In this document: positions 1-64,000 of the stretch, piece after piece
Numbering within the stretch: the stretch's first letter is position 1
Layout: every line of letters begins with the position of its first letter
Origin: Pseudomonadales bacterium
Lineage (GTDB): Bacteria; Pseudomonadota; Gammaproteobacteria; Pseudomonadales; JAHRWD01
Reading direction: 5' to 3'
DNA: 64,000 bases
Assembly: GCA_029210125.1 (NCBI GenBank)
Contig: JARGPR010000004.1
Location: 1-64,000 of the forward strand
Notes under the pieces: generated by a model
Told to the model about the DNA's origin: nothing
What the model saw: the letters and a program-made list of their open reading frames with translations, nothing else
Database searches by the model: none
Program-made: the position numbers and the translations under genes

Positions 1-156
1 AACGCCAACGGATTAATCCGCCAATACCTACCCAAAACAGCCAGTATGGAAAACTTGACCCAACAGCAATGCAACCGTATTGCCGACAAGATTAACAGCC
101 GGCCAAGAAAACGATACGGCTTTAAAACACCCGAGGAGATGTACTATGGGAAATGA
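1..156 (+). CDS. IS30-family transposase, C-terminal fragment
   Basis: An open frame enters from the left edge and stops at TGA 154-156, leaving 51 residues. The tail RPRKRYGFKTPEEMYYGK is the typical C-terminus of IS30-family DDE transposases (R-x-R-x-G-[YF]-x-TPEE). The catalytic core lies outside the window, so intactness cannot be judged. The window edge falls inside the element, which is common when an assembly breaks at a repeat. The family call is based on this tail only. Confidence 0.8.
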   Translation, partial: NANGLIRQYLPKTASMENLTQQQCNRIADKINSRPRKRYGFKTPEEMYYGK

Positions 157-184
157 ACACTATTGTCGCGGTTCGGACTTGATA
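1..184 (+). mobile_element. Right end of an IS30-type insertion sequence
   Basis: The transposase fragment is followed by about 28 bases before the murI stop codon. IS30 elements normally end in a terminal inverted repeat of roughly 20-30 bases just after the transposase stop, so the repeat should lie at about 160-185. The left end is outside the window, so neither the inverted repeat nor a target duplication can be confirmed. The right boundary is an estimate. Confidence 0.5.
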
Positions 185-979
185 CTAAGACCCTGTGCCC
201 TGAAGTACGACGGGTTGCTTGAGCAAAGATTCAAACCTAAGCCGATAGGTTTCGCTCACTCGGCTAGAGAAAAAAAGGATTGATGCACGGTTGGGCTCTA
301 CATTGAGTTGGGATTCTGACTCTAGCCGGCGCTCAACTTGTTTTGCTACGGCTTTACCGGGATGAATAATGGCTACACCTGAGCCGGTAATTTGAGTAAT
401 CGTTTCGATTAAAAATGGGTAGTGGGTGCAACCCAGTACCAGTGTATCGACGTTACGATTTAATAGCGGCTGCAGATGTTGCTGCAGTAGTTTGGTAACC
501 ACCGGACCGTTGAGGTCACCCATTTCAACCCTTTCGACTAGGCCATTACAGGGCTGGGTGATCAGCTCTATATCTTGTCCGTAAAGGTCATTTAGTTTTT
601 CAAACTGGGTGCTTTGCAGGGTGCCGGCGGTGGCGAGCACGCCTACGACGCCTGTTTTGCTTTGTTCTACTGCGGGTTTTATTGCGGGTTCTACGCCTAT
701 GACGGGAATGTCGGTGACTGCCCGGATGGTGCTTATGGCAATGGTGGTGGCGGTGTTGCAGGCAACCACTATGGCCTTTACGTTTTGGGCAAGAAGAAAG
801 CGGCAGATCCGTAATGAGTGATCTACGATTTGCTGATCTGTTTGGTTGCCGTAGGGTGCGTGGGCAGCATCCGCCACATAGATCAGTTTTTCATTGGGAA
901 GGGTTTGGCGAATCGATTCCAGTATAGAAAGGCCACCGACCCCCGAATCAAATATTCCTATGGGTTGCTCTGTATTCAA
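185..979 (-). CDS. murI: Glutamate racemase MurI
   Basis: Cytoplasmic, cofactor-independent racemase that makes D-glutamate for peptidoglycan. The 264 residues match the family length. Visible motifs are FDSGVGGLS (D11, S12), the first catalytic cysteine C74 in VACNT, and the second in LGCTHYPFL (C184, H186). The start overlaps the stop of the upstream oxidoreductase by 4 bases, indicating translational coupling in a tesB-qor-murI run. The stop codon lies next to the IS30-type end, so the last few residues (after about LLKQ) may have been altered by the insertion, but the catalytic core is complete. Confidence 0.95.
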   Translation of the reverse strand: MNTEQPIGIFDSGVGGLSILESIRQTLPNEKLIYVADAAHAPYGNQTDQQIVDHSLRICRFLLAQNVKAIVVACNTATTIAISTIRAVTDIPVIGVEPAIKPAVEQSKTGVVGVLATAGTLQSTQFEKLNDLYGQDIELITQPCNGLVERVEMGDLNGPVVTKLLQQHLQPLLNRNVDTLVLGCTHYPFLIETITQITGSGVAIIHPGKAVAKQVERRLESESQLNVEPNRASILFFSSRVSETYRLRFESLLKQPVVLQGTGS

Positions 980-1989
980 GGGATGGTTAACACCACTTTA
1001 CCGATGGTTTGATTGGATTCGACCAGCGCAAAGCCCTGTTCTACTTCTGTGATCGGCATTGTAGTGTGAATGATGGGTTTTAACTCACCGCTATCAAATA
1101 GCGGCCACACCTGTTCGCGTAGTGATTGAATCAGCCGGGATTTCTGCTCATCAGTACGGCTACGCAGGGTTGAGCCGATCAATTTGAATCGTTTTACCAT
1201 GAGTAAACCAAGGTTGATGTCGGCGCTGGCACCACCCATCAGGCCGATCAATACCAGCCTGCCATTCACTGCCAAGCAGCTCATGTTGTCGGAGAGATAG
1301 CTGCCGCCAACCGGGTCGAGGATGACATCTACGCCTTTGCCATCGCTATCTTTACGCCATGTTTTAACGGCTTCAGCAAAGCTGTCTTGGTTGATATTAG
1401 AGTTGATGTCAGAACTGAGACCAGAGCTGCGATCAAATCCGCCATCAGCCCCTAGCTCGATGCAGTAGTCGATTTTTTGCTGACCGCTGGCGGTTACGAA
1501 GCAGGGATTACCAAAATGGCGACAAAGCTGAATAGCTGCGGTGCCTACACCGCTGGCACCGGCGTGCAGCAATACCGATTCATTGGCTTGCAAGGCGGCT
1601 TCCTGAAAGATGTTTAACCAGGCGGTGGCAAAGACCTCTGGCAGTGCGGCGGCCTGTTCAAAGCTCAAATTCTCTGGTTTGGGTAACAGATGCCCAGCGG
1701 GGCAAACCACGGTTTCTGCGTAGCCGCCGCCGGAAAGCAGTGCGCAAACCGCATCCCCAATCTTCCAGCCGGTTACGCCCTCCCCTAGTTGCTGAATCTC
1801 CCCGGCGCATTCAAGGCCGAGTATTTCGCTGGCCCCTGGGGGTGGCGGATAAAATCCGGCTCGTTGGGCTAAATCTGCTCGGTTGATCGCGGTTGCACGT
1901 ACCCGAATAGCTACTTCGCCGGGGCCGGGTTGTGGTGCTTCGGCATCGGCCCAGTTGAGCTGCTGGCCGTTTATCTGAATCGCTTTCAT
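976..1989 (-). CDS. Zinc-independent quinone oxidoreductase (MDR family, PIG3-like)
   Basis: 337-residue medium-chain dehydrogenase/reductase of the QOR/PIG3 type. The N-terminal GroES-like domain contains PGPGEVAIRV and NRADLAQRAGFYPPPPG. The nucleotide-binding domain carries the AGASGVGTAAIQL motif typical of NADPH quinone reductases. The zinc ligands of alcohol dehydrogenases are not evident. It probably reduces quinones with NADPH in the cytoplasm, but the physiological substrate cannot be read from sequence. It overlaps murI by 4 bases and lies 55 bases downstream of tesB. Confidence 0.88.
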   Translation of the reverse strand: MKAIQINGQQLNWADAEAPQPGPGEVAIRVRATAINRADLAQRAGFYPPPPGASEILGLECAGEIQQLGEGVTGWKIGDAVCALLSGGGYAETVVCPAGHLLPKPENLSFEQAAALPEVFATAWLNIFQEAALQANESVLLHAGASGVGTAAIQLCRHFGNPCFVTASGQQKIDYCIELGADGGFDRSSGLSSDINSNINQDSFAEAVKTWRKDSDGKGVDVILDPVGGSYLSDNMSCLAVNGRLVLIGLMGGASADINLGLLMVKRFKLIGSTLRSRTDEQKSRLIQSLREQVWPLFDSGELKPIIHTTMPITEVEQGFALVESNQTIGKVVLTIP

Positions 1990-2044
1990 ATCAGCTCCCT
2001 CTGGATTTACAGGTGGTTAACTCGATGTTGATTGTCGAGATGCA

Positions 2045-2908
2045 TTAATCCCAGAGTCGGATTAGCCCTTCCTGGGTTACGGATGCGACTAGCAAACCAT
2101 CGCGACGGTAGATGCTACCGCGACAGAATCCTCGGGCGCTGGAACTGCTTGGGCTATCTTGAACATATAGCAGCCATTCGTCGGCGCGTACTTCGTGGTG
2201 AAACCACATGGCGTGGTCAAGGCTAGCGGGTTGTAGTTTTTTGTTATCAATCGATACCCCATGGGGCAGCAATGCAGTAGACAATAATCCCCGGTCCGAA
2301 GCGTAGGCAAGTATGCACTTATGCAGGATCGGGTTGTCGGGTAACTCGTCGGTCGCACGGAACCAGCACATATGATGGGGGCTGTGTTTCTCAGAGCGGT
2401 TGCTTTTGCCAGGGTTGATATGACGGAACTCGATAGGCCAATCGAAAAATGTTGCGGGTTTGTAATTCTCCGGGTCTGACTCAGCGAGCACTTCAAGCTG
2501 CATCTCTTCGGTATCCAAACCCTCCGGTGGTTCTGCATCGGGCATGTCGAACTGATGTTCTAGCCCTTGCTCCTTAACCTGAAAAGAGGAGGACATATTG
2601 AAGATCGCTTTGCCATTTTGAATGGCGACGACTCTTCGGGTGGTAAAGCTTTTGCCATCACGTATACGATCTACCTCATAAATGATGGGTAGATCTGAGT
2701 TGCCGGGGCGTAAAAAATAGCCGTGGAATGAGTGGGGTTCCCGATCTTCGACGGTACGCCCGGCAGCAATTAGCGCCTGTCCCAGTACCTGACCACCAAA
2801 AACCCGCGGGCGTTTCTTTTCGGGGTTAAAGCCCCTGAACAGGTTAACTTCTATCTGTTCCAGATCTAACAATCGGATTAGGTTCTCAACTACTGGGCTA
2901 CTGCTCAT
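2045..2908 (-). CDS. tesB: Acyl-CoA thioesterase II TesB
   Basis: 287 residues, the usual length for TesB. It hydrolyses medium to long acyl-CoA to free fatty acid and CoA. The double hot-dog fold is recognisable from FRGFNP...RVFGGQVLGQAL near the N-terminus and SLDHAMWFH near residue 232. D205 (AYASD) and Q279 (SVTQEG) line up with the catalytic Asp and Gln of the E. coli enzyme. The catalytic Thr position appears to be Ser here (S229). It is first in the run toward qor and murI. Confidence 0.93.
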   Translation of the reverse strand: MSSSPVVENLIRLLDLEQIEVNLFRGFNPEKKRPRVFGGQVLGQALIAAGRTVEDREPHSFHGYFLRPGNSDLPIIYEVDRIRDGKSFTTRRVVAIQNGKAIFNMSSSFQVKEQGLEHQFDMPDAEPPEGLDTEEMQLEVLAESDPENYKPATFFDWPIEFRHINPGKSNRSEKHSPHHMCWFRATDELPDNPILHKCILAYASDRGLLSTALLPHGVSIDNKKLQPASLDHAMWFHHEVRADEWLLYVQDSPSSSSARGFCRGSIYRRDGLLVASVTQEGLIRLWD

Positions 2909-3107
2909 TTTCTACCCTCTACAGGTTTTTTGGTACAAAGATGTTTTGATCAGCGAACAAGCGTGTATTGCTTGCTGAAAAGTACCGGCTCATCTTACAA
3001 TAGCGTCCTGTTTTTATCGAACCGACTATTCTTGAGTTGGTCTTTAATACCTTGTTTTTATGATGGTTTTTTAATTCTTTACCTTTTTTTATCTTAGGGG
3101 ATATATT

Positions 3108-3713
3108 ATGAGCGTATTAGTAGGTCGTCCAGCACCAGACTTTACCGCAGCAGCTGTTTTGGGAACCGGTGAAATCGTTGATGATTTCAGTCTTTCTTCA
3201 ACCATTGCTGGCAAGCCAGCGGTAGTTTTCTTCTACCCTCTTGATTTCACCTTTGTGTGCCCTTCAGAGTTGATCGCATTTGATCACAGACTCGACGAGT
3301 TCAAAAAGCGTGGTGTTGAAGTGATTGGTGTTTCTATCGATTCACAATTCACACATAACGCCTGGAGAAATACTCCAGTTAACCAAGGTGGAATTGGCCC
3401 ATTGGGTTATCCATTGGTTGCTGACGTAACCCACAATATCTGCCGCGCATACGGCGTTGAGACTCCCGATGGTGCGGTTGCATTCCGTGGATCATTCCTG
3501 ATCGACAAAGCGGGCGACGTTCGTCACCAGGTTGTAAACGACCTGCCTTTGGGCCGTAACATCGATGAGATGATCCGTATGGTGGATGCACTTCAGTTCC
3601 ACGAAGAGCACGGTGAAGTTTGCCCAGCGGGTTGGCAGGAAGGAAAATCAGGTATGAAGGATACGCCAGACGGTGTGGCTGAGTATCTGGCAGGAAATGC
3701 TGACGCGCTGTAG
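3108..3713 (+). CDS. Typical 2-Cys peroxiredoxin (AhpC/Prx1 group)
   Basis: 201-residue thiol peroxidase that reduces H2O2 and organic peroxides. The peroxidatic Cys is C51 in FYPLDFTFVCPSE and the resolving Cys is C172 in HGEVCPAGW, so it is a typical 2-Cys enzyme. The sequence also has GGIGPLG, a loop seen in overoxidation-sensitive Prx1 proteins. A clear ribosome site (AGGGGAT, about 3096-3102) sits before ATG. It is a single-gene unit flanked by minus-strand genes and ends at a strong terminator. The electron donor is not encoded nearby. No OxyR site was recognised. Confidence 0.93.
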   Translation: MSVLVGRPAPDFTAAAVLGTGEIVDDFSLSSTIAGKPAVVFFYPLDFTFVCPSELIAFDHRLDEFKKRGVEVIGVSIDSQFTHNAWRNTPVNQGGIGPLGYPLVADVTHNICRAYGVETPDGAVAFRGSFLIDKAGDVRHQVVNDLPLGRNIDEMIRMVDALQFHEEHGEVCPAGWQEGKSGMKDTPDGVAEYLAGNADAL

Positions 3714-3895
3714 GAGACCATCCATGGGAGCTATTTTGCTCCCATGCTGCGTTGAAAACATGCTCAATCGGTCATTTACAATTTGTAAACTCCCTCTCTG
3801 TGCGTGTTTTCGCCTTGCCTGGAAGCAAAATCATCTCCCGTGCAAAGGCCTCAACTTCAGTCTTAATCTCGAGTGAAGTATCGTAGCGTTAGAAT

Positions 3896-3925
3896 AAGGA
3901 TAGGCTTCGGCCTATCCTTTTTTTT
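3896..3925 (+). terminator. Rho-independent terminator of the peroxiredoxin gene
   Basis: Perfect 10-bp stem AAGGATAGGC / GCCTATCCTT with a TTCG loop, followed by eight T residues. The T tract is on the plus strand, so it terminates the peroxiredoxin transcript. The stem contains the hisD stop codon (minus strand, 3912-3914), and hisD's last codons are read from the A/T tract, so the site is shared by two convergent genes. In the hisD direction no T tract follows. Confidence 0.9.
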
Positions 3926-5261
3926 GTCCAGCTTTTGCTGGTGTGTTATGTGCCGCGGCCCGCATTTCGGCAGAGCGAGCATGGCCTTCCAGCCCTTCAG
4001 CGCGCGCTAACAGTGAGGCAACTTCACCAAGTTCAGCGGCGGACTCGGGGCTGCATTCGATTAAAGAAGAGCGTTTCTGGAAATCATACACCCCCAGCGG
4101 TGATGAAAACCTGGCGGTACCGGAGGTGGGTAAAACGTGGTTGGGGCCAGCGCAATAATCCCCCAGTGCTTCACTGGTATAACGGCCGCAGAAGATGGCT
4201 CCGGCGTTGTTGATTTGATCCACCAGTGGCTGCGATTCTTCAACGGATAGCTCAAGGTGCTCTGGGGCAATGCGGTTGGCGACCTCAACAGCGGTGGCCA
4301 TATCGGGTACTTCAATAAAGATGCCACGCTTTTCAAGGGACGCGGCAATAACCTCGTGACGATCCATTGTGGGCAATAGGCGCTCAATCGAATTTTGCAC
4401 TTTTTCGATAAAACCGGCATCGGGGGTCATCAAAATCGACTGGGCATTTTCATCATGTTCAGCCTGGGAAAATAGGTCCATGGCGATCCAGTCTGGGTCG
4501 GTTTTACCGTCACAGATCACCAGAATTTCTGAAGGGCCGGCGATCATATCAATGCCGATCCGCCCAAACACAATACGTTTGGCGGCGGCAACGTAGATAT
4601 TGCCAGGGCCAACCAGTTTATCGACCGCCGGAATGGTTTCGGTGCCGTATGCGGCGCCGGCAACCGCCTGTGCGCCGCCGATGCCGTAGATTTGATCGAC
4701 ACCGGCAATATGAGCTGCGGCTAATACCACGTCGTTTAGCTGTCCATCGGGGGATGGGTTTAGCATTACGATTTCAGGTACGCCGGCAACTTTAGCGGGA
4801 ATGACATTCATCAATACTGTTGATGGGTAGGCGGCTTTGCCTCCGGGCACATATACGGCAACGCGGTTGAGTGGTCGTATCAGTTGGCCAAGTTTGGTGC
4901 CGCCCTGGTCGGTAAAGCTCCAGCTTTGCTGAACCTGATGTTGGTGAAAATCAGCAATACGTTGTGCGGCCCGTTTTAATGCCTGGAGCTGGTTGGGGTC
5001 GATACGATTGGCAGCTTCGGCCAGTTGTGCGGCATCAATTTTAAATTCAGCGGCGGATTTCAGATCACGGCGATCAAATTGATTGGTGTATTTTAGAACT
5101 GCTTGATCGCCATTAGTACGGACATCCCGAATGATTTGCTGAACCGTTTGCTCGACCTCAGGGTTGGCAATTGACTCCCAGCTCAGGGCCGTTTCGAGCT
5201 GCGAATAAAAGTCTGATGCCTGATAGTTCAGCCGGGAAACGGCTGGTTTCAAATTAGCCAT
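3912..5261 (-). CDS. hisD: Histidinol dehydrogenase HisD
   Basis: 449-residue enzyme for the last two steps of histidine synthesis, oxidising L-histidinol to L-histidine with two NAD+. Conserved stretches are [40 protein letters not shown], the catalytic IAPEHLEL and [12 protein letters not shown]. The zinc ligands and catalytic Glu-His are therefore present. It is slightly longer than the common 430-440 residues because of a tail ending GQKKG that runs through the convergent terminator. It follows hisG by 52 bases, and hisC is not next to it. Confidence 0.96.
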
Positions 5262-5313
5262 TGTTGCTCTTTTTTGTTTTCTGTTTGGTGGGAGGCTGAC
5301 CGCGTGGGGTTAG

Positions 5314-5961
5314 TTATGCGGGGTTGCTGTTTTGTACGGCTTCGGCGATCTGGTCGATAAGATGCTGTATTGATGCATGTTTGGTTTTCATTGAGGCTTT
5401 ATTGACAATCAACCGTGACGAAATTTGCGCAATTAATTCGTAGGGTTCGAGACCGTTAGCCTTCAAGGTATTGCCGGTATCGACGATATCTACAATTTGA
5501 CCCGCAAGCCCCATGATAGGTGCGAGCTCCATGCCACCGTATAGTTTGATCACATCCGCCTGAATACCCTGGCTAGCGTAGTAACGTTTGGCTACGTTTA
5601 CAAATTTACTGGCTACGCGTATTCGGCCCTTTGCCGGTGCACGTTCCACTGGGCCTGCGGTCATAAGGCGACAGGGGGCAATTTTCAGATCCAGTGGTTC
5701 GTACAGGTCATCACTGCCATGTTCGAGCAGCATATCTTTGCCAGAAATACCAACATCCGCTGCGCCAAACTCAACATAGGTGGGTACATCCACACCACGT
5801 TGAACGATCAACTGCACACCCGCGAGGGTGGTATCAAAGATCATCTTGCGGCTTTTGCTGATATCTTCAAGGGGTTCAATACCCGCTGAGGCGAGTAACG
5901 GCAGGGTTTCCTTGAGGATTCGGCCCTTGGTTAGGGCAATGATAATCGGATCTGAAATCAT
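5314..5961 (-). CDS. hisG: ATP phosphoribosyltransferase HisG, short form
   Basis: Catalyses the first committed step of histidine synthesis (ATP + PRPP). Starting at the ATG giving [19 protein letters not shown], it is 215 residues. The frame stays open 26 codons further upstream into murA, but homology begins here. The length is that of the short HisG class, which lacks the C-terminal regulatory domain and works in complex with HisZ. No hisZ is in the window, so one is expected elsewhere. PRPP-binding residues lie in the [14 protein letters not shown] segment. The start is 10 bases from the murA stop, consistent with cotranscription. Confidence 0.95.
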
Positions 5962-5971
5962 TGGGTTGTGC

Positions 5972-7282
<1,311 letters not shown>

Positions 7283-7528
7283 TTAGGCCGGATTTTGTTC
7301 TTGCCATTGCTGCGGAGTGAAGGCTTTTATCTGTACTGCGTGAATCTCTCCACTGGAGATCAATTCCTGCAGGCATGCATAAACAAGTTGTTGTTTTTTT
7401 ACCGGTGATTTGCCGGCAAATTGCTCGCTGATGACCGTGAGTTGAAAATTGCAGCCTTCTCCATCGGCAATTGCTTTTGAACCTTCAATTTCTGACTGGA
7501 TGATTTTTTCGACATCAGCGGCGTTCAT
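7283..7528 (-). CDS. ibaG: BolA-family protein IbaG
   Basis: 81-residue BolA-like protein. It has the class II BolA fold pattern, ending ...GEIHAVQIKAFTPQQW. BolA/IbaG proteins bind monothiol glutaredoxins through a shared 2Fe-2S cluster and affect iron-sulfur handling. The conserved invariant His sits in GEIHAVQIK. I place the start at ATG 7528 because GGAAG lies 8 bases upstream. An in-frame GTG three codons earlier is the alternative. It lies between mlaB and murA, as in E. coli (yrbA). Confidence 0.92.
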   Translation of the reverse strand: MNAADVEKIIQSEIEGSKAIADGEGCNFQLTVISEQFAGKSPVKKQQLVYACLQELISSGEIHAVQIKAFTPQQWQEQNPA

Positions 7529-7723
7529 AGTGATCACTTCCGGAGTGGGTTATTTGGGCGCAAGATCATACCGAAAAAGGCCGCCAAAGACGATAGTTGG
7601 GGCATTTAGCGATACTGGCTATTGTTGGTTGGGGATGTTAATTAGGTTTTGCTAGGTGCCAAAGATTGCAATATTGGGCTCATTTCGGGCGGCGCAGCCT
7701 CGGTTTGATGTTGTTTGTAAAAC

Positions 7724-8035
7724 CTAATCAAAGGTTAGTATTTGCTCTACACCGCTGACGCGAATCATCTCACAAAGATTTTCAGGTATCTGGGTAAACG
7801 CTACTTTTTGTCCGAGGTTGTTTGCACAGCGCAGCCAGCATAACAGCAACGAAACCCCAATATTGCCACTGATTTCAGCGTTGGCTAGGTCGAAACTCAA
7901 GTCTGATCCAGTATTCGACTGGATCATATCTTCCCCCATTTCCCGATAGGCAAGCACTGAGTCAAAATCGACACGTCCTGATACCCGTATTGTGCCGGTA
8001 TCGGTCGCGAGCTGCATGATGGAGGGTGAGGCCAT
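7724..8035 (-). CDS. mlaB: STAS-domain protein MlaB of the Mla phospholipid transporter
   Basis: 103-residue single STAS domain (DLSFDLANAEISGNIGVSLLLCWLR). In the MlaFEDB inner-membrane complex the STAS subunit binds the ATPase MlaF and is needed for its stability and activity. The usual central serine/threonine of STAS proteins falls in the NAEISGN region. The start codon directly abuts the mlaC stop. A gap of about 195 bases separates it from ibaG. Confidence 0.9.
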   Translation of the reverse strand: MASPSIMQLATDTGTIRVSGRVDFDSVLAYREMGEDMIQSNTGSDLSFDLANAEISGNIGVSLLLCWLRCANNLGQKVAFTQIPENLCEMIRVSGVEQILTFD

Positions 8036-8674
8036 TTATGTAGACTCGTTTGGAATGTCTGAGGACCAGTGTTGAATCACTTTATCCACATCACGGTATT
8101 TGCTCATGAGGCTGAGGAACTGGTTTTTGAAGGTAAGCCCCAGATTCATACCGTTCACGATTACATTTTTAAGTTTCCACTCGTCATTCCCTGTAAGGTG
8201 CATGCTATATGCGATTGGATACACTTTACCACTGGAGGTATGGACGTCCATCTTGATAGTGGCTTTGGTACGCAGTGGTTTGTCGTAGGGCTCGATAATG
8301 ATTTTTTCGTTATCGAGGGCCATAAATGCATTGCCGTAGGCGGCAAACAGGCTTTTCTTAAACACATCAATGAATTGCTGGTGTTGCAGGTCTGTGGATC
8401 TGCGGTAGTATTTTCCCATGACGCCTTTGGAGAACTTTTCATAATCCACTGCGGGGTTTAAAACGGTTTCCAGTTCAGCTAAAAAAAGTGTTTTATCAAT
8501 CTCACCTTTTCCTTGCTGTTTTTTTTGTTCCAGCAAACTTAATAGCTCATCGGTAACGTTCTGGATCACTTGCTGTGGATGAATCGCCTCTGCCTGATTG
8601 GGGCCAGAAAATAGTGTCAGAGCAAGCAGCAATGGAACGACTAGAATAGTTTTTGTAGCGCTGTATGGTTTCAA
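8036..8674 (-). CDS. mlaC: Periplasmic phospholipid shuttle MlaC
   Basis: 212 residues with an N-terminal signal peptide (basic MKPYSATK, hydrophobic LVVPLLLALTLFSG, ending near QAEA). The mature part is the Ttg2/MlaC fold, with VMGKYYRRSTDLQHQQF and YSMHLTGNDEWKLKNVIVNG. MlaC carries phospholipid between the outer-membrane MlaA and the inner-membrane MlaFEDB complex. mlaA is not in this window. mlaC follows mlaD by 4 bases and abuts mlaB. Confidence 0.93.
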   Translation of the reverse strand: MKPYSATKTILVVPLLLALTLFSGPNQAEAIHPQQVIQNVTDELLSLLEQKKQQGKGEIDKTLFLAELETVLNPAVDYEKFSKGVMGKYYRRSTDLQHQQFIDVFKKSLFAAYGNAFMALDNEKIIIEPYDKPLRTKATIKMDVHTSSGKVYPIAYSMHLTGNDEWKLKNVIVNGMNLGLTFKNQFLSLMSKYRDVDKVIQHWSSDIPNEST

Positions 8675-8678
8675 TATC

Positions 8679-9137
8679 TTATTCCTTTGTCATGCTTAAC
8701 AGAAAAGCGCCAATAAGCTCTTCCAGAACCAGTGCGGACTGGGTTCCCTCTATGACACTGCCGTCTACTAATGATTCCTCTTCAGCACCCACCGATAGAC
8801 CAATATATTGGTCGCCCAACATACCCTGGGTCAAAATGGCTGCGGTGCTGTCGATCGGCAGGTTGTCATAGCTTGATTTGATCTTTAAGGTGACCCTCGC
8901 GGTGTAGTCTTCACGTACATATTCGATCTTTTCAACTTCACCGATTACCAGCCCGGAAAGCGATACTTTAGAGCGGGCTTGTAAGGAGCCGACGTTTTCA
9001 AAGTCTGCCGTAACGTGATAATAATTATCACCGCTGCTCAACTGAATCCCGCTGACTTTAAACGCCAGCATTGACAGCGCCAGGGCACCGGCTATCATCA
9101 AGCCCCCAACCAGGGTTTCGATCCATTTCATTGTCAT
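8679..9137 (-). CDS. mlaD: MCE-domain lipid-binding protein MlaD
   Basis: 152 residues with one N-terminal transmembrane helix (about 9-28) followed by a single MCE domain containing YYHVTADFENVGSLQARSKVSLSGL. MlaD forms the hexameric periplasmic ring of the Mla transporter, through which phospholipid passes. The GMLGDQYIGL segment is the conserved end of the MCE fold. It sits 2 bases downstream of mlaE in a tightly packed operon. Confidence 0.95.
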   Translation of the reverse strand: MTMKWIETLVGGLMIAGALALSMLAFKVSGIQLSSGDNYYHVTADFENVGSLQARSKVSLSGLVIGEVEKIEYVREDYTARVTLKIKSSYDNLPIDSTAAILTQGMLGDQYIGLSVGAEEESLVDGSVIEGTQSALVLEELIGAFLLSMTKE

Positions 9138-9139
9138 CT

Positions 9140-9922
9140 TTAAAATTCTCCAAACATCATTGCTGTCAATATGAAATCCAGCGCCAGCACTGTCAAGGAT
9201 GAGTAGACCACGGTTTTAGTGGTTGCTACGCTGATACCTTCAGAGGTGGGTTCCGATTCATAACCTTGAAACACCGCAATCCAGGTTATTGCGATACCAA
9301 ATATAAAACCCTTCAGGATGCCGTTTAATACATCGTGCTCAAAGGATACCGAGCTTTGCATATTGGCCCAGAACGCACCTTCGTATAGCCCGAGCCATTC
9401 AACCCCCACCAGATAGCCGCCCCATACGCCTGTGGCGCAAAAAATTGCGGTTAATATCGGCATTGAAATAAACCCGGCGATTAGGCGTGGAGCGATAATC
9501 CGGCGGAGTGGATCGACCCCGATCATCTCCATACTGGCTAGCTGTTCGGTGGCTTTCATTAGACCGATTTCAGCGGTCAGTGCGGATCCGGCGCGCCCGG
9601 CAAAAAGCAGTGCTGTGACAACCGGTGCAAGTTCACGTACCAGTGAAAGTGCTACCAGCTGCCCAAGGGCGTTTTCGGTTCCGAAATCAGAAAGGATGGT
9701 ATAGCCCTGCAGGCCCAAAACCATACCAATAAAAGTGCCCGAAACCACAATAATGACCAGCGACAATACCCCAACAGAATAGAGCTGTTTGATCAGCAGC
9801 GCTGTTCCGGTTTTTAGGTTGGGAATACCCCAAAGCGAATAAAATAGAAAGATGCCCGAATGCCCAAAGCGCTGGATAAACCCCAGGGTAGAGGCACCTA
9901 GTTGTTGTACTCGATCAAGCAT
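9140..9922 (-). CDS. mlaE: MlaE permease of the Mla ABC transporter
   Basis: Integral inner-membrane permease, 260 residues from the ATG giving MLDRVQQLGASTLGFIQRFG. The frame is open 25 codons further, but that part lies inside mlaF and is not conserved. The MlaE family signature is clear in ELAPVVTALLFAGRAGSALTAEIGLMKATEQL and MEMIGVDPLRRIIAPR. Five to six hydrophobic segments are visible. It overlaps the mlaF stop by 8 bases. Confidence 0.95.
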   Translation of the reverse strand: MLDRVQQLGASTLGFIQRFGHSGIFLFYSLWGIPNLKTGTALLIKQLYSVGVLSLVIIVVSGTFIGMVLGLQGYTILSDFGTENALGQLVALSLVRELAPVVTALLFAGRAGSALTAEIGLMKATEQLASMEMIGVDPLRRIIAPRLIAGFISMPILTAIFCATGVWGGYLVGVEWLGLYEGAFWANMQSSVSFEHDVLNGILKGFIFGIAITWIAVFQGYESEPTSEGISVATTKTVVYSSLTVLALDFILTAMMFGEF

Positions 9923-10730
9923 CCTGAATATCCATAATATCTGCCAGGTATTCCGGGGCTGGAAAGTGGAAGGGGACCGGGCCATCGGCTGCGCCATGGG
10001 TAAATTGTTGCACCATCGGTGATTTGTCGTTCATGACCTGTTCAGGGGTTCCTGCTCCAATTACTTTGCCATCGGCGATCAGGTAAATGTAGTCGGCGAT
10101 ACTAGCGGTTTCCTGGATATCGTGGGAAACAATGATGGAAGTGATGCCGATCGCTTTGTTGAGCAGTTGAATCAATCGAACCAGCATACCCATTGAAATG
10201 GGGTCCTGCCCTGCAAAGGGTTCGTCGTACATAATCATTTCAGGATCAAGGGCCATTGCGCGGGCTAATGCGGCACGTCTTGCCATACCCCCAGATAACT
10301 CTGACGGCATTAAGTTCCGGGCACCCCGCAAACCTACCGCATGTAATTTCATCAATACCAGGTCATGGATCATGTCGGCGGGAAGCTTAGTATGAACCCG
10401 AAGCGGAAATGCAACATTTTCATAGATGCTGAGTTCAGTAAATAGCGCGCCGCTCTGAAACAGCATGCCGATTTTTTTCCGGATTTCGAATAACTCTTTG
10501 CGCTTGAGTTTCGGGATATTTTGCTCGTTGAGCCAGATGTCACCGGAATCTGGCGTTAACTGCGCGCCGATTAACCTCAGCAAGGTGGTTTTACCACAGC
10601 CACTTGGCCCCATAATCGCAGTGACCTGGCCGCGCCGGATATCCATATCAATACCATCAAAGATTTTTCGTTCTCCACGGCTGAACTGTAGATTTCGAAT
10701 CTCTATAAGGTTGTCTTCCGAATGGGTCAT
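9915..10730 (-). CDS. mlaF: MlaF ATP-binding protein of the Mla ABC transporter
   Basis: 271-residue ABC ATPase that powers phospholipid transport for outer-membrane lipid asymmetry. Walker A is GPSGCGKTTLL, the signature is ELSGGMARRAALARA, Walker B is EMIMYDEPFAGQDP and the switch His is in IIVSHD. It is the first gene of the mlaFEDCB-ibaG-murA-hisG-hisD run. The C-terminal extension after about residue 240 is typical of MlaF and contacts the STAS subunit. Confidence 0.96.
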   Translation of the reverse strand: MTHSEDNLIEIRNLQFSRGERKIFDGIDMDIRRGQVTAIMGPSGCGKTTLLRLIGAQLTPDSGDIWLNEQNIPKLKRKELFEIRKKIGMLFQSGALFTELSIYENVAFPLRVHTKLPADMIHDLVLMKLHAVGLRGARNLMPSELSGGMARRAALARAMALDPEMIMYDEPFAGQDPISMGMLVRLIQLLNKAIGITSIIVSHDIQETASIADYIYLIADGKVIGAGTPEQVMNDKSPMVQQFTHGAADGPVPFHFPAPEYLADIMDIQDA

Positions 10731-10747
10731 GGTCTATCCGCTAATAA

Positions 10748-10786
10748 ACCTCAATTCAAAAATCGAGGTCTTAAAATATTATTATA
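10748..10786 (-). promoter_or_regulatory. Possible promoter and leader hairpin of the mla operon
   Basis: On the minus strand TATAAT (plus-strand 10781-10786) lies 51 bases before the mlaF start, but no good -35 box precedes it at normal spacing. Between it and the gene an inverted repeat (ACCTCAATT / AATCGAGGT, one mismatch) could form a small hairpin in the leader. The promoter call rests on the -10 box alone. Confidence 0.4.
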
Positions 10787-10908
10787 TTGCCGTGCCACGC
10801 TGTGTCGTGCTGGCATGGCCGGCTTTTGCAACGGCAGCTCATGATAACGTAGAAGCTAGTCGGTGAGAATAGAACGTACGGTTGTCGGATATGTTTCAAA
10901 TAGGAGGC

Positions 10909-10935
10909 AAAAAAAAGCCCCGATGTTTCGGGGCT
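10909..10935 (-). terminator. Rho-independent terminator
   Basis: Stem AGCCCCGA / TCGGGGCT with a 4-base loop, followed on the minus strand by eight T residues. It lies 48 bases after the stop of the minus-strand outer-membrane protein gene and separates it from the mla promoter region. Confidence 0.9.
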
Positions 10936-10982
10936 CGTTGAGTGCATGTCTGTACCCCGTTGGGGGGATTATGGATAGCTCA

Positions 10983-12194
10983 TTAGAATCGAAAGCCGGT
11001 TTGAAATACTACGCCAACCGTATCTTCATTGCCGATTGCACTGATCTCCAGGCTGATTCCCAGAGGGGAAAGGCCGAGGCCGGCGGACAATAGATCTTCA
11101 CCGTCATCATCACTCAGGTTGTGTCGATAACCAAATCGTAGCTGGGCCGTATCAAATGCGTCCAGTTCAATACCTGCAGCTAAAAATTGACTGCTGTTTC
11201 CGACAACAACTGAATCATTGTCGGTCAGGTCCAAATCTATAGCGATCGTACTCCAGCTAGTAGCGTGGGAAATTCCAACCCGGGCCTGGGGGGATATCAT
11301 CATCTTGGTGCCAAGAACAGAGGTGACTTCCTGTTCGATTATATTTTTAACTACCAGGCCAGCTTGCCAACTTTGGTTGTCGCCAAATTTTTTGCTAACA
11401 CCTATGTCAGCATTAAAAAAGGAATCTGACTCTTCCGAATCTGAGATATCGCCGCTGTCAAAGCCTTCATCGTCATCTGCATCCAGGGTAACTTTGTAAT
11501 CATATGTAGTGATCTGCTGGACTTTCGGGGTGATTCCCAGTGCCCAGCCACCGAGGCTATCAAAGGTACGAGCAAAGGAAATACCCACCTCTGCGATGCC
11601 CAGGGCGACGGCATCCACAGTTGATGTCAGGTTATCAGTGGGGTCAGGCTGGCCGGTATATCCAGCTGCAATACTATCGATGGCAGCGAGATCAGCGGCG
11701 CTTATTGCAGGGCTGATGGCTACGGTAGTGACCAGGGAAATATTGAGTGCCATGCCAAATTTTTTGCTTGGAATCGAAAAGCCGGCGCCTCCACCCAGAG
11801 ATACCAAAACATTATCACCATCGATTCCGCGCAAAGCTGTTGCAAGGTCGCCGGCAGCAGCTTCGGCAGCAGGTACGTTCGATGCGGTGATGGCGTCGCT
11901 TAATGCATCAAGGTGTTGATCCTGAATTTCATCAACGCCGTCGATCAGGTCATCGGGATCCGATGCGAGCAGGCCAATGGCAGGAAGTATCATGCCAAAA
12001 TCATCTTCAGCGGATTGCGTGGCTAGCAATGCGGGGTTGAAGTTTGCTGCACTAGCGCTTTTAGCTGAGGAAACCCCTGTTCCCCCCATACTCATGGCGC
12101 GGGCATCAAAGGGACTAAATGGTGCGGCGGCAACGGTTCCTGCCAGGCAGATTGAAGCCAGACCAAGGGTCCTGGCAATAAGCTTTGTGGTCAT
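10983..12194 (-). CDS. Outer-membrane beta-barrel protein, TraF_2 / FadL-like
   Basis: 403 residues with a signal peptide (about 1-23, ending TVAAA). The mature start PFDARAMSMGGTGVSSAKSASAANFNPALL is typical of the family annotated as conjugal transfer protein TraF (PF13729) and of FadL-like barrels: the NPAxL signature after a Gly-rich segment. The C-terminus ends in F (VVFQTGFRF), as expected for BAM-dependent barrels. Despite the Pfam name, nothing nearby suggests conjugation. Substrate unknown. It is monocistronic with its own terminator. A low-complexity acidic loop (DADDDEGFDSGDISDSEESD) is likely extracellular. Confidence 0.75.
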   Translation of the reverse strand: MTTKLIARTLGLASICLAGTVAAAPFSPFDARAMSMGGTGVSSAKSASAANFNPALLATQSAEDDFGMILPAIGLLASDPDDLIDGVDEIQDQHLDALSDAITASNVPAAEAAAGDLATALRGIDGDNVLVSLGGGAGFSIPSKKFGMALNISLVTTVAISPAISAADLAAIDSIAAGYTGQPDPTDNLTSTVDAVALGIAEVGISFARTFDSLGGWALGITPKVQQITTYDYKVTLDADDDEGFDSGDISDSEESDSFFNADIGVSKKFGDNQSWQAGLVVKNIIEQEVTSVLGTKMMISPQARVGISHATSWSTIAIDLDLTDNDSVVVGNSSQFLAAGIELDAFDTAQLRFGYRHNLSDDDGEDLLSAGLGLSPLGISLEISAIGNEDTVGVVFQTGFRF

Positions 12195-12386
12195 TGGGGT
12201 TTTGCTCCGGAAATTTATTTAATAATGACTGATGTATAACAAAGGCCTCAACCAGCTAAGAGGGCTTTGAGTGCTTTGTAACTATAGCTGCAGGCACTAA
12301 GTTGTTGGTAATAAATTACTAACAATTTGAGATATCGTGATATAGGCCACATTGGTGTGCTAACCAGTTGTCTTCAAGCAGCAATT

Positions 12387-13181
12387 TCAAACAGCAATAG
12401 GCGCTTTGATAGCCGGGTGTGCCTGGTAGTTGGCAATTTCGAAGTCCTCGAACCGATAATCAAAAATTGAGTCTGGGGACCTCAAAATATTAAGTGTGGG
12501 TAAGGCAAAGGGTGTGCGGGATAATTGCAGTTTGGTCTGCTCAATATGATTGCTATAGAGGTGAGTATCGCCGCCACACCAAACGAAATCACCAACATCC
12601 AGATTGCACTGTTGGGCGACCATATGTGTGAGCAGTGCATAGGAAGCAATATTGAAGGGAACACCCAAAAACGTATCGCAACTTCGTTGATATAACTGAC
12701 AGGAGAGTTTTCCATCCGCAACGTAAAACTGAAAAAGCAGGTGACAAGGGGGCAGTGCCATATTTTCCACCTCCGCAACATTCCATGCGCTGACAATATG
12801 GCGGCGTGAGTTTGGATTGTTTTTGATCTGCTCAATCACCAAACTGATTTGATCCAGGCTGTCGCCATTTGGCGTTGGCCAGGAACGCCATTGATGGCCA
12901 TAAACGGGACCCAGATCACCGTTTTCGTCAGCCCATTCATCCCAGATGCTTACACTGTTTTCCTTCAGGTAACGAATATTGGTATCGCCACTCAAAAACC
13001 ACAACAGTTCATGAATGATGGAGCGTAGGTGGCATTTTTTGGTGGTGACGAGCGGAAACCCTTTGGATAGATCAAAGCGCATTTGTCGACCAAACACCGA
13101 CAAAGTACCGACCCCTGTACGGTCCTCTTTACGGGTGCCATTTTCGAGAATATCTTCTAGCAGCTCGAGGTAGTTTTTCAT
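12387..13181 (-). CDS. thyA: Thymidylate synthase ThyA
   Basis: 264 residues, identical in length to E. coli ThyA. It methylates dUMP to dTMP using 5,10-methylene-THF. The catalytic Cys is in [14 protein letters not shown], and the phosphate-binding Arg-Ser is in [19 protein letters not shown]. The C-terminal IKAPIAV tail, needed for closure, is present. Its start overlaps the lgt stop by 4 bases, as in many gammaproteobacteria. It shares the methylene-THF pool with the glycine cleavage operon further along. Confidence 0.97.
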
Positions 13182-13978
13182 GTTCGCCTGGAACCTTTTG
13201 TGTGTTGATAAGCAAGTACCATCATAAAGACACCGATCACAATCATTGGAGAAGACAAAATTTGACCGCGCGTGAGCCAGCCCAGCGCATCGAAACCGAT
13301 ATGTGAATCCGGTTCCCGGACAAACTCAACCAGAAAACGCTGCAAACCGTAACAGGCAATAAATAATCCCGTAACCGACATTTTTGGTCGGGGTTTGGAT
13401 GAGAACCACCATACGATGGTGAAGAGTACGACACCTTCGAGAAATAACTGATATAACTGCGAGGGATGACGCACCAATTGCAGCCGATCCGCTGGGAAAA
13501 TCATCCCCCATGGAGCAGTGGTCGCGCGCCCCCACAGCTCGCCGCCGATAAAGTTACCGAGCCGTCCGGCACCAAGGCCGATCGGTACTAGCGGAGCCAC
13601 AAAATCTGCAATGGTAAAAAAACTGTGGCCGGTTTTGCGCGAATATAGCCAGATAGCAACACCCACTCCAAGCAATCCACCGTGGAATGACATGCCTCCG
13701 GTCCAAACCTCAAATAGCCATAACGGATCCTGCACGAAGGTGGCCCAGTTGTAGAAAATCACATAGCCGAATCGCCCGCCAAGCACGACTCCAAGTGCTC
13801 CGTAAAATATCAGGTCACTGACCTGCTCCCTGGTAAACACTGAATCCGGTTTGCTGGCGCGTTTAGTGCCCAGCCACCAGGCCGCGCCAAAGGCGACCAG
13901 GTACATGATGCCGTACCAGTGGACTTTTAAAGGGCCAATTGCAATCGCAACCGGGTCAATATTGGGGTAACTCAGCAT
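13178..13978 (-). CDS. lgt: Prolipoprotein diacylglyceryl transferase Lgt
   Basis: 266-residue inner-membrane enzyme that adds diacylglycerol from phosphatidylglycerol to the lipobox Cys of prolipoproteins, the step before LspA (also in this window). The Lgt signature [13 protein letters not shown] and the HPSQLYQ motif are present, along with VHWYGIMYL and [10 protein letters not shown]. About seven transmembrane segments are visible. It is coupled to thyA by a 4-base overlap. Confidence 0.96.
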
Positions 13979-14029
13979 GGTTTACCTATGTGTAATTCAT
14001 ACAAAAATGGGGTTGATGATGGAAAGGTG

Positions 14030-14824
14030 TTAAATACTATTCTGGATTAGAAACAGCAACCCTACTGCCAGCAGCAATCCGCCGAATAAGCGCTTAAGTA
14101 ATTGTTGTGGAACCCGGTGAGCCAGCCTGGCGCTCCAGTTTGCCACGATTGTGCTGGTCATAACGATGCCCGCAAAGGCGGGCCAGTATACAAAGCCACT
14201 GCTACTATCGGGAAGCGCGGGGTTACCCCAGCCTGTCATGATATTTGCCCCTGCACCCACAATTGCGATCGGTAGGCCGCAGGCTGCAGAAGTTGCTACC
14301 GCTTTCTGCATCGTCGTGCCACGCCAGGTTAAAAAAGGTACGGTTAACGAGCCACCGCCAATCCCAAACAGTGCAGAAAAAAAACCGATCCCACCGCCGG
14401 AGCTGAGTAACAGCGGTTTTCCGAGTGTCGAGCCACTGGGTTTAGGCTGAAATCCGAACATCATCTGCAGCGCAATTAAGAGTAGGAAAGCGCCGAACGC
14501 TAGCTGTAATGCGCTGCCCGACATGAGTTGCATGCTCTTAGCTCCGAAGACGACCCCTACGCAGATACCGATCGCCAGGAATGTGAAGACCCGCCATTGC
14601 ACTGCGCCGGATCGGTGGTGTTGATACACCGAGCTCAGGGAGGTGATGATAATGGTTGCCAGCGATGTACCCACCGCCATATGCGTCAAAATCTGTTCTG
14701 AAAATCCTTGCTGCCTAAAAACAAAGATCAGCACCGGTACAATCACCACGCCGCCGCCCACGCCAAATAAGCCGGCAAGAAGCCCGGCAATGGAACCAAT
14801 CAACAGGTAGAGGAGAATAGTCAA
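14030..14824 (-). CDS. TSUP-family (TauE/SafE) membrane transporter
   Basis: 264 residues with about eight hydrophobic helices. The N-terminus GLLAGLFGVGGGVVIVPVL and the internal repeat GFFSALFGIGGGSLTVPFL are the duplicated TSUP/TauE-SafE motifs. Such proteins export or import sulfite, sulfoacetate or similar organosulfur anions, but the substrate cannot be assigned here. It lies 51 bases upstream of lgt and may be cotranscribed with lgt-thyA. In the other direction it is divergent from the NRDE gene. Confidence 0.88.
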   Translation of the reverse strand: MTILLYLLIGSIAGLLAGLFGVGGGVVIVPVLIFVFRQQGFSEQILTHMAVGTSLATIIITSLSSVYQHHRSGAVQWRVFTFLAIGICVGVVFGAKSMQLMSGSALQLAFGAFLLLIALQMMFGFQPKPSGSTLGKPLLLSSGGGIGFFSALFGIGGGSLTVPFLTWRGTTMQKAVATSAACGLPIAIVGAGANIMTGWGNPALPDSSSGFVYWPAFAGIVMTSTIVANWSARLAHRVPQQLLKRLFGGLLLAVGLLFLIQNSI

Positions 14825-14936
14825 AGCAGTGATGGAAAAAGTATATTGATTGTTTTGTGATTTTGAAAAGTAGCGATAATATCATGTGATTTAGTGGCTA
14901 TGTCGTTGCTGATCTCACTATTTAATAGATATTCCT

Positions 14937-15695
14937 ATGTGCCTCATTGTTCTAGCCTATCAGGTTGACCCGCAACATCCGCTTATTGTTGCAGCCAATC
15001 GCGATGAATTTTATCGCCGCTTAAGCGACCCGATAGGGTTTTGGGCGACGCAGGGTGATTTGCTGGCGGGTCGGGATTTGTCACGGGGTGGTGTTTGGTT
15101 GGGTGTAACCCGAGGTGGCCGTTTTGCCGCCGTTACCAATATACGAGAGGGGTTTGTGCGTAAACGGTTCCCCGTGTCACGTGGTGATTTGGCCAAGGGT
15201 TTTTTAACAGGCAATTTGAGTCCTGCGCAATATGTAAAAACATTGCGGGAGCCTCATTTATACGGCGGTTTTCATCTGTTGCTGGGTGATTCAGAAGGAT
15301 TATTTCATTTCTCCAATCGGACAGGCAGCATTCGTGCGCTGGAGCCAGGGGTTCACGGGATCAGTAACCATCTGTTTGATGATAGTTGGCCAAAAACGGA
15401 AATCAGCAAATTGGGGTTGGGTTCACTGATCGAACGGGATCAGGTTGATCACCGGAGCCTTCAGGAGTTGATGGCCCAACAACCGCTGAAATCCCGGAAG
15501 ACAGATAGCAACCTTGAGTACGCTGAGCAAAACCCATTTCTCTGGAGCCGCGAATATGGAACCTGCGCCAGTAGCTCTCTAATTATCAAACGGGATAATC
15601 TGGGTAAGCCATCCGCCAGTATCTGCGAGAAACGTTATCGTCAGCTCGGGATAGAAACCGGCAACAGACGTTTTGAGTTTGAACTTAGCGTATAG
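14937..15695 (+). CDS. NRDE (TANGO2-like) family protein
   Basis: 252 residues beginning MCLIVLAYQ, with AANRDEFYRR (the NRDE motif that names the family) and GGVWLGVTRGGRFAAVTN. The N-terminal Cys2 suggests an Ntn-hydrolase-like fold. Human TANGO2 and bacterial homologues have been linked to heme trafficking and acyl-CoA metabolism, but the biochemical role is unsettled. The start is chosen because Met-Cys at the N-terminus is conserved in the family. It is monocistronic and converges on rppH 14 bases later. Confidence 0.85.
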   Translation: MCLIVLAYQVDPQHPLIVAANRDEFYRRLSDPIGFWATQGDLLAGRDLSRGGVWLGVTRGGRFAAVTNIREGFVRKRFPVSRGDLAKGFLTGNLSPAQYVKTLREPHLYGGFHLLLGDSEGLFHFSNRTGSIRALEPGVHGISNHLFDDSWPKTEISKLGLGSLIERDQVDHRSLQELMAQQPLKSRKTDSNLEYAEQNPFLWSREYGTCASSSLIIKRDNLGKPSASICEKRYRQLGIETGNRRFEFELSV

Positions 15696-15709
15696 CGCAG
15701 TCCCTGGCT

Positions 15710-16207
15710 CTAATTTTGCGATCTAGATTTCATGGTTTTTTCCAGCGGCCGCAGCAACTCCCGCAGAGCGCTAAGATAAACATCCTTCTTAAAAGAGACT
15801 ACCGCACTCATTGGGTACCAATAACTAACCCAGCGCCAGCCATCAAACTCTGGTGAGCCAGAATGCGAAAGATCAATTTGCTGTTCATCGGCTACCAATC
15901 GCAGTAGAAACCACTTCTGTTTCTGGCCAATAAAATTAGCGCGACCACGAGACCGTAACAGATTTTTGGGCAATCGATAGCGTAACCAACCGCGGGTAGA
16001 GGCAATAATTTCGACATCCTTTGGGTACAATCCAACCTCTTCGTGTAGCTCGCGGTACATAGCCTGCTCCGCATTTTCACCTTTCTGCATGCCGCCCTGT
16101 GGAAACTGCCAGGCATCCTGCCCAATCCGTTTGGCCCACAGTAATTGACCCTGCTGATTTGATATAATGATGCCGACGTTGGGTCGGTATCCATCCACAT
16201 CAATCAT
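15710..16207 (-). CDS. rppH: RNA pyrophosphohydrolase RppH
   Basis: 165-residue Nudix enzyme that removes pyrophosphate from the 5' end of mRNAs, opening them to RNase E decay. The N-terminus [17 protein letters not shown] and the segment [16 protein letters not shown] are characteristic. The Nudix box is [20 protein letters not shown] (GX5EX7REXXEE). It is divergent from the HAD phosphatase gene, the arrangement also seen in Pseudomonas (PA0336/PA0335). Confidence 0.96.
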
Positions 16208-16231
16208 TTGTTTGGTACCCCTTTAACAGTC

Positions 16232-16255
16232 TGGTTGGATATATATCCAATCAGA
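16232..16255. promoter_or_regulatory. Palindrome in the rppH / HAD divergent promoter region
   Basis: A perfect 16-bp palindrome TTGGATATATATCCAA (16236-16251) is extended by CTG/CAG on either side with one mismatched pair. It lies midway between the divergent starts of rppH (16207) and the HAD gene (16293). It could be an operator or overlapping -10 elements. The regulator is unknown. Confidence 0.5.
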
Positions 16256-16292
16256 CGATCTATCCAATTTTTTATCATCCTAGGCGCACTCC

Positions 16293-16949
16293 ATGGCATT
16301 AGCAATATTTGATCTCGACAATACCTTAATCGCCGGTGACAGCGACCACGCCTGGGGTGAGTTTCTAATAAAAAAATCACTGGTTGATCAGGAGCATTTT
16401 AAAAAAACCAACGATCGGTTTTACCAGGATTACCTGGATGGCAAGCTCGACATCGACGCCTATATTGAGTTCGCGATTGAGCCACTGACACGATTCAGCG
16501 ACGAGTTGCTAGCAGAACTGCAGCAAGAGTTTATGCAACATCACATAGAGCCCATCATGCTACCCAGGGCTGCGGAGCTGCTAGAGGATCATCGTCAAAA
16601 GGGTGACTACCTGTTGATTATTACAGCGACCAACCGTTTTGTAACCGCGCCCATAGCAAAGTTGCTAGAGGTTGATGATTTGATTGCCACCAATCCCGAA
16701 AAAATAGACGGCCGTTATACTGGGAAAATTCGCGGAGTCCCAAGCTATAAGGAAGGAAAAGTGGTTCGTTTAAACGAATGGCTAAAAGAAAAAAAGATGC
16801 ACCTTGAGGGCAGTGTTTTCTATAGCGATTCCCACAACGATATCCCATTGCTAGAGCAAGTAGAGCGTGCAGTAGCGGTAGACCCGGATGAGATGCTTGA
16901 GCAATATGCAAATAGAAAAGGTTGGGAGGTGATCAGTTTACGAGGGTGA
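16293..16949 (+). CDS. HAD-IB phosphatase, candidate histidinol-phosphatase
   Basis: 218-residue HAD-superfamily phosphatase of the SerB-like IB class. Motif I is FDLDNTLIAGDSD, motif II is IITATNRF, motif III is the Lys in PSYKEGKV and motif IV is YSDSHNDIPLLE. The gene neighbours rppH divergently, as PA0335 does in Pseudomonas aeruginosa. That protein has been reported to act as histidinol-phosphate phosphatase, filling a step that lacks a HisB-type enzyme. By synteny this protein may do the same and so complement hisG and hisD in this window. Phosphoserine phosphatase activity is the alternative. Confidence 0.82.
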   Translation: MALAIFDLDNTLIAGDSDHAWGEFLIKKSLVDQEHFKKTNDRFYQDYLDGKLDIDAYIEFAIEPLTRFSDELLAELQQEFMQHHIEPIMLPRAAELLEDHRQKGDYLLIITATNRFVTAPIAKLLEVDDLIATNPEKIDGRYTGKIRGVPSYKEGKVVRLNEWLKEKKMHLEGSVFYSDSHNDIPLLEQVERAVAVDPDEMLEQYANRKGWEVISLRG

Positions 16950-17023
16950 ATTTTTAACCTGCGTTAAGTATCGTCACCTCGTTTCCCTGCCTGCACACTG
17001 CCCAATACTCAGAATGAACCTGT

Positions 17024-18259
17024 TTAACTTTCACTTGTTTGGCTTTCAACGGTTCGGTGCTGAACGGGATTCTTCGTCATAAAACAAAAAACAGCCTTCA
17101 GATAGTCCATTTCAGGTATGGCGGGGTGCAGTGGATGATCAGCCCCCAGGCCACCTTTTTCAACAATTTGAACAGTACGCTGGTTACGGTGGGCGGCGGT
17201 GCCAACAATGTCCACAAGGCGATCTTCGGACAGATTCATTGAGCAGGAGCCGGAAACCAGAAACCCATTTGGGTTTAGCAGTTGCACGGCCTGCTGGTTG
17301 AGGTTGTGGTAGTGCTCTTCACCCTTACGCTGATCTTTTTTGCGTTTGATCAAGGCCGGTGGGTCGAGAATCACCATGTCGAATTTTTCGCCGTCGGCGC
17401 GAAACTGTTTTAGTGCTTCCAGTACCTCTGCCTGAACGGTTTTGCAATTGCTCTGCACATCGTTCAAACGGGCGTTTTCACCCGCCACTTCCAAGGCCAG
17501 GGCTGAGCTGTCTACCATCACCACTTCGCTCGCGCCAAAAGTAGCGGCTTGAATGCCCCAACCGCCGACGTAACTGTACAGATCCAGTACTCGCATCCCT
17601 TTTACATAACGGCTGAGTTGGGCACGGTTAAAACGATGGTCATAAAACCAGCCGGTTTTCTGGCCGTTTAAAAGAGGCGCAACAAAACGTACACCATTTT
17701 CTTCCAGCGGTGTCAGTTCGGCGAGTTCACCCACTACGGCTTCGCAGTATTTATCCAATCCTTCCAGAGCTCGCTGGGTGCTATCGTTTTTTACCAAAAT
17801 GGTTTTTGGCGAGAGTAATTTTTGCAATGTATCGATGATCGGTTGCTTGAGTTTTTCCATGCCGGCGGTGGAAATCTGGATAACCAGCACATCACCGTAT
17901 CGGTCGATTACTAATCCAGATAGGCCATCCCCGTCGCCGTAACAAAGACGATAGTAAGGGGCTGAAAATAGTGTTTCCCGCAGATAAAGTGCTTTTTTTA
18001 ATAGTCGCTCTATGAGTTTATGGTCTAACGGTGTGCCACCACTGCGGCTGTAAACACGGCCGCAGATCAGCGCGCCCGGGTTGACGCAGGCGCTGCCAAG
18101 GGGTTTGCCATCGTAGCTTTCTATGGTGGTCTGAACGCCTGCTTCTAGCCCCTTTAATGGCGTTTTGGCGGTGTCGATCTCGTTGCTGTATACCCATGGA
18201 TGACCACGGCGGATTCTGCGTTCACCATTCTTTTTTAGGCGTAAAGTCGCGTCGGTCAT
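17024..18259 (-). CDS. rlmI: Class I rRNA cytosine-C5 methyltransferase, RlmI-like
   Basis: 411 residues from ATG 18259 (MTDATLRLKKNGERRIRRGH). The open frame extends 14 codons further into a non-conserved leader. An N-terminal PUA domain includes the segment RRGHPWVYSNEI. It is followed by an EEHEE domain and a Rossmann methyltransferase domain with MRVLDLYSYVGGWGIQAA, FDMVILDPPALIKRKKDQR and VSGSCSMNL (catalytic Cys). RlmI makes m5C1962 in 23S rRNA. It is downstream of the gcv operon on the same strand, separated by a hairpin. Confidence 0.88.
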   Translation of the reverse strand: MTDATLRLKKNGERRIRRGHPWVYSNEIDTAKTPLKGLEAGVQTTIESYDGKPLGSACVNPGALICGRVYSRSGGTPLDHKLIERLLKKALYLRETLFSAPYYRLCYGDGDGLSGLVIDRYGDVLVIQISTAGMEKLKQPIIDTLQKLLSPKTILVKNDSTQRALEGLDKYCEAVVGELAELTPLEENGVRFVAPLLNGQKTGWFYDHRFNRAQLSRYVKGMRVLDLYSYVGGWGIQAATFGASEVVMVDSSALALEVAGENARLNDVQSNCKTVQAEVLEALKQFRADGEKFDMVILDPPALIKRKKDQRKGEEHYHNLNQQAVQLLNPNGFLVSGSCSMNLSEDRLVDIVGTAAHRNQRTVQIVEKGGLGADHPLHPAIPEMDYLKAVFCFMTKNPVQHRTVESQTSES

Positions 18260-18293
18260 ATTGATATCCAGAGGATTAAAGTGGAGTTGAAAT

Positions 18294-18319
18294 ACTAGCA
18301 CCTTCGGGCAGGTGCTAGT
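18294..18319 (-). terminator. Terminator-like hairpin at the end of gcvPB
   Basis: Stem ACTAGCACCT / AGGTGCTAGT with a 6-base loop. The gcvPB stop codon (minus strand, 18315-18317) lies inside the stem. The sequence after it in the gcvPB direction is ATTTCAA, with no proper T tract, so termination may be weak and rlmI may be read through from the gcv operon. Confidence 0.55.
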
Positions 18320-19796
18320 TTGCAGTGTTTTCCGACCAGGCCAGGTTGAGTTCCCGTGCAGCCTTTACATCGTCGAGTCGGCCAACCGGCATAGTGTGGG
18401 GTGCCGATGTCAGTAGCTCAGGGTTTTGTTTGGCCTCCCCGAGGATTTGAATCAATGCATCGATAAAACCATCCAGTTCCTCTTTACTTTCAGTTTCTGT
18501 AGGTTCAATCAAAAAGCACTCGGGGATCACCAATGGAAAGTAGGTGGTGGGTGCATGAACACCGTAGTCGAGCAGTCGTTTGGCGATATCCATCGCGCTA
18601 ACATGCAGCTCTTTGGCTTCTTTCTTAAAGGTGATGATGAATTCATGGGTGGCACGACGGTCTGGATAGGCCAGTTCAAAACCGGCATTTTGCAGGCGTT
18701 TGGCCATATAGTTGGCGTTGAGCGTGGCGAACTGCGAGGCCCGGACAAGGCCCTCTCGCCCCAGCAACAGCCCATAACTCAATGCACGTAATAGAATTCC
18801 GGCATTGCCCATAAAGGCCGAAAGCCGGCCGATGCTTTGGGGAATATCTTTTTTATCGAGCCAGCGATAGTTTCGTTCGCCCTCTGCGCTTTCATCAAAA
18901 CCGACTACCGGAATCGGCAAAAATGGCAACAGCCGTTCATTGACCGCAACCGGCCCAGCGCCCGGGCCGCCGCCACCGTGGGGGGTAGCGAAGGTTTTGT
19001 GCAGGTTCATATGCAATACGTCAAAACCCATATCGCCGGGACGGACTTTGCCCATGATCGCGTTCAGGTTTGCACCGTCGTAGTAGAGCAGGCCGCCGGC
19101 CTGATGCACGATTTCGGCAATCTGTTTGATATTACGCTCAAATACACCACCGGTAGATGGGTTGGTCATCATCAGCCCGGCGGTGTGTTCACCGACCGCT
19201 TCTTTTAAAGCATCGATACAGACGTCGCCATTGGCCTCAACCGGTACTTCACGAACTTTGTAACCACACATAGTGGCGGTGGCGGGGTTGGTGCCATGGG
19301 CTGTTTCAGGGATCAGAATTTCCTGACGTTGATCATCGTTACGGGATTCGTGGTAGGCACGGATCATCGCTACACCGGCAAATTCGCCCTGTGCTCCCGC
19401 CATTGGAGTGAGGGACGAGCCCTTCATGCCGGTCAGTTCCTGCAGCAGTTCCTGCAGTTCGTACACACTGGCCAGATAGCCCTGACTGAGTGATTCCGGT
19501 GCCAAAGGGTGACGATTCAGAAAGCCCGGCAGGCTTGCGGCGCGGTGCGCACCCCTGGGGTTGTATTTCATGGTGCAAGAACCGAGCGGGTAAAAATGGG
19601 TATCGATCGAAAAATTGCGTTGCGATAGCTGGGTGTAGTGACGCACCGCCTGCAGTTCGGATACCTCCGGCAGGGCAGCGGGGGTTTTGCGCAGCAGTTC
19701 CTCTGGCAGGTCATCGATAGCGCTGTCGGTCATTGTTGCTGGCGATTGAGCGGTAGCCTGGCAGCCGGGGCGGCTATGATCAAAAATGAGTTTCAT
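18315..19796 (-). CDS. gcvPB: Glycine dehydrogenase (decarboxylating) subunit 2
   Basis: 493-residue C-terminal half of a split P-protein of the glycine cleavage system, starting [13 protein letters not shown]. The start overlaps the gcvPA stop as ATGA. The PLP lysine is in [18 protein letters not shown]. Other conserved pieces are [16 protein letters not shown] and [17 protein letters not shown]. With GcvPA it decarboxylates glycine and passes the aminomethyl group to lipoylated GcvH. A single ~950-residue GcvP is usual in E. coli and most Pseudomonas, so the two-subunit form is notable here. Confidence 0.96.
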
Positions 19797-21160
19797 GAGC
19801 CGATCTCCGAGAGGCACTGCTGAAGCGCAGTGGTGAACTGTTGCAAATCCTGTTCGGTTTTTATCTCAGTGGCGCAGACCAAAATGGTGTTCGCTAAAGC
19901 GGGATAACGGCTCTCCAGCGCATGACCACCGAGTATTCTTTGTTCTGCCAGTTTAGATAGAATCGTATCGGCACAGCCCGGTACTTTGATCACCGTTTCA
20001 TGGAAAAAGGGCCCATCAAATACCGGTTCAACGCCTTCGATCGCATAAAGCTTTTGAGCCAGTGAGCGGGTATTAGCATGGCTTGCCCGCGCAACCCCTT
20101 GTAATCCTTTGTAGCCCAGCAAGCTCATATAAATTGTAGCTGCGGTGACCAGTAACCCTTCGTTGGTGCAGATGTTAGAGGTCGCCTTGGAGCGCCGAAT
20201 ATGTTGCTCTCGCGCCTGCAGGGTCAAGGTGTAGCCGATATTGCCTTCGCTATCTTCGGTTTGGCCAATGATACGGCCGGGCATTTGCCGAACGATTTTT
20301 TGCTTACAGCACATAAAGCCGACATAGGGCCCACCGGAGGAAACCGGAACACCCAATGGCTGGCCTTCGCCTACAGCAATGTCAGCGCCCTGCGCACCCC
20401 ATTCCCCTGGTGGCGTAAAAAGAGCCATAGCGGTTGGGTTGACCACGGCTATCACCAATTGACCGTTTTTGTGGCCCCAGTCCGTGAGCTGATTTACCGA
20501 TTCGATGCAGCCGAAAAAATTAGGTTGGGGGATAATAAGCGCTGCGTAGTCCTGCCCTGCAAATTCAGCTAGCTGGTTGGGTTCGATGATGCCATTCGCT
20601 CCGAATGGGATTTCGACGATCTCAATTTTCTGATTGGTCAGCGTGGCATGAAGCACATCGCGATACAGTGGATGCAGGCTGGATGCGACTAATAGCTTTC
20701 TTGATTTTGATTTCCGATTAGCACGGATCGCCATCAAAGCCGCTTCCGCAACTGCAGTTGCGCCGTCGTACAACGAAGCGTTGGCAACTTCCATCGACAT
20801 CAGCTGAGTGATCATCGACTGGAATTCATAGACCAGTTGCAACGTGCCCTGGCTGGCCTCGGCCTGATAGGGAGTGTAGGCGGTCATGAATTCACCACGG
20901 CTGGTGATATCCCAAACCGCTGCGGGAATATGGTGCTGATACGCCCCTGCACCCACAAAACAGAGCACGTTATCATCCTGTGCGGCGCGCTCACCGAGCT
21001 GTCGCAGCATCTGCATTTCGTTAATGCCGGGGTTTATTCCATCTAGCGGGGGTGCTTGAATCTCGGCGGGAACTTCGTCAAACAGATCATCAATCTGTTT
21101 GACGCCGATAACGCCGAGCATATCGGCGAGTTCTTCTTCTGTGTGGGGGATAAAAGGCAC
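19793..21160 (-). CDS. gcvPA: Glycine dehydrogenase (decarboxylating) subunit 1
   Basis: 455-residue N-terminal half of the split P-protein, starting [20 protein letters not shown]. Conserved segments are [50 protein letters not shown] and SSGGPYVGF. This subunit is structurally related to the PLP-binding half but does not itself hold the PLP lysine. It lies 111 bases downstream of gcvH, separated by a strong hairpin, and is coupled to gcvPB. Confidence 0.96.
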
Positions 21161-21201
21161 GCAGGCCCTCCGGGGTCTTCGATGGATGGATTGATTCTTT
21201 T

Positions 21202-21229
21202 CTAAACGAGTCTGAGCAGACCCGTTTAG
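21202..21229 (-). repeat. Hairpin between gcvH and gcvPA
   Basis: Inverted repeat CTAAACG-A-GTCTG / CAGAC-C-CGTTTAG with a 2-base centre. On the transcribed (minus) strand the interior A/C pair becomes a G-U wobble, so the RNA stem is continuous over 13 pairs. No T tract follows, so simple termination is unlikely. It could stabilise or separate the upstream gcvT-gcvH part of the mRNA from gcvPA-gcvPB. Confidence 0.7.
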
Positions 21230-21271
21230 GTGGTAGTGAGCGGTATCAGCGTGACGCGACCGGTCTATGGA

Positions 21272-21667
21272 TTATTCAGCATCCGCATCCACGGTTGCCT
21301 GATAGCCAGCGCTATCGAGCATATTATCGAGTTCAGTTATATCGGTGGGCTGAATTTTAAAAAACCAGCCGTCGCCGTAGGGGTCGGAATTGACCAGTTC
21401 CGGTTTAGTGTCCAGCTGATCATTTACAGCAATAATCTCACCGCTAACCGGCATATAGATATCGGAGGCCGCTTTGACAGACTCCACTACCGAAGCTTCA
21501 TCACCGGCAGCAAATTCAGAACCTTTTTCGGGAACCTCTACATATACCACATCGCCCAGTTGATCCTGAGCATGGTCAGTGATACCTACGGTTACGGTAC
21601 CGTCTTCCTCAAGGCGAGCCCATTCGTGACTGGCGAGGTATTTAATATTTTCTGGCAAATTACTCAT
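21272..21667 (-). CDS. gcvH: Glycine cleavage system H protein
   Basis: 131-residue lipoyl carrier that shuttles the aminomethyl group between the P-, T- and L-proteins. The lipoylated Lys lies in [18 protein letters not shown]. It starts [16 protein letters not shown], the normal N-terminus. It lies between gcvT and gcvPA. No dihydrolipoamide dehydrogenase gene is present nearby, so the shared Lpd is presumably encoded elsewhere. Confidence 0.97.
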
Positions 21668-21742
21668 GGGAGTTCCTCTAATTAGCTCTATTGGGTTCGT
21701 ATTCTACGCAGAGTGCAGTAAGGCTGACTTTGGGAAAGCGGG

Positions 21743-22825
21743 TCAAAATACTTTTTTGCCGTGACGTACAAATGGCAATTTGACCATTTTAACCTCAATC
21801 AGCTTGCCGCGTATCTCTACCTGGCAATTTTCTTCTGCATTCAGCGGCACCCGTGCAAAGGCGATGGAATGGCCGAGGGTGGGTGAAAAGGTTCCGCTGG
21901 TTATTTCGCCTTCGCCCTGGGAGGTCACCACTTTTTGATGGCCGCGTAATACCCCGCGGCCAGTCAGTACCAATCCCATCAGCTTGTAGTGTTGGGATTG
22001 GTGGGTTCGTATCTTCTCTAGTGCGCCTCGACCTATAAAATCACGGTCTTCGGGTTCCCAGGCAATGGTCCATGCCATATTGGCTTCAAGGGGGGTGATC
22101 GACTCATCCATATCCGAGCCGTACAGATTTAAACCGGCCTCGAGCCTCAGCGTATCACGGGCTCCCAATCCTGCAGGTGCTACGCCTGCATCCTTCAAGG
22201 CTTGCCATAGGTCTGGTGCCTGGTCCTGGGGCAATACAATTTCAACACCATCTTCACCAGTGTAACCGGTACGGCCGATAAACCAGTCCGCAACCGATAA
22301 GCCCTGAAATGTTTTTAGTCGAGCTACCAGTGCGGCTTTCTCCGGATCCAGTATTTTTATTAAACTGCGTAATGAGTCAGGACCCTGAATCGCGATGATG
22401 GCTAGCTCAGGTCGTTCTATGATGGTTACATCGAATCCATCACTCTGCTTTTGTAGCCAGGCGAGGTCTTTTTCCCGCGTGCCGCAGTTTACGACCAACC
22501 GGTACCCGTCATCGGTCAGATAGACAATCAAATCATCGATGATGCCACCCTGCTCGTTTAGCATTGCGCTGTACAGCGCTCGGCCAGGGCTGTTAAGTCG
22601 ATTGACATCATTGGCTAGTAGCCGTTGAAGATAAGGCTTTGCCTGATCGCCTTCAATATCAACAATCGTCATGTGAGATACATCAAACATGCCTGCGGAG
22701 CTGCGGACCTGGTTGTGTTCTTCAATCTGAGAGCCATAATGTAACGGCATATCCCAGCCACCAAAATCAACGATCTTGCCACCAGCTTCAAGGTGCTTGG
22801 CGTATAAAACTGTTTTACTTCCCAT
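21743..22825 (-). CDS. gcvT: Aminomethyltransferase, glycine cleavage T protein
   Basis: 360-residue T-protein that transfers the methylene group to tetrahydrofolate, releasing ammonia. Conserved segments are [44 protein letters not shown] and [18 protein letters not shown]. It is first in the operon gcvT-gcvH-gcvPA-gcvPB. The upstream 237 bases to the divergent flavoprotein gene hold the promoter. I looked for a glycine riboswitch there and did not find one. Confidence 0.97.
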
Positions 22826-23062
22826 ACTACTTACGTGCGCGTTATATTTAAGCGCCGCATTCTACATTTTTTGCTCAGTATATTCACTCCAATTGAGCTG
22901 GTTTTTAAACCGGTTTGGGTGGTTTTGTGGGACTGAACCAGGAGTCAGATCTGATTCGGCAGGGCGGTCTCAGCCATAAAGCTTCACTAATGTCGTTAGC
23001 GGCGGCGTGGCTAGTGCAACTTGGCTTGATAGTATTTTAATTTTGGTAAGGTTTAACCTGTA

Positions 23063-24655
23063 ATGCGAAATAGATTTTTGGTTAGTTCGGCGTTGGTGGT
23101 GATTTGTTTACTGGTTTTAGGATCGGTGTGGCATGCACTACTCTGGTGGTTGTTGCTGGTGATTCCAGTGGTGTTACTGGGGGTTTACGATATTTATCAA
23201 TCACGCCATACGGTCTGGCGAAACTTCCCGGTGATTGGTCATATGCGCCGGATACTGGAGGCGCTGAGGATACCAATACACCAGTATTTCATAGAGTCTG
23301 AAACCGGTGGAGTACCTCTTAACCGGATGTATAGATCGTTGGTTTACCAGCGTGCCAAGGGCGAGCCCGATACCATTCCACTTGGTACAAAGGTTGATGT
23401 ATACAGTATTGGTTACGAATGGATGGATCATTCTCTAGCGGCGCTGCCGGACCACAGTATTGACCCAGATTTGCGAGTAGTCATCGGTGGGCCGCAGTGT
23501 GATAAGCCCTACAGCGCTAGTTTGCTAAATATTTCCGCGATGAGTTTTGGTGCGCTCAGCGATCGCGCGATATTGGCTCTCAATAGTGGTGCATCCATTG
23601 GCGGTTTTGCCCACAACACCGGAGAGGGTTCCATAAGCCCTTATCATCAACAAGCCGGTGGTGACTTAACCTGGCAAATTGGTACCGGCTATTTTGGTTG
23701 TCGTACCCTCGAAGGCGAATTTTGCCCCGCCAGCTTCACCAAAAAAGCTCAGCTTGCTCAGGTTAAAATGATTGAAATTAAACTCTCTCAGGGCGCCAAA
23801 CCGGGCCATGGCGGGATTTTACCCGCCAGTAAAAATAGCGCTGAAATCGCTGAGATTCGCTTACTGACACCCCACACTGAGGTGAATTCGCCCGCCGCGC
23901 ATAGCCGATTTTCTACGCCTATCGAGCTGATGGGGTTTGTTCAGCAACTTCGGGTGTTATCCAACGGTAAACCGGTTGGTTTTAAACTATGTGTGGGTCG
24001 CCGCAGTGAGTTTGTAGCGATCTGTAAAGCGATGATTGAGACCGGTATTTTACCCGACTTTATAACTGTCGACGGGGGAGAAGGAGGTACCGGTGCCGCT
24101 CCGCTCGAATACGCCAACTCAGTGGGGATGCCGTTGAGGGAGAGCGTAGCCTTTGTGGTGGATTGTTTGGTGGGATTTGATCTTAAAAAGGATATCAGGG
24201 TGATTGCCAGCGGGAAAATTCTGACCGGCTTTCATATGATACAAAACATGGCCTTGGGAGCGGACCTATGCAATAGCGCCCGTGGCATGATGTTGGCGTT
24301 GGGTTGTATTCAGTCTCTTGAGTGCAATAAAAACAGTTGTCCAACCGGAATCGCAACTCAAAACCCTGCCCTGGCCAGAGGGCTTGATGTCACTAACAAA
24401 AAACAACGAGTCGCTAACTACCACCATCAAACCATGAAATCAGTAGCGGAACTGTTTTCTGCTGCGGGTATTCGCGAAGCCGGACAACTGAGGCGTAGCC
24501 ACATACATCAACGTATTAGCGCAACTGAAACCGCCAGATACGATCAGATTTTTCCCCCCGTTGAGCCCGGTTGTTTGCTTAAGCCTCCTTATCCGAAGTC
24601 ATTTGAGTACGAAATGGATCATGCGAGTGCCGGAAGTTTTAACGCGCAAACATAG
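23063..24655 (+). CDS. Membrane-anchored FMN-binding glutamate synthase-like protein
   Basis: 530 residues. Two hydrophobic helices occupy about residues 5-45, followed by a soluble domain homologous to the FMN/synthase domain of glutamate synthase (PF01645): ISAMSFGALSDRAILALNSGA, HNTGEGSISPYH, VDGGEGGTGAAPLE and CNSARGMMLALGCIQ. The CX5CX4C set in LGCIQSLECNKNSCPTG matches the 3Fe-4S ligands. There is no glutamine amidotransferase domain and no small subunit nearby, so classical GOGAT activity is unlikely without partners. The true substrate is unknown. It is divergent from gcvT. A TCAGATCTGA palindrome lies at 22945-22954 in the shared upstream region. Confidence 0.87.
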   Translation: MRNRFLVSSALVVICLLVLGSVWHALLWWLLLVIPVVLLGVYDIYQSRHTVWRNFPVIGHMRRILEALRIPIHQYFIESETGGVPLNRMYRSLVYQRAKGEPDTIPLGTKVDVYSIGYEWMDHSLAALPDHSIDPDLRVVIGGPQCDKPYSASLLNISAMSFGALSDRAILALNSGASIGGFAHNTGEGSISPYHQQAGGDLTWQIGTGYFGCRTLEGEFCPASFTKKAQLAQVKMIEIKLSQGAKPGHGGILPASKNSAEIAEIRLLTPHTEVNSPAAHSRFSTPIELMGFVQQLRVLSNGKPVGFKLCVGRRSEFVAICKAMIETGILPDFITVDGGEGGTGAAPLEYANSVGMPLRESVAFVVDCLVGFDLKKDIRVIASGKILTGFHMIQNMALGADLCNSARGMMLALGCIQSLECNKNSCPTGIATQNPALARGLDVTNKKQRVANYHHQTMKSVAELFSAAGIREAGQLRRSHIHQRISATETARYDQIFPPVEPGCLLKPPYPKSFEYEMDHASAGSFNAQT

Positions 24656-24800
24656 AGAGATTCACGTAACGGGATATTGTGCGGTTTATGGCTTTCAAAT
24701 ACGGAACAAATGCGACGACGGTATTGCTAAAAAGCAACTAGTATTAGGAGGGTGCTGAAAGGTTTGTCCCGATCAGCCGCACTACTACTTCTATCCGTGC

Positions 24801-26459
24801 GTGAAGAATCGATATATGCGACAAATCGACATTATTAAACTGTACGCCGCTAAAAGGTGTTTGGTGATTGATGATTACCCTGAAATGCGGGGGTTTATCC
24901 GCCAGGCCGTAATGGTCTTTGGTGCGGATTCCGTCGACACCGCCGCAAACGGCGATGAAGCGATTAAGCAATGTCTTGCGAACGACTATGACATTATTTT
25001 TGCCGATTATAACCTTGGTGACGCGAGTAAAAATGGTCAGCAGGTTCTCGAAGAGCTTCGCTACAAAAACGCTCTAAAGAACACCAGCCTGTACATTATG
25101 ATCACCGCTGAAGCCACCCGCGATATGGTCTTCAGCGCGTTGGAATATCAACCGGATGGTTACATTACCAAACCCTTTACTCAGAACGCTCTTCGAAGTC
25201 GACTTGACAGAATCATGCTCGAAAAGGAGGCGATACGTGAAATTAATCAGGCCATTGACCACGAGCTGTTTGAAAAGGGGATTCAGCTTTGCGTCCAGCA
25301 ATTGGAAGAGGGTAGTAAATATACGACACTGCTGAACAGGAAGCTGGCTGGACTGTATGTAACGACAGGGAATTATAGAGAAGCCTGTACGCTATATAGG
25401 AAAGTCACACAGGAGCGGCCGATAGAATGGGCAACTATCGGATTGGGAAAAGTAATGCTGTTAATGGGTGAACTTGAACCCGCCGAAGCTATTTTCAGAA
25501 AATTGATAAGCGTAGGTTGCAATTGCATGGAGGTCTATGACTGCCTTGCGGAAATTCTGCAGAAAAAACAAAAAAACCTTGAAGCGCAAGAGATGCTTGA
25601 GCAGGCGCTCGCAATATCACCTCATGCAATTTTACGCCAAAAATTCTATGCCGAGATCAGTGAAACCTGTGGCGACCTAGAAAAGGCTTCTAAAGCGCAT
25701 CGTTCCATCGTGAAACTCAGCCCTAACTCCTGTTATGAAGAACCTGAAAATTATTTTGGTTATGCTCGCTCTCTTTCCGCACTGATGGAAAATAGTGATC
25801 AGCATGATAAAAAAATACTAATTGAAGCGCAGACCATTTTAAAGAAAGTAGAGCGGCGATATCCGAACAACCCCGAGGTAACGCTGCAAACCAAATTGGT
25901 CGAATCACAGGTCTACGCAAGTAGCGAGCAGCCCGAAAAAGCAAAACAAATAGTGGAAAACGCCAAGCTCCTATATAAAAAAATGGATAATGATCCCGAA
26001 AATGAAACAAGGCCAGAGGTTATGTTGGAGATGGCTAAATCACTATTGGCTATGGATGAAAATGATGAGGCGCAGGATATCCTAAGAAAAATAGCCAGTC
26101 GTTCGGGAACTGATGGCAATATCGAAAAACAGCTCGATAAATTATCTGACGAGCCACTAACGAAGCAAGGAAAATTAAATGCGATAAACTTAAACAAGGA
26201 AGGTAAGAAGCTGTTTGATTCAAAAAAATATACTGAAGCAGCAGACTTCTTTTCTAGAGGCCTTGTTCTTTTCCCAAATAACATCGCGCTCAATATCAAT
26301 ATGGTTTTTGCTTTGGTGAAAGGAGCGGGTCAAGGCGATATGGAATCGAACGATACGAATCGTTGCAAATCAAGTCTCAAAAAAATATCGCATATTTCAA
26401 AAGAGCATCGTTTGTATAGTCATTACAAAAAGCTTGAAAATAGAATTGCCAGGTTATAA
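24801..26459 (+). CDS. Response regulator with TPR-repeat output (REC-TPR)
   Basis: 552 residues from GTG 24801. An ATG five codons in is an alternative start. The N-terminal REC domain is intact: acidic pair D24-D25, phosphoacceptor D69 in IIFADYNLGD, T102 and K124 in ITKPF. After a helical linker, about residues 160-550 form repeated helix pairs with TPR spacing (for example LAGLYVTTGNYREACTLYRKV, LDKLSDEPLTK..., EGKKLFDSKKYTEAADFFSRG). No DNA-binding or cyclic-di-GMP domain is seen, so output is probably by protein-protein contact. The kinase gene follows 18 bases later. VieB of Vibrio is a known REC-TPR protein, but homology beyond architecture is not shown. Confidence 0.82.
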   Translation: MKNRYMRQIDIIKLYAAKRCLVIDDYPEMRGFIRQAVMVFGADSVDTAANGDEAIKQCLANDYDIIFADYNLGDASKNGQQVLEELRYKNALKNTSLYIMITAEATRDMVFSALEYQPDGYITKPFTQNALRSRLDRIMLEKEAIREINQAIDHELFEKGIQLCVQQLEEGSKYTTLLNRKLAGLYVTTGNYREACTLYRKVTQERPIEWATIGLGKVMLLMGELEPAEAIFRKLISVGCNCMEVYDCLAEILQKKQKNLEAQEMLEQALAISPHAILRQKFYAEISETCGDLEKASKAHRSIVKLSPNSCYEEPENYFGYARSLSALMENSDQHDKKILIEAQTILKKVERRYPNNPEVTLQTKLVESQVYASSEQPEKAKQIVENAKLLYKKMDNDPENETRPEVMLEMAKSLLAMDENDEAQDILRKIASRSGTDGNIEKQLDKLSDEPLTKQGKLNAINLNKEGKKLFDSKKYTEAADFFSRGLVLFPNNIALNINMVFALVKGAGQGDMESNDTNRCKSSLKKISHISKEHRLYSHYKKLENRIARL

Positions 26460-26477
26460 TTTTGGAGTGAATATAAA

Positions 26478-27155
26478 GTGAATTCAGATTTCGATTTTTC
26501 ATTATTGCTGGCTTCAGCAGTACACGACATGAAAAATTCTATCGGTATGCTGCTATCAACCGTTGAGCAGTTGGATCAGTCAGATATTTCGGAAGATAAA
26601 GATTCGCAGTCTAAGCTGGCGCTGCTTCATGCAGAGGCATCACGGATCAATAATGATTTGGTTCATCTGCTTGGAATATACCGGCTGGATCAGGATCAGC
26701 TCTGCCTGAATTATCAGGAGTGTTTTGTATTCGATATATTTCAAGATCAGGTTGTCAATAATGAAATCATATTCAGGTCAGAAAACCTGAAAATAGAAAT
26801 TGACTACAATGATGATCTTAGCTGGTTTTTTGATGAACAGTTAGTTGCGGATGTGATTGGTAACGTACTAATAAATGCTGCTAAATATGCGAAGAGTTTA
26901 ATAATTATTAAAGCAGAAATAATTGATGCATTTTTAAAAATATCTATTTTGGATGATGGTAACGGTTACCCTGAAAAAATGTTATCAAACCCCGATGAAT
27001 TAAAAAATGGTTTAGACTTTGCTTCCGGAAGCACCAAGTTAGGTTTGTTTTTCGCATCCCGTATTGCGTCAGAGCATCAAAAGGGTGAGCAGCGTGGCTA
27101 TATCCAGCTGGAGAATTATGATGGCGGTGGTATGTTCTCCCTTTGGTTGCCTTAG
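26478..27155 (+). CDS. Small soluble sensor histidine kinase
   Basis: 225 residues from GTG, with TTTGGAGTG upstream. It has no signal peptide, transmembrane helix or sensory domain. The DHp-like helix starts at residue 9 with H16 in ASAVHDMKNSIG. The ATPase domain has an N-box (N129 and N133 in GNVLINAAKYAK), a G1 box ILDDGNGYP and a G2-like KLGLFFASRIA. It probably phosphorylates the adjacent REC-TPR protein in the cytoplasm, with input from an unknown partner. It could also work in reverse as a phosphatase. Confidence 0.82.
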   Translation: MNSDFDFSLLLASAVHDMKNSIGMLLSTVEQLDQSDISEDKDSQSKLALLHAEASRINNDLVHLLGIYRLDQDQLCLNYQECFVFDIFQDQVVNNEIIFRSENLKIEIDYNDDLSWFFDEQLVADVIGNVLINAAKYAKSLIIIKAEIIDAFLKISILDDGNGYPEKMLSNPDELKNGLDFASGSTKLGLFFASRIASEHQKGEQRGYIQLENYDGGGMFSLWLP

Positions 27156-27237
27156 TCGCCGGCCCAACCTGTTGTTAATCTGTTGTACGTTGGAAACGAA
27201 GGTTCTGTTCTCTCTAGTTTATTGGTTTATTCGACCA

Positions 27238-27870
27238 TTGAAATCAAATAGTAAGATTCAAAAATTTGTTCAACGCCTTTCGAAAAGGCGTAATAGCTCA
27301 ACGGTATTTAACCCATACCGAGATTCAAGAATTTTGAAAAATATCGAGATCTATTTTGAGTATATGGCAGAGCAGACTGGAGACTTGACGTTATTAGTGG
27401 GTGAAGCGCCGGGTTATAAGGGATGTAGAATTACAGGTATACCCTTTACAAGTGGCGCGCTAATTCGAGCAAAACAACATCACATTTTCGAAGAAATAGA
27501 ACGGCATATTTCACTGGAAAAAATTGAGTCTGAAAATAGTGCGTCGTTTGTTTGGCAAACGTTAATCCATAAAAAACATTACCCGCTGTTTTGGAACGCT
27601 TTTCCATTTCACCCCCACCCAAAGGGAATTCATAATAGAAACCGTGCGCCCAATAAAAAGGAACTTTTGGAAGGTGCTGATTACCTGGCCGAATTGGTCG
27701 AAATATTTTCACCGATAACTATCGCTGGAATCGGCCGCAAAGGGGTTAGCTCAGTCGAGAAGGTTTTTCCTGGCAGGAATGTAGTTTACATTCGACATCC
27801 CTCGTATGGTGGTAAGAAGGATTTTCTCACAGGGATGGATCAGATCTTAAATCAAGCGAATGCTACTTGA
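27238..27870 (+). CDS. Uracil-DNA glycosylase-superfamily protein
   Basis: The homologous region begins at KFVQRLSKRRNSSTVFNPY. The only plausible start just ahead is TTG 27238, giving 210 residues, because no ATG occurs between 27132 and 27364 in this frame. UDG-fold motifs are GEAPGYKGCRITGIPFTS (residues 55-72, water-activating loop region), FWNAFPFHPH (119-127) and RHPSYGG (186-192, DNA-minor-groove loop). The family resembles COG1573-type UDGs but lacks the four Cys of the 4Fe-4S family 4/5 enzymes. It may remove uracil or another damaged base. It follows the kinase gene by 82 bases on the same strand. Confidence 0.72.
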   Translation: MKSNSKIQKFVQRLSKRRNSSTVFNPYRDSRILKNIEIYFEYMAEQTGDLTLLVGEAPGYKGCRITGIPFTSGALIRAKQHHIFEEIERHISLEKIESENSASFVWQTLIHKKHYPLFWNAFPFHPHPKGIHNRNRAPNKKELLEGADYLAELVEIFSPITIAGIGRKGVSSVEKVFPGRNVVYIRHPSYGGKKDFLTGMDQILNQANAT

Positions 27871-27928
27871 GAGTTTGAATGGGTTTGGGCAATAACCGAT
27901 ATGAATCAATTACACTAATATTGCCACT

Positions 27929-28918
27929 CTAATAGGCGCGGCAGACTGAAAATTCTGCAAGATTTAGTAGTGCAGATTTGTATGGTGAGTTATCGAAATG
28001 TGCCATGCAGTCGATCGCTTGGTCGCGTTGTTCGAATGCTTTTGTTCTGGCGTATTCAATGCCACCGGACCGGTGTACCGCTTCAATTATCTGTTGGAGG
28101 TTTTCTATATTGCCTTCCTGTATTGCGTGCTCAACTAAGCGAGCATCATTTTGGTCACCCATTTTCATGGTGTAGATCAGCGGCAATGTGGGCTTACCTT
28201 CCGCTAAATCATCACCAAGGGATTTGCCCATTTGCTGTTCATCGCCATCGTAATCGAGTACATCGTCGACCAATTGGTACGCCATGCCTAGATGAGCACC
28301 AAAAGCCTGTAACGCCTTTTCCTGTTCCTTGCTAGCGCCTGCTAGAACAGCAGCAGTATGGGAAGCTGCTTCAAATAAAGTCCCTGTTTTACGTCGAATA
28401 ACTTCAAAATACTGCGCTTCGCTGGTTGTTGTATCGCCTGCACGGGCCAGTTGCATCACCTCTCCTTCAGCTAGAAGGTTAGAAGCTTTCGCGAGAATGT
28501 GCATGATTTCCATGTCGCCAAGGCTGACCATCAACTGAAAGGATCGGGTGTAAATAAAATCTCCAACCAGCACGCTTGGCGCATTGCCCCAGCGCGCATT
28601 TACGGTTTTTCGGCCACGACGTAGATCTGATACATCGACTACATCGTCGTGCAGCAAAGTAGCGGTATGCAGGAATTCGATAATAGCCGCAAGTTTGATG
28701 TGTAAATCACCTTGATAGCCACAGCACTTTGCACTTAGTAACGCCAGAATTGGCCGTAGACGTTTGCCTCCTGCGGCCACAATATATTGGCCAATTTCCT
28801 CTACCATGCCGACATCAGAATGCAGTTCGGTAACGATGCAGTGATTGAGCTCTTCTAGCTCCTGCGTGGCTACGTCGTATATTTGCTTTTGTAAAATGTC
28901 TGGGGAGGTTTGTTGCAC
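27929..28918 (-). CDS. ispB: Octaprenyl (polyprenyl) diphosphate synthase IspB
   Basis: 329-residue trans-polyprenyl synthase that makes the quinone side chain. The first Asp-rich motif DDVVD is at 91-95, after LHTATLLH, and the second is in QLVDDVLDYDGD. K52-R53 in the GGKRLRP segment bind pyrophosphate. The small residues upstream of the first motif allow a long product. It usually lies divergently from rplU-rpmA in this group, but here an MBL hydrolase gene is divergent instead. Confidence 0.95.
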   Translation of the reverse strand: MQQTSPDILQKQIYDVATQELEELNHCIVTELHSDVGMVEEIGQYIVAAGGKRLRPILALLSAKCCGYQGDLHIKLAAIIEFLHTATLLHDDVVDVSDLRRGRKTVNARWGNAPSVLVGDFIYTRSFQLMVSLGDMEIMHILAKASNLLAEGEVMQLARAGDTTTSEAQYFEVIRRKTGTLFEAASHTAAVLAGASKEQEKALQAFGAHLGMAYQLVDDVLDYDGDEQQMGKSLGDDLAEGKPTLPLIYTMKMGDQNDARLVEHAIQEGNIENLQQIIEAVHRSGGIEYARTKAFEQRDQAIDCMAHFDNSPYKSALLNLAEFSVCRAY

Positions 28919-29103
28919 GGGGCGGATTCTTTAATGCCTGGTTGATTGAATAGTTGACTAGCTGAATGGGCAAGGCTTGTAGCGTGGATCGGCTAGCGAC
29001 AGGATTCTAGTAGATTTTCAGCATTTATTCCATTAACGCGACAGCTACCTGATTTGCCAGGCTGTTATACTCTTGCGTCCATTCATCTAATAAGAAGAAA
29101 ACC

Positions 29104-30129
29104 ATGACCGTAAACCTCAATTTTCCATTTTCATCAGCACCGGAAGCAGGCGAAATAAAAAAAGTAGCCGACGGTGTTTTCTGGCTTAGAATGCCCCTGC
29201 CCTTCAGTCTTAAGCATATTAATTTATGGTTGCTGGAGGATCACGACAGCTGGGTTATTGTCGATACAGGAGTTTGTAATGACGAAACCTCAGGGCTGTG
29301 GCAGCAGATCTTTGATAATCATCTAGACGGAAAGCCCGTTTCCCGTGTGATAGCTACCCATTGTCACCCGGACCATATCGGTCTGGCGGGTTGGTTAACC
29401 GATTACTGGGATGTTGAGCTGTGGATCACCCAGTCAGAATGGCAGCAGGCACGACTGGGTGTATTGTCAGAGCGTGAGACGGTTAAACTTCTGATGGCCC
29501 AGCATTATGATCGTCTTGGTGTACCCAAGGAAGCGCTGAAGCGTATGAGTCGCATCCAGGGTTATTTCAAAAATATGAATGGCGATATACCCCTGACCTA
29601 CCACCGTGTTACCGCCGACAGCCAAATTATGATTAACGGTCGAAGCTGGCAAGTATTCATTGGTCACGGCCACTCTCCGGAACATGCCAGTTACTATTGC
29701 GAAGAGCTGGATGTGATTATCGGTGGCGATATGCTGCTACCGAAAATCACCCCCGCTGTCAGCGTTTCGATGGAGGAACCCAACGGTAATCCACTGCAGC
29801 GATTCCTTGACTCGCTGGAACAGTTTTATGGAATTTCAGACAAAGTGCTGGTCCTGCCCTCCCACGAAATGCCCTATCACAATCTCCACACCCGCATTGA
29901 TGAGCTCAAATTACATCATAAAAACCGTTGTCAGGTTATTGTCGACAGTTGCGAAGAAAGCAAAACTGCAATGGAGATTACCGAGATCATGTTTGCCCAT
30001 CGACAGCTGAATGACTTTGATATCTTGATGGCGCTCGGCGAGGCCGTCGCGCACATCCATTTGTTGATGTATCAGGGTAGGCTTAAACGTTTCGCCAATG
30101 CTCAGGGCTCCTGGGAATTCATTCGATAG
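29104..30129 (+). CDS. MBL-fold metallo-hydrolase
   Basis: 341 residues. The dinuclear zinc motif is THCHPDHIG (H86, H88, D90, H91), with a further His in FIGHGHSPEH, the bridging Asp in IIGGDMLLPK and the last His in LPSHEMP. The C-terminal ~90 residues form a helical or winged-helix-like extension seen in this MBL subgroup. The substrate is unknown (hydrolysis of thioesters or lactones is common in the family). A TATACT box lies about 25 bases before the start. It is followed 50 bases later by the CysZ-like gene. Confidence 0.88.
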   Translation: MTVNLNFPFSSAPEAGEIKKVADGVFWLRMPLPFSLKHINLWLLEDHDSWVIVDTGVCNDETSGLWQQIFDNHLDGKPVSRVIATHCHPDHIGLAGWLTDYWDVELWITQSEWQQARLGVLSERETVKLLMAQHYDRLGVPKEALKRMSRIQGYFKNMNGDIPLTYHRVTADSQIMINGRSWQVFIGHGHSPEHASYYCEELDVIIGGDMLLPKITPAVSVSMEEPNGNPLQRFLDSLEQFYGISDKVLVLPSHEMPYHNLHTRIDELKLHHKNRCQVIVDSCEESKTAMEITEIMFAHRQLNDFDILMALGEAVAHIHLLMYQGRLKRFANAQGSWEFIR

Positions 30130-30179
30130 AGCGCAAAGCTCGGTCCGGAATCACCCGGTTTTTTGAGTAGGGGCAATTT

Positions 30180-30959
30180 ATGGCAGGTTTTATAAGGGGT
30201 GCAGGTTATCTGCTGAAAGGCTTTAAAATGCTGGCTCAGCCAGGGTTGCGCCGATTTCTGATTATTCCCCTTACCATCAACGTAATACTCTTTAGTCTAT
30301 TAATTTGGCAGGGTTTTGGCTGGATCGATCAAGCGGTTGTCGCTGCGCTCAGCTGGATTCCCGACTGGTTAAGCTTTCTGAGCTGGGTGATCTGGCCATT
30401 GTTGTTTTTGACCATGATGATTTTTGTATTTTACAGCTTCAGCGTAGTGGCGAATTTGATTGCTTCACCCTTTAACGGTTTGTTATCTGAAAAAGCCGAG
30501 CTGCAATCACGACCCGCTTTTGGGGTTGGTATGTCAGAGGCGAGCGGTTCATCGACTATTTCAGCGGTGCTGCTAGAAGTGCCCCATAGTCTGGGGCGTG
30601 AAGCGTCCAAGCTTGGGTACTTTATTCCACGAGCCTTTGTTCTGCTGATTCTTTCGCTGATCCCCGGTATCAATATCATTGCTATGCCCCTTTGGTACCT
30701 TTTCAGTGCTTGGTTTCTGGCGATTCAGTACTGTGATTACCCTACCGACAACCACAACATCAGCGTACCGGAACTGAGAAAATTACTTACCCAGCGGCGC
30801 CTGGGTTCTATGGGGTTTGGCTCTATCACCCTGTTCTTCACCATGATACCGATCATCAATCTGGTAGTGATACCCGCAGCGGTAATTGGCGCGACCTTAT
30901 TTTGGGTTGAGGAACTTAAGGAGTTGGTGGAGCTAGAAGAGTTGAAGGAGCCAGGGTAA
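30180..30959 (+). CDS. cysZ: CysZ/EI24-family membrane protein, probable sulfate permease
   Basis: 259 residues with about four long hydrophobic segments. The N-terminus GFIRGAGYLLKGFKMLAQPGLRRF and the motif NLIASPFNGLLSEKAE are typical of CysZ in Pseudomonas-type genomes. Also conserved are LIPGINIIAMPLWYLFSAWFLAIQYCDYP. CysZ mediates sulfate uptake for cysteine synthesis. No other cys genes are nearby, so transport of another anion is possible. Confidence 0.86.
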   Translation: MAGFIRGAGYLLKGFKMLAQPGLRRFLIIPLTINVILFSLLIWQGFGWIDQAVVAALSWIPDWLSFLSWVIWPLLFLTMMIFVFYSFSVVANLIASPFNGLLSEKAELQSRPAFGVGMSEASGSSTISAVLLEVPHSLGREASKLGYFIPRAFVLLILSLIPGINIIAMPLWYLFSAWFLAIQYCDYPTDNHNISVPELRKLLTQRRLGSMGFGSITLFFTMIPIINLVVIPAAVIGATLFWVEELKELVELEELKEPG

Positions 30960-31068
30960 CTTGGGCAGGGCTCCAGCAAACGCAGGCTAGATATTGATCC
31001 GTTAATCTGCAGCCGTATGCTAGAAACTACCGATAACCGTTCTAGTAAGGGTGGTTTTCGTTAGTTCT

Positions 31069-32274
31069 TCAGTGGGTACTCAACAATTCTGCCGGTGGGT
31101 GCTCACACTCCAGCCGATCACCCAGTAGTTGTTCAATTTCCGGCAGCAGGAATGAATCATCTTCACAGGCAAAACTGATGGAGGAGCCTTTGCTTCCTGC
31201 TCGTCCTGTTCGGCCTATTCGATGGATATAATCCTCTGGATCTTCCGGCAGTGTGTAGTTTACGACGTAGGATATCTCATCAATGTGGATGCCTCGGCCT
31301 GCAACGTCGGTAGCGACCAATACCTGTATTTTGCCGCTACGGAATGCTTCCAAAACCCTTACCCGTTTGCTTTGTTGAACCTCACCACTGAGCATGCCGC
31401 AGGAGAGTCCTTTTTTCTTGAGTTTTGATTCCAGGGTCCGAACGGTATCTCTGCGGTTGGCAAACACGATGATGCGTTCATCTTTATTTTGATTGATCAA
31501 ATTGCATAGTAGTGGGAATTTGTCCTGTGTGGTGACTAAATACACCCGTTGGTCAACATTATCCGAGGCGATGGAATCGGGTTCGATTTCGATTTTCACC
31601 GGATCATTGGTCCACTGCTCTACCAGCCGCATTACGTCTTCGCTAAAGGTGGCGCTGAATAGCAGTGTTTGGCGGTAGCCTTTTTTAGTTGATGCTTGAA
31701 TGATGCGCCTGACCTGGGGGATAAACCCCATATCCAGCATACGGTCGGCTTCATCTATCACCAGTACTTCTAGTTGATCCAGATAGACCTTCCTTTTACC
31801 CAGAAAATCCTGAAGTCGTCCCGGTGTTGCCACCAATATATCGATAGAAGCCCGCTCAAGCATCGATTGCTGTTTTTCGTAATCCACGCCGCCAACCAGG
31901 GTGAGCACGGTTAAACCGCTGCCCCTGGAGAGTTGCTCAGCATCCTTGGCAATCTGCATGGCCAGTTCACGGGTAGGTGCCAGAATCAGCGATCGGGTTT
32001 CACCTGCATAATGTTCTTCGATGGGGTTGTTGATTAGTCCGGCAATAATAGTGACCAGAAAGGCAGCGGTTTTTCCGGTACCGGTCTGGGCTTTGCCGAG
32101 CAGGTCCTGTCCATTTAACGTATGGGGCAATGAAGCAGCCTGAATGGGTGTGCAGTATTCGAACCCGGCCTGTTGAATAGCATTTTGCAGCGTGCCGGGA
32201 AGGGGGAATTGAGTGAATTGCACCTTTTCTTCAGTGGATACTTGCTCTACAACTTGTTCGGTTTCACTACTCAT
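31069..32274 (-). CDS. rhlB: DEAD-box RNA helicase, RhlB-like
   Basis: 401 residues with all helicase motifs: Q-motif (TPIQAASLP), Walker [28 protein letters not shown] in [20 protein letters not shown], and [10 protein letters not shown] in the second RecA domain. There is no long basic C-terminal tail, which fits RhlB, the helicase of the RNA degradosome. RhlE is the main alternative. The upstream region (32275-32413) holds a 9-bp inverted repeat. Confidence 0.85.
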
Positions 32275-32341
32275 CAGAATTCCCGGCGCGTTAGAATGTT
32301 CATGCAGCCCGCTACTCTAACGGTTAATCGGCCTGGTTGCT

Positions 32342-32398
32342 ATCTTGTGTTTGATGATGGGTTATATATGCATAGATAGTCAGGCCCGTACACAAGAT
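32342..32398. repeat. Spaced inverted repeat between an exonuclease gene and rhlB
   Basis: ATCTTGTGT (32342-32350) and ACACAAGAT (32390-32398) are exact reverse complements with a 39-base spacer that contains a smaller self-complementary run (TATATATGCATAGATA). It lies just after the stop of the minus-strand exonuclease gene, so it may end that transcript or lie in the rhlB leader. Confidence 0.4.
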
Positions 32399-32413
32399 GA
32401 ACTATGGGATGGA

Positions 32414-32908
32414 CTAGATTGCTGTTCCTGTGTACGTCCTCAAATAGGTCAACTGCAAAATTCGTGCATCAGCACTGGCTCGATGGCGTTCCAGATTTAG
32501 CTCCAGTTGAACTTGCTCCCTGGTGTCGTGCCAGTGCGTTATTTGTTGTTCATCAAGGATGGCACGAAGAGACTCAAGTTTGAACCGTTGTGGGGTTCCC
32601 GAGCATTCAAATAGAAGCCCCAGCCAGCTGAGATCGTTGCTCCAACCGTCGGAATAGACGATGCGACCGGCGAGCTGGTCATTTAGCAGTTGAGCTGCTT
32701 CGGTTACGGTACGGCCAAGTTTACCCAATGATTCACGTCGAATACCGTGAATTTGCTCTGCAGCGCTATCCCAGTGTGTCCAGTCATCAAGGGGTTTGAT
32801 CAAAAAACAGGTGGTGGCGCCATCGGGCAATACAAAGCCGATCTCAATGGGATAGCTGCCGGCTCCAAAGCCGGAGGCTTCCACATCTATGATGGTTGGG
32901 GTTTTCAC
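32414..32908 (-). CDS. DEDDh-type 3'-5' exonuclease domain protein
   Basis: 164-residue stand-alone exonuclease-fold protein. ExoI is D8 and E10 in IIDVEASGFG, ExoII includes the Asp in SNDLSWLGL and ExoIII is HRASADARI (His and Asp five residues apart), so the DEDDh set is complete. Related to RNase T and DnaQ folds but short, and the substrate (RNA or DNA) is unknown. It starts 15 bases after the stop of the NAD-kinase-like gene, so the two are likely cotranscribed. Confidence 0.78.
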   Translation of the reverse strand: MKTPTIIDVEASGFGAGSYPIEIGFVLPDGATTCFLIKPLDDWTHWDSAAEQIHGIRRESLGKLGRTVTEAAQLLNDQLAGRIVYSDGWSNDLSWLGLLFECSGTPQRFKLESLRAILDEQQITHWHDTREQVQLELNLERHRASADARILQLTYLRTYTGTAI

Positions 32909-32923
32909 TCTGCCGGCGAAGGT

Positions 32924-33979
32924 TTAGCAGCAACCAATGCCCTTGAGCGCACCGTCGTAGTTATCGGTCCAGTGACCGAGGCCCGATAGCAGCTCGCGCT
33001 CGGCGGCTAGTTGCAGGGTTTTATGCACATCAATCACATGGGGGCCGTCCCGTACCACGCGCACATAGGCTTTTTGCCCCGGTTCTAAAACGCGCTCGCG
33101 ATCGCCATCAAAGGCCAGAATACCGGGGCCGGTAATCTCTACTACTTTACCAAGCTCAAGTTTTTCTGCACTTTTGACATGCAGGCTCCGAAACAGGCCG
33201 GGGGAGATGGGTGCCAGCAACAGTTTTCCACCTTCGCCGTGGTCGCAGCACCGCACCTCTACGCCAAATTCATCCTCCGCATTGGATGGGCAAAGCAGAC
33301 CGCCAACCGGGGAGATACCCACCGACGCCGGCTCTGCTCTGGCTAAAATAATATGCCGAATTGAGTCTGACTCGTAGGGCATGGCGTTGCCGATAATATC
33401 GTTGATCAGGAATACCGCATCGATCAGCGCAACATCTTCTGGCTCACCTTCAATTTCGATGCGAACCACTTTGGAGGGTTGCCCAGCGTCCTCCAGCGGG
33501 AGTTTTCCGGAGGCGACTAAACCGGCGGCCATACCGCCCAGGGTTGCTTCAACCATCAGTGGGAATACATTGTTTGTACCGGTAGATATCGGCACGATTG
33601 GCGCATTTGGCCATGCTTTGGCGACAATTCGATTGGTGCCGTCACCGCCCAGTACAATCAGTGCCTTGCAGTCCAGTGCTTTCATCTGTTCAACCGCATC
33701 AATGGTTTCAGCGGCATTGTGGGTGATATTGACATCCAGATAGGTGAAGTGAGCATTCAATGTGAGGTTTTCTACCGCGCCGCTGGAGATGCGCCGTGGC
33801 TCATTGACCACCACAATATGATCAGCCCCGGCAGCAATCGCACCCACCACCGCACGGGTGATTTGCAGTCGTTTGCTTTCATGGGGTACCGAGCTAGCCC
33901 GGGCCGCAAGTCGCCGACCGTCGCGGCCTGACATCGGGTTGGCGATGATGCCAACCGTTTTCGTAAATTCTTTGACCAT
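32924..33979 (-). CDS. ATP-NAD kinase-like protein (AcoX type)
   Basis: 351 residues. The N-terminus VGIIANPMSGRDGRRLAA and GGDGTNRIVA (111-120) are the NAD kinase/diacylglycerol kinase fold signature. STGTNNVFP follows. The C-terminal region does not match PpnK closely, so this is the AcoX-like group often described as ATP-NAD kinase family protein. The substrate is unproven. It ends in Cys-Cys. It is upstream of the exonuclease gene and divergent from hemN. Confidence 0.8.
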   Translation of the reverse strand: MVKEFTKTVGIIANPMSGRDGRRLAARASSVPHESKRLQITRAVVGAIAAGADHIVVVNEPRRISSGAVENLTLNAHFTYLDVNITHNAAETIDAVEQMKALDCKALIVLGGDGTNRIVAKAWPNAPIVPISTGTNNVFPLMVEATLGGMAAGLVASGKLPLEDAGQPSKVVRIEIEGEPEDVALIDAVFLINDIIGNAMPYESDSIRHIILARAEPASVGISPVGGLLCPSNAEDEFGVEVRCCDHGEGGKLLLAPISPGLFRSLHVKSAEKLELGKVVEITGPGILAFDGDRERVLEPGQKAYVRVVRDGPHVIDVHKTLQLAAERELLSGLGHWTDNYDGALKGIGCC

Positions 33980-34180
33980 GGTCAGGTATCCAGTTGCTAT
34001 AGAGTGTAAAATCCCGCCACTTTAACAATATCCAATAATCGCTGACAAGCGAGCATCGCTAGCGTTAAGCTGGATACTGTCTTTAGTTGCCAGTAAATTA
34101 GAACCAGTTTATTCGTTGCGGGCAGTTTGCGAGGCCTTCCATTTTTCAGCTTAAATCTCATTCAGAGCACGGTCATATCT

Positions 34181-35572
34181 ATGTCGCAGTCCCACGAAGT
34201 TACTTTTGATCAGGCATTAATCGAGCGTTATGACGCCAATGGACCGCGTTATACCTCCTATCCAACCGCGGTTCAATTCAGTGAATCTTTTGGTCAGGAG
34301 GAGCACAAGCGCTATGCGGCACAGGTGGATCAGAGCAGTTCACGTATCTCGCTGTATGTGCATCTGCCCTTTTGCAATACCGTTTGCTATTTCTGTGGCT
34401 GCAACAAAATTGTCACCAAACGTCGGGAGCGTGCAGCGCCCTATCTTGAGCGGCTGTACAAAGAGGTTGAGATGCAGTCGGCACTGTTGCCCTCTCGCCC
34501 ACTGGTCGAGCAGTTGCACTGGGGCGGTGGTACACCAACCTTTCAAAGTGATGCGCAGTTACGGGAATTAATGACGAAGTTGCGTCAAAATTTCAACATG
34601 ATCGACGATGATAGCGGCGAATACTCGATTGAGCTGGATCCCCGAGAGGTGACTGACGATACACTTAAAACGTTACGGGAGATTGGCTTTAACCGGCTGA
34701 GCCTCGGTGTTCAGGATGTGAATCCGAAGGTACAGGCTGCGGTCAATCGACTCCAATCTGACGAAATTACGGCCCGAACTATTGATGGTGCGCGGCGTGA
34801 AAATTTTCGCTCGATCAGTATCGATCTGATTTATGGCTTACCCCACCAGACTGCGCGCAGTTTTGAGCTAACCCTTGATCGGGTGATCGATTTTTCGCCG
34901 GACAGGCTATCGATGTACAACTACGCGCATATGCCAGAGCTATTTAAACCACAGCGGAGAATCAATGTTGAAGATCTTCCTTCGCCGCAGGAAAAGCTTG
35001 AGATCATGAAATTGGCGATTGGAAAATTGACCTCGTCCGGCTACGTTTATATCGGTATGGATCACTTCGCCAAATATGATGATGAACTAGCGGTTGCCCA
35101 GCGGGAGGGAGGCCTGTATCGAAATTTCCAGGGTTACTCGACCCATTCCCATTGCGACATGATGGCGCTGGGTATTAGCGCCATTAGCATGCTAGGGGAT
35201 AGCTTTAGCCAGAATGTTAAAACTGAGGATGAGTATTTCAAACAAATTGATGCGGGGCAATTGCCGGTCTACCGTGGCTACGCATTGAGCGATGATGATC
35301 GATTGCGCAGGGCTGTGATCACGGGTTTGATCTGTCATTTTCAGCTAACCCTGTCTGAAATCGAGCAGGAATTTGGCATCAATTTCTGGCAGTACTTTGC
35401 TGAGGAGCGTCTGGTTCTGGAGGGTATGCAAAGGGATGGTTTGCTGCAGCTAAATGAGGCTGAGATCAGGGTGAACCCAAGGGGTAAGCTGCTGATTCGT
35501 AATATCTGTATGGTTTTTGATGCCTACCTAAAGCAGCATGTTTCCGAGCAGCGGTTTTCGAAGACTATATAG
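34181..35572 (+). CDS. hemN: Oxygen-independent coproporphyrinogen III oxidase HemN
   Basis: 463 residues from ATG 34181 (MSQSHEVTFDQALIERYDANGPRYTSYPTA). The open frame extends 18 codons upstream but homology begins here. It is a radical SAM enzyme that decarboxylates coproporphyrinogen III in heme synthesis without oxygen. The CX3CX2C cluster ligands are C65, C69 and C72, followed by C74. The HWGGGTPTF motif binds SAM. The N-terminal YDxxGPRYTSYPTA tip identifies true HemN rather than HemW. I saw no FNR/Anr box in the 200-base upstream region. Confidence 0.96.
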   Translation: MSQSHEVTFDQALIERYDANGPRYTSYPTAVQFSESFGQEEHKRYAAQVDQSSSRISLYVHLPFCNTVCYFCGCNKIVTKRRERAAPYLERLYKEVEMQSALLPSRPLVEQLHWGGGTPTFQSDAQLRELMTKLRQNFNMIDDDSGEYSIELDPREVTDDTLKTLREIGFNRLSLGVQDVNPKVQAAVNRLQSDEITARTIDGARRENFRSISIDLIYGLPHQTARSFELTLDRVIDFSPDRLSMYNYAHMPELFKPQRRINVEDLPSPQEKLEIMKLAIGKLTSSGYVYIGMDHFAKYDDELAVAQREGGLYRNFQGYSTHSHCDMMALGISAISMLGDSFSQNVKTEDEYFKQIDAGQLPVYRGYALSDDDRLRRAVITGLICHFQLTLSEIEQEFGINFWQYFAEERLVLEGMQRDGLLQLNEAEIRVNPRGKLLIRNICMVFDAYLKQHVSEQRFSKTI

Positions 35573-35603
35573 AAGGAAGCGCTACTCTCTTAACGGCAGG
35601 TAG

Positions 35604-36182
35604 CTAAGGGCAGGTAAGCGGGTTGCCGCTGCCATCTTCGTGAACACCATCCGAATCGGAGTCCATTGAGTTTCGGGTGCGTCCGGTCCCCGCCACGATC
35701 ACCCCTCGCGCTAATGAAGCATCGTTGTTCGCAGGGCAAAATGTGAAGGTGCCTGCGCCAGTTTGCGTAGGTATTTTTTTTATGAAACCAGTATATATAT
35801 ACTGGGAAAAAGCAAAGTTAAATTTTAACGTTACCTGGGCTGCAAGCGCTTCATGCACTTTTATAATGCGGTCATCCGGCAGGTCGACGGTGTGATCTTC
35901 ATCGGCATCTAAGAATACAATCCAGCCATCAGTCCAACTTACCGTGTTGTCGCAATCCAGTAAGTCCGCACTTTTGCAGATCGTCACGGTATTTTTTTCA
36001 ACAATTGCTTCGGAACGGGCGAGCGCAAGCGTACCGGTCAATTCATCTGCATACCCGGTAATTGCGCTGCTGTTGATCAGCCGTAGCAGGGATGGCACCC
36101 CAACCATTAGCAGTATCGCGGCGATCGCTACGGTCGCGATCAACTCGGGGAGCGTGAACCCTTGGCTATTACCATCAGCCAT
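35604..36182 (-). CDS. fimT: GspH/FimT-type minor pilin
   Basis: 192 residues from ATG 36182. Longer in-frame starts exist, but this one gives a short prepilin leader: MADGNSQG then FTLPELIATVAIAAILLM, with cleavage after G8 and Glu at +5. The C-terminal GspH domain has the typical ALARSEAIVEKNTVTICKS. The protein probably primes type IV pilus assembly. It could be FimU rather than FimT, since only one such gene is present. It is on the minus strand, divergent from pilVWX, unlike the colinear order in P. aeruginosa. Confidence 0.82.
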   Translation of the reverse strand: MADGNSQGFTLPELIATVAIAAILLMVGVPSLLRLINSSAITGYADELTGTLALARSEAIVEKNTVTICKSADLLDCDNTVSWTDGWIVFLDADEDHTVDLPDDRIIKVHEALAAQVTLKFNFAFSQYIYTGFIKKIPTQTGAGTFTFCPANNDASLARGVIVAGTGRTRNSMDSDSDGVHEDGSGNPLTCP

Positions 36183-36473
36183 TGGGCTTTCGGTTGCGTT
36201 TTTAATCGTGGTTTGAATTAACAACATGGAGTAAATATCTTGACCATTTGCAGAACAGGCTGCGAGCATAGCAAAGCGAAGGTGCCACATACCACCTGAT
36301 TTCCTTTAGCTCCGGAATTTTGTGGTTCTAATATCGAACAACACAACCGATTATCGGGCAAATTCAACCGCTTATCGTTAGCTAAGGTGCAAAAGGTGAT
36401 TTACCTACCAGTGAATTTGTAAAATTAAAGGAGAGAGTATTTTAAGTAGATCCTAAGTAGATACATCGGAAAA

Positions 36474-36968
36474 ATGGACATAAAGCCACTCAGTACGCAT
36501 CGCGGTTTCACCCTGCTGGAAATTATGATTTCGTTGGTAATCCTGGCGGTTGGTTTGCTCGGGTTGGCGGGATTGCAGTCGGTCAGTGTTATCAATAATC
36601 ATGCAGCGCTGATGAGGTCTGAAGCTTCACTGCTTAGTTACGATATTATGGATCGGATGCGTGCTAATCGAGATGAAGCCCGCAATACTAATCGTTATCT
36701 ATCGGGTTTTGACGATAGCGCGAGCGCTTATCCGCTTTGCGTTGCTTCGTGCACCCCCGCCACGCTCGCGAGCCATGACCTTAATCAATGGAAAACGGAT
36801 GTCAGCACACAACTACCCGGCGGTGAGGCGGAAATAGCACGGGAAAACCTTGCTTCGGGGCAGTTGTATATTGTTACCTTACGTTGGGATGAGACGGTTC
36901 CCGATGAAAACGACCCTAAGCTGAGGAAGAAAAGTAAGGCTCGATTGCAGTTGAGGTCTGAAATTTGA
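36474..36968 (+). CDS. pilV: Type IV pilus minor pilin PilV
   Basis: 164 residues. Leader MDIKPLSTHRG, then FTLLEIMISLVILAVGLLGLAGLQ; cleavage after G11 with Glu at +5. The LLGLAGLQ end of the helix and the following LMRSEASLLSYDIMDRMRANR are hallmarks of PilV. It belongs to the priming complex at the pilus tip. The upstream region carries a direct repeat TAAGTAGAT (36444-36452 and again 3 bases later). The stop overlaps the pilW start. Confidence 0.92.
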   Translation: MDIKPLSTHRGFTLLEIMISLVILAVGLLGLAGLQSVSVINNHAALMRSEASLLSYDIMDRMRANRDEARNTNRYLSGFDDSASAYPLCVASCTPATLASHDLNQWKTDVSTQLPGGEAEIARENLASGQLYIVTLRWDETVPDENDPKLRKKSKARLQLRSEI

Positions 36969-38110
36969 TTCTCTACAGTAAACATAAACAAGCTGGCTTA
37001 ACGCTGCTGGAACTGCTGATTTCAATGACGGTTGGGGTGATGTTAATTACCGGCATCATCCAGCTGATGGCAAACAATAAACAGAATTATCTGTTTCAGC
37101 GCGAGTTGGCTCGAATGCAGGAAAATGGCCGTTACGCATTGACAGTGCTTCGGCAGGATATACAAATGGCAGGTATTGCTGGCTGTTCAGCCAGTTCGCA
37201 GGTTAATAACCTGCTTGATACCAGTGCCGCGGGATACTCTGACACGTTGTACAACCTCGGTCAGGCCGTGGGTGGTTGGGAGTATACCGGTAGCGGCACA
37301 GAAACCGCACCCGGGAATGCGTTTGTACTTTCAAGCTCGGTGAGCAGCGTGCTCTCAAAGTGGAAAGATGCGAGTAGCGCCGATCTTGATAGCACCCTGC
37401 AGAATAAGGTGGTAAAGGGAACGGATGTATTGGTGGTGAAATCAACCGAACCAGCTATAGATTTTATCAGTACAGTGCCGGTTACCTTCCCGATCAACGC
37501 AACCAGTTTCTCGATCAGCACGCATATTGAGCCGGGTAAGATCGTGGTGATTTCCAGCTGTAGCAGCGCAGATTTATTCCGAAACTGTGCACCACTGCCA
37601 CCTTCGCCGCTACCTTCGCCGCCACCGCCAGTAAAGCGAATCAGCTGCGTTGGGACCCCTGATAATAACATTGTGAACTTAAGCTACCCCTATGAATTGC
37701 TTAAAGGCAACGAAGACGCCACCATCGCACCCGTTTCTATCAACAGTTATTACGTTGGCATAGGTCAGAATAATGCACCTACGTTATACCGCAAAGATTA
37801 TAGCGAAGGTGCTCCCCTGAATGCGGTGCCATTGGTTGAAGGCGTAGAGTCGATGCAGGTATTGTATGGAATTGATACATCTGGGAATTCAGTGCCCAAT
37901 CAGTATGTTACGGCGGCAGCACTAGGCGCAAACGCGGACAATGTGGTCAGTGTTCGTATTAGTTTGATATTGCGCAGCTTAGAGGAGGTTGAGGAAGTCG
38001 TGAATAATGATAGCTTAATTGCGGCAGAAACCACCCTCAATAGCGTTTCTGACAGGTATCTGCGAAAAGCCGTTTCCACCACCATCCAACTTCGTAACCG
38101 CGGAATTTGA
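36965..38110 (+). CDS. pilW: Type IV pilus minor pilin PilW
   Basis: 381 residues from TTG 36965, overlapping the pilV stop as TTGA, with GAGG 8 bases upstream. Leader MILYSKHKQAG, then LTLLELLISMTVGVMLI (Glu at +5). Family features include FQRELARMQENGRYALTVLRQDIQMAG. An unusual proline-rich stretch (APLPPSPLPSPPPPVKR) lies between two cysteines near residue 215, encoded by imperfect CCTTCGCCG repeats. It is part of the PilVWX-FimU priming complex. Confidence 0.92.
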   Translation: MILYSKHKQAGLTLLELLISMTVGVMLITGIIQLMANNKQNYLFQRELARMQENGRYALTVLRQDIQMAGIAGCSASSQVNNLLDTSAAGYSDTLYNLGQAVGGWEYTGSGTETAPGNAFVLSSSVSSVLSKWKDASSADLDSTLQNKVVKGTDVLVVKSTEPAIDFISTVPVTFPINATSFSISTHIEPGKIVVISSCSSADLFRNCAPLPPSPLPSPPPPVKRISCVGTPDNNIVNLSYPYELLKGNEDATIAPVSINSYYVGIGQNNAPTLYRKDYSEGAPLNAVPLVEGVESMQVLYGIDTSGNSVPNQYVTAAALGANADNVVSVRISLILRSLEEVEEVVNNDSLIAAETTLNSVSDRYLRKAVSTTIQLRNRGI

Positions 38111-38124
38111 GTTCGTTTATCGCC

Positions 38125-38748
38125 ATGAAAAACTTAATCTCTCAACCTGTTAACTTTCAGCAAACTCAGCAAGGTGCTGTGCTGGTTGTCGCATTGGTCA
38201 TATTGACAGTGCTGACAATCCTTGGGGTCTCCGCCATGCAGGGCTCTACCCTTGAGGGTAAAATTTCCTCCAACTATCGGCTCGAGCAGTTGATTGTCCA
38301 GGCAGGTGAAGCCGCCTTGCTTGAGGGGGAGCGCCTGGTAGAGGCAACGAATATCAAGGACCTTGCTTCCGATACATGCCTAAACGGTTTCTGCACCAGC
38401 CGAAAAACGGATACCAACTATAGTGCGAGTATTGGCGCTGACTGCAGCGATGCAACTCATTTGGAAGAGCGTTGGGCACTTCCAAATGGCTGCACCGGGA
38501 ACCTTGATGTATGGAATTCAAGCACACGCAGCATTGAGTATACGTCCAGCAACCTTGCCCTCACCGCTAATGTCAAGGCTCGTTATATTATTGAGTACCT
38601 GGGGGTAACCCCCATTGCCCCTACTCATACTAGTTATGCTGATTGTACTGCTACGCCCACCTGCCCAGAGATGTACCGCATTACGACCCTCGCATCAGAT
38701 CTTTCTGATCGAGGCAGAATAATGCTCCAAACCACATACCAAAAATAG
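38125..38748 (+). CDS. pilX: Type IV pilus assembly protein PilX
   Basis: 207 residues from ATG 38125. A TTG at 38107 overlapping the pilW stop as TTGA is an alternative adding six residues, and neither has a good ribosome site. The N-terminus has QQTQQGAVLVVALVILTVLTILGVSAMQG, a PilX-type prepilin helix with no Glu at +5. It is encoded between pilW and pilY1 as usual. Cysteines in DTCLNGFC, GADCSD and GCTG suggest disulfides. Confidence 0.88.
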   Translation: MKNLISQPVNFQQTQQGAVLVVALVILTVLTILGVSAMQGSTLEGKISSNYRLEQLIVQAGEAALLEGERLVEATNIKDLASDTCLNGFCTSRKTDTNYSASIGADCSDATHLEERWALPNGCTGNLDVWNSSTRSIEYTSSNLALTANVKARYIIEYLGVTPIAPTHTSYADCTATPTCPEMYRITTLASDLSDRGRIMLQTTYQK

Positions 38749-38758
38749 GATTGTTGAT

Positions 38759-41149
38759 ATGAAACGGACTGATGTTAACGGTATAAGCAGATTTAAAAAC
38801 CCATTTTGGCCTGTCAGTGCTTTTGTACTGCTGGCAAATCCGATTTTTGTTTATGGTGAAGATGCCACACCCACTCTGCCTGTTCCCGAGGATTATCACT
38901 CAGCCCCCTTATTGGGTATCGGAACACTTAAATCGACGTTAGTTAACAACCAGGGTTCAGAAATTCAAACGAGTTATCAATCTGGTTATTACAAAGAGGT
39001 TGTCCATGAAGGCGTTACCGTAAGTTGGCCAGGTATGCTCGATGCCTTATTTATCGACGATGCTGGCCGATTTCGCGAAGATGGTAACGGAAATGCGCAG
39101 CTAGATACCGACCCTAATTGTACCGTCGATCCCGTCGTGGAGTTTTCATTTTCCGAAAGTTTTGACGTTACCTTTAGGCGTTCTGTGGGTTCATCCTGCA
39201 GTCCTGGGGGGCAAGTACAGTCGATCGATCAACTCCAGCCGATCTGGAGCGCGCAGAAGCAACTTGCCGAAATTGACCCGACCCAGCAACGAGGCTACAA
39301 CAGCATCGTTAATGGCTCAGCATCCGGTGGACGATATATCTTTACCTCAATGTCGGGTTCTCGAGTAGATTTTGATAAGAGCAGTATCAACACAAACAAC
39401 TACCAGTATTTTAATGTAGGTAGCGATAGCGAAGCGGCTGATATCGTTGATTTTATCCGCGGAAAAGAGGGTGTTAGCGGATTTCGAAACAGAACAATTA
39501 ATAGCAAAGCCTGGAGGTTGGGCGATATTGTTAATTCGACTCCGCTAGTGGTTGATAAGCCAACCGGTAATTACGATGTTCGTTATAACGATCCAACCTA
39601 CACGGCATTTAAGGTTAAATACCAAAACCGACGCCGAATGATCTATGTCGGGGCAAATGATGGCTTATTGCATGCGTTTAACGCTGGGTTCTGGAATCCG
39701 ATAAATCAGACATTTGAGCTGAAAAAGAGTGGCCATGAGGTTGAACATCCACTTGGTGCCGAAATATGGGCCTATGCGCCGGAAAACCTGCTCCCGCACT
39801 TGAAGTGGTTAACCGAGGCGGATTACTCTCACATCTACTATGTCGATGGTGCTCCACAGGCCTTCGATGTCAATATTTTTCCATCTGACAATGTTCACCC
39901 AAATGGCTGGGGAACTATTCTGGTAGTAGGTATGCGGCTTGGGGGCGGCCCTATTAGCGGTGAGTTCCGTTCCGCCTATATTGTTTTGGATATAACCGAT
40001 CCTGAATCACCTCCTGAACTGATAAAAGAGATCAGTCCCAACCACTTGAACTATACAACTAGCCAGCCGGCGTTGGTGAAGAAACGTGTTGCTGGTCCAG
40101 GTAATGACTGGTTTCATCCATCGGTGAATGAGTGGCAATTGGTTTTCGGATCTGGCCCTAATCAGTTAACGGGTGTTTTTTCGGATCTGACTAATTATCG
40201 CCTATTTCAATATGATCTCGTTTCTAGCGTCATATCAGAAACCGTTGTGAATGATGGAAACCGGTTCGTGGGTGCAATCAACCCAACTGATTTGAACGAT
40301 GATTTCCAGGATGACCTACTTTATTTTGGGACAGTTGCTCACGTTCCGGGAGCTAGTGTGTCAGCCGGTGGCGAACTCATGCGCGCCCAGTTGGGAGCTA
40401 CTCTGAATGTTTCTCGGGTACTCGACGCGGATCAACCAATATTCAATAGACCTATTACGACGACCGATGATAAGGGCGCACACTGGGTTTATGTGGGTTC
40501 TGGTATATTGTTTACCGAGGATGACAGGAGCTCAGCGGCTGACGGCACGTTTTACGGTATCAAAGAACCGGTTTCAGCAGGCAACCTGTCATTTTCTCAG
40601 GTACCAATGGGAGAACTTGTGGATACCACCAACGTGCAGGTTTTTGAGGATGGTAGTCTGGACAACGGTCCGACCATTGAGGTGGACGGAGAGGACAGAG
40701 TAGCATCAACTTTTTCCATGCTAGAGCATGGAATTGAAGGGCAGTCGGGTTGGTTGCGGGAGCTTGGAGATTCCCAGGATGCATCTGGCAGCAAGGTGTT
40801 GTCTTCAGCGAATCGATTGGGGAATACACTTTTTTACACGACTTACACAGCGAGCTCTGGTGAGGTTGGAAGTAGTGAGTTAACCGCGCTTTATTACAAA
40901 ACTGGTACTGCGAGTCCATCGAGTATTTTAGGGCAAGATTCAAATGTGGTTAATGTTGCGTCCCAGCCCTTGTCTGTGACCACCATCGATTTAGGCCCAG
41001 GCGCAAATAACGAGCCTAACGTAATTATGGCTCCAAGCGGTGTACCAGCTATTGTGGTGCCGGATTCTGTGGGTGGGTTGTCCTATTTGCCGTTATCGAC
41101 AGCACCGGTAATCGGCGGCCGTAAATCCTGGAGAATTTTGCCTCTTTGA
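38759..41149 (+). CDS. pilY1: PilY1-like type IV pilus tip protein, short form
   Basis: 796 residues with a signal peptide (about 1-33). The C-terminal PilY1 propeller domain is clear from AWRLGDIVNSTPLVV, MIYVGANDGLLHAFNAG, EIWAYAPENLLPHL and GWGTILVVGMRLGGG. A calcium-binding-loop-like DLNDDFQDD is at 511-519, where PilY1 proteins have their regulatory site. A second D-x-N-x-N loop (DGNGNAQLD, 108-116) is near the N-terminus. The N-terminal von Willebrand A region of ~1160-residue PilY1 proteins is absent. It is involved in pilus extension and surface sensing. It follows pilX by 10 bases. Confidence 0.88.
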   Translation: MKRTDVNGISRFKNPFWPVSAFVLLANPIFVYGEDATPTLPVPEDYHSAPLLGIGTLKSTLVNNQGSEIQTSYQSGYYKEVVHEGVTVSWPGMLDALFIDDAGRFREDGNGNAQLDTDPNCTVDPVVEFSFSESFDVTFRRSVGSSCSPGGQVQSIDQLQPIWSAQKQLAEIDPTQQRGYNSIVNGSASGGRYIFTSMSGSRVDFDKSSINTNNYQYFNVGSDSEAADIVDFIRGKEGVSGFRNRTINSKAWRLGDIVNSTPLVVDKPTGNYDVRYNDPTYTAFKVKYQNRRRMIYVGANDGLLHAFNAGFWNPINQTFELKKSGHEVEHPLGAEIWAYAPENLLPHLKWLTEADYSHIYYVDGAPQAFDVNIFPSDNVHPNGWGTILVVGMRLGGGPISGEFRSAYIVLDITDPESPPELIKEISPNHLNYTTSQPALVKKRVAGPGNDWFHPSVNEWQLVFGSGPNQLTGVFSDLTNYRLFQYDLVSSVISETVVNDGNRFVGAINPTDLNDDFQDDLLYFGTVAHVPGASVSAGGELMRAQLGATLNVSRVLDADQPIFNRPITTTDDKGAHWVYVGSGILFTEDDRSSAADGTFYGIKEPVSAGNLSFSQVPMGELVDTTNVQVFEDGSLDNGPTIEVDGEDRVASTFSMLEHGIEGQSGWLRELGDSQDASGSKVLSSANRLGNTLFYTTYTASSGEVGSSELTALYYKTGTASPSSILGQDSNVVNVASQPLSVTTIDLGPGANNEPNVIMAPSGVPAIVVPDSVGGLSYLPLSTAPVIGGRKSWRILPL

Positions 41150-41156
41150 GACTTGG

Positions 41157-41185
41157 GTACTGAGTTTTAGTCTAAAACTCAGTAC
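41157..41185. repeat. Near-perfect hairpin after pilY1
   Basis: GTACTGAGTTTTAG and CTAAAACTCAGTAC are exact reverse complements separated by a single T. The hairpin starts 8 bases after the pilY1 stop. No T tract follows on either strand. It probably protects or ends the pilVWXY1 mRNA before pilE, which has its own -10-like box at 41280-41285. Confidence 0.7.
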
Positions 41186-41258
41186 ATGATCGTTGGGCTT
41201 GTGATTGATAATGACGAGGAGCTCTCGTTTTACGCTGTTGGCGTGTTGCTAGAAACAA

Positions 41259-41285
41259 GCGTTATTGCATAACGCAGGCTATACT
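41259..41285 (+). promoter_or_regulatory. Possible promoter and operator of pilE
   Basis: Inverted repeat GCGTTAT / ATAACGC with a TGC spacer (41259-41275) sits just before TATACT (41280-41285), about 30 bases before the pilE ATG. A repressor or activator could bind there. The -35 region is not convincing. Confidence 0.4.
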
Positions 41286-41315
41286 GATTGGCCCATATAG
41301 TTTTTGAGTACGGAT

Positions 41316-41732
41316 ATGAACCATTTCGCTAGTCGTCATTCTGTAACCGGCTTCAGCCTGATTGAGCTTATGGTAGTTGTTGCGATTGTAGGGATTTTGG
41401 CATCAATTGCTTACCCAGCGTACCAGGATAGCATTCAGAAATCGCGCCGTTCCGATGCAAAAATTGCATTGGTTCAGGCTGCTGCATCTGAGGAGCGCTG
41501 GTTTTCCAGCAACAATGCCTATACCTCTAACGCCACGAATATTGGTGGCGTGCTGTCGCCTGAAGGGTACTATAATGTTGCGGTAGTTGCAGGTACGTTA
41601 ACCTACAGTATCACCGCCACGGCGGGTACTGAGCAGGCGGCTGATACAAACTGCAATACCTTTACCATCACCCAGACTGGTGCAAAGACTTCGAAGGATG
41701 ACGGCGCTGTAGTTTCAACCGGTTGCTGGTAA
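41316..41732 (+). CDS. pilE: Type IV minor pilin PilE
   Basis: 138 residues from ATG 41316. A TTG four codons upstream is also possible. Leader [12 protein letters not shown], then [25 protein letters not shown], with cleavage after G12 and Glu at +5. The C-terminal [13 protein letters not shown]...VVSTGCW forms the usual disulfide-bounded D-region. In P. aeruginosa the equivalent PilE follows pilY1/pilY2. pilY2 is absent here. It is a minor pilin rather than the major PilA. Confidence 0.92.
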
Positions 41733-41868
41733 ATTGTTTAATAGATAAGCATTATTTCCAGCGTGCTTCATTTCTAATTTAATTTGTGTTTGCTGCAATA
41801 AATCCCCCGCCTTCTTTGCCCGCTCGAACCACCTAAAGCTGGCATTGCATAAAAATTACCTCTCTTTT

Positions 41869-41913
41869 GAGGTGCCTATAGAGATGCCCCTGGGCACCTC
41901 GGGGGGTTATACT
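41869..41913 (+). promoter_or_regulatory. Inverted repeat and -10 box upstream of thiO
   Basis: GAGGTGCC (41869-41876) and GGCACCTC (41893-41900) are exact reverse complements with a 16-base spacer. A -10-like TTATACT (41907-41913) follows. The arrangement looks like an operator at the -35 region. There is no TPP-riboswitch core sequence. Confidence 0.45.
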
Positions 41914-41940
41914 GGACCCTTTTTGTGGATCAACATAGCA

Positions 41941-43053
41941 GTGAGTGACTTTATAGTAATCGGTGGGGGCATCATCGGTATGCTCAGCAGTTACACATTA
42001 GCCTGCAAAGGTTTCTCTGTTAAGTTGATCGAAAGTCAGCGTTGTGGTCAGGAAGCATCCTGGGCAGGGGGCGGTATCGTCTCGCCATTAAACCCCTGGG
42101 ATTATCCTTCATCAATCACGAAGTTAGCCAGTTTATCGCAACGATCATACCCCTTACTGGTAGAACAATTACTGGACCGCACGGGTATCGATTCAGAACT
42201 ATATCAAACTGGAATGATGACGATCTTGCCTGACGATGATGATCTATCATCTCGGCAAGTTACAGAAAAAGCCCTTACCTGGGCAAATCAATATGATATC
42301 GAACTGGAGTCAGTTGAACCCTTTTTTATAGATCAATGTCAGCCGGGTCTGGGGCTGCACCCTCAGCAATGTTTGTGGCTGCCACGGGTTTGTAATGTTC
42401 GCAATCCACGCTTGCTTAGCGCTTTAAAAAAAGCGATATCACAACGACCGCTGATCAGTGTTCACGAAAATACACCGGTCACTGAACTCTTGTTTGAACA
42501 GCGAAAAGCACAGGGGGTGCTCACTAAAGCAGGGAAGTTTTATGCTGACAAGACGCTTGTTACCAGCGGTGCCTGGAGCCATCAGCTGCTAAACACAATT
42601 GGAGCTGGGGTAAAAATATGGCCGATTCGAGGCCAAATGCTGTTGTATAGACCGGGTCCGGAATTGTTAAATACCATCGTCCTATACGGTAATCGTTATT
42701 TGATCCCTCGCAAGGACGGCCATATTCTGGTCGGTAGTACATTGGAAAATGTCGGGTTTGATAAAACTACCACTGAGCAAGCTTGTGCGGAGCTGAAGGC
42801 ATTTGCGGAATCTATGTTACCGGCTTTAGCGGACTACCCCGTTATTCAGCAATGGGCGGGGTTACGCCCTGCCAGTCCAGCGGGTATTCCTCAAATTGGT
42901 CCGATACACGGGTATGAGAACCTGTTTATTAACGCAGGTCATTATAGAAACGGGGTGGTATTAGCCCCTGGTAGCGTGCAAATTTTGATAGATCAGATGT
43001 TGGGCCAACCGACTTCCCTTGACTGCGGGCCTTATCAACCCCTTGGCCATTAA
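41941..43053 (+). CDS. thiO: Glycine oxidase ThiO
   Basis: 370-residue FAD-dependent D-amino-acid/glycine oxidase from GTG 41941 (MSDFIVIGGGIIGMLSSYTLA). The open frame continues 32 codons upstream, but homology starts at the dinucleotide-binding GxGxxG. It oxidises glycine to dehydroglycine for the thiazole of thiamine. Other conserved segments are QEASWAGGGIVSPLNPW, GQMLLYRPG, GSTLENVGFDKTTT and the C-terminal GHYRNGVVLAPGS. Its placement between pilus genes and pilR is also seen in Pseudomonas (PA4548), where it is probably not functionally linked to pili. Confidence 0.92.
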   Translation: MSDFIVIGGGIIGMLSSYTLACKGFSVKLIESQRCGQEASWAGGGIVSPLNPWDYPSSITKLASLSQRSYPLLVEQLLDRTGIDSELYQTGMMTILPDDDDLSSRQVTEKALTWANQYDIELESVEPFFIDQCQPGLGLHPQQCLWLPRVCNVRNPRLLSALKKAISQRPLISVHENTPVTELLFEQRKAQGVLTKAGKFYADKTLVTSGAWSHQLLNTIGAGVKIWPIRGQMLLYRPGPELLNTIVLYGNRYLIPRKDGHILVGSTLENVGFDKTTTEQACAELKAFAESMLPALADYPVIQQWAGLRPASPAGIPQIGPIHGYENLFINAGHYRNGVVLAPGSVQILIDQMLGQPTSLDCGPYQPLGH

Positions 43054-43081
43054 TCTCTTAGGTTGTCAATTCCTGGGGTCA

Positions 43082-44494
43082 TTAGTCCGAGCCTGGTTGA
43101 TCCAGACCTAGCTTCTGCAACCGGTAGCGTAATGCTCGAAAGCTGATACCGAGTTTTTTTGCTGCGGCCGTGCGGTTCCAGCGTGTTTCTTCTAGGGCAG
43201 TGAGAATAGCCTTTTTTTCAATATCCGATAGATAGGTTTCCAGGGAAACCGAGGAAGATTCGCTGTCGTAGCTTGCAACTTTTGAAGAATCCAGCATCCT
43301 GGCTTTGTGATCAACGTCGCTATCAGTAGGGCTGCTTTGAATTTCATGGAGCTTTAGATCTGAAAGTTCGATTTGCTCGTCTTCGCAAAGAGTGAAAGCG
43401 CGCTCCAGAATATTCTCCAGCTCCCGCACATTGCCAGGGAAAGAGTAGGACTTAAGCGCATCGAGGGCTGAGCGGCTCAGAGTAGGCGCGGGCAACTGAT
43501 ACTCGGTCGAAATTTTTTGAAGTAATACCGTTGCGAGTTCGGGAATATCGTCGGCCCTGTTCCGCAAGCTGGGCACTTGCACCTCAATGACATTAATACG
43601 GTAATAGAGATCTTCACGGAATTCGTTATTCTCGACCGCATTCAGAAGATTCTTATGCGTTGCGCTCAATATGCGTACATTCACAGGTACCTCGGCCTGA
43701 GCGCCAATGGGACGCACCGATTTTTCCTGAATTGCCCGAAGCAGCTTAACCTGCATGCTAAGAGGCAGATCGGCAATTTCATCCAGAAACAGAGTGCCAT
43801 TTTCTGCTGCCTGGAACAGTCCGGGTTTGTCCGTTACCGCACCACTAAAACTGCCTTTTTTATAGCCAAAAAACTCGCTTTCCATTAAATCTGCCGGAAT
43901 GGCTGCACAGTTTACCGGTACAAATGGTCCTTCTGCACGCGGGCCAAGCTGATGAATCAGCCGCGCAACACGCTCCTTACCGGAGCCTGATTCGCCCTGG
44001 ATGTAGATCGGAGCCTGACTACGGGCAAGTTTGTGAATGCGTTGGCGCAACGCCCGCATGACGGGTGTTTTTCCCAAAAAGTCCGATTGCTGGTCAATAT
44101 CTTCTGTGCCTGGAGCTGAATCAAGCTGCAGTGCTGTTTCGACCAGTTCACGTAGCTGAGCAAGATCGATGGGCTTGGAGAGAAAATCGAATGCCCCAGC
44201 TTTTAGTGCATCAATAGCGGTTTCGACGCTGCCAAAGGCAGTAATCATAGCAACCGGTGTATTGGGATAGTTTGATTGAAGAAGTTTCACCAATTGCAGA
44301 CCGTCACCATCCGGCAAACGCATATCGGTTAAACAAAGATGGTATCGGTGGTTGGCGAGTTTTTGCTCGGCGGTTGCAACGCAATCCGCGCTATCAACTG
44401 CTAGCCCCATTCGGGTAAGGGTGATCTCAAGTAATTCACGTATGTCCGGTTCATCATCAATGATCAAGACTTTTTTTGATGTTTGTGTATTCAA
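43082..44494 (-). CDS. pilR: Sigma-54 response regulator PilR
   Basis: 470 residues, NtrC-type. REC domain with D13-D14 and phosphoacceptor D57 (LCLTDMRLPDGDG). AAA+ domain with Walker A GESGSGKERVAR, the sigma-54 contact loop as KKGSFSGAV (a variant of GAFTGA), Walker B TLFLDEIADLP and the arginine finger region. The Fis-type HTH at the C-terminus is WNRTAAAKKLGISFRALRYRLQKLGL. It activates pilA transcription. Its gene follows pilS by 19 bases. Confidence 0.96.
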   Translation of the reverse strand: MNTQTSKKVLIIDDEPDIRELLEITLTRMGLAVDSADCVATAEQKLANHRYHLCLTDMRLPDGDGLQLVKLLQSNYPNTPVAMITAFGSVETAIDALKAGAFDFLSKPIDLAQLRELVETALQLDSAPGTEDIDQQSDFLGKTPVMRALRQRIHKLARSQAPIYIQGESGSGKERVARLIHQLGPRAEGPFVPVNCAAIPADLMESEFFGYKKGSFSGAVTDKPGLFQAAENGTLFLDEIADLPLSMQVKLLRAIQEKSVRPIGAQAEVPVNVRILSATHKNLLNAVENNEFREDLYYRINVIEVQVPSLRNRADDIPELATVLLQKISTEYQLPAPTLSRSALDALKSYSFPGNVRELENILERAFTLCEDEQIELSDLKLHEIQSSPTDSDVDHKARMLDSSKVASYDSESSSVSLETYLSDIEKKAILTALEETRWNRTAAAKKLGISFRALRYRLQKLGLDQPGSD

Positions 44495-44513
44495 AATATA
44501 GTGGGTTAAAAGG

Positions 44514-46196
44514 TTAGTGGGTTAACCGTTGAGGGTGACTAAAGGTCAGTTTAAAACATGCGCCGCTGGATTCCGACTCAATCAGATCCAGTTGCGCCTG
44601 GTTTGCTTGGGCGAGCTCGCGGGAGATGTACAGACCAAGCCCCGTACCACTTCGTTCGGTAGTGTAAAAGGGTTCGAACAGATTTTCACGCTGCTCGGGG
44701 CTGATTCCCGCGCCTTGATCCTGTACCAAAATATAGGGTCGGCCCTGATCGATATTCTCCCCCACCACCACTTCAATGGTTGGCATGCCAGTGCGTTGTT
44801 TGCTATGGCGAATACCATTGTCGAACAGGTTAGTAAGTACCTGCATCAGCTGACCTCGATCAAATCGAACCATGCGCTGCTGCTCTTTGTTTAAAATAGT
44901 GACATCAGCCTCGGGGTGATTTTCTTTGTAGCTATCGACAAAAGTTCCCAGCCACGACATCAGCTCAATCTGCTCTGGCTCTGAGGGTTTGCCGCGGGAA
45001 AGCTGCAGGATATTTTCGATAATATCATTGGCGCGTACACTGTGACTTTGGGCAATGTTGACCAATTTTCGATCCGCCTCCGACAGGTCTGGCGATTCGT
45101 ACAGCAATTGAGCCGCGTGGCTGATAGCTCCAAGAGGGTTTCTGATTTCGTGGGCGATACTAGCGGTGAGGTTCCCCAGCGATGCTAACTTTAAATGTTG
45201 AGCTCGCTGCGTGATTTGTGAATGGTCCTCAAGAAATACCAGGGTTTCATCGGTTTTCCGGCTACCCAGTGCGGCGAAATTGGCCTGGATTTCGGGGCCG
45301 GATCCATTTGCCTTAAACAGCTCGGGACGTTGATCTGGCTGTCTTCTCCAACCCCGCAGCCTTTCAGTTAACTCCGGAATGGGTTTTGAATCGGAAATGC
45401 TAAGCTTCGGTTCACCCGAAATATCTGAGTGAGTAATATCTGCATGAACTAAATTTCGTGCGGAGCGATTCATCATTTTTATCTGATCATTTCCATCGAG
45501 CACCATGATGCCGGTTAACATGCGCTGGATGATCAGTTCGTTTAACTGTTGTAGATCATCTAACTCCTCCGCGCGCTGATCGGCCAATTTAGTACTGGAG
45601 CGAATTCTGCGTGCTAGATATTGCATCGACCATGACACCGCAAAATAGATTACGCCGTGTAAGCCCGCCTGAAAATAGAGGCGCTGTTCAGATCCGCCTG
45701 AAAGCGAAAGGTAAGCCTCGTTGCCGAGTACCGAAATCGAAGCCACTGCGGGTAGCAATAGTCCCATCTGTCCGGGAATCAGGATATTGCCCGCAGCTAA
45801 ATTGACAATCAGCAGGATACCCAGACCACTGGCGATACCGTCACTGGCATGCAGAAGCAGGGTGATTGCGGCAATATCGATCAGAATAATCGTATATAGC
45901 CAGCCTAATCGCGATCGTTCAGATCTACCAAAAAATAGTGACCCTGTGACCAAGGTGATGGCAACGTAGATGGCTGCCCCGTAAAGGTACAGATCAGGGT
46001 AGCGTCCGCCGACAAGAGCGTTATCTTTCACTCCCAAGCCTAGACCTAGCAGCAGCAGGCTGACCGCACTGACTATACGGTAGTAACTGTATACCCTAAA
46101 AAGCGTGGTGGTCCGTGCATCTAGAAACAGGGTTTGAAAAGCGAGTGGATCAGCGTGACCGCTATCCCCTTTTCTATTGCGGTTTTCAGGATTCAC
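44514..46196 (-). CDS. pilS: Sensor histidine kinase PilS
   Basis: 560 residues from GTG 46196, which overlaps the stop of the preceding small gene by 11 bases. The open frame extends 30 codons further without conserved sequence. Six hydrophobic segments (about residues 35-200) precede a PAS-like region and the DHp helix (SIAHEIRNPLGAISHAAQLL). The ATPase domain has NLFDNGIRHS, DQGAGISPEQR and GTGLGLYISREL. PilS senses pilin levels in the membrane in Pseudomonas and controls PilR. Confidence 0.95.
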   Translation of the reverse strand: MNPENRNRKGDSGHADPLAFQTLFLDARTTTLFRVYSYYRIVSAVSLLLLGLGLGVKDNALVGGRYPDLYLYGAAIYVAITLVTGSLFFGRSERSRLGWLYTIILIDIAAITLLLHASDGIASGLGILLIVNLAAGNILIPGQMGLLLPAVASISVLGNEAYLSLSGGSEQRLYFQAGLHGVIYFAVSWSMQYLARRIRSSTKLADQRAEELDDLQQLNELIIQRMLTGIMVLDGNDQIKMMNRSARNLVHADITHSDISGEPKLSISDSKPIPELTERLRGWRRQPDQRPELFKANGSGPEIQANFAALGSRKTDETLVFLEDHSQITQRAQHLKLASLGNLTASIAHEIRNPLGAISHAAQLLYESPDLSEADRKLVNIAQSHSVRANDIIENILQLSRGKPSEPEQIELMSWLGTFVDSYKENHPEADVTILNKEQQRMVRFDRGQLMQVLTNLFDNGIRHSKQRTGMPTIEVVVGENIDQGRPYILVQDQGAGISPEQRENLFEPFYTTERSGTGLGLYISRELAQANQAQLDLIESESSGACFKLTFSHPQRLTH

Positions 46197-46446
46197 GGTT
46201 TTCCTGCTTCGAAATTTTCTGGTGTTCCTCGGAACAAAAAAAGACGTCGTTATTGCCGATGGCCTCGGATTTCGGGAGATGAACACCGCAGTATCTGCAA
46301 GGAACCATCTGCTCGGCTTCGAGGTCTTGCGCCTCTTTTTGGTTTGAAGGCTGATTAGATTCGGAGCTTGATGCGCTGTTGCCGCGCTTTAACAAAAATA
46401 GTACCAGGCCAACTAAAACAATCAAAAATAGAATTCGTATTAACAC
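46186..46446 (-). CDS. PP0621-family small membrane protein with a zinc-ribbon-like motif
   Basis: 86 residues: one N-terminal transmembrane helix (about 3-20), a Ser/Gln-rich linker, and a C-terminal motif C50-x2-C53 ... C71-x3-H75 (PCRYCGVHLPKSEA then FFCSEEHQ) that could bind a metal. It belongs to the uncharacterised PP0621 family, which is often found upstream of pilS. It overlaps pilS by 11 bases, so translation is likely coupled. Function unknown. Confidence 0.82.
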   Translation of the reverse strand: MLIRILFLIVLVGLVLFLLKRGNSASSSESNQPSNQKEAQDLEAEQMVPCRYCGVHLPKSEAIGNNDVFFCSEEHQKISKQENRES

Positions 46447-46634
46447 TGTTTACCCGACTCCTTTTTCCCAACTCCAGTGGGTTCAAATTACCTCTGTGCA
46501 GGGCCAATTGAACCCTGAATACTCATAAGAGTTTAACCTATGAATCGATGGCACTACGATCTGTTTTGATTCTGTCTGCGTTTTTGACGAAAATAGCGCC
46601 CCACACTTTTAACTGAATCAGAAAGCCCACTCCC

Positions 46635-48320
46635 ATGACCCAATTCTTAAACGTTGTAATGGCCCAGCTCAACCCTCTAGTTGGGGATATTTATGCCAAT
46701 ACACAGCTAGTGATGGACAAATCTATCGAGGCATCAAGGGAGCTGAAAGCAGATGTCATTGTTTTTTCCGAGCTGATGTTGACGGCTTACCCGCCGGAAG
46801 ATCTATTGCTTCGCCCAAGTATGGAGCTACGAATTGCAGAAGCATTAAACAACATTAAGAGATTCAGCAAAGAAACCCCTGAGGTTCAAGAGCTTTATAT
46901 TGTATTGGGTTATCCCGCCGTACGGGGCGATCATCTCTACAACATGGCGGGGGTGATTCATCAGGGTGAACTGATCGCAGAATACGCCAAACAGTGCCTG
47001 CCCAATTATCAGGTGTTTGATGAAAAGCGTTACTTTGACGAAGGCAGCGAAGCCTGCATATTTGACATAAACGGCTTACCGGTAGCGCTTACAGTCTGTG
47101 AAGATATTTGGGAGCCAGGCCCGACCCAGCAAGCCACTGATCAGGGTGCGAAATTGATGCTTAACTTGAACGCATCACCCTTTCACGTTGGCAAAGCAGG
47201 ACGACGGCAGCAAGTACTAAAAGAGCGCGCCCTTCAGTCGAATATGCCCATCATCTATACCAATCAACTGGGCGGTCAGGATGAACTGATCTTTGATGGC
47301 GGCAGCATGGCGGTGAGTAGCGACGGAACGCTGCAATCATCTGCGCCTCTATTTGAGGAAGGTCTGTATCTGGCGGTTGTAGAGATTGAAGGCTTAAGTA
47401 CTGCTGGCGACCTAAGCTGCTCGATTAAGCCAGGCGAGATTGCTCCTACGTTATCGGAGCAAGCCAGCGCCTATCAAGCCCTGGTATTGGGCGTACGTGA
47501 TTATGTAAACAAAAACCACTTCGCAGGTATCGCGCTGGGCTTATCCGGAGGTATCGATTCTGGCCTGACCATCGCAATTGCCGTCGACGCGCTAGGCAAG
47601 GATCGTGTCCATGCGGTAATGATGCCCTTCAAATACACCTCGCAAATGAGTCTTGATGATGCGGCCGAGCAAGCTGAAATGTTGGGTGTGAAGTACTCAG
47701 TGATACCGATTGAGCCTATTTATAATACCTACATGGCAGCGCTTGAAGAGGAGTTTTCCGGTACCGAACGCGACACCACTGAGGAAAACCTGCAGGCGCG
47801 ATGCAGGGGTGTGATCATGATGGCGATCTCCAACAAAAAACGCCTGATGGTCTTAACCACGGGTAACAAAAGTGAGATGGCAGTGGGTTACGCGACTCTG
47901 TACGGTGATATGGTCGGTGGCTACGGTGTTCTAAAGGATACCTATAAAACCCTGGTGTTTGAGTTGGCGAGATACCGAAACACCCTGTCGCCAGCTATTC
48001 CTGTGCGGGTCATAGAACGGCCACCCTCGGCGGAATTGGCTCCTGATCAGAAAGATACCGATTCACTGCCAGACTACGATCAGCTCGATGAAATGCTGGA
48101 ACTCTATATTGAACACGACTACAGCGCCGATGCGATTGTGGCAGAGGGTTTCGACAAAGAGACGGTTTATCGGGTGGTTCGTCTGGTCGATCTAAACGAA
48201 TATAAACGTCGACAAGCGCCCATGGGCGCACGGATTACTCCAAGGGGTTTTGGTCGGGATCGTCGTTATCCGACGACATCGGGCTGGGCAATTGCAGATA
48301 AGCTCGAAGGCAAGAGATAG
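46635..48320 (+). CDS. nadE: Glutamine-dependent NAD+ synthetase NadE
   Basis: 561-residue fused enzyme. The N-terminal carbon-nitrogen hydrolase (glutaminase) domain has the Glu in VIVFSELMLTAYPPEDLL and the catalytic Cys in ALTVCEDIWEPG. The C-terminal NAD synthetase has the ATP-binding P-loop LGLSGGIDSGLTIAIA. It amidates nicotinate adenine dinucleotide using glutamine. The last codons and stop lie in the first copy of an 11-bp tandem repeat. Confidence 0.95.
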   Translation: MTQFLNVVMAQLNPLVGDIYANTQLVMDKSIEASRELKADVIVFSELMLTAYPPEDLLLRPSMELRIAEALNNIKRFSKETPEVQELYIVLGYPAVRGDHLYNMAGVIHQGELIAEYAKQCLPNYQVFDEKRYFDEGSEACIFDINGLPVALTVCEDIWEPGPTQQATDQGAKLMLNLNASPFHVGKAGRRQQVLKERALQSNMPIIYTNQLGGQDELIFDGGSMAVSSDGTLQSSAPLFEEGLYLAVVEIEGLSTAGDLSCSIKPGEIAPTLSEQASAYQALVLGVRDYVNKNHFAGIALGLSGGIDSGLTIAIAVDALGKDRVHAVMMPFKYTSQMSLDDAAEQAEMLGVKYSVIPIEPIYNTYMAALEEEFSGTERDTTEENLQARCRGVIMMAISNKKRLMVLTTGNKSEMAVGYATLYGDMVGGYGVLKDTYKTLVFELARYRNTLSPAIPVRVIERPPSAELAPDQKDTDSLPDYDQLDEMLELYIEHDYSADAIVAEGFDKETVYRVVRLVDLNEYKRRQAPMGARITPRGFGRDRRYPTTSGWAIADKLEGKR

Positions 48321-48343
48321 CCAAGAGATAGCCAAGAGATAGC
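48311..48343. repeat. Three tandem copies of an 11-bp unit at the nadE stop codon
   Basis: CAAGAGATAGC occurs three times without interruption (48311-48321, 48322-48332, 48333-48343), followed by degenerate copies of the GATAG element up to about 48366. The nadE TAG stop is in the first copy. Slippage here would change only the 3' untranslated region. Confidence 0.9.
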
Positions 48344-48388
48344 ATAGGGCGATAGAGTGCGATAGCAAAAAGAGAATAGTCGTGCTTT

Positions 48389-48793
48389 TTAAAATTTTCC
48401 GCTCAAAACGTTACCATTGTAGTTTCGGCAATCGGCTACTTTCTTTTGCTGCACTGTTGAAAGCTGATCTAGGGGTGAATACCTGAATTCACTATGTTCA
48501 TCAGAAAGTTGGATTTTGTGATCGTCTTTTATTTCACAGCGAAATATAAAAGCCTGGGAGTTATACGCACTGTGATAATAAACACCGCTGAGGTACTTCA
48601 CTTCTACCTCACACCCTAGTTCCTCGATGCACTCCCTGTATAAAGCGTCATGAATGGTTTCTCCTGGGTCCAGAGCACCTCCGGGAAGTCCCCACGAATA
48701 TTCCCCATAGTTTGCTTTCAGGACAAGTACATCCTGATTATGATTAAAAATAACCGCATGACTACTTAATCTGAATGTGTCTTCAAATGCCAT
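48389..48793 (-). CDS. Nudix hydrolase
   Basis: 134 residues. The Nudix box GGALDPGETIHDALYRECIE (continuing ELG) is complete, giving a metal-dependent pyrophosphohydrolase of a nucleoside diphosphate linked to X. The substrate cannot be assigned. It lies 27 bases upstream of nothing on its strand except the convergent nadE, and 27 bases downstream of ispH, so it may be cotranscribed with the ribF-ileS-lspA-fkpB-ispH run. Confidence 0.88.
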   Translation of the reverse strand: MAFEDTFRLSSHAVIFNHNQDVLVLKANYGEYSWGLPGGALDPGETIHDALYRECIEELGCEVEVKYLSGVYYHSAYNSQAFIFRCEIKDDHKIQLSDEHSEFRYSPLDQLSTVQQKKVADCRNYNGNVLSGKF

Positions 48794-48820
48794 TTGAGTT
48801 CTGAGTAACCGGGTTTCAGC

Positions 48821-49783
48821 TTACTTGGAAGGTATAGCTTTTAGTTTCAACTCCTTGGGCATCGCAAAAACAATGGTTTCCTGAATGCCCTCTAGCTCAC
48901 GGGGTTCAGCACCACCATGCTGTTTTAGCTGATCAATAACCTGCTGCACTAAAATCTCCGGAGCGGAGGCTCCAGCGGTGACACCCACTTTGCTGACATT
49001 TTGCAACCATTGGGGCTGAATTTCATCTGCACCATCGATCAAATAGGCGGGGGTGCCCATACGCTCCGATAGCTCACGCAAGCGGTTGGAGTTGGAGCTA
49101 TTAGCGGAGCCCACTACCAATAGCAGGTCGCATTGTTGCGCCATATCCTTCACCGCATCTTGGCGGTTTTGGGTGGCGAAGCAGATATCATCCTTCTTTG
49201 GACCTTTGATGAGCGGGAATTTTTTTCTCAGCGCATCAATGACCCGACGACTGTCATCCACGGATAACGTCGTTTGGGTGACGTAAGCAAGGGTCTCAGG
49301 ACGTGTTACCTCAAGATTTTCGACAGCTTCTTCATCCTCAACCAGGTGAATGGTGCCGCCGGCGGAATAATCAAACTGCCCCATGGTGCCTTCCACTTCG
49401 GGATGCCCCTGGTGGCCGATCAAAATGCAATCGGTTCCAGCCCTGCTGAATTGCTCAACTTCCATATGAACCTTGGTGACCAGTGGACAGGTCGCATCAA
49501 AGACCTTTAGGTTTCGTGATTCCGCCTCATCCCTAACCGCATTGGACACACCATGCGCGCTGAAGATCACAATACTTTTTGCTGGTACTTCGTGTAGCTC
49601 ATCTACAAAAATTGCGCCTCGTTGTTTGAGGCCGTCCACTACGTAACGATTGTGAACCACTTCATGGCGCACATAGATCGGTGCGCCGAAGATATCCAGC
49701 GCACGATTAACGATATCAATCGCTCGATCTACGCCTGCACAGAAACCGCGAGGGTTGGCGAGAGAAATTTCAAACTGATTCAT
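48821..49783 (-). CDS. ispH: 4-hydroxy-3-methylbut-2-enyl diphosphate reductase IspH
   Basis: 320-residue iron-sulfur enzyme for the last step of the MEP isoprenoid pathway. Starts [21 protein letters not shown]. The three cluster cysteines are C15 (RGFCAGV), one in [13 protein letters not shown] and one in [12 protein letters not shown]. The His in SAHGVS and the Glu in the second half complete the active site. It is 6 bases downstream of fkpB in the conserved ileS-lspA-fkpB-ispH run. Confidence 0.97.
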
Positions 49784-49789
49784 TAGCAG

Positions 49790-50239
49790 TTACTCAGCCA
49801 TTGGTTGGGTGATTTTGTCTACTCGGGCTTTAAACATCAGATTATGGCCCGCCAGCGGGTGGTTAAAATCAACCGTTACCAGCTCATCCTGAATATTGAC
49901 GATAACACCAGGAAGTTCGCTGTTTGCTTTGTCAGCAAAGGAGATCATCAGTCCGACCTCAAGGCCGATGCCCTTGGCAAACTGGGCGCGATTAAATTCA
50001 CGAATATTGGCATCACGGGATTCACCGAAGGCTTTTTCGCAAGGCACCAGCACTTCAATCTCCTGTCCCACGATCAGTCCGATTAGCTGCTGTTCGAATC
50101 CATCGGGCATGGTACCTTCACCAATAATCAGGTCTGCAGGCTCTTTGTCAAAATTGGAATCTACCAGTTGGCCATCCTCCATCGTCAGGGAGAAATTCAG
50201 CGCAACCTTGCTTCCTTTGTTTACCTTGTTTTCATTCAT
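49790..50239 (-). CDS. fkpB: FKBP-type peptidyl-prolyl isomerase FkpB (SlpA)
   Basis: 149-residue SlpA-type FKBP with the FKBP domain interrupted by an IF (insert-in-flap) domain: LNFSLTMEDGQLVDSN and LIIGEGTMPDGFEQQLIGL are the FKBP parts and VPCEKAFGESRDANI leads into the IF part. A cytoplasmic isomerase/chaperone. It starts within the end of lspA (4-base overlap) and precedes ispH, the order seen across the gammaproteobacteria. Confidence 0.94.
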   Translation of the reverse strand: MNENKVNKGSKVALNFSLTMEDGQLVDSNFDKEPADLIIGEGTMPDGFEQQLIGLIVGQEIEVLVPCEKAFGESRDANIREFNRAQFAKGIGLEVGLMISFADKANSELPGVIVNIQDELVTVDFNHPLAGHNLMFKARVDKITQPMAE

Positions 50240-50730
50240 GATTTACCTGCCTGGGAATTTTTGATCATATCGACAATCAGGAAAAACGCGCCAACGGTGA
50301 TCGCCGAATCCGCTACGTTAAAAGCGGGGAAACTATATTGATCATAATAAAATAGAAGAAAGTCGATGACATAACCATAGGCTACGCGATCGTAAAGATT
50401 GCCCAATGCTCCGCCCAAAACCAGTGATAAACCAAGAGCTTGTATTTTTTGGCGGCTTTCAAGGCGAGATAGCCATATCGCCAGCACCAGGCTAACGACT
50501 GATGAAATCGTGACAAAAAAGATCCGTTGCCAGCCGCCTGCATCACTCAAAAAGCTGAATGCAGCGCCGGAATTGTGGGCGAGAACCAGATCAAAAAAGG
50601 GTAATACCGGCACTCGATCATAAAGATCAAAGCGATTCATGATCATGTTTTTTGTGAACTGGTCCGCCACCACTATAAATGTGGAAAGTGCGTACCAGCC
50701 CACAAGGCTTAAACGTGTCGAATTCATCAT
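50236..50730 (-). CDS. lspA: Lipoprotein signal peptidase LspA
   Basis: 164-residue inner-membrane aspartyl protease that removes the signal peptide from diacylated prolipoproteins (after Lgt). Four hydrophobic helices are seen. The catalytic Asp pair lies in GNLYDRVAYGYVIDF and FNVADSAI, and the NSGAAFSF motif is present. It is 13 bases downstream of ileS. Confidence 0.96.
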   Translation of the reverse strand: MMNSTRLSLVGWYALSTFIVVADQFTKNMIMNRFDLYDRVPVLPFFDLVLAHNSGAAFSFLSDAGGWQRIFFVTISSVVSLVLAIWLSRLESRQKIQALGLSLVLGGALGNLYDRVAYGYVIDFLLFYYDQYSFPAFNVADSAITVGAFFLIVDMIKNSQAGKS

Positions 50731-50743
50731 GGGTCAACTGGCC

Positions 50744-53578
50744 TTAGGCAAATAGTCGGGATTCGCCATTACCCTCAATATTTTCAATACAGCGGGAACA
50801 GATATCCGTATGTTCACTGTGGCTACCAACATCTTCCCGGTGATGCCAGCAACGCTCGCATTTGGTATGGGTAGATGGCAATACTTCCAGCTTGAAACCC
50901 TCAATTTGGGTATCGCGGATATTCGAGTTGGTGGCATCTGCCTGATTATGCTCAACCACTATGGCGCCGGAGGTAATCAGCACAAAACGTAGTTCGTCAC
51001 CGAGTTTATCCAACTGTGCCTTAAGGTTGGGTTCACAATACAATCGAACCTCGGCACTTAACGGTGAGCCAATCAAACCCTCAGTGCGTTGTACTTCCAG
51101 TTCACGGTTAACGGCGGTTTTGACCTGATAAAGCGTTCCCCAGAACGTGGAGCCGAGCTCAGATTCCGCGCTGAGTTCAAACAGCCCCGTGTACCATTGG
51201 TCCAACTGAACCGAGTCAACCCGATCTCCCGGAATATGTTGCCAGAGTTCGTCGGCGGTGAAGGATAAAATCGGCGCTAACCAGCGCACCATGGCTTCAA
51301 CAATGTGATGCAGCGCGGTTTGTGCCGAGCGCCGTGGCAGGCCATCTTCAGCGGTGGTGTATTGGCGATCTTTAATGATATCGAGATAGAAACCACCCAG
51401 GTCATTGACGCAGAAATTATGAATTTTCTGGTAGATCAGGTGGAAATTATAAAGCGCGTAGGCCTCCAGTATCTCATTCTGAAGCTGAAGGGTACGATCA
51501 ACCGCCCAGCGGTCCAGCGCAATCATATCCTCAGGGGCAACGCCGTTTTCTAGCGGGTCAAAACCATTGAGGTTGGAGAGCAGGAACCGACAGGTATTGC
51601 GGATACGACGATAGGAATCCGAGGTACGATCCAGTATTTCATCGGATACCGACATTTCGCCGCGATAATCCGTGGCGGCTACCCACAAGCGCAACACGTC
51701 ACCTCCCAGGCGGTTCATCACCTTCTGTGGAGATATGGTGTTGCCGAGTGATTTCGACATCTTGTGTCCCTTGGCATCCACAGTGAACCCGTGGGTCAGG
51801 GCGGTTTTGTAGGGTGCAACGCCTTCCATTGCAACACTGGTCAGCAGGGACGACTGAAACCAGCCACGATGCTGGTCAGAGCCCTCAAGGTACAGGTCGG
51901 CCGGATACTGCAGTTGTTCACGTTGTTTTAGCACAGCCGCATGGGTGACACCGGAATCAAACCAGACATCCAGAGTGTCGGTGACTTTGTTGTAATCGCA
52001 AGTCTGTTCGCCGAGCAGCTCTTGTGGCTCCAGTTCAAACCAGGCTTCAATGCCACGTTGTTCAATTTTCTGCGCGACCTGTTCGATTAATTCGCTGGTT
52101 TGTGGGTGTAACTCGCCGGTTTGCTGATGCACGAACAGCGTGATCGGCACGCCCCATGAGCGCTGCCGGGAGATACACCAGTCCGGGCGACTGTTGAGCA
52201 TCGATTCGATCCGTGCCTTACCCCAATCCGGTAACCACTCTACCTGATCGACCTGCGTCAGCGCCTGACCCAGCAGGCCATTTTGTTCCATGCTGATAAA
52301 CCACTGGGCGGTGGCGCGGAAAATGATCGGTGTCTTGTGGCGCCAGCAGTGCGGATAGCTATGGGAGTACTGCTCGTGGTGGAACAGGTTGCCGAGTTCG
52401 GCTAGCTTCTCAATGACTGCGTCGTTACCTTTAAAGACCCGCAGACCTTCAAAAAACTCCGTTCCCGGTAGAAACACACCGTTTTCGCCAACCGGGTTAT
52501 AGACCTCCAAACCGTAGCGGTTGCCGACGATATAATCATCCAGGCCATGCCCCGGCGCTGTGTGCACCGCACCGGTACCGGCTTCAGTGGTGACATGGTC
52601 ACCAAGAATGATGGGCACCTGGCGTGAATAAAACGGGTGTTGCAGGGTTTGGTTTTCCAGTTGTTGGCCTGTGCAGCTGCCTAGTACTGTAAATTGCTCG
52701 ATACCTGAGCGCTGGAGCAGTGATTCAGCCAATGCTTCGGCGATCAGTATGGTTTCCTGGCCCTGTTCGGTGGTCACCGCAACTAGCTGATAATCCAGTT
52801 CCGGGTTCAGGCAAACTGCCTGGTTAGCGGGCAGAGTCCAGGGTGTAGTCGTCCAGATCAGCACCGAAAGCGAGCCTTGAATATCTGCTTCGTTTAACCC
52901 AAATAGAGCTAGAAACTCAGCGGTATTGGCGACAGGAAATCGCACATCAATTGCCGGGCTTATTTTGTCTTCATATTCGACCTCCGCTTCAGCCAGTGCT
53001 GAACCGCAATCGATACACCAGTGCACAGGTTTTGAACCTTGATTCAGGTGGCCTTTTTCGATAATTTTACCAAGAGACCGCACCACATTAGCTTCGAAAT
53101 CGAAATTCATGGTTTGGTAAGGGTTATCCCACTCCCCAAGAATACCGAGGCGGATAAAGTCTTTACGTTGCCCATCTACCTGCTTTTGCGCGTAGGTTCG
53201 GCAGGCTTCGCGGAATTTGGCTGGTTCGACCTTAACACCCGCTTTGCCGATTTTCTTTTCGACATTTAACTCGATAGGTAAACCGTGGCAATCCCAGCCC
53301 GGCACGTAGGGCGCATCAAAACCACTGAGGGTTTTGGATTTGATGATGATGTCTTTAAGGATCTTGTTAACCGCATGGCCAATATGGATATCACCGTTGG
53401 CATAGGGAGGGCCATCGTGAAGAATAAATTTCTTACGGCCTTTACTGTTTTCTCTGATTTTCCCGTACAGATCTTGCTGCTGCCAGCTTTCTAGCCATTT
53501 GGGCTCGCGCTGGGACAGGTTGGCTTTCATCGGGAAAGCGGTTTTGGGTAAATTCAGAGTTGCTTTGTAATCACTCAT
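50744..53578 (-). CDS. ileS: Isoleucyl-tRNA synthetase IleS
   Basis: 944-residue class I synthetase. The HIGH-type motif is [15 protein letters not shown] and KMSKS is [10 protein letters not shown]. The editing domain (including [11 protein letters not shown]) lies between. The C-terminal zinc finger [12 protein letters not shown]...CSRCIENI is complete. Bacterial type 1 IleS. It is flanked by ribF upstream and lspA downstream, as in E. coli and Pseudomonas. Confidence 0.97.
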
Positions 53579-53674
53579 GGCTTTGGAAAAATTTCTCTGG
53601 CTGCGGTCAAATTAAAATTGGGTTTAGGTCGATGCTTGGCATCCATTTGTTTATTCAGTCTTACAGATTTCTGG

Positions 53675-54634
53675 CTACTCAGGATGGTTTTGTTCAAAAT
53701 AGCGTCGGCCGATCTCAAGGTCCTTTTCCATGGCTGATTTTAGCTCAGGCAAGGATTCAAATTTCTTTTCATCGCGTATTTTTTGGTGGAACTGTACCGT
53801 TACAAATTCGCCGTAAATCGTTTTGTCGAAATCAAAAAGATGGACCTCCAGTAACGGCTTCTGCCCATCTACCGTGGGTCTGGTGCCAATATTGGCTACG
53901 CCGGGAACCCAATAGCCATTATGTTGCAAGCGTACGATATAGATGCCCGTCAGAGTGGGCCGCAGTCCCGCCATACCGATATTGGCGGTGGGTACGCCAA
54001 GGGTGCGGCCAAGTTGTTGCCCGTAACAAACTTTACCTGATATACAAAAAGGCCGACCGAGCAGCGTTTCCACTAAGTCGAATCGCGCTTCAGCCAGGGC
54101 GGCACGGATACGAGTGCTGCTGACTCGCTCACCATCCAGCAAAAAGGTATTGGTGGCTGTCACGCCAAAACCATGTTTCTGCCCTTCCGACTGCATCAAC
54201 CCGAAATCACCGCTGCGTTTATGACCGTAGCGAAAATCGTCACCAACAATCATATGCTGAACACCCAGGCCATCCACCACAATATCCTGGATAAACTGCT
54301 GGCCGCTCAGTTGGCTAAGGTTGTGATCAAACCGAAGGCAAAGCACTTTATCGATCTTTTGCGCTTCGAGTAACCTTAGTTTCTCGCGAAATCGGCTGAT
54401 CCGTGGAGGTGCCACTCTTGGTTCCATGCCAGCTGGAGTTGATCGTGAAAAAAACTCCAATGGCTGCGGCTCAAATACCATAGCTACCGCTGGTAGTTGC
54501 AACTGTTTCGATTTTTCCAGGAGCTGACCAATCACAGCCTGGTGGCCTAAATGGACACCGTCGAAGTTACCAATAGTGGCTACGCAACCACGTTGGTGAC
54601 CACGAATATTGTATTGGCCTCGAATGAGCTCCAT
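53675..54634 (-). CDS. ribF: Bifunctional riboflavin kinase/FMN adenylyltransferase RibF
   Basis: 319 residues from ATG 54634. An ATG eight codons earlier is possible. The N-terminal FMN adenylyltransferase domain has TIGNFDGVHLGHQAVI. The C-terminal riboflavin kinase has GKVCYGQQLGRTLGVPTANI and GVANIGTRPT. It produces FMN and FAD. It lies 96 bases upstream of ileS. Confidence 0.95.
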   Translation of the reverse strand: MELIRGQYNIRGHQRGCVATIGNFDGVHLGHQAVIGQLLEKSKQLQLPAVAMVFEPQPLEFFSRSTPAGMEPRVAPPRISRFREKLRLLEAQKIDKVLCLRFDHNLSQLSGQQFIQDIVVDGLGVQHMIVGDDFRYGHKRSGDFGLMQSEGQKHGFGVTATNTFLLDGERVSSTRIRAALAEARFDLVETLLGRPFCISGKVCYGQQLGRTLGVPTANIGMAGLRPTLTGIYIVRLQHNGYWVPGVANIGTRPTVDGQKPLLEVHLFDFDKTIYGEFVTVQFHQKIRDEKKFESLPELKSAMEKDLEIGRRYFEQNHPE

Positions 54635-54802
54635 GGGGCTGAGAAGATACTCTGACAAAATGCCAGATTATATATCAGCTATCAGCTATGCGGGGTTGCT
54701 TTATGCGGATTATTGCGGAAATAGTTGCTTTACTTGTGATGTTGTCCAAATGCACGGTTTTTGGACGGGCGACTAATCAATCGGAAAGCTATAAAGGTGA
54801 GT

Positions 54803-55603
54803 TTAGCTGCCATCGAGCAGTTTGCAGAGTAGCTTTTTAACCTCATCCGGCGCGAATGGTTTGCCCACTAATGCATCCACACCAGATTGGGTGATGTGGC
54901 TGAGCTGGGTTTGGTCAGCGTCTGATGAAACCATCAATACCGGAACATGGGAATGTTGGGGCGAATTCCGGACAAATTCTGCAAGCTCTGCACCGTTGAC
55001 CTCGGGCATATTATAGTCCGTAACAATTAGATCGAAGGACTCATTTTCAAGAATGGAAATCGCTTTCGAGCCGTCATTTGCATTGGTCATATGAATAATG
55101 CCCAAGCCTGAAAGTACTCGATTGATCATTTTTAGTGCCAGTGGACTGTCGTCCACTACCAGTACTCTCAAGGATTGCACGTCGTAGTGTTCAAGGTTGA
55201 TTTCCTCTTCACTAAGCAGGTCTATAGTCGAATCTATTGCCGTATGAAGATTGTCTATAGAAAAGGGCTTTGGCAGTATCGCGACAACTCCTGACTGCTT
55301 GAATTCTTCTAGCTGGGCTCGGCGGGTTTCGCTAGAGATCAGCATAAATGGAATATCCTGAAGTTTATCGTCAGTGCGAATTTCCTTAAGCAATTCAAGG
55401 CTGGTACCGTCGTCAAAATAGAGCGCACTAACAATCAAGTCTGGCTGATAAAAATCCAGTTTAGCCAAAGCATCTGCTTTGGTTGAAGCGATGTCGATAT
55501 TGTCAATATTTTCACTTTCAAGTGAATGAATGATGATTTTGCGTTGGGTTGGCGAAGGTTCGATTAGCAGGATCGATAGCTCGCTTGGGGAAAAATCTGA
55601 CAT
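54803..55603 (-). CDS. Double-REC response regulator with a degenerate first receiver
   Basis: 266 residues made of two receiver domains and nothing else. REC1 (about 8-125) has E15-P16 instead of the acidic pair and A60 (LIVSALYF) where the phosphoacceptor Asp belongs, but keeps K112 (LPKPF). REC2 (about 145-264) is intact: D151-D152, D196 in LIVTDYNMPEVNG and K in VGKPF. So only REC2 can be phosphorylated. No kinase gene is adjacent. A CheY-like output or adapter role is likely. Confidence 0.85.
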   Translation of the reverse strand: MSDFSPSELSILLIEPSPTQRKIIIHSLESENIDNIDIASTKADALAKLDFYQPDLIVSALYFDDGTSLELLKEIRTDDKLQDIPFMLISSETRRAQLEEFKQSGVVAILPKPFSIDNLHTAIDSTIDLLSEEEINLEHYDVQSLRVLVVDDSPLALKMINRVLSGLGIIHMTNANDGSKAISILENESFDLIVTDYNMPEVNGAELAEFVRNSPQHSHVPVLMVSSDADQTQLSHITQSGVDALVGKPFAPDEVKKLLCKLLDGS

Positions 55604-55823
55604 CTAAAATGGGCTCTGCGTGGGTGATGTGATTGGGCTTGATGTTAAGTTTAGCAGGCAGAGCCAAATTAGAGGGAAGTAGGGCTGAAATCGATTCGGC
55701 GGGCAGCTTTTCCGTCAGAGAATATAGGCAAACATTTGGATGGGTATTGAAAAATGGTGGGCCTGCTTGTGCTGCATTGAGTTGGTAGCCTGTAAAAGGT
55801 TAGATTAGCGGCTTCCATATCCT

Positions 55824-55860
55824 GTTACTCTCGATCGTAGAACGATCAATCGAGAGTAAC
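55824..55860. repeat. Strong hairpin with a 4-base bulge
   Basis: GTTACTCTCGATCGT pairs with ACGATC-GAGAGTAAC across a 3-base loop; AATC is bulged in the second arm, so 15 base pairs are formed. No T tract flanks it. It could be a processed small-RNA element, an mRNA leader structure of the regulator or a decayed repeat. Confidence 0.6.
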
Positions 55861-55991
55861 CGATAGAATGAGGTGTGCTTTGCCATGCCAATGATCAATG
55901 GGTCACAGTAGCCTTGGCGACGTTTTCTTATCGAGTGCGTTGAAAGGAGCGCGCCACGGGCAAGGTCTTCAGAATTGTGCTGGTTATTGGG

Positions 55992-56037
55992 CGCTATTCA
56001 CCGGGGTTTTCGCATGTTGTGAACCGGTGAGATAGCG
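55992..56037 (-). terminator. Hairpin downstream of the COG0523 GTPase
   Basis: CGCTATTCACCGG and CCGGTGAGATAGCG pair with one bulge over a 19-base loop, starting 26 bases after the GTPase stop on the minus strand. No T tract is present, so it may act as an mRNA 3' stabiliser rather than an intrinsic terminator. Confidence 0.45.
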
Positions 56038-56062
56038 TATAGCTAATTAAGGTGGACTATGG

Positions 56063-57274
56063 TCATGCCTCTGCCCCCCAGGATGGAAAAGGGTCTTGAA
56101 GTGTTTGCCATTTTTCCCGCCCTGCCAGCAGTTCATCATCGCTCAGCAGACAGTTATCTAATGCCTGAATAACCTGGTTTTTATGCGGCCCCTGGCCGAT
56201 GAAAACTAACTCCTGGCGCATATCGCCAAAGGGTTCCTGCCACTGAGCCTGAATGGATTGAAGATAATCTTCATCTTCTGGCCAGCGCTCCTGTGGTACC
56301 GCCTTCCAAAACATGCCGGCAAAACCATGGCGAGCCATACCACCAGCCTGGCTCCATTGCCCGGCAAATTCTGGCCGAGTAGCTAGCCAGAAGAATCCCT
56401 TGGAACGGATTAATTTACCTTGAATGTCACGGCTGTGGAGGAAGTCATAGAATTTTTGAGGGTGAAACGGTCGGCGGGCGGTATAGGTAAAACTGCCGAT
56501 ACCGTATTCCTCTGTCTCCGGTACGTGCTCGCCGCGCATCTCTTTCAACCAGCCGGGTGCATTCTGTGCACGCTCAAAACTGAATTTTCCGGTGCCCAGG
56601 ATTTGGCTTATGGGCACCTGACCGTGGCTGATCGGTACTATTTCTGCTTCCGTGTTCAGTGTTTTCAGGACGGCGACCAGGCGTTTCAGGGTGCTGTCAT
56701 CAACCAGATCGGTTTTGCTGATCAGGATAACGTCTGCAAACTCGACCTGATCAAACAGTAAATCGGCGACACTGCGATGATCCTCTTCCCCGAGGTGCTC
56801 GCCAGTTTCGTGTAAAAACTTGGCCTCGTCGTAATCGACCAGGAAGTTCAGTGCATCGACTACCGTCACCATGGTATCCAGATTGGCCACGTCAGACAGG
56901 CTGACGCCATCCTCATCAGCAAACGTAAATGTTTCTGCGACAGGCAGGGGCTCTGAGATACCGGTGGACTCAATTAACAGATAATCAAATCGATCCTCGT
57001 TGGCCAGGTGTCGTACTTCTAATAATAAGTCTTCCCGCAGCGTACAGCAGATACAACCATTGCTCATTTCGACCAGCTTCTCTTCGCTGCGGTTTAGCTG
57101 TACCTCTTGTCGCACGGCGCTGGCATCAATATTAATTTCACTCATGTCGTTGACGATCACCGCTACCCGGCGACCTTCACGATTATTGAGGACATGGCTC
57201 AATACCGTGGTTTTTCCGGTACCCAGGAAGCCGGAAAGTACGGTTACCGGGAGCTTATTGTCGGTGTTCAGCAT
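56063..57274 (-). CDS. zigA: COG0523 GTPase, zinc metallochaperone (ZigA-like)
   Basis: 403 residues from ATG 57274 ([23 protein letters not shown]). A GTG 13 codons upstream lies inside the palindrome and is less likely. G1 motif GFLGTGKTT at 15-23; the metal-binding CxCC motif is C74-I-C76-C77 (NGCICC); [14 protein letters not shown] and ISKTDL follow. The C-terminal CobW_C domain has [19 protein letters not shown]. ZigA-type proteins are induced by zinc limitation and deliver zinc to enzymes. The neighbouring palindrome and TonB-receptor remnant fit a Zur-type zinc locus, but Zur control is inferred. Confidence 0.85.
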
Positions 57275-57311
57275 GATGTTTTGATCCTCAGTTATTTTTG
57301 GTGTAACACGC

Positions 57312-57356
57312 ACACAAGCCTAGTTATGATATAACATATCATAACTAGGCTTGTGT
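57312..57356. promoter_or_regulatory. Perfect 45-bp palindrome between zigA and the TonB-receptor pseudogene
   Basis: Two 21-base arms (57312-57332 and 57336-57356) are exact reverse complements around a 3-base AAC centre. The core GATATAACATATC and the flanking GTTAT/ATAAC pairs resemble the AT-rich dyads of zinc-uptake regulator (Zur) sites, but the match to the published Zur consensus is partial. It begins 38 bases upstream of the zigA start, so it could control both divergent genes. As RNA it would fold into a long hairpin. Confidence 0.8.
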
Positions 57357-57435
57357 CTGCGAGAAATAGTTTTATATGTGGAGAAAAAATTGAAGTGCAA
57401 ATTTTGGTATAAAGCCCCCCTTTTTTGGTGTAGGT

Positions 57436-58197
57436 ATGAGCTTAACTTCTGTTCAGGGCCATGCGGCATCTGATGAGAGCGAAACAGGTGCAATTGGGCT
57501 TGAAAGCATGCTTGTAACGGGGGCTCGGCAAGCATATCGCGGGGATTTTCACCCCTTGGATATCCTTCAGGCTCAGCTAGTCATTGATGCTGAAGCGGTA
57601 AACCTTGATCAGGCACTAGACCTCTCAACGTCGGTTGCCCGTCAAAATAACTTTGGCGGCCTATAGAACAGTTTTGCGGTACGGGGTTTTGTCGGTGATG
57701 AAAATCTACCCAGCAACCACTTAGTTAATGGTTCCAATGCCGGTCGAGGTTTTGGTGGCCCTCGGGATCTGTCGGGTATTGAATCGGTGGAGGTATTAAA
57801 AGGCCCCCGTGCTGCCTTGTTCGGTCGCGGGGAACCTGGTGGCACAATCAACCTGGTTACCAAACGCCCGACTTTTGAATCGGCGGGAGAGCTGCGTGTT
57901 TCTGCGGGTAGTTTTGATACGTACCGTACCGATGTGGACTGGACGACCCCTATCTCCGATGCGATTGCCATTCGGCTGGTTGGTTTCTATGAGGATGCAA
58001 ACAGTTTTAGGGATACCGTTGAAACACGCAAGCAGGGTGTTAGCCCTTCACTTGTATGGCTCATGAGTGAGCAGAGTCAGATGGTTTATGAGCTTGAATA
58101 CAGTTATCAGGAACTTCCCTTTGATCGCGGAGTGGGTGCAATCGATGGTCAGTTGGGCCGTATTCCTGAAGGTCGCTTCCTTGGTGAGCCTAGTTGA
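57436..58197 (+). pseudogene. TonB-dependent receptor, decayed N-terminal fragment
   Basis: Plug-domain remnant. The first part (57436-57663) contains LVIDAEAVNLDQALDLSTSVARQNNFGGL, then TAG at 57664-57666 in frame. The same frame continues NSFAVRGF, GGPRDLSGIESVEVLKGPRAALFGRGEPGGTINLVTKRP to TGA at 58195-58197. The barrel (about 450 residues) is missing. Relatives usually have W-D-N/W-N before F-AVRGF, so TAG is probably a TGG mutation. Upstream, removing one base from the C6T6 tract (57415-57426) would join a signal-peptide-like MEKKLKCKFWYKAPLF to GVGMSLTSVQGHA, suggesting a frameshift too. Confidence 0.85.
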
Positions 58198-58236
58198 TGA
58201 GCCGATGGCGGCGATATTTGTTTAGGCTAAAAATAA

Positions 58237-58258
58237 ATACCGCCACATTTGGCGGTAT
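58237..58258. repeat. Small hairpin after the TonB-receptor remnant
   Basis: ATACCGCC / GGCGGTAT around ACATTT, about 40 bases after the pseudogene stop. No T tract. The 160 bases between the pseudogene stop and the tRNA hold nothing else that I recognise. Confidence 0.5.
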
Positions 58259-58357
58259 ATCTGTGCATAGTAATGGGTGCCTGTGGACAAAGGGCAAGGC
58301 TTCACCCTTTATGGTTCGGGGCTTCCGGACATTAGCGGGTATTTATGGAGGGGCATT

Positions 58358-58434
58358 TGGTGGGCCTACTTGGACTCGAACCAAGGACCAATGGATTATG
58401 AGTCCACTGCTCTAACCAACTGAGCTATAGGCCC
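58358..58434 (-). tRNA. ileX: tRNA-Ile2 (CAU anticodon)
   Basis: 77 bases with the 3' CCA encoded. Acceptor stem GGGCCTA/TAGGCCC, D arm GCTC...GAGC, anticodon arm GTGGA-CTCATAA-TCCAT giving anticodon CAU, and T arm CTTGG-TTCGAGT-CCAAG. CAU is shared by Met, fMet and Ile2 tRNAs. The acceptor stem and body resemble Pseudomonas-type Ile2 tRNAs (lysidine-modified) rather than elongator Met. E. coli ileX also lies near rpoD, which supports the Ile2 assignment. tRNA-Met is the alternative. Confidence 0.87.
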
Positions 58435-58449
58435 CGAAAAGGGGTTTTG

Positions 58450-58455
58450 ATTATA
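58450..58455 (-). promoter_or_regulatory. -10 box of the tRNA promoter
   Basis: On the minus strand TATAAT lies about 16 bases upstream of the mature tRNA 5' end, followed by CAAAACCCC. The -35 at normal spacing is weak (TGGCAT). A short CCCC/GGGG pairing occurs in the leader. Confidence 0.6.
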
Positions 58456-58565
58456 CTGAGAGCCTTGCGTGAATGCCATTGGGAAACATACAAATATTCA
58501 GTACGCTTTTTACCGTTCAGCGGCCTGAAAGCATAGCGGCTAACAGGCTAGCGAAGGTTTTCTGG

Positions 58566-60365
58566 TTACTCGTCAAGAAAGCTTTTGAGGTTTTCTGAGC
58601 GCGAAGGGTGACGCAGTTTTCTAAGCGCTTTTGCTTCAATTTGACGGATACGTTCACGGGTTACGTCAAACTGTTTGCCCACCTCTTCAAGCGTATGATC
58701 GGTGTTCATGTCGATACCGAATCGCATCCTTAGAACCTTGGCCTCTCTCGCCGTCAGCCCGGACAATACGTTAAGAGTCGCTTCTTTCAGGCCTTCAACG
58801 GTAGCGGAATCAACCGGCGAATCAATGTTCACATCTTCGATAAAATCGCCGAGGTGTGAATCTTCATCATCTCCAATTGGGGTTTCCATGGAAATGGGCT
58901 CTTTGGCGATTTTAAGTACTTTTCTGATTTTATCTTCAGGGATTTCCATCCGCTCACTCAATTCTTCGGGGGTAGGTTCGCGGCCCACTTCCTGAAGCAT
59001 TTGCCGGGAGATACGGTTGAGTTTATTGATGGTCTCAATCATATGTACCGGGATACGAATAGTACGGGCTTGATCCGCAATAGAGCGCGTAATAGCCTGG
59101 CGAATCCACCAGGTTGCGTAGGTTGAAAACTTGTAGCCACGACGGTATTCAAATTTGTCGACCGCTTTCATCAGTCCGATGTTGCCTTCCTGAATCAGGT
59201 CCAGGAATTGCAGGCCTCGGTTGGTATATTTTTTGGCGATCGAGATGACCAGGCGAAGGTTTGCCTCGACCATCTCTTTTTTGGCGTAGCGTGAACGTGC
59301 ATCGCCCAGCGCTAATTTGCGTGCAATCTCTTTAATTTCGCCAACACTTATGGAGTGATTTTCTTCCAGCAGCTGAAGCTTGCTCTGCACGCGCTGGATA
59401 TCATCCTTGCATTTGGCCATTCCAGCGGAATAGTCGGCATTTTTTTCGATTTGAGTATCGACAAAAGTGGCGTTTGCTTCGTTGCCAGTGAATGCGCGAA
59501 TAAATTCACGCCGGGGCATACCCGCAGAGCGAACACAGATATTCATAATATTGCGTTCGTGTTCTCGAACCCGGTTAGATACTGAGCGAAATCGATCTAC
59601 AACCGGATCGAAGCGGCGCGGGATCAACTTTAGGTATTTAAACATGTCGGCAAGCTTTTCATATTCCGCGACTGTTTTAGGGTCGCTTCGACCTAGCTTT
59701 TCAACGGATTTAGCTGTTTTGTTGTACTGTTTTTTGATCGCGGAAAAACGTTTTTCTGCTTCAATGGGATCTGGTCCCGTATCTTTTTCCTCCTCGTCTT
59801 CATCCTTTGCCTGTCCGGCAGTTTTTTGAGCTGCAGAGGGGACGTGCTCGACGGGGTTCAGGTAGCCGCTGATAATTTCATCAAGCCGGCGTTCACCCTG
59901 CTTGTAGTTATCGTATTCATCCAGAATGATCGAAACAGTGCCGGGGAAAAACGCCAGGGCCGCCAATTGCTCACGAATACCTTCTTCGATGCGCTTGGCA
60001 ATCTTGATTTCGCCTTCTCTGGTTAGCAGTTCAACCGTGCCCATTTCTCGCATATACATGCGAACGGGGTCGGTGGTGCGGCCGATGTCTGTTTCTACGG
60101 CTGCCAGTGCTGCGGTGGCTTCAGCGACTGCAATTTCGTCGGTGGAGTCGCTGCCGGTCATGATCATGCTGTCGGAGTCTGGAGCCGCTTCGCTGACTTT
60201 GATGCCCAGGTCATTGATCATCTGAATAATATCTTCGACCTGGTCGGGATCAGAGATATTTTCGGGTAAGTGGTCGTTGACTTCGGCGTAGGTCAGATAG
60301 CCTTGCTCACGCCCGCGAGCGATGAGTACTTTTAATCGTGACTGTTGTGAAGCGGTAGAGGACAT
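58566..60365 (-). CDS. rpoD: RNA polymerase primary sigma factor RpoD (sigma-70)
   Basis: 599 residues. Region 1.1 is the N-terminal [25 protein letters not shown]. Region 1.2 has [22 protein letters not shown]. Region 2 has [27 protein letters not shown] and the -10 recognition [20 protein letters not shown]. Region 3 follows, then region 4 HTH with [39 protein letters not shown]. An acidic nonconserved insert ([20 protein letters not shown]) is between regions 1.2 and 2. dnaG is not upstream in this window. Confidence 0.98.
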
Positions 60366-60790
60366 GCGTTTCCTATATGATGAGGATAATCAGTTGCCGC
60401 CAGAATAATGACAGCCGAAATATCAATCTACGGGAGTGCTGCGTGACGTTTTGCGCCATTGGTAAGATCAAACAGAACCGTTGATCCGGCAGCCTATATT
60501 CGATGGATATTAGTGAAAATACCCATGCGCCCAGTAATGAACAGGCTATTATAACAAAAATACTCGAGCCAGCCAGTCAATAATGCAAATCGGGTGTATG
60601 TCAAGCTATGCTATTAGAACCCATTTCCATAGTTGGGGTTCCAGTAGTCTTTTGCAAGATGTGCTAGGTGGCTTTTTCACTCTTTCGGCATTAGGCGGAC
60701 CTTGCGCTATAACCCGGCGCCTGATTTTGTGGCAGAATGGCGCGCTAATTTTTGACTTCTATTTAGGCTCTTTAGGCTTCAGGTATTCAA
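60366..60790. other. 425-base region between divergent rpoD and dsbB
   Basis: No protein-coding sequence is convincing. It should hold the rpoD promoter (minus) and the dsbB promoter (plus), and a TATAAC box occurs at about 60710-60715 in the dsbB direction. I did not find structured RNA or repeats. Confidence 0.6.
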
Positions 60791-61291
60791 ATGCAAACTG
60801 TCCAAATGCTACCCAGCTTAAGAAAGCTGTTTCTGGCAATATTTCTATTTTCAGCAGGCGCGTTGCTGGCGGGAGTTTTTATTGAACACCAGTTTGAGCT
60901 GGAGCCATGCTCAATGTGTGTATTCCAGCGAGTTATGTTTATTGGAGTTGCTTTAACTGCATTGGCAGCAGCGATTCATGGCGTTAAAGCGGCAGGCCGT
61001 CGGGTATATGCAGTACTGGTGCTCATATTCGCCGATTTGGGAGCTGCGCTGGCGATCCGGCAGTTATGGTTGCAGCAACTGCCTCCTGAAAAGGTGCCCA
61101 CATGCCCACCGAGCCTGGATTACATGCTGGATGTATTGCCATTTACAGAGGTCTTAAAAGTGGTTTTAAGCGGTGATGGCAATTGTGCCGAAGTTGTCTG
61201 GACTATGCTTGGACTGAGTATTCCTGGCTGGTCTCTGATCTGTTTCGTGGTGATCGTTTCCGCTGGCATGGTGCAGCTGGTTCGGCGGTAA
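60791..61291 (+). CDS. dsbB: Disulfide bond formation protein DsbB
   Basis: 166-residue inner-membrane protein with four hydrophobic helices that reoxidises DsbA using quinone. The first cysteine pair is C40-x2-C43 (LEPCSMCVFQR), and the second is C105 (PTCPPSL) and C132 (DGNCAEV). The CxxC-R segment and Q91 region fit quinone binding. An internal ATG five codons in (60806) is an alternative start. The stop is followed 2 bases later by the lrgA start. Confidence 0.94.
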   Translation: MQTVQMLPSLRKLFLAIFLFSAGALLAGVFIEHQFELEPCSMCVFQRVMFIGVALTALAAAIHGVKAAGRRVYAVLVLIFADLGAALAIRQLWLQQLPPEKVPTCPPSLDYMLDVLPFTEVLKVVLSGDGNCAEVVWTMLGLSIPGWSLICFVVIVSAGMVQLVRR

Positions 61292-61293
61292 GT

Positions 61294-61713
61294 GTGATCG
61301 TCAGGCCATACGTGAAAAAAGGGGCTGCTAAACTGGCCGATATATTGATAGGTCTGGTAATACTGCTGTGCTTTCAATTTGCAGGCCAGTCTATTACCGA
61401 TCAATTTTCGCTGACCTTGCCTGGTCCTGTGATTGGTATGTTGCTGCTATTTGTTGCCCTTACAGTTGTGAAGAAAGCCCCGAGGGCCCTATCCGATACC
61501 AGCGCTATGCTGATCAAACATTTGTCGCTATTTTTCCTGCCAGCCGCTACCGGTATCTTTTTCCTGGGGGCGGCGGTTAATAGGGAATTGCCTGCAATCA
61601 CGTTAATTATGGTGGTTAGTACCGTCGTTGCGATGATGATCACAGCGTTCCTTATGCAGTGGCTGATCAGAAAAAAACCGATAGATGAGCGCGATGAGGA
61701 AATGGCGAATTGA
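61294..61713 (+). CDS. lrgA: CidA/LrgA-family holin-like protein
   Basis: 139 residues from GTG 61294, just after the dsbB stop. The open frame extends 37 codons upstream inside dsbB, but homology begins here. Four transmembrane segments, with GLVILLCFQFAGQSITDQF, LPGPVIGMLLLFVAL and FFLPAATGIFFL typical of CidA/LrgA. In Staphylococcus these modulate murein hydrolase activity. In gammaproteobacteria the pair is less understood and pyruvate transport has been proposed for homologues. Confidence 0.88.
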   Translation: MIVRPYVKKGAAKLADILIGLVILLCFQFAGQSITDQFSLTLPGPVIGMLLLFVALTVVKKAPRALSDTSAMLIKHLSLFFLPAATGIFFLGAAVNRELPAITLIMVVSTVVAMMITAFLMQWLIRKKPIDERDEEMAN

Positions 61714-62426
61714 TCTCTTCAGCGCTTGAGCCATTTGCATCAGCATTTCAGCATCCCGCAGCAATGCTGGTGACTATCGCTGGCTATCTTGTCGGACTCT
61801 TGATCTATCGGAAATCAAATCAAAAGTCCTGGTTGCATCCTGTAATTCTAGGGGTTTTTCCGATAGCACTGTTCCTGCAGTTTTATCAACTTGACTACGC
61901 TGATTATCGCTTGGATAGTTTCCCTATCCACTTTTTGCTTGGCCCGGCAACTGTGGCCCTAGCGGTGCCGCTCTATAATCAGCTCTATTTGATCCGCCCT
62001 ATCGCCGGTGCGATTGCAGTAACACTAGTTGTGGGTGCGATCTCCGCATCCGCCATTGGTGCATTGATGGGATATATGCTGGATCTGCAGTTATCAACGG
62101 TATTAACGCTGTCAGCAAAATCAGTCACCACGCCTATCTCAATGGCATTAGCCGATTCTATTGGTGGCTCTTCAATTTTGGCTGCGGGCATTGTGATCAC
62201 GACCGGAGTGATTGGCGCTATTTTTGCGCCGCTGATTTTTTCCCTCTGCAAGGTAGAGGATGATCGGGCTCGTGGTTTTACTTTGGGTCTGAACGCCCAC
62301 GGCGTGGGCACTGCTAAAGCCTTCGAGTATGGTGAGCTGGCTGGGGCATTTTCCAGTTTGGCATTAAGTTTAACCGGAACGATTACGGCGATTTTTCTGC
62401 CGATTGTCGTCAGCCTTTGTAGTTAG
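61710..62426 (+). CDS. lrgB: CidB/LrgB-family membrane protein
   Basis: 238 residues from TTG 61710, which overlaps the lrgA stop as TTGA, with GAGGA 9 bases upstream. The LrgB pattern is clear: HFLLGPATVALAVPLYNQL, SVTTPISMALADSIGG and GFTLGLNAHGVGTAKAFEYGELAGAFSSL. About seven hydrophobic segments. It forms a functional pair with lrgA. Confidence 0.92.
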   Translation: MISSALEPFASAFQHPAAMLVTIAGYLVGLLIYRKSNQKSWLHPVILGVFPIALFLQFYQLDYADYRLDSFPIHFLLGPATVALAVPLYNQLYLIRPIAGAIAVTLVVGAISASAIGALMGYMLDLQLSTVLTLSAKSVTTPISMALADSIGGSSILAAGIVITTGVIGAIFAPLIFSLCKVEDDRARGFTLGLNAHGVGTAKAFEYGELAGAFSSLALSLTGTITAIFLPIVVSLCS

Positions 62427-62430
62427 CGGG

Positions 62431-62455
62431 TGTTTGAAAAAGAGATGTTCAAACA
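62431..62455. repeat. Inverted repeat after lrgB and before arsM
   Basis: TGTTTGAA / TTCAAACA, exact 8-base arms with a 9-base spacer, starting 5 bases after the lrgB stop. It may end the lrgAB mRNA or serve as an operator for the downstream methyltransferase gene. Confidence 0.5.
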
Positions 62456-62557
62456 TGTCCGCCATCATGCTGTAACTTTTTTACAGAATATTAGTCTGAC
62501 TCAATCCCACAGATTCTGCGTTTTATCCCGCACAAACTTGTTTTAAATATACAGGCC

Positions 62558-63619
62558 ATGGTTATGAAAGAATCCGTTAAAGATTACTACGGAAAAACCC
62601 TGCAAAGCTCATCGGATCTTAAAACCGATGCCTGTGCTACGAGCACGGAAATACCGGATTACGTAAAACAGGCGATCGGCCAAATTCATGATGAAGTTGT
62701 AACCCGTTACTACGGTTGCGGGCTGGTCGCACCGCAACTGTTAGAGGGCAAACGAATTCTTGATCTGGGCAGTGGGTCGGGAAGGGATGTCTACGTGCTA
62801 TCAAAATTGGTAGGGGAAACGGGTTATGTGGTTGGTGTCGATATGACCGACGAGCAGTTGGATGTTGCCAATCGCCATATTGACTATCACACTGAAAAAT
62901 TTGGCTATGCCAAACCCAATGTCAAATTCCTCAAGGGCTATATCGAAAAACTCGATGAGCTTGGTCTTGAGGATAACAGCTTCGATATCATCGTCTCCAA
63001 CTGTGTGATCAACCTGTCCCCTGATAAAGAAGCGGTACTGCGGGAAACGTACCGGCTACTTAAATCCGGTGGCGAGCTCTATTTTTCAGATGTGTATTCC
63101 GATCGACGCGTGTCTCAGGATCTTGTCGATGATCCGGTCTTGTACGGCGAATGTCTGAGTGGTGCGCTGTACTGGAATGATTTTCATAACCTGGCAAAAA
63201 AAGCCGGTTTTGTTGACCCTCGTTTGGTAGAAGATCGGCCACTTGGTATTGATAACGCAGCTATTGAGAAGAAAGTTGGCCACATCTCCTTCTTTTCAGC
63301 AACTTATCGGCTATTCAAGCTTGATCAGCTAGAGCCAGCTTGTGAAGATTATGGCCAGGCTGTGATCTACAGAGGCACTATCCCCCACGCTGAAAAAGAG
63401 CTAGTACTGGATAAGCATCACCGTATAGAAACCGGCCGAACGTTCCCTGTTTGTGGAAATACTTACAACATTCTGCGTGAAACGCGTTTCGCACCACATT
63501 TTGATTTTATCGGTAACTGGAATACCCATTTCGGAATTTTTGAGGGCTGTGGAACTCTGCTGCCCTTCGATGCAGCCTTGTCGGAAAGTGGCGAAGAAGA
63601 CGGTGTTGGCTGTTGTTGA
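62558..63619 (+). CDS. arsM: Arsenite S-adenosylmethyltransferase ArsM
   Basis: 353 residues. The N-terminus is VKDYYGKTLQSSSDLKTDACAT and the SAM motif is RILDLGSGSGRDVYVLSKLVG. Four cysteines, C26 (TDACAT), C54 (YYGCGL), C149 (SNCVINL) and C199 (GECLSGAL), match in context and spacing the four conserved Cys of characterised ArsM proteins that bind As(III). It methylates arsenite to mono- to trimethylated forms. The tail ends GVGCC, an additional Cys pair. No arsR, arsC or acr3 is present nearby. The start ATG 62558 or the ATG two codons on are equally possible. Confidence 0.9.
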   Translation: MVMKESVKDYYGKTLQSSSDLKTDACATSTEIPDYVKQAIGQIHDEVVTRYYGCGLVAPQLLEGKRILDLGSGSGRDVYVLSKLVGETGYVVGVDMTDEQLDVANRHIDYHTEKFGYAKPNVKFLKGYIEKLDELGLEDNSFDIIVSNCVINLSPDKEAVLRETYRLLKSGGELYFSDVYSDRRVSQDLVDDPVLYGECLSGALYWNDFHNLAKKAGFVDPRLVEDRPLGIDNAAIEKKVGHISFFSATYRLFKLDQLEPACEDYGQAVIYRGTIPHAEKELVLDKHHRIETGRTFPVCGNTYNILRETRFAPHFDFIGNWNTHFGIFEGCGTLLPFDAALSESGEEDGVGCC

Positions 63620-63752
63620 TCGATGTACTAACGGATGCTTGGAATGGGGTAATGCTTTAACCAACTGAATTGATCGGGTATTATTTCGCGTTTTCTCATC
63701 AGTAGCGTCCGTTGGGCGACTGAGCTTTTCTGGAGTTCGAAGAAGCCGCGTT

Positions 63753-64000
63753 ATGTCATCAGCACTACAAAAAACCCAGCCGGGATCAAATGATCCCATT
63801 CTTACCTTTGGTGCCAGCACCGTATTTATTGGCCGCAACGGTGGGAAATTTCCCTATGGAAATTCCGTTCTGGTCCAAGGTAGTGAAGAAGCGGTCATAA
63901 TAGATCCCTCTAAGAGTTTAAAAAGCCACGTTGATCAGCTGCCAAAAATCGATCGAATTTTACTCAGTCATTGTCACCAGGATCATGTAGCTGGGGTTCA
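63753..64000 (+). CDS. MBL-fold metallo-hydrolase, N-terminal part (cut by the window edge)
   Basis: 82 residues are visible from ATG 63753. The frame has TFGASTVFIGRNGGKFPYGNS, a strand-rich start with EEAVIIDPSK, and the metal-binding SHCHQDHVAG (HxHxDH with the first His at the expected site). The gene runs off the right edge. It lies 133 bases after arsM on the same strand. The substrate is unknown. Confidence 0.8.
   Translation, partial: MSSALQKTQPGSNDPILTFGASTVFIGRNGGKFPYGNSVLVQGSEEAVIIDPSKSLKSHVDQLPKIDRILLSHCHQDHVAGV

Follow-up and report, generated by a model that had tools for sequence, protein, structure and literature searches.

Among the described systems, the closest to the site reported here is the gammaproteobacterial Zur box of the E. 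coli znuABC operator. An 18-bp motif for two Zur dimers, RNNNYRNNRYNNYRNNNY, in which the dyads overlap, was derived from the structure of E. coli Zur with znuABC (PMC4219657). The correction of quasipalindromes by template switching is the second described system with which our results can be compared. By this process, imperfect inverted repeats are converted to perfect ones in one event, and selection is not needed. Template switching perfects imperfect palindromes in E. coli (PMC7202029) and can also create hairpins in evolution (PMC8794818). It is known from mutational hotspots and RNA genes, whereas the case presented here is a probable transcription-factor operator. Our literature search found no paper on template switching at transcription-factor operators, and the search for papers linking Zur boxes to long palindromes or stem-loops found only an unrelated L31 case.

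Similar to the znuABC operator, the site investigated in this study possesses the 18-bp two-dimer motif with overlapping dyads and precedes a gene of a family that is often under Zur control. Different from the znuABC operator, however, its core contains an additional mirrored half-site and is perfectly palindromic over 23 bp, and 11 more perfectly complementary base pairs are added to it on each side. The features of this site and of its flanking genes are listed in Table 1, in which the positions are those of the window, i.e., the whole stretch of 64,000 nucleotides analyzed.

Table 1. Positions of the palindrome, its predicted Zur-binding elements and the flanking genes in the window.
Feature	Position	Strand	Remark
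45-bp palindrome	57312..57356	none	21-bp arms (57312-57332 and 57336-57356); centre AAC (GTT on the zigA strand)
Core GTTATGATATAACATATCATAAC, 23 bp	57323..57345	none	Predicted Zur operator; three RNNNYxxxRNNNY dyads, 5 bp apart
Two-dimer Zur motif GATATGTTATATCATAAC, 18 bp	57323..57340	minus	Identical at L022 (77%-identical ZigA)
Central Zur box GATATGTTATATC, 13 bp	57328..57340	minus	Box identical in L051 and L081
Second, overlapping box GTTATGATATAAC	57323..57335	plus	Matches the 13-bp pattern GTTATNNTATAAC exactly
Outer arm ACACAAGCCTA	57312..57322	none	Not Zur-like; not conserved in the nearest orthologue (L232)
Outer arm TAGGCTTGTGT	57346..57356	none	Exact reverse complement of outer arm ACACAAGCCTA
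zigA, zinc metallochaperone GTPase (COG0523)	56063..57274	minus	Probable target gene; profile match
TonB-dependent siderophore-receptor remnant	57436..58197	plus	In-frame TAG at 57664-57666; 3' end missing

The palindrome and its flanking genes

The initial annotation described a perfect palindrome of 45 bp with 21-base arms between divergent zigA and a TonB-receptor remnant, and every detail of this description was correct. The two arms are 100% complementary and are separated by three nucleotides. The runner-up among the perfect close inverted repeats of the 64 kb has arms of merely 14 nt, and shuffles of the window yielded zero matches to the 45-bp palindrome (expected 0.00). The palindrome precedes the probable zigA start codon (ATG at 57274, minus strand) by 37 bp, and no T-run was found on either side of it. 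Many copies at unrelated intergenic sites, which would mark a repeat family, were not found. Instead, the palindrome is single-copy in the 3.13-Mb genome (99.8% complete) and is thus not a dispersed repeat family. It was also absent from the plasmid records searched.

The assignment of zigA was based on NCBIfam NF038288 (E 3e-209, 694.7 bits vs. a cut-off of 600). The divergent receptor remnant has neither a barrel end nor a recognisable signal peptide. A homologous remnant was found at the corresponding place in L232, which is the nearest syntenic orthologue, and the receptor gene therefore either died before the lineages of the window and L232 split or decayed in both. In addition, L232, whose ZigA is the closest found (88% identical), comes from a genome placed in another order (G065), yet its gene order of rpoD, tRNA-Met(cat), receptor remnant and zigA matches that of positions 57275-60365 of the window. 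This agreement would reflect either a transfer of the segment or a grouping that is deep at this point.

The initial annotation suggested a Zur-type or related site from the location between a zinc GTPase and an uptake receptor. As the receptor gene is dead in the window, its regulation by zinc alongside zigA is unproven, and the receptor as a conserved second Zur target was rejected because only remnants are found in both the window and L232. In Pseudoalteromonas, an intact TonB receptor with a 722-codon frame is divergent from zigA (L082, at about 3700-4000, upstream of zigA). A Fur-like inverted repeat, AAATGATAACTCTTATCATTT, is near the start of this receptor gene and a Zur-type box is near zigA, so that the two genes are possibly a divergent Fur/Zur pair. 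Given that the intact receptor has its own Fur-like repeat, a Fur link for the TonB receptor is as likely as a Zur link.

The Zur-type core and its conservation

On the zigA strand, the box of the window reads GATATGTTATATC and is followed by ATAAC. The 18-bp sequence GATATGTTATATCATAAC matches the two-dimer motif letter class by letter class. Since the core is palindromic, its mirror 18-mer also fits this motif, which gives three dyads 5 bp apart, an arrangement that the initial annotation described as possibly two overlapping dyads. The same 5-bp offset is directly visible at L145 (G174:C1:92299-92320), where two perfect 17-bp Zur-type boxes on opposite strands overlap by 12 bp.

The zigA upstream regions compared in this study were taken from 80 named genomes, from the order of the window, from the genus of one Marinomonas genome, from the family of one Halopseudomonas genome and from a class-wide set. 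A full box was defined as the 13-bp dyad G(T/A)TA(T/C)NNN(A/G)TA(T/A)C, and its distance to the start codon was mostly 20-140 bp. At the order level, a full box preceded zigA in each of the 13 orthologues for which upstream sequence was available, as it did at nearly all zigA loci of Marinomonas. Overall, a full box was found in about half of the zigA upstream regions (120 of 262), and in many Pseudomonadaceae the 300 bp upstream of zigA contained no full box.

The genome of the window contains two FUR-family genes, which encode Fur (L131) and a Zur-like protein (L132; C8:312042-312407). The best solved matches of the latter are 7dh7 and E. coli Zur (4mtd). The NCBIfam Zur model was its best model, with a score below the cut-off, and the protein is divergent from E. 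coli Zur. Of the residue pair for cooperativity in E. coli Zur, Asp49 is kept in the alignment and Arg52 is replaced by Lys. The zur-like gene is located directly behind zrgA, which is itself preceded by a box, GTTATGTTGTAAC. The expectation of further sites upstream of zinc genes is thus borne out at the zrgA-zur cluster but not at znuA, upstream of which no obvious Zur box was found in this genome. The zigA gene of the window is apart from the zrgA-zur cluster. The cluster order is zigA, an unnamed gene and zur in L051, and zigA, an unnamed gene and a zrgA-like gene in L232.

The boxes of the orthologues, the fit to the two-dimer motif and the zrgA-zur cluster with its own box all support the initial suggestion of a Zur-type site with overlapping dyads. 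Judged from these sequence comparisons, the 23-bp core is very likely the Zur operator of zigA, and zinc-dependent repression of zigA by Zur at the core would be its best-supported function.

Recurrence of the long arms

Conservation at orthologous zigA loci, by which the initial annotation proposed to judge the palindrome, was found for the core but not for the long palindrome. L232 has the same gene order as the window and carries the core as GATATGTTATAACATATC, without the outer 11-bp arms. Thus, the core is conserved and the 45-bp form is lineage-specific. Homology between the left flanks of the window and L232 extends to the start of the palindrome, and neither outer arm of the window clearly resembles L232.

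Perfect arms were also identified at the Zur boxes of other zigA genes. They were 21 bp long at L195, 19 bp at L080, 18 bp at L179 and L183, 17 bp at L066 and 16 bp at L194, and their letters were unrelated. Arms of 14 bp, also perfect, were found at the zigA Zur boxes of L174, L126, L023 and L271. The longest-armed loci are from Marinomonas (L195, L080, L179, and L183) and Algicola (L066). These operators share the type of box and the length of arms (17-21 bp) with that of the window, but their arm sequences are unrelated to it and their cores are GTTATGTTATAAC, GTTATATCATAAC or similar, compared to GATATGTTATATC in the window.

This recurrence exceeded chance. When the 23-bp core was kept and the flanks were exchanged within groups, at most 3 loci with arms of at least 14 bp were obtained in 1000 shuffles, compared to 10 of the 113 non-redundant loci observed. 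In an earlier test of 50 loci, 5 were observed vs. at most 2 in 2000 shuffles. As to the background, about 700 kb of flanking DNA contained just 3 other palindromes with arms of at least 14 bp and a loop of at most 4, and two of these three were terminator-like.

Within Marinomonas, the left flank is common to the carriers of the palindrome and to their relatives without it. On the right side, L172, L178 and L179 have about 5 extra bases that complement the left flank, in comparison with L176 and L180. This pattern is what would be expected from one-sided copying, for which it is suggestive.

Another Zur-type box, GAATTATTGTTATAGTATAACAATAATTC, with 14-bp perfect arms was found at L170 of Marinomonas communis. 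The gene just downstream of it may be a metal transporter. Because of this box, the long-arm effect is not confined to zigA.

Leader RNA, DNA element or mobile sequence

The initial annotation suggested that the full length of the palindrome may be maintained for a structural role. One form of such a role would be a hairpin in the leader mRNA of zigA that is under selection, controls stability or translation, contains the Zur box only incidentally and is kept paired by compensating changes. The predicted fold of the window palindrome is indeed highly stable, with a z of -7 and of about -8 in the flank-shuffle control. Moreover, Marinomonas L172, L178, and L199 have stems of 18-20 bp whose sole exceptions are G-T (G-U) pairs on the mRNA-sense strand, which is a weak G-U bias, and a compensated C-G to T-A change distinguishes L178 from L179. 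In two Pseudomonadaceae, L290 (G485) and L291 (G448), stems of about 16-25 bp surround the Zur box, the right arm contains the Shine-Dalgarno sequence of zigA, and both arms differ between the two loci with the pairing kept. The G-U-only exceptions and the Shine-Dalgarno stems keep an mRNA hairpin alive in single lineages.

Across lineages, however, the results oppose it. With the core fixed and the flanks shuffled, the folding excess over the 113 loci was equal on both strands (sense mean z of -0.90, antisense mean z of -0.91, paired p = 0.66). Both in Marinomonas and, separately, in Pseudomonadaceae, a -35-like signal (z about 3) precedes the right half of the box by 16-17 bp. With this spacing, the -10 element is probably provided by the right half of the box, and the left arm would then not be transcribed. 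For zigA of the window, no convincing promoter was found. In addition, the nearest orthologue, L232, is without the hairpin arms, and no Rfam family was identified: the only Rfam hits were sub-threshold animal miRNA hairpins, and a known structured RNA was rejected. Given the strand-equal folding excess and the predicted -10 element inside the box, a conserved mRNA hairpin is unlikely. The early support for a leader-RNA hairpin, which came from the raw energy difference between sense and antisense and from the G-U exceptions in Marinomonas, was lost under the core-keeping flank shuffle and with the position of the promoter.

That the full 45 bp are a functional DNA element, either as an extended operator for more Zur dimers or as a cruciform that tunes the promoter, agrees with the strand symmetry of the arms, their recurrence at one kind of site and their perfection in several lineages, and the three overlapping dyads of the core would permit alternative dimer registers. 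Most Zur boxes of zigA, however, are without long arms, and the letters of the outer arms have nothing in common between lineages. As these letters differ, sequence-specific protein contact does not explain the outer arms, and we regard a functional role of the full length as quite improbable.

Finally, the length and perfection of the palindrome are typical of mobile-element ends, terminators and dispersed repeats, but an element of this sort that has no link to zinc is very improbable, given the single genomic copy, the lack of a plasmid match and of a flanking T-run, the location between divergent genes and the conserved Zur-type box at its core. An intrinsic terminator was rejected on the missing T-run and the divergent genes, and a REP- or MITE-type dispersed repeat on the copy number.

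Proposed function and origin

On balance, the palindrome is probably best explained by a core that is the Zur operator of zigA and by arms that arose from recurrent growth through template switching. If the operator is granted, the template-switch origin of the arms is fairly probable. We favor template switching because it accounts for perfect arms of unrelated sequence at one kind of site.

Under this explanation, Zur loaded with zinc would occupy the zigA promoter and keep it off. It would probably bind the overlapping dyads as two dimers that cooperate, for which two mirror-image registers are possible on the core. When zinc is exhausted, Zur would leave and zigA would be transcribed. The arms outside of the 23-bp core would have no part in the recognition site. 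They probably formed when a stalled replication polymerase copied one flank of the dyad into the other, by which a short operator dyad would become a long perfect palindrome. Such growth would have occurred independently in several lineages and with different letters each time.

Overall, the locus is very probably, as far as its sequence can tell, a Zur operator, which is a known kind of site. Its palindrome is unusually long and perfect, and this form evolved repeatedly. Its function would be ordinary, and its form is mildly surprising. A broader and doubtful idea is that Zur operators are a natural hotspot at which protein-bound dyads repeatedly grow into long perfect palindromes, and that some lineages co-opt these palindromes as a second layer of control. 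In L290 and L291, such control might come from a hairpin that covers the zigA ribosome-binding site; elsewhere, the operator might be extended to load several dimers.

Our results point to the site from which a gene for zinc starvation is likely regulated in a so far uncharacterised gammaproteobacterium. Moreover, the set of orthologous operators, with its recurrent perfect palindromes of differing letters, would be a testable case for how the length and symmetry of operators change, and the question it raises is whether block copying, rather than point mutation, is the route of this change.
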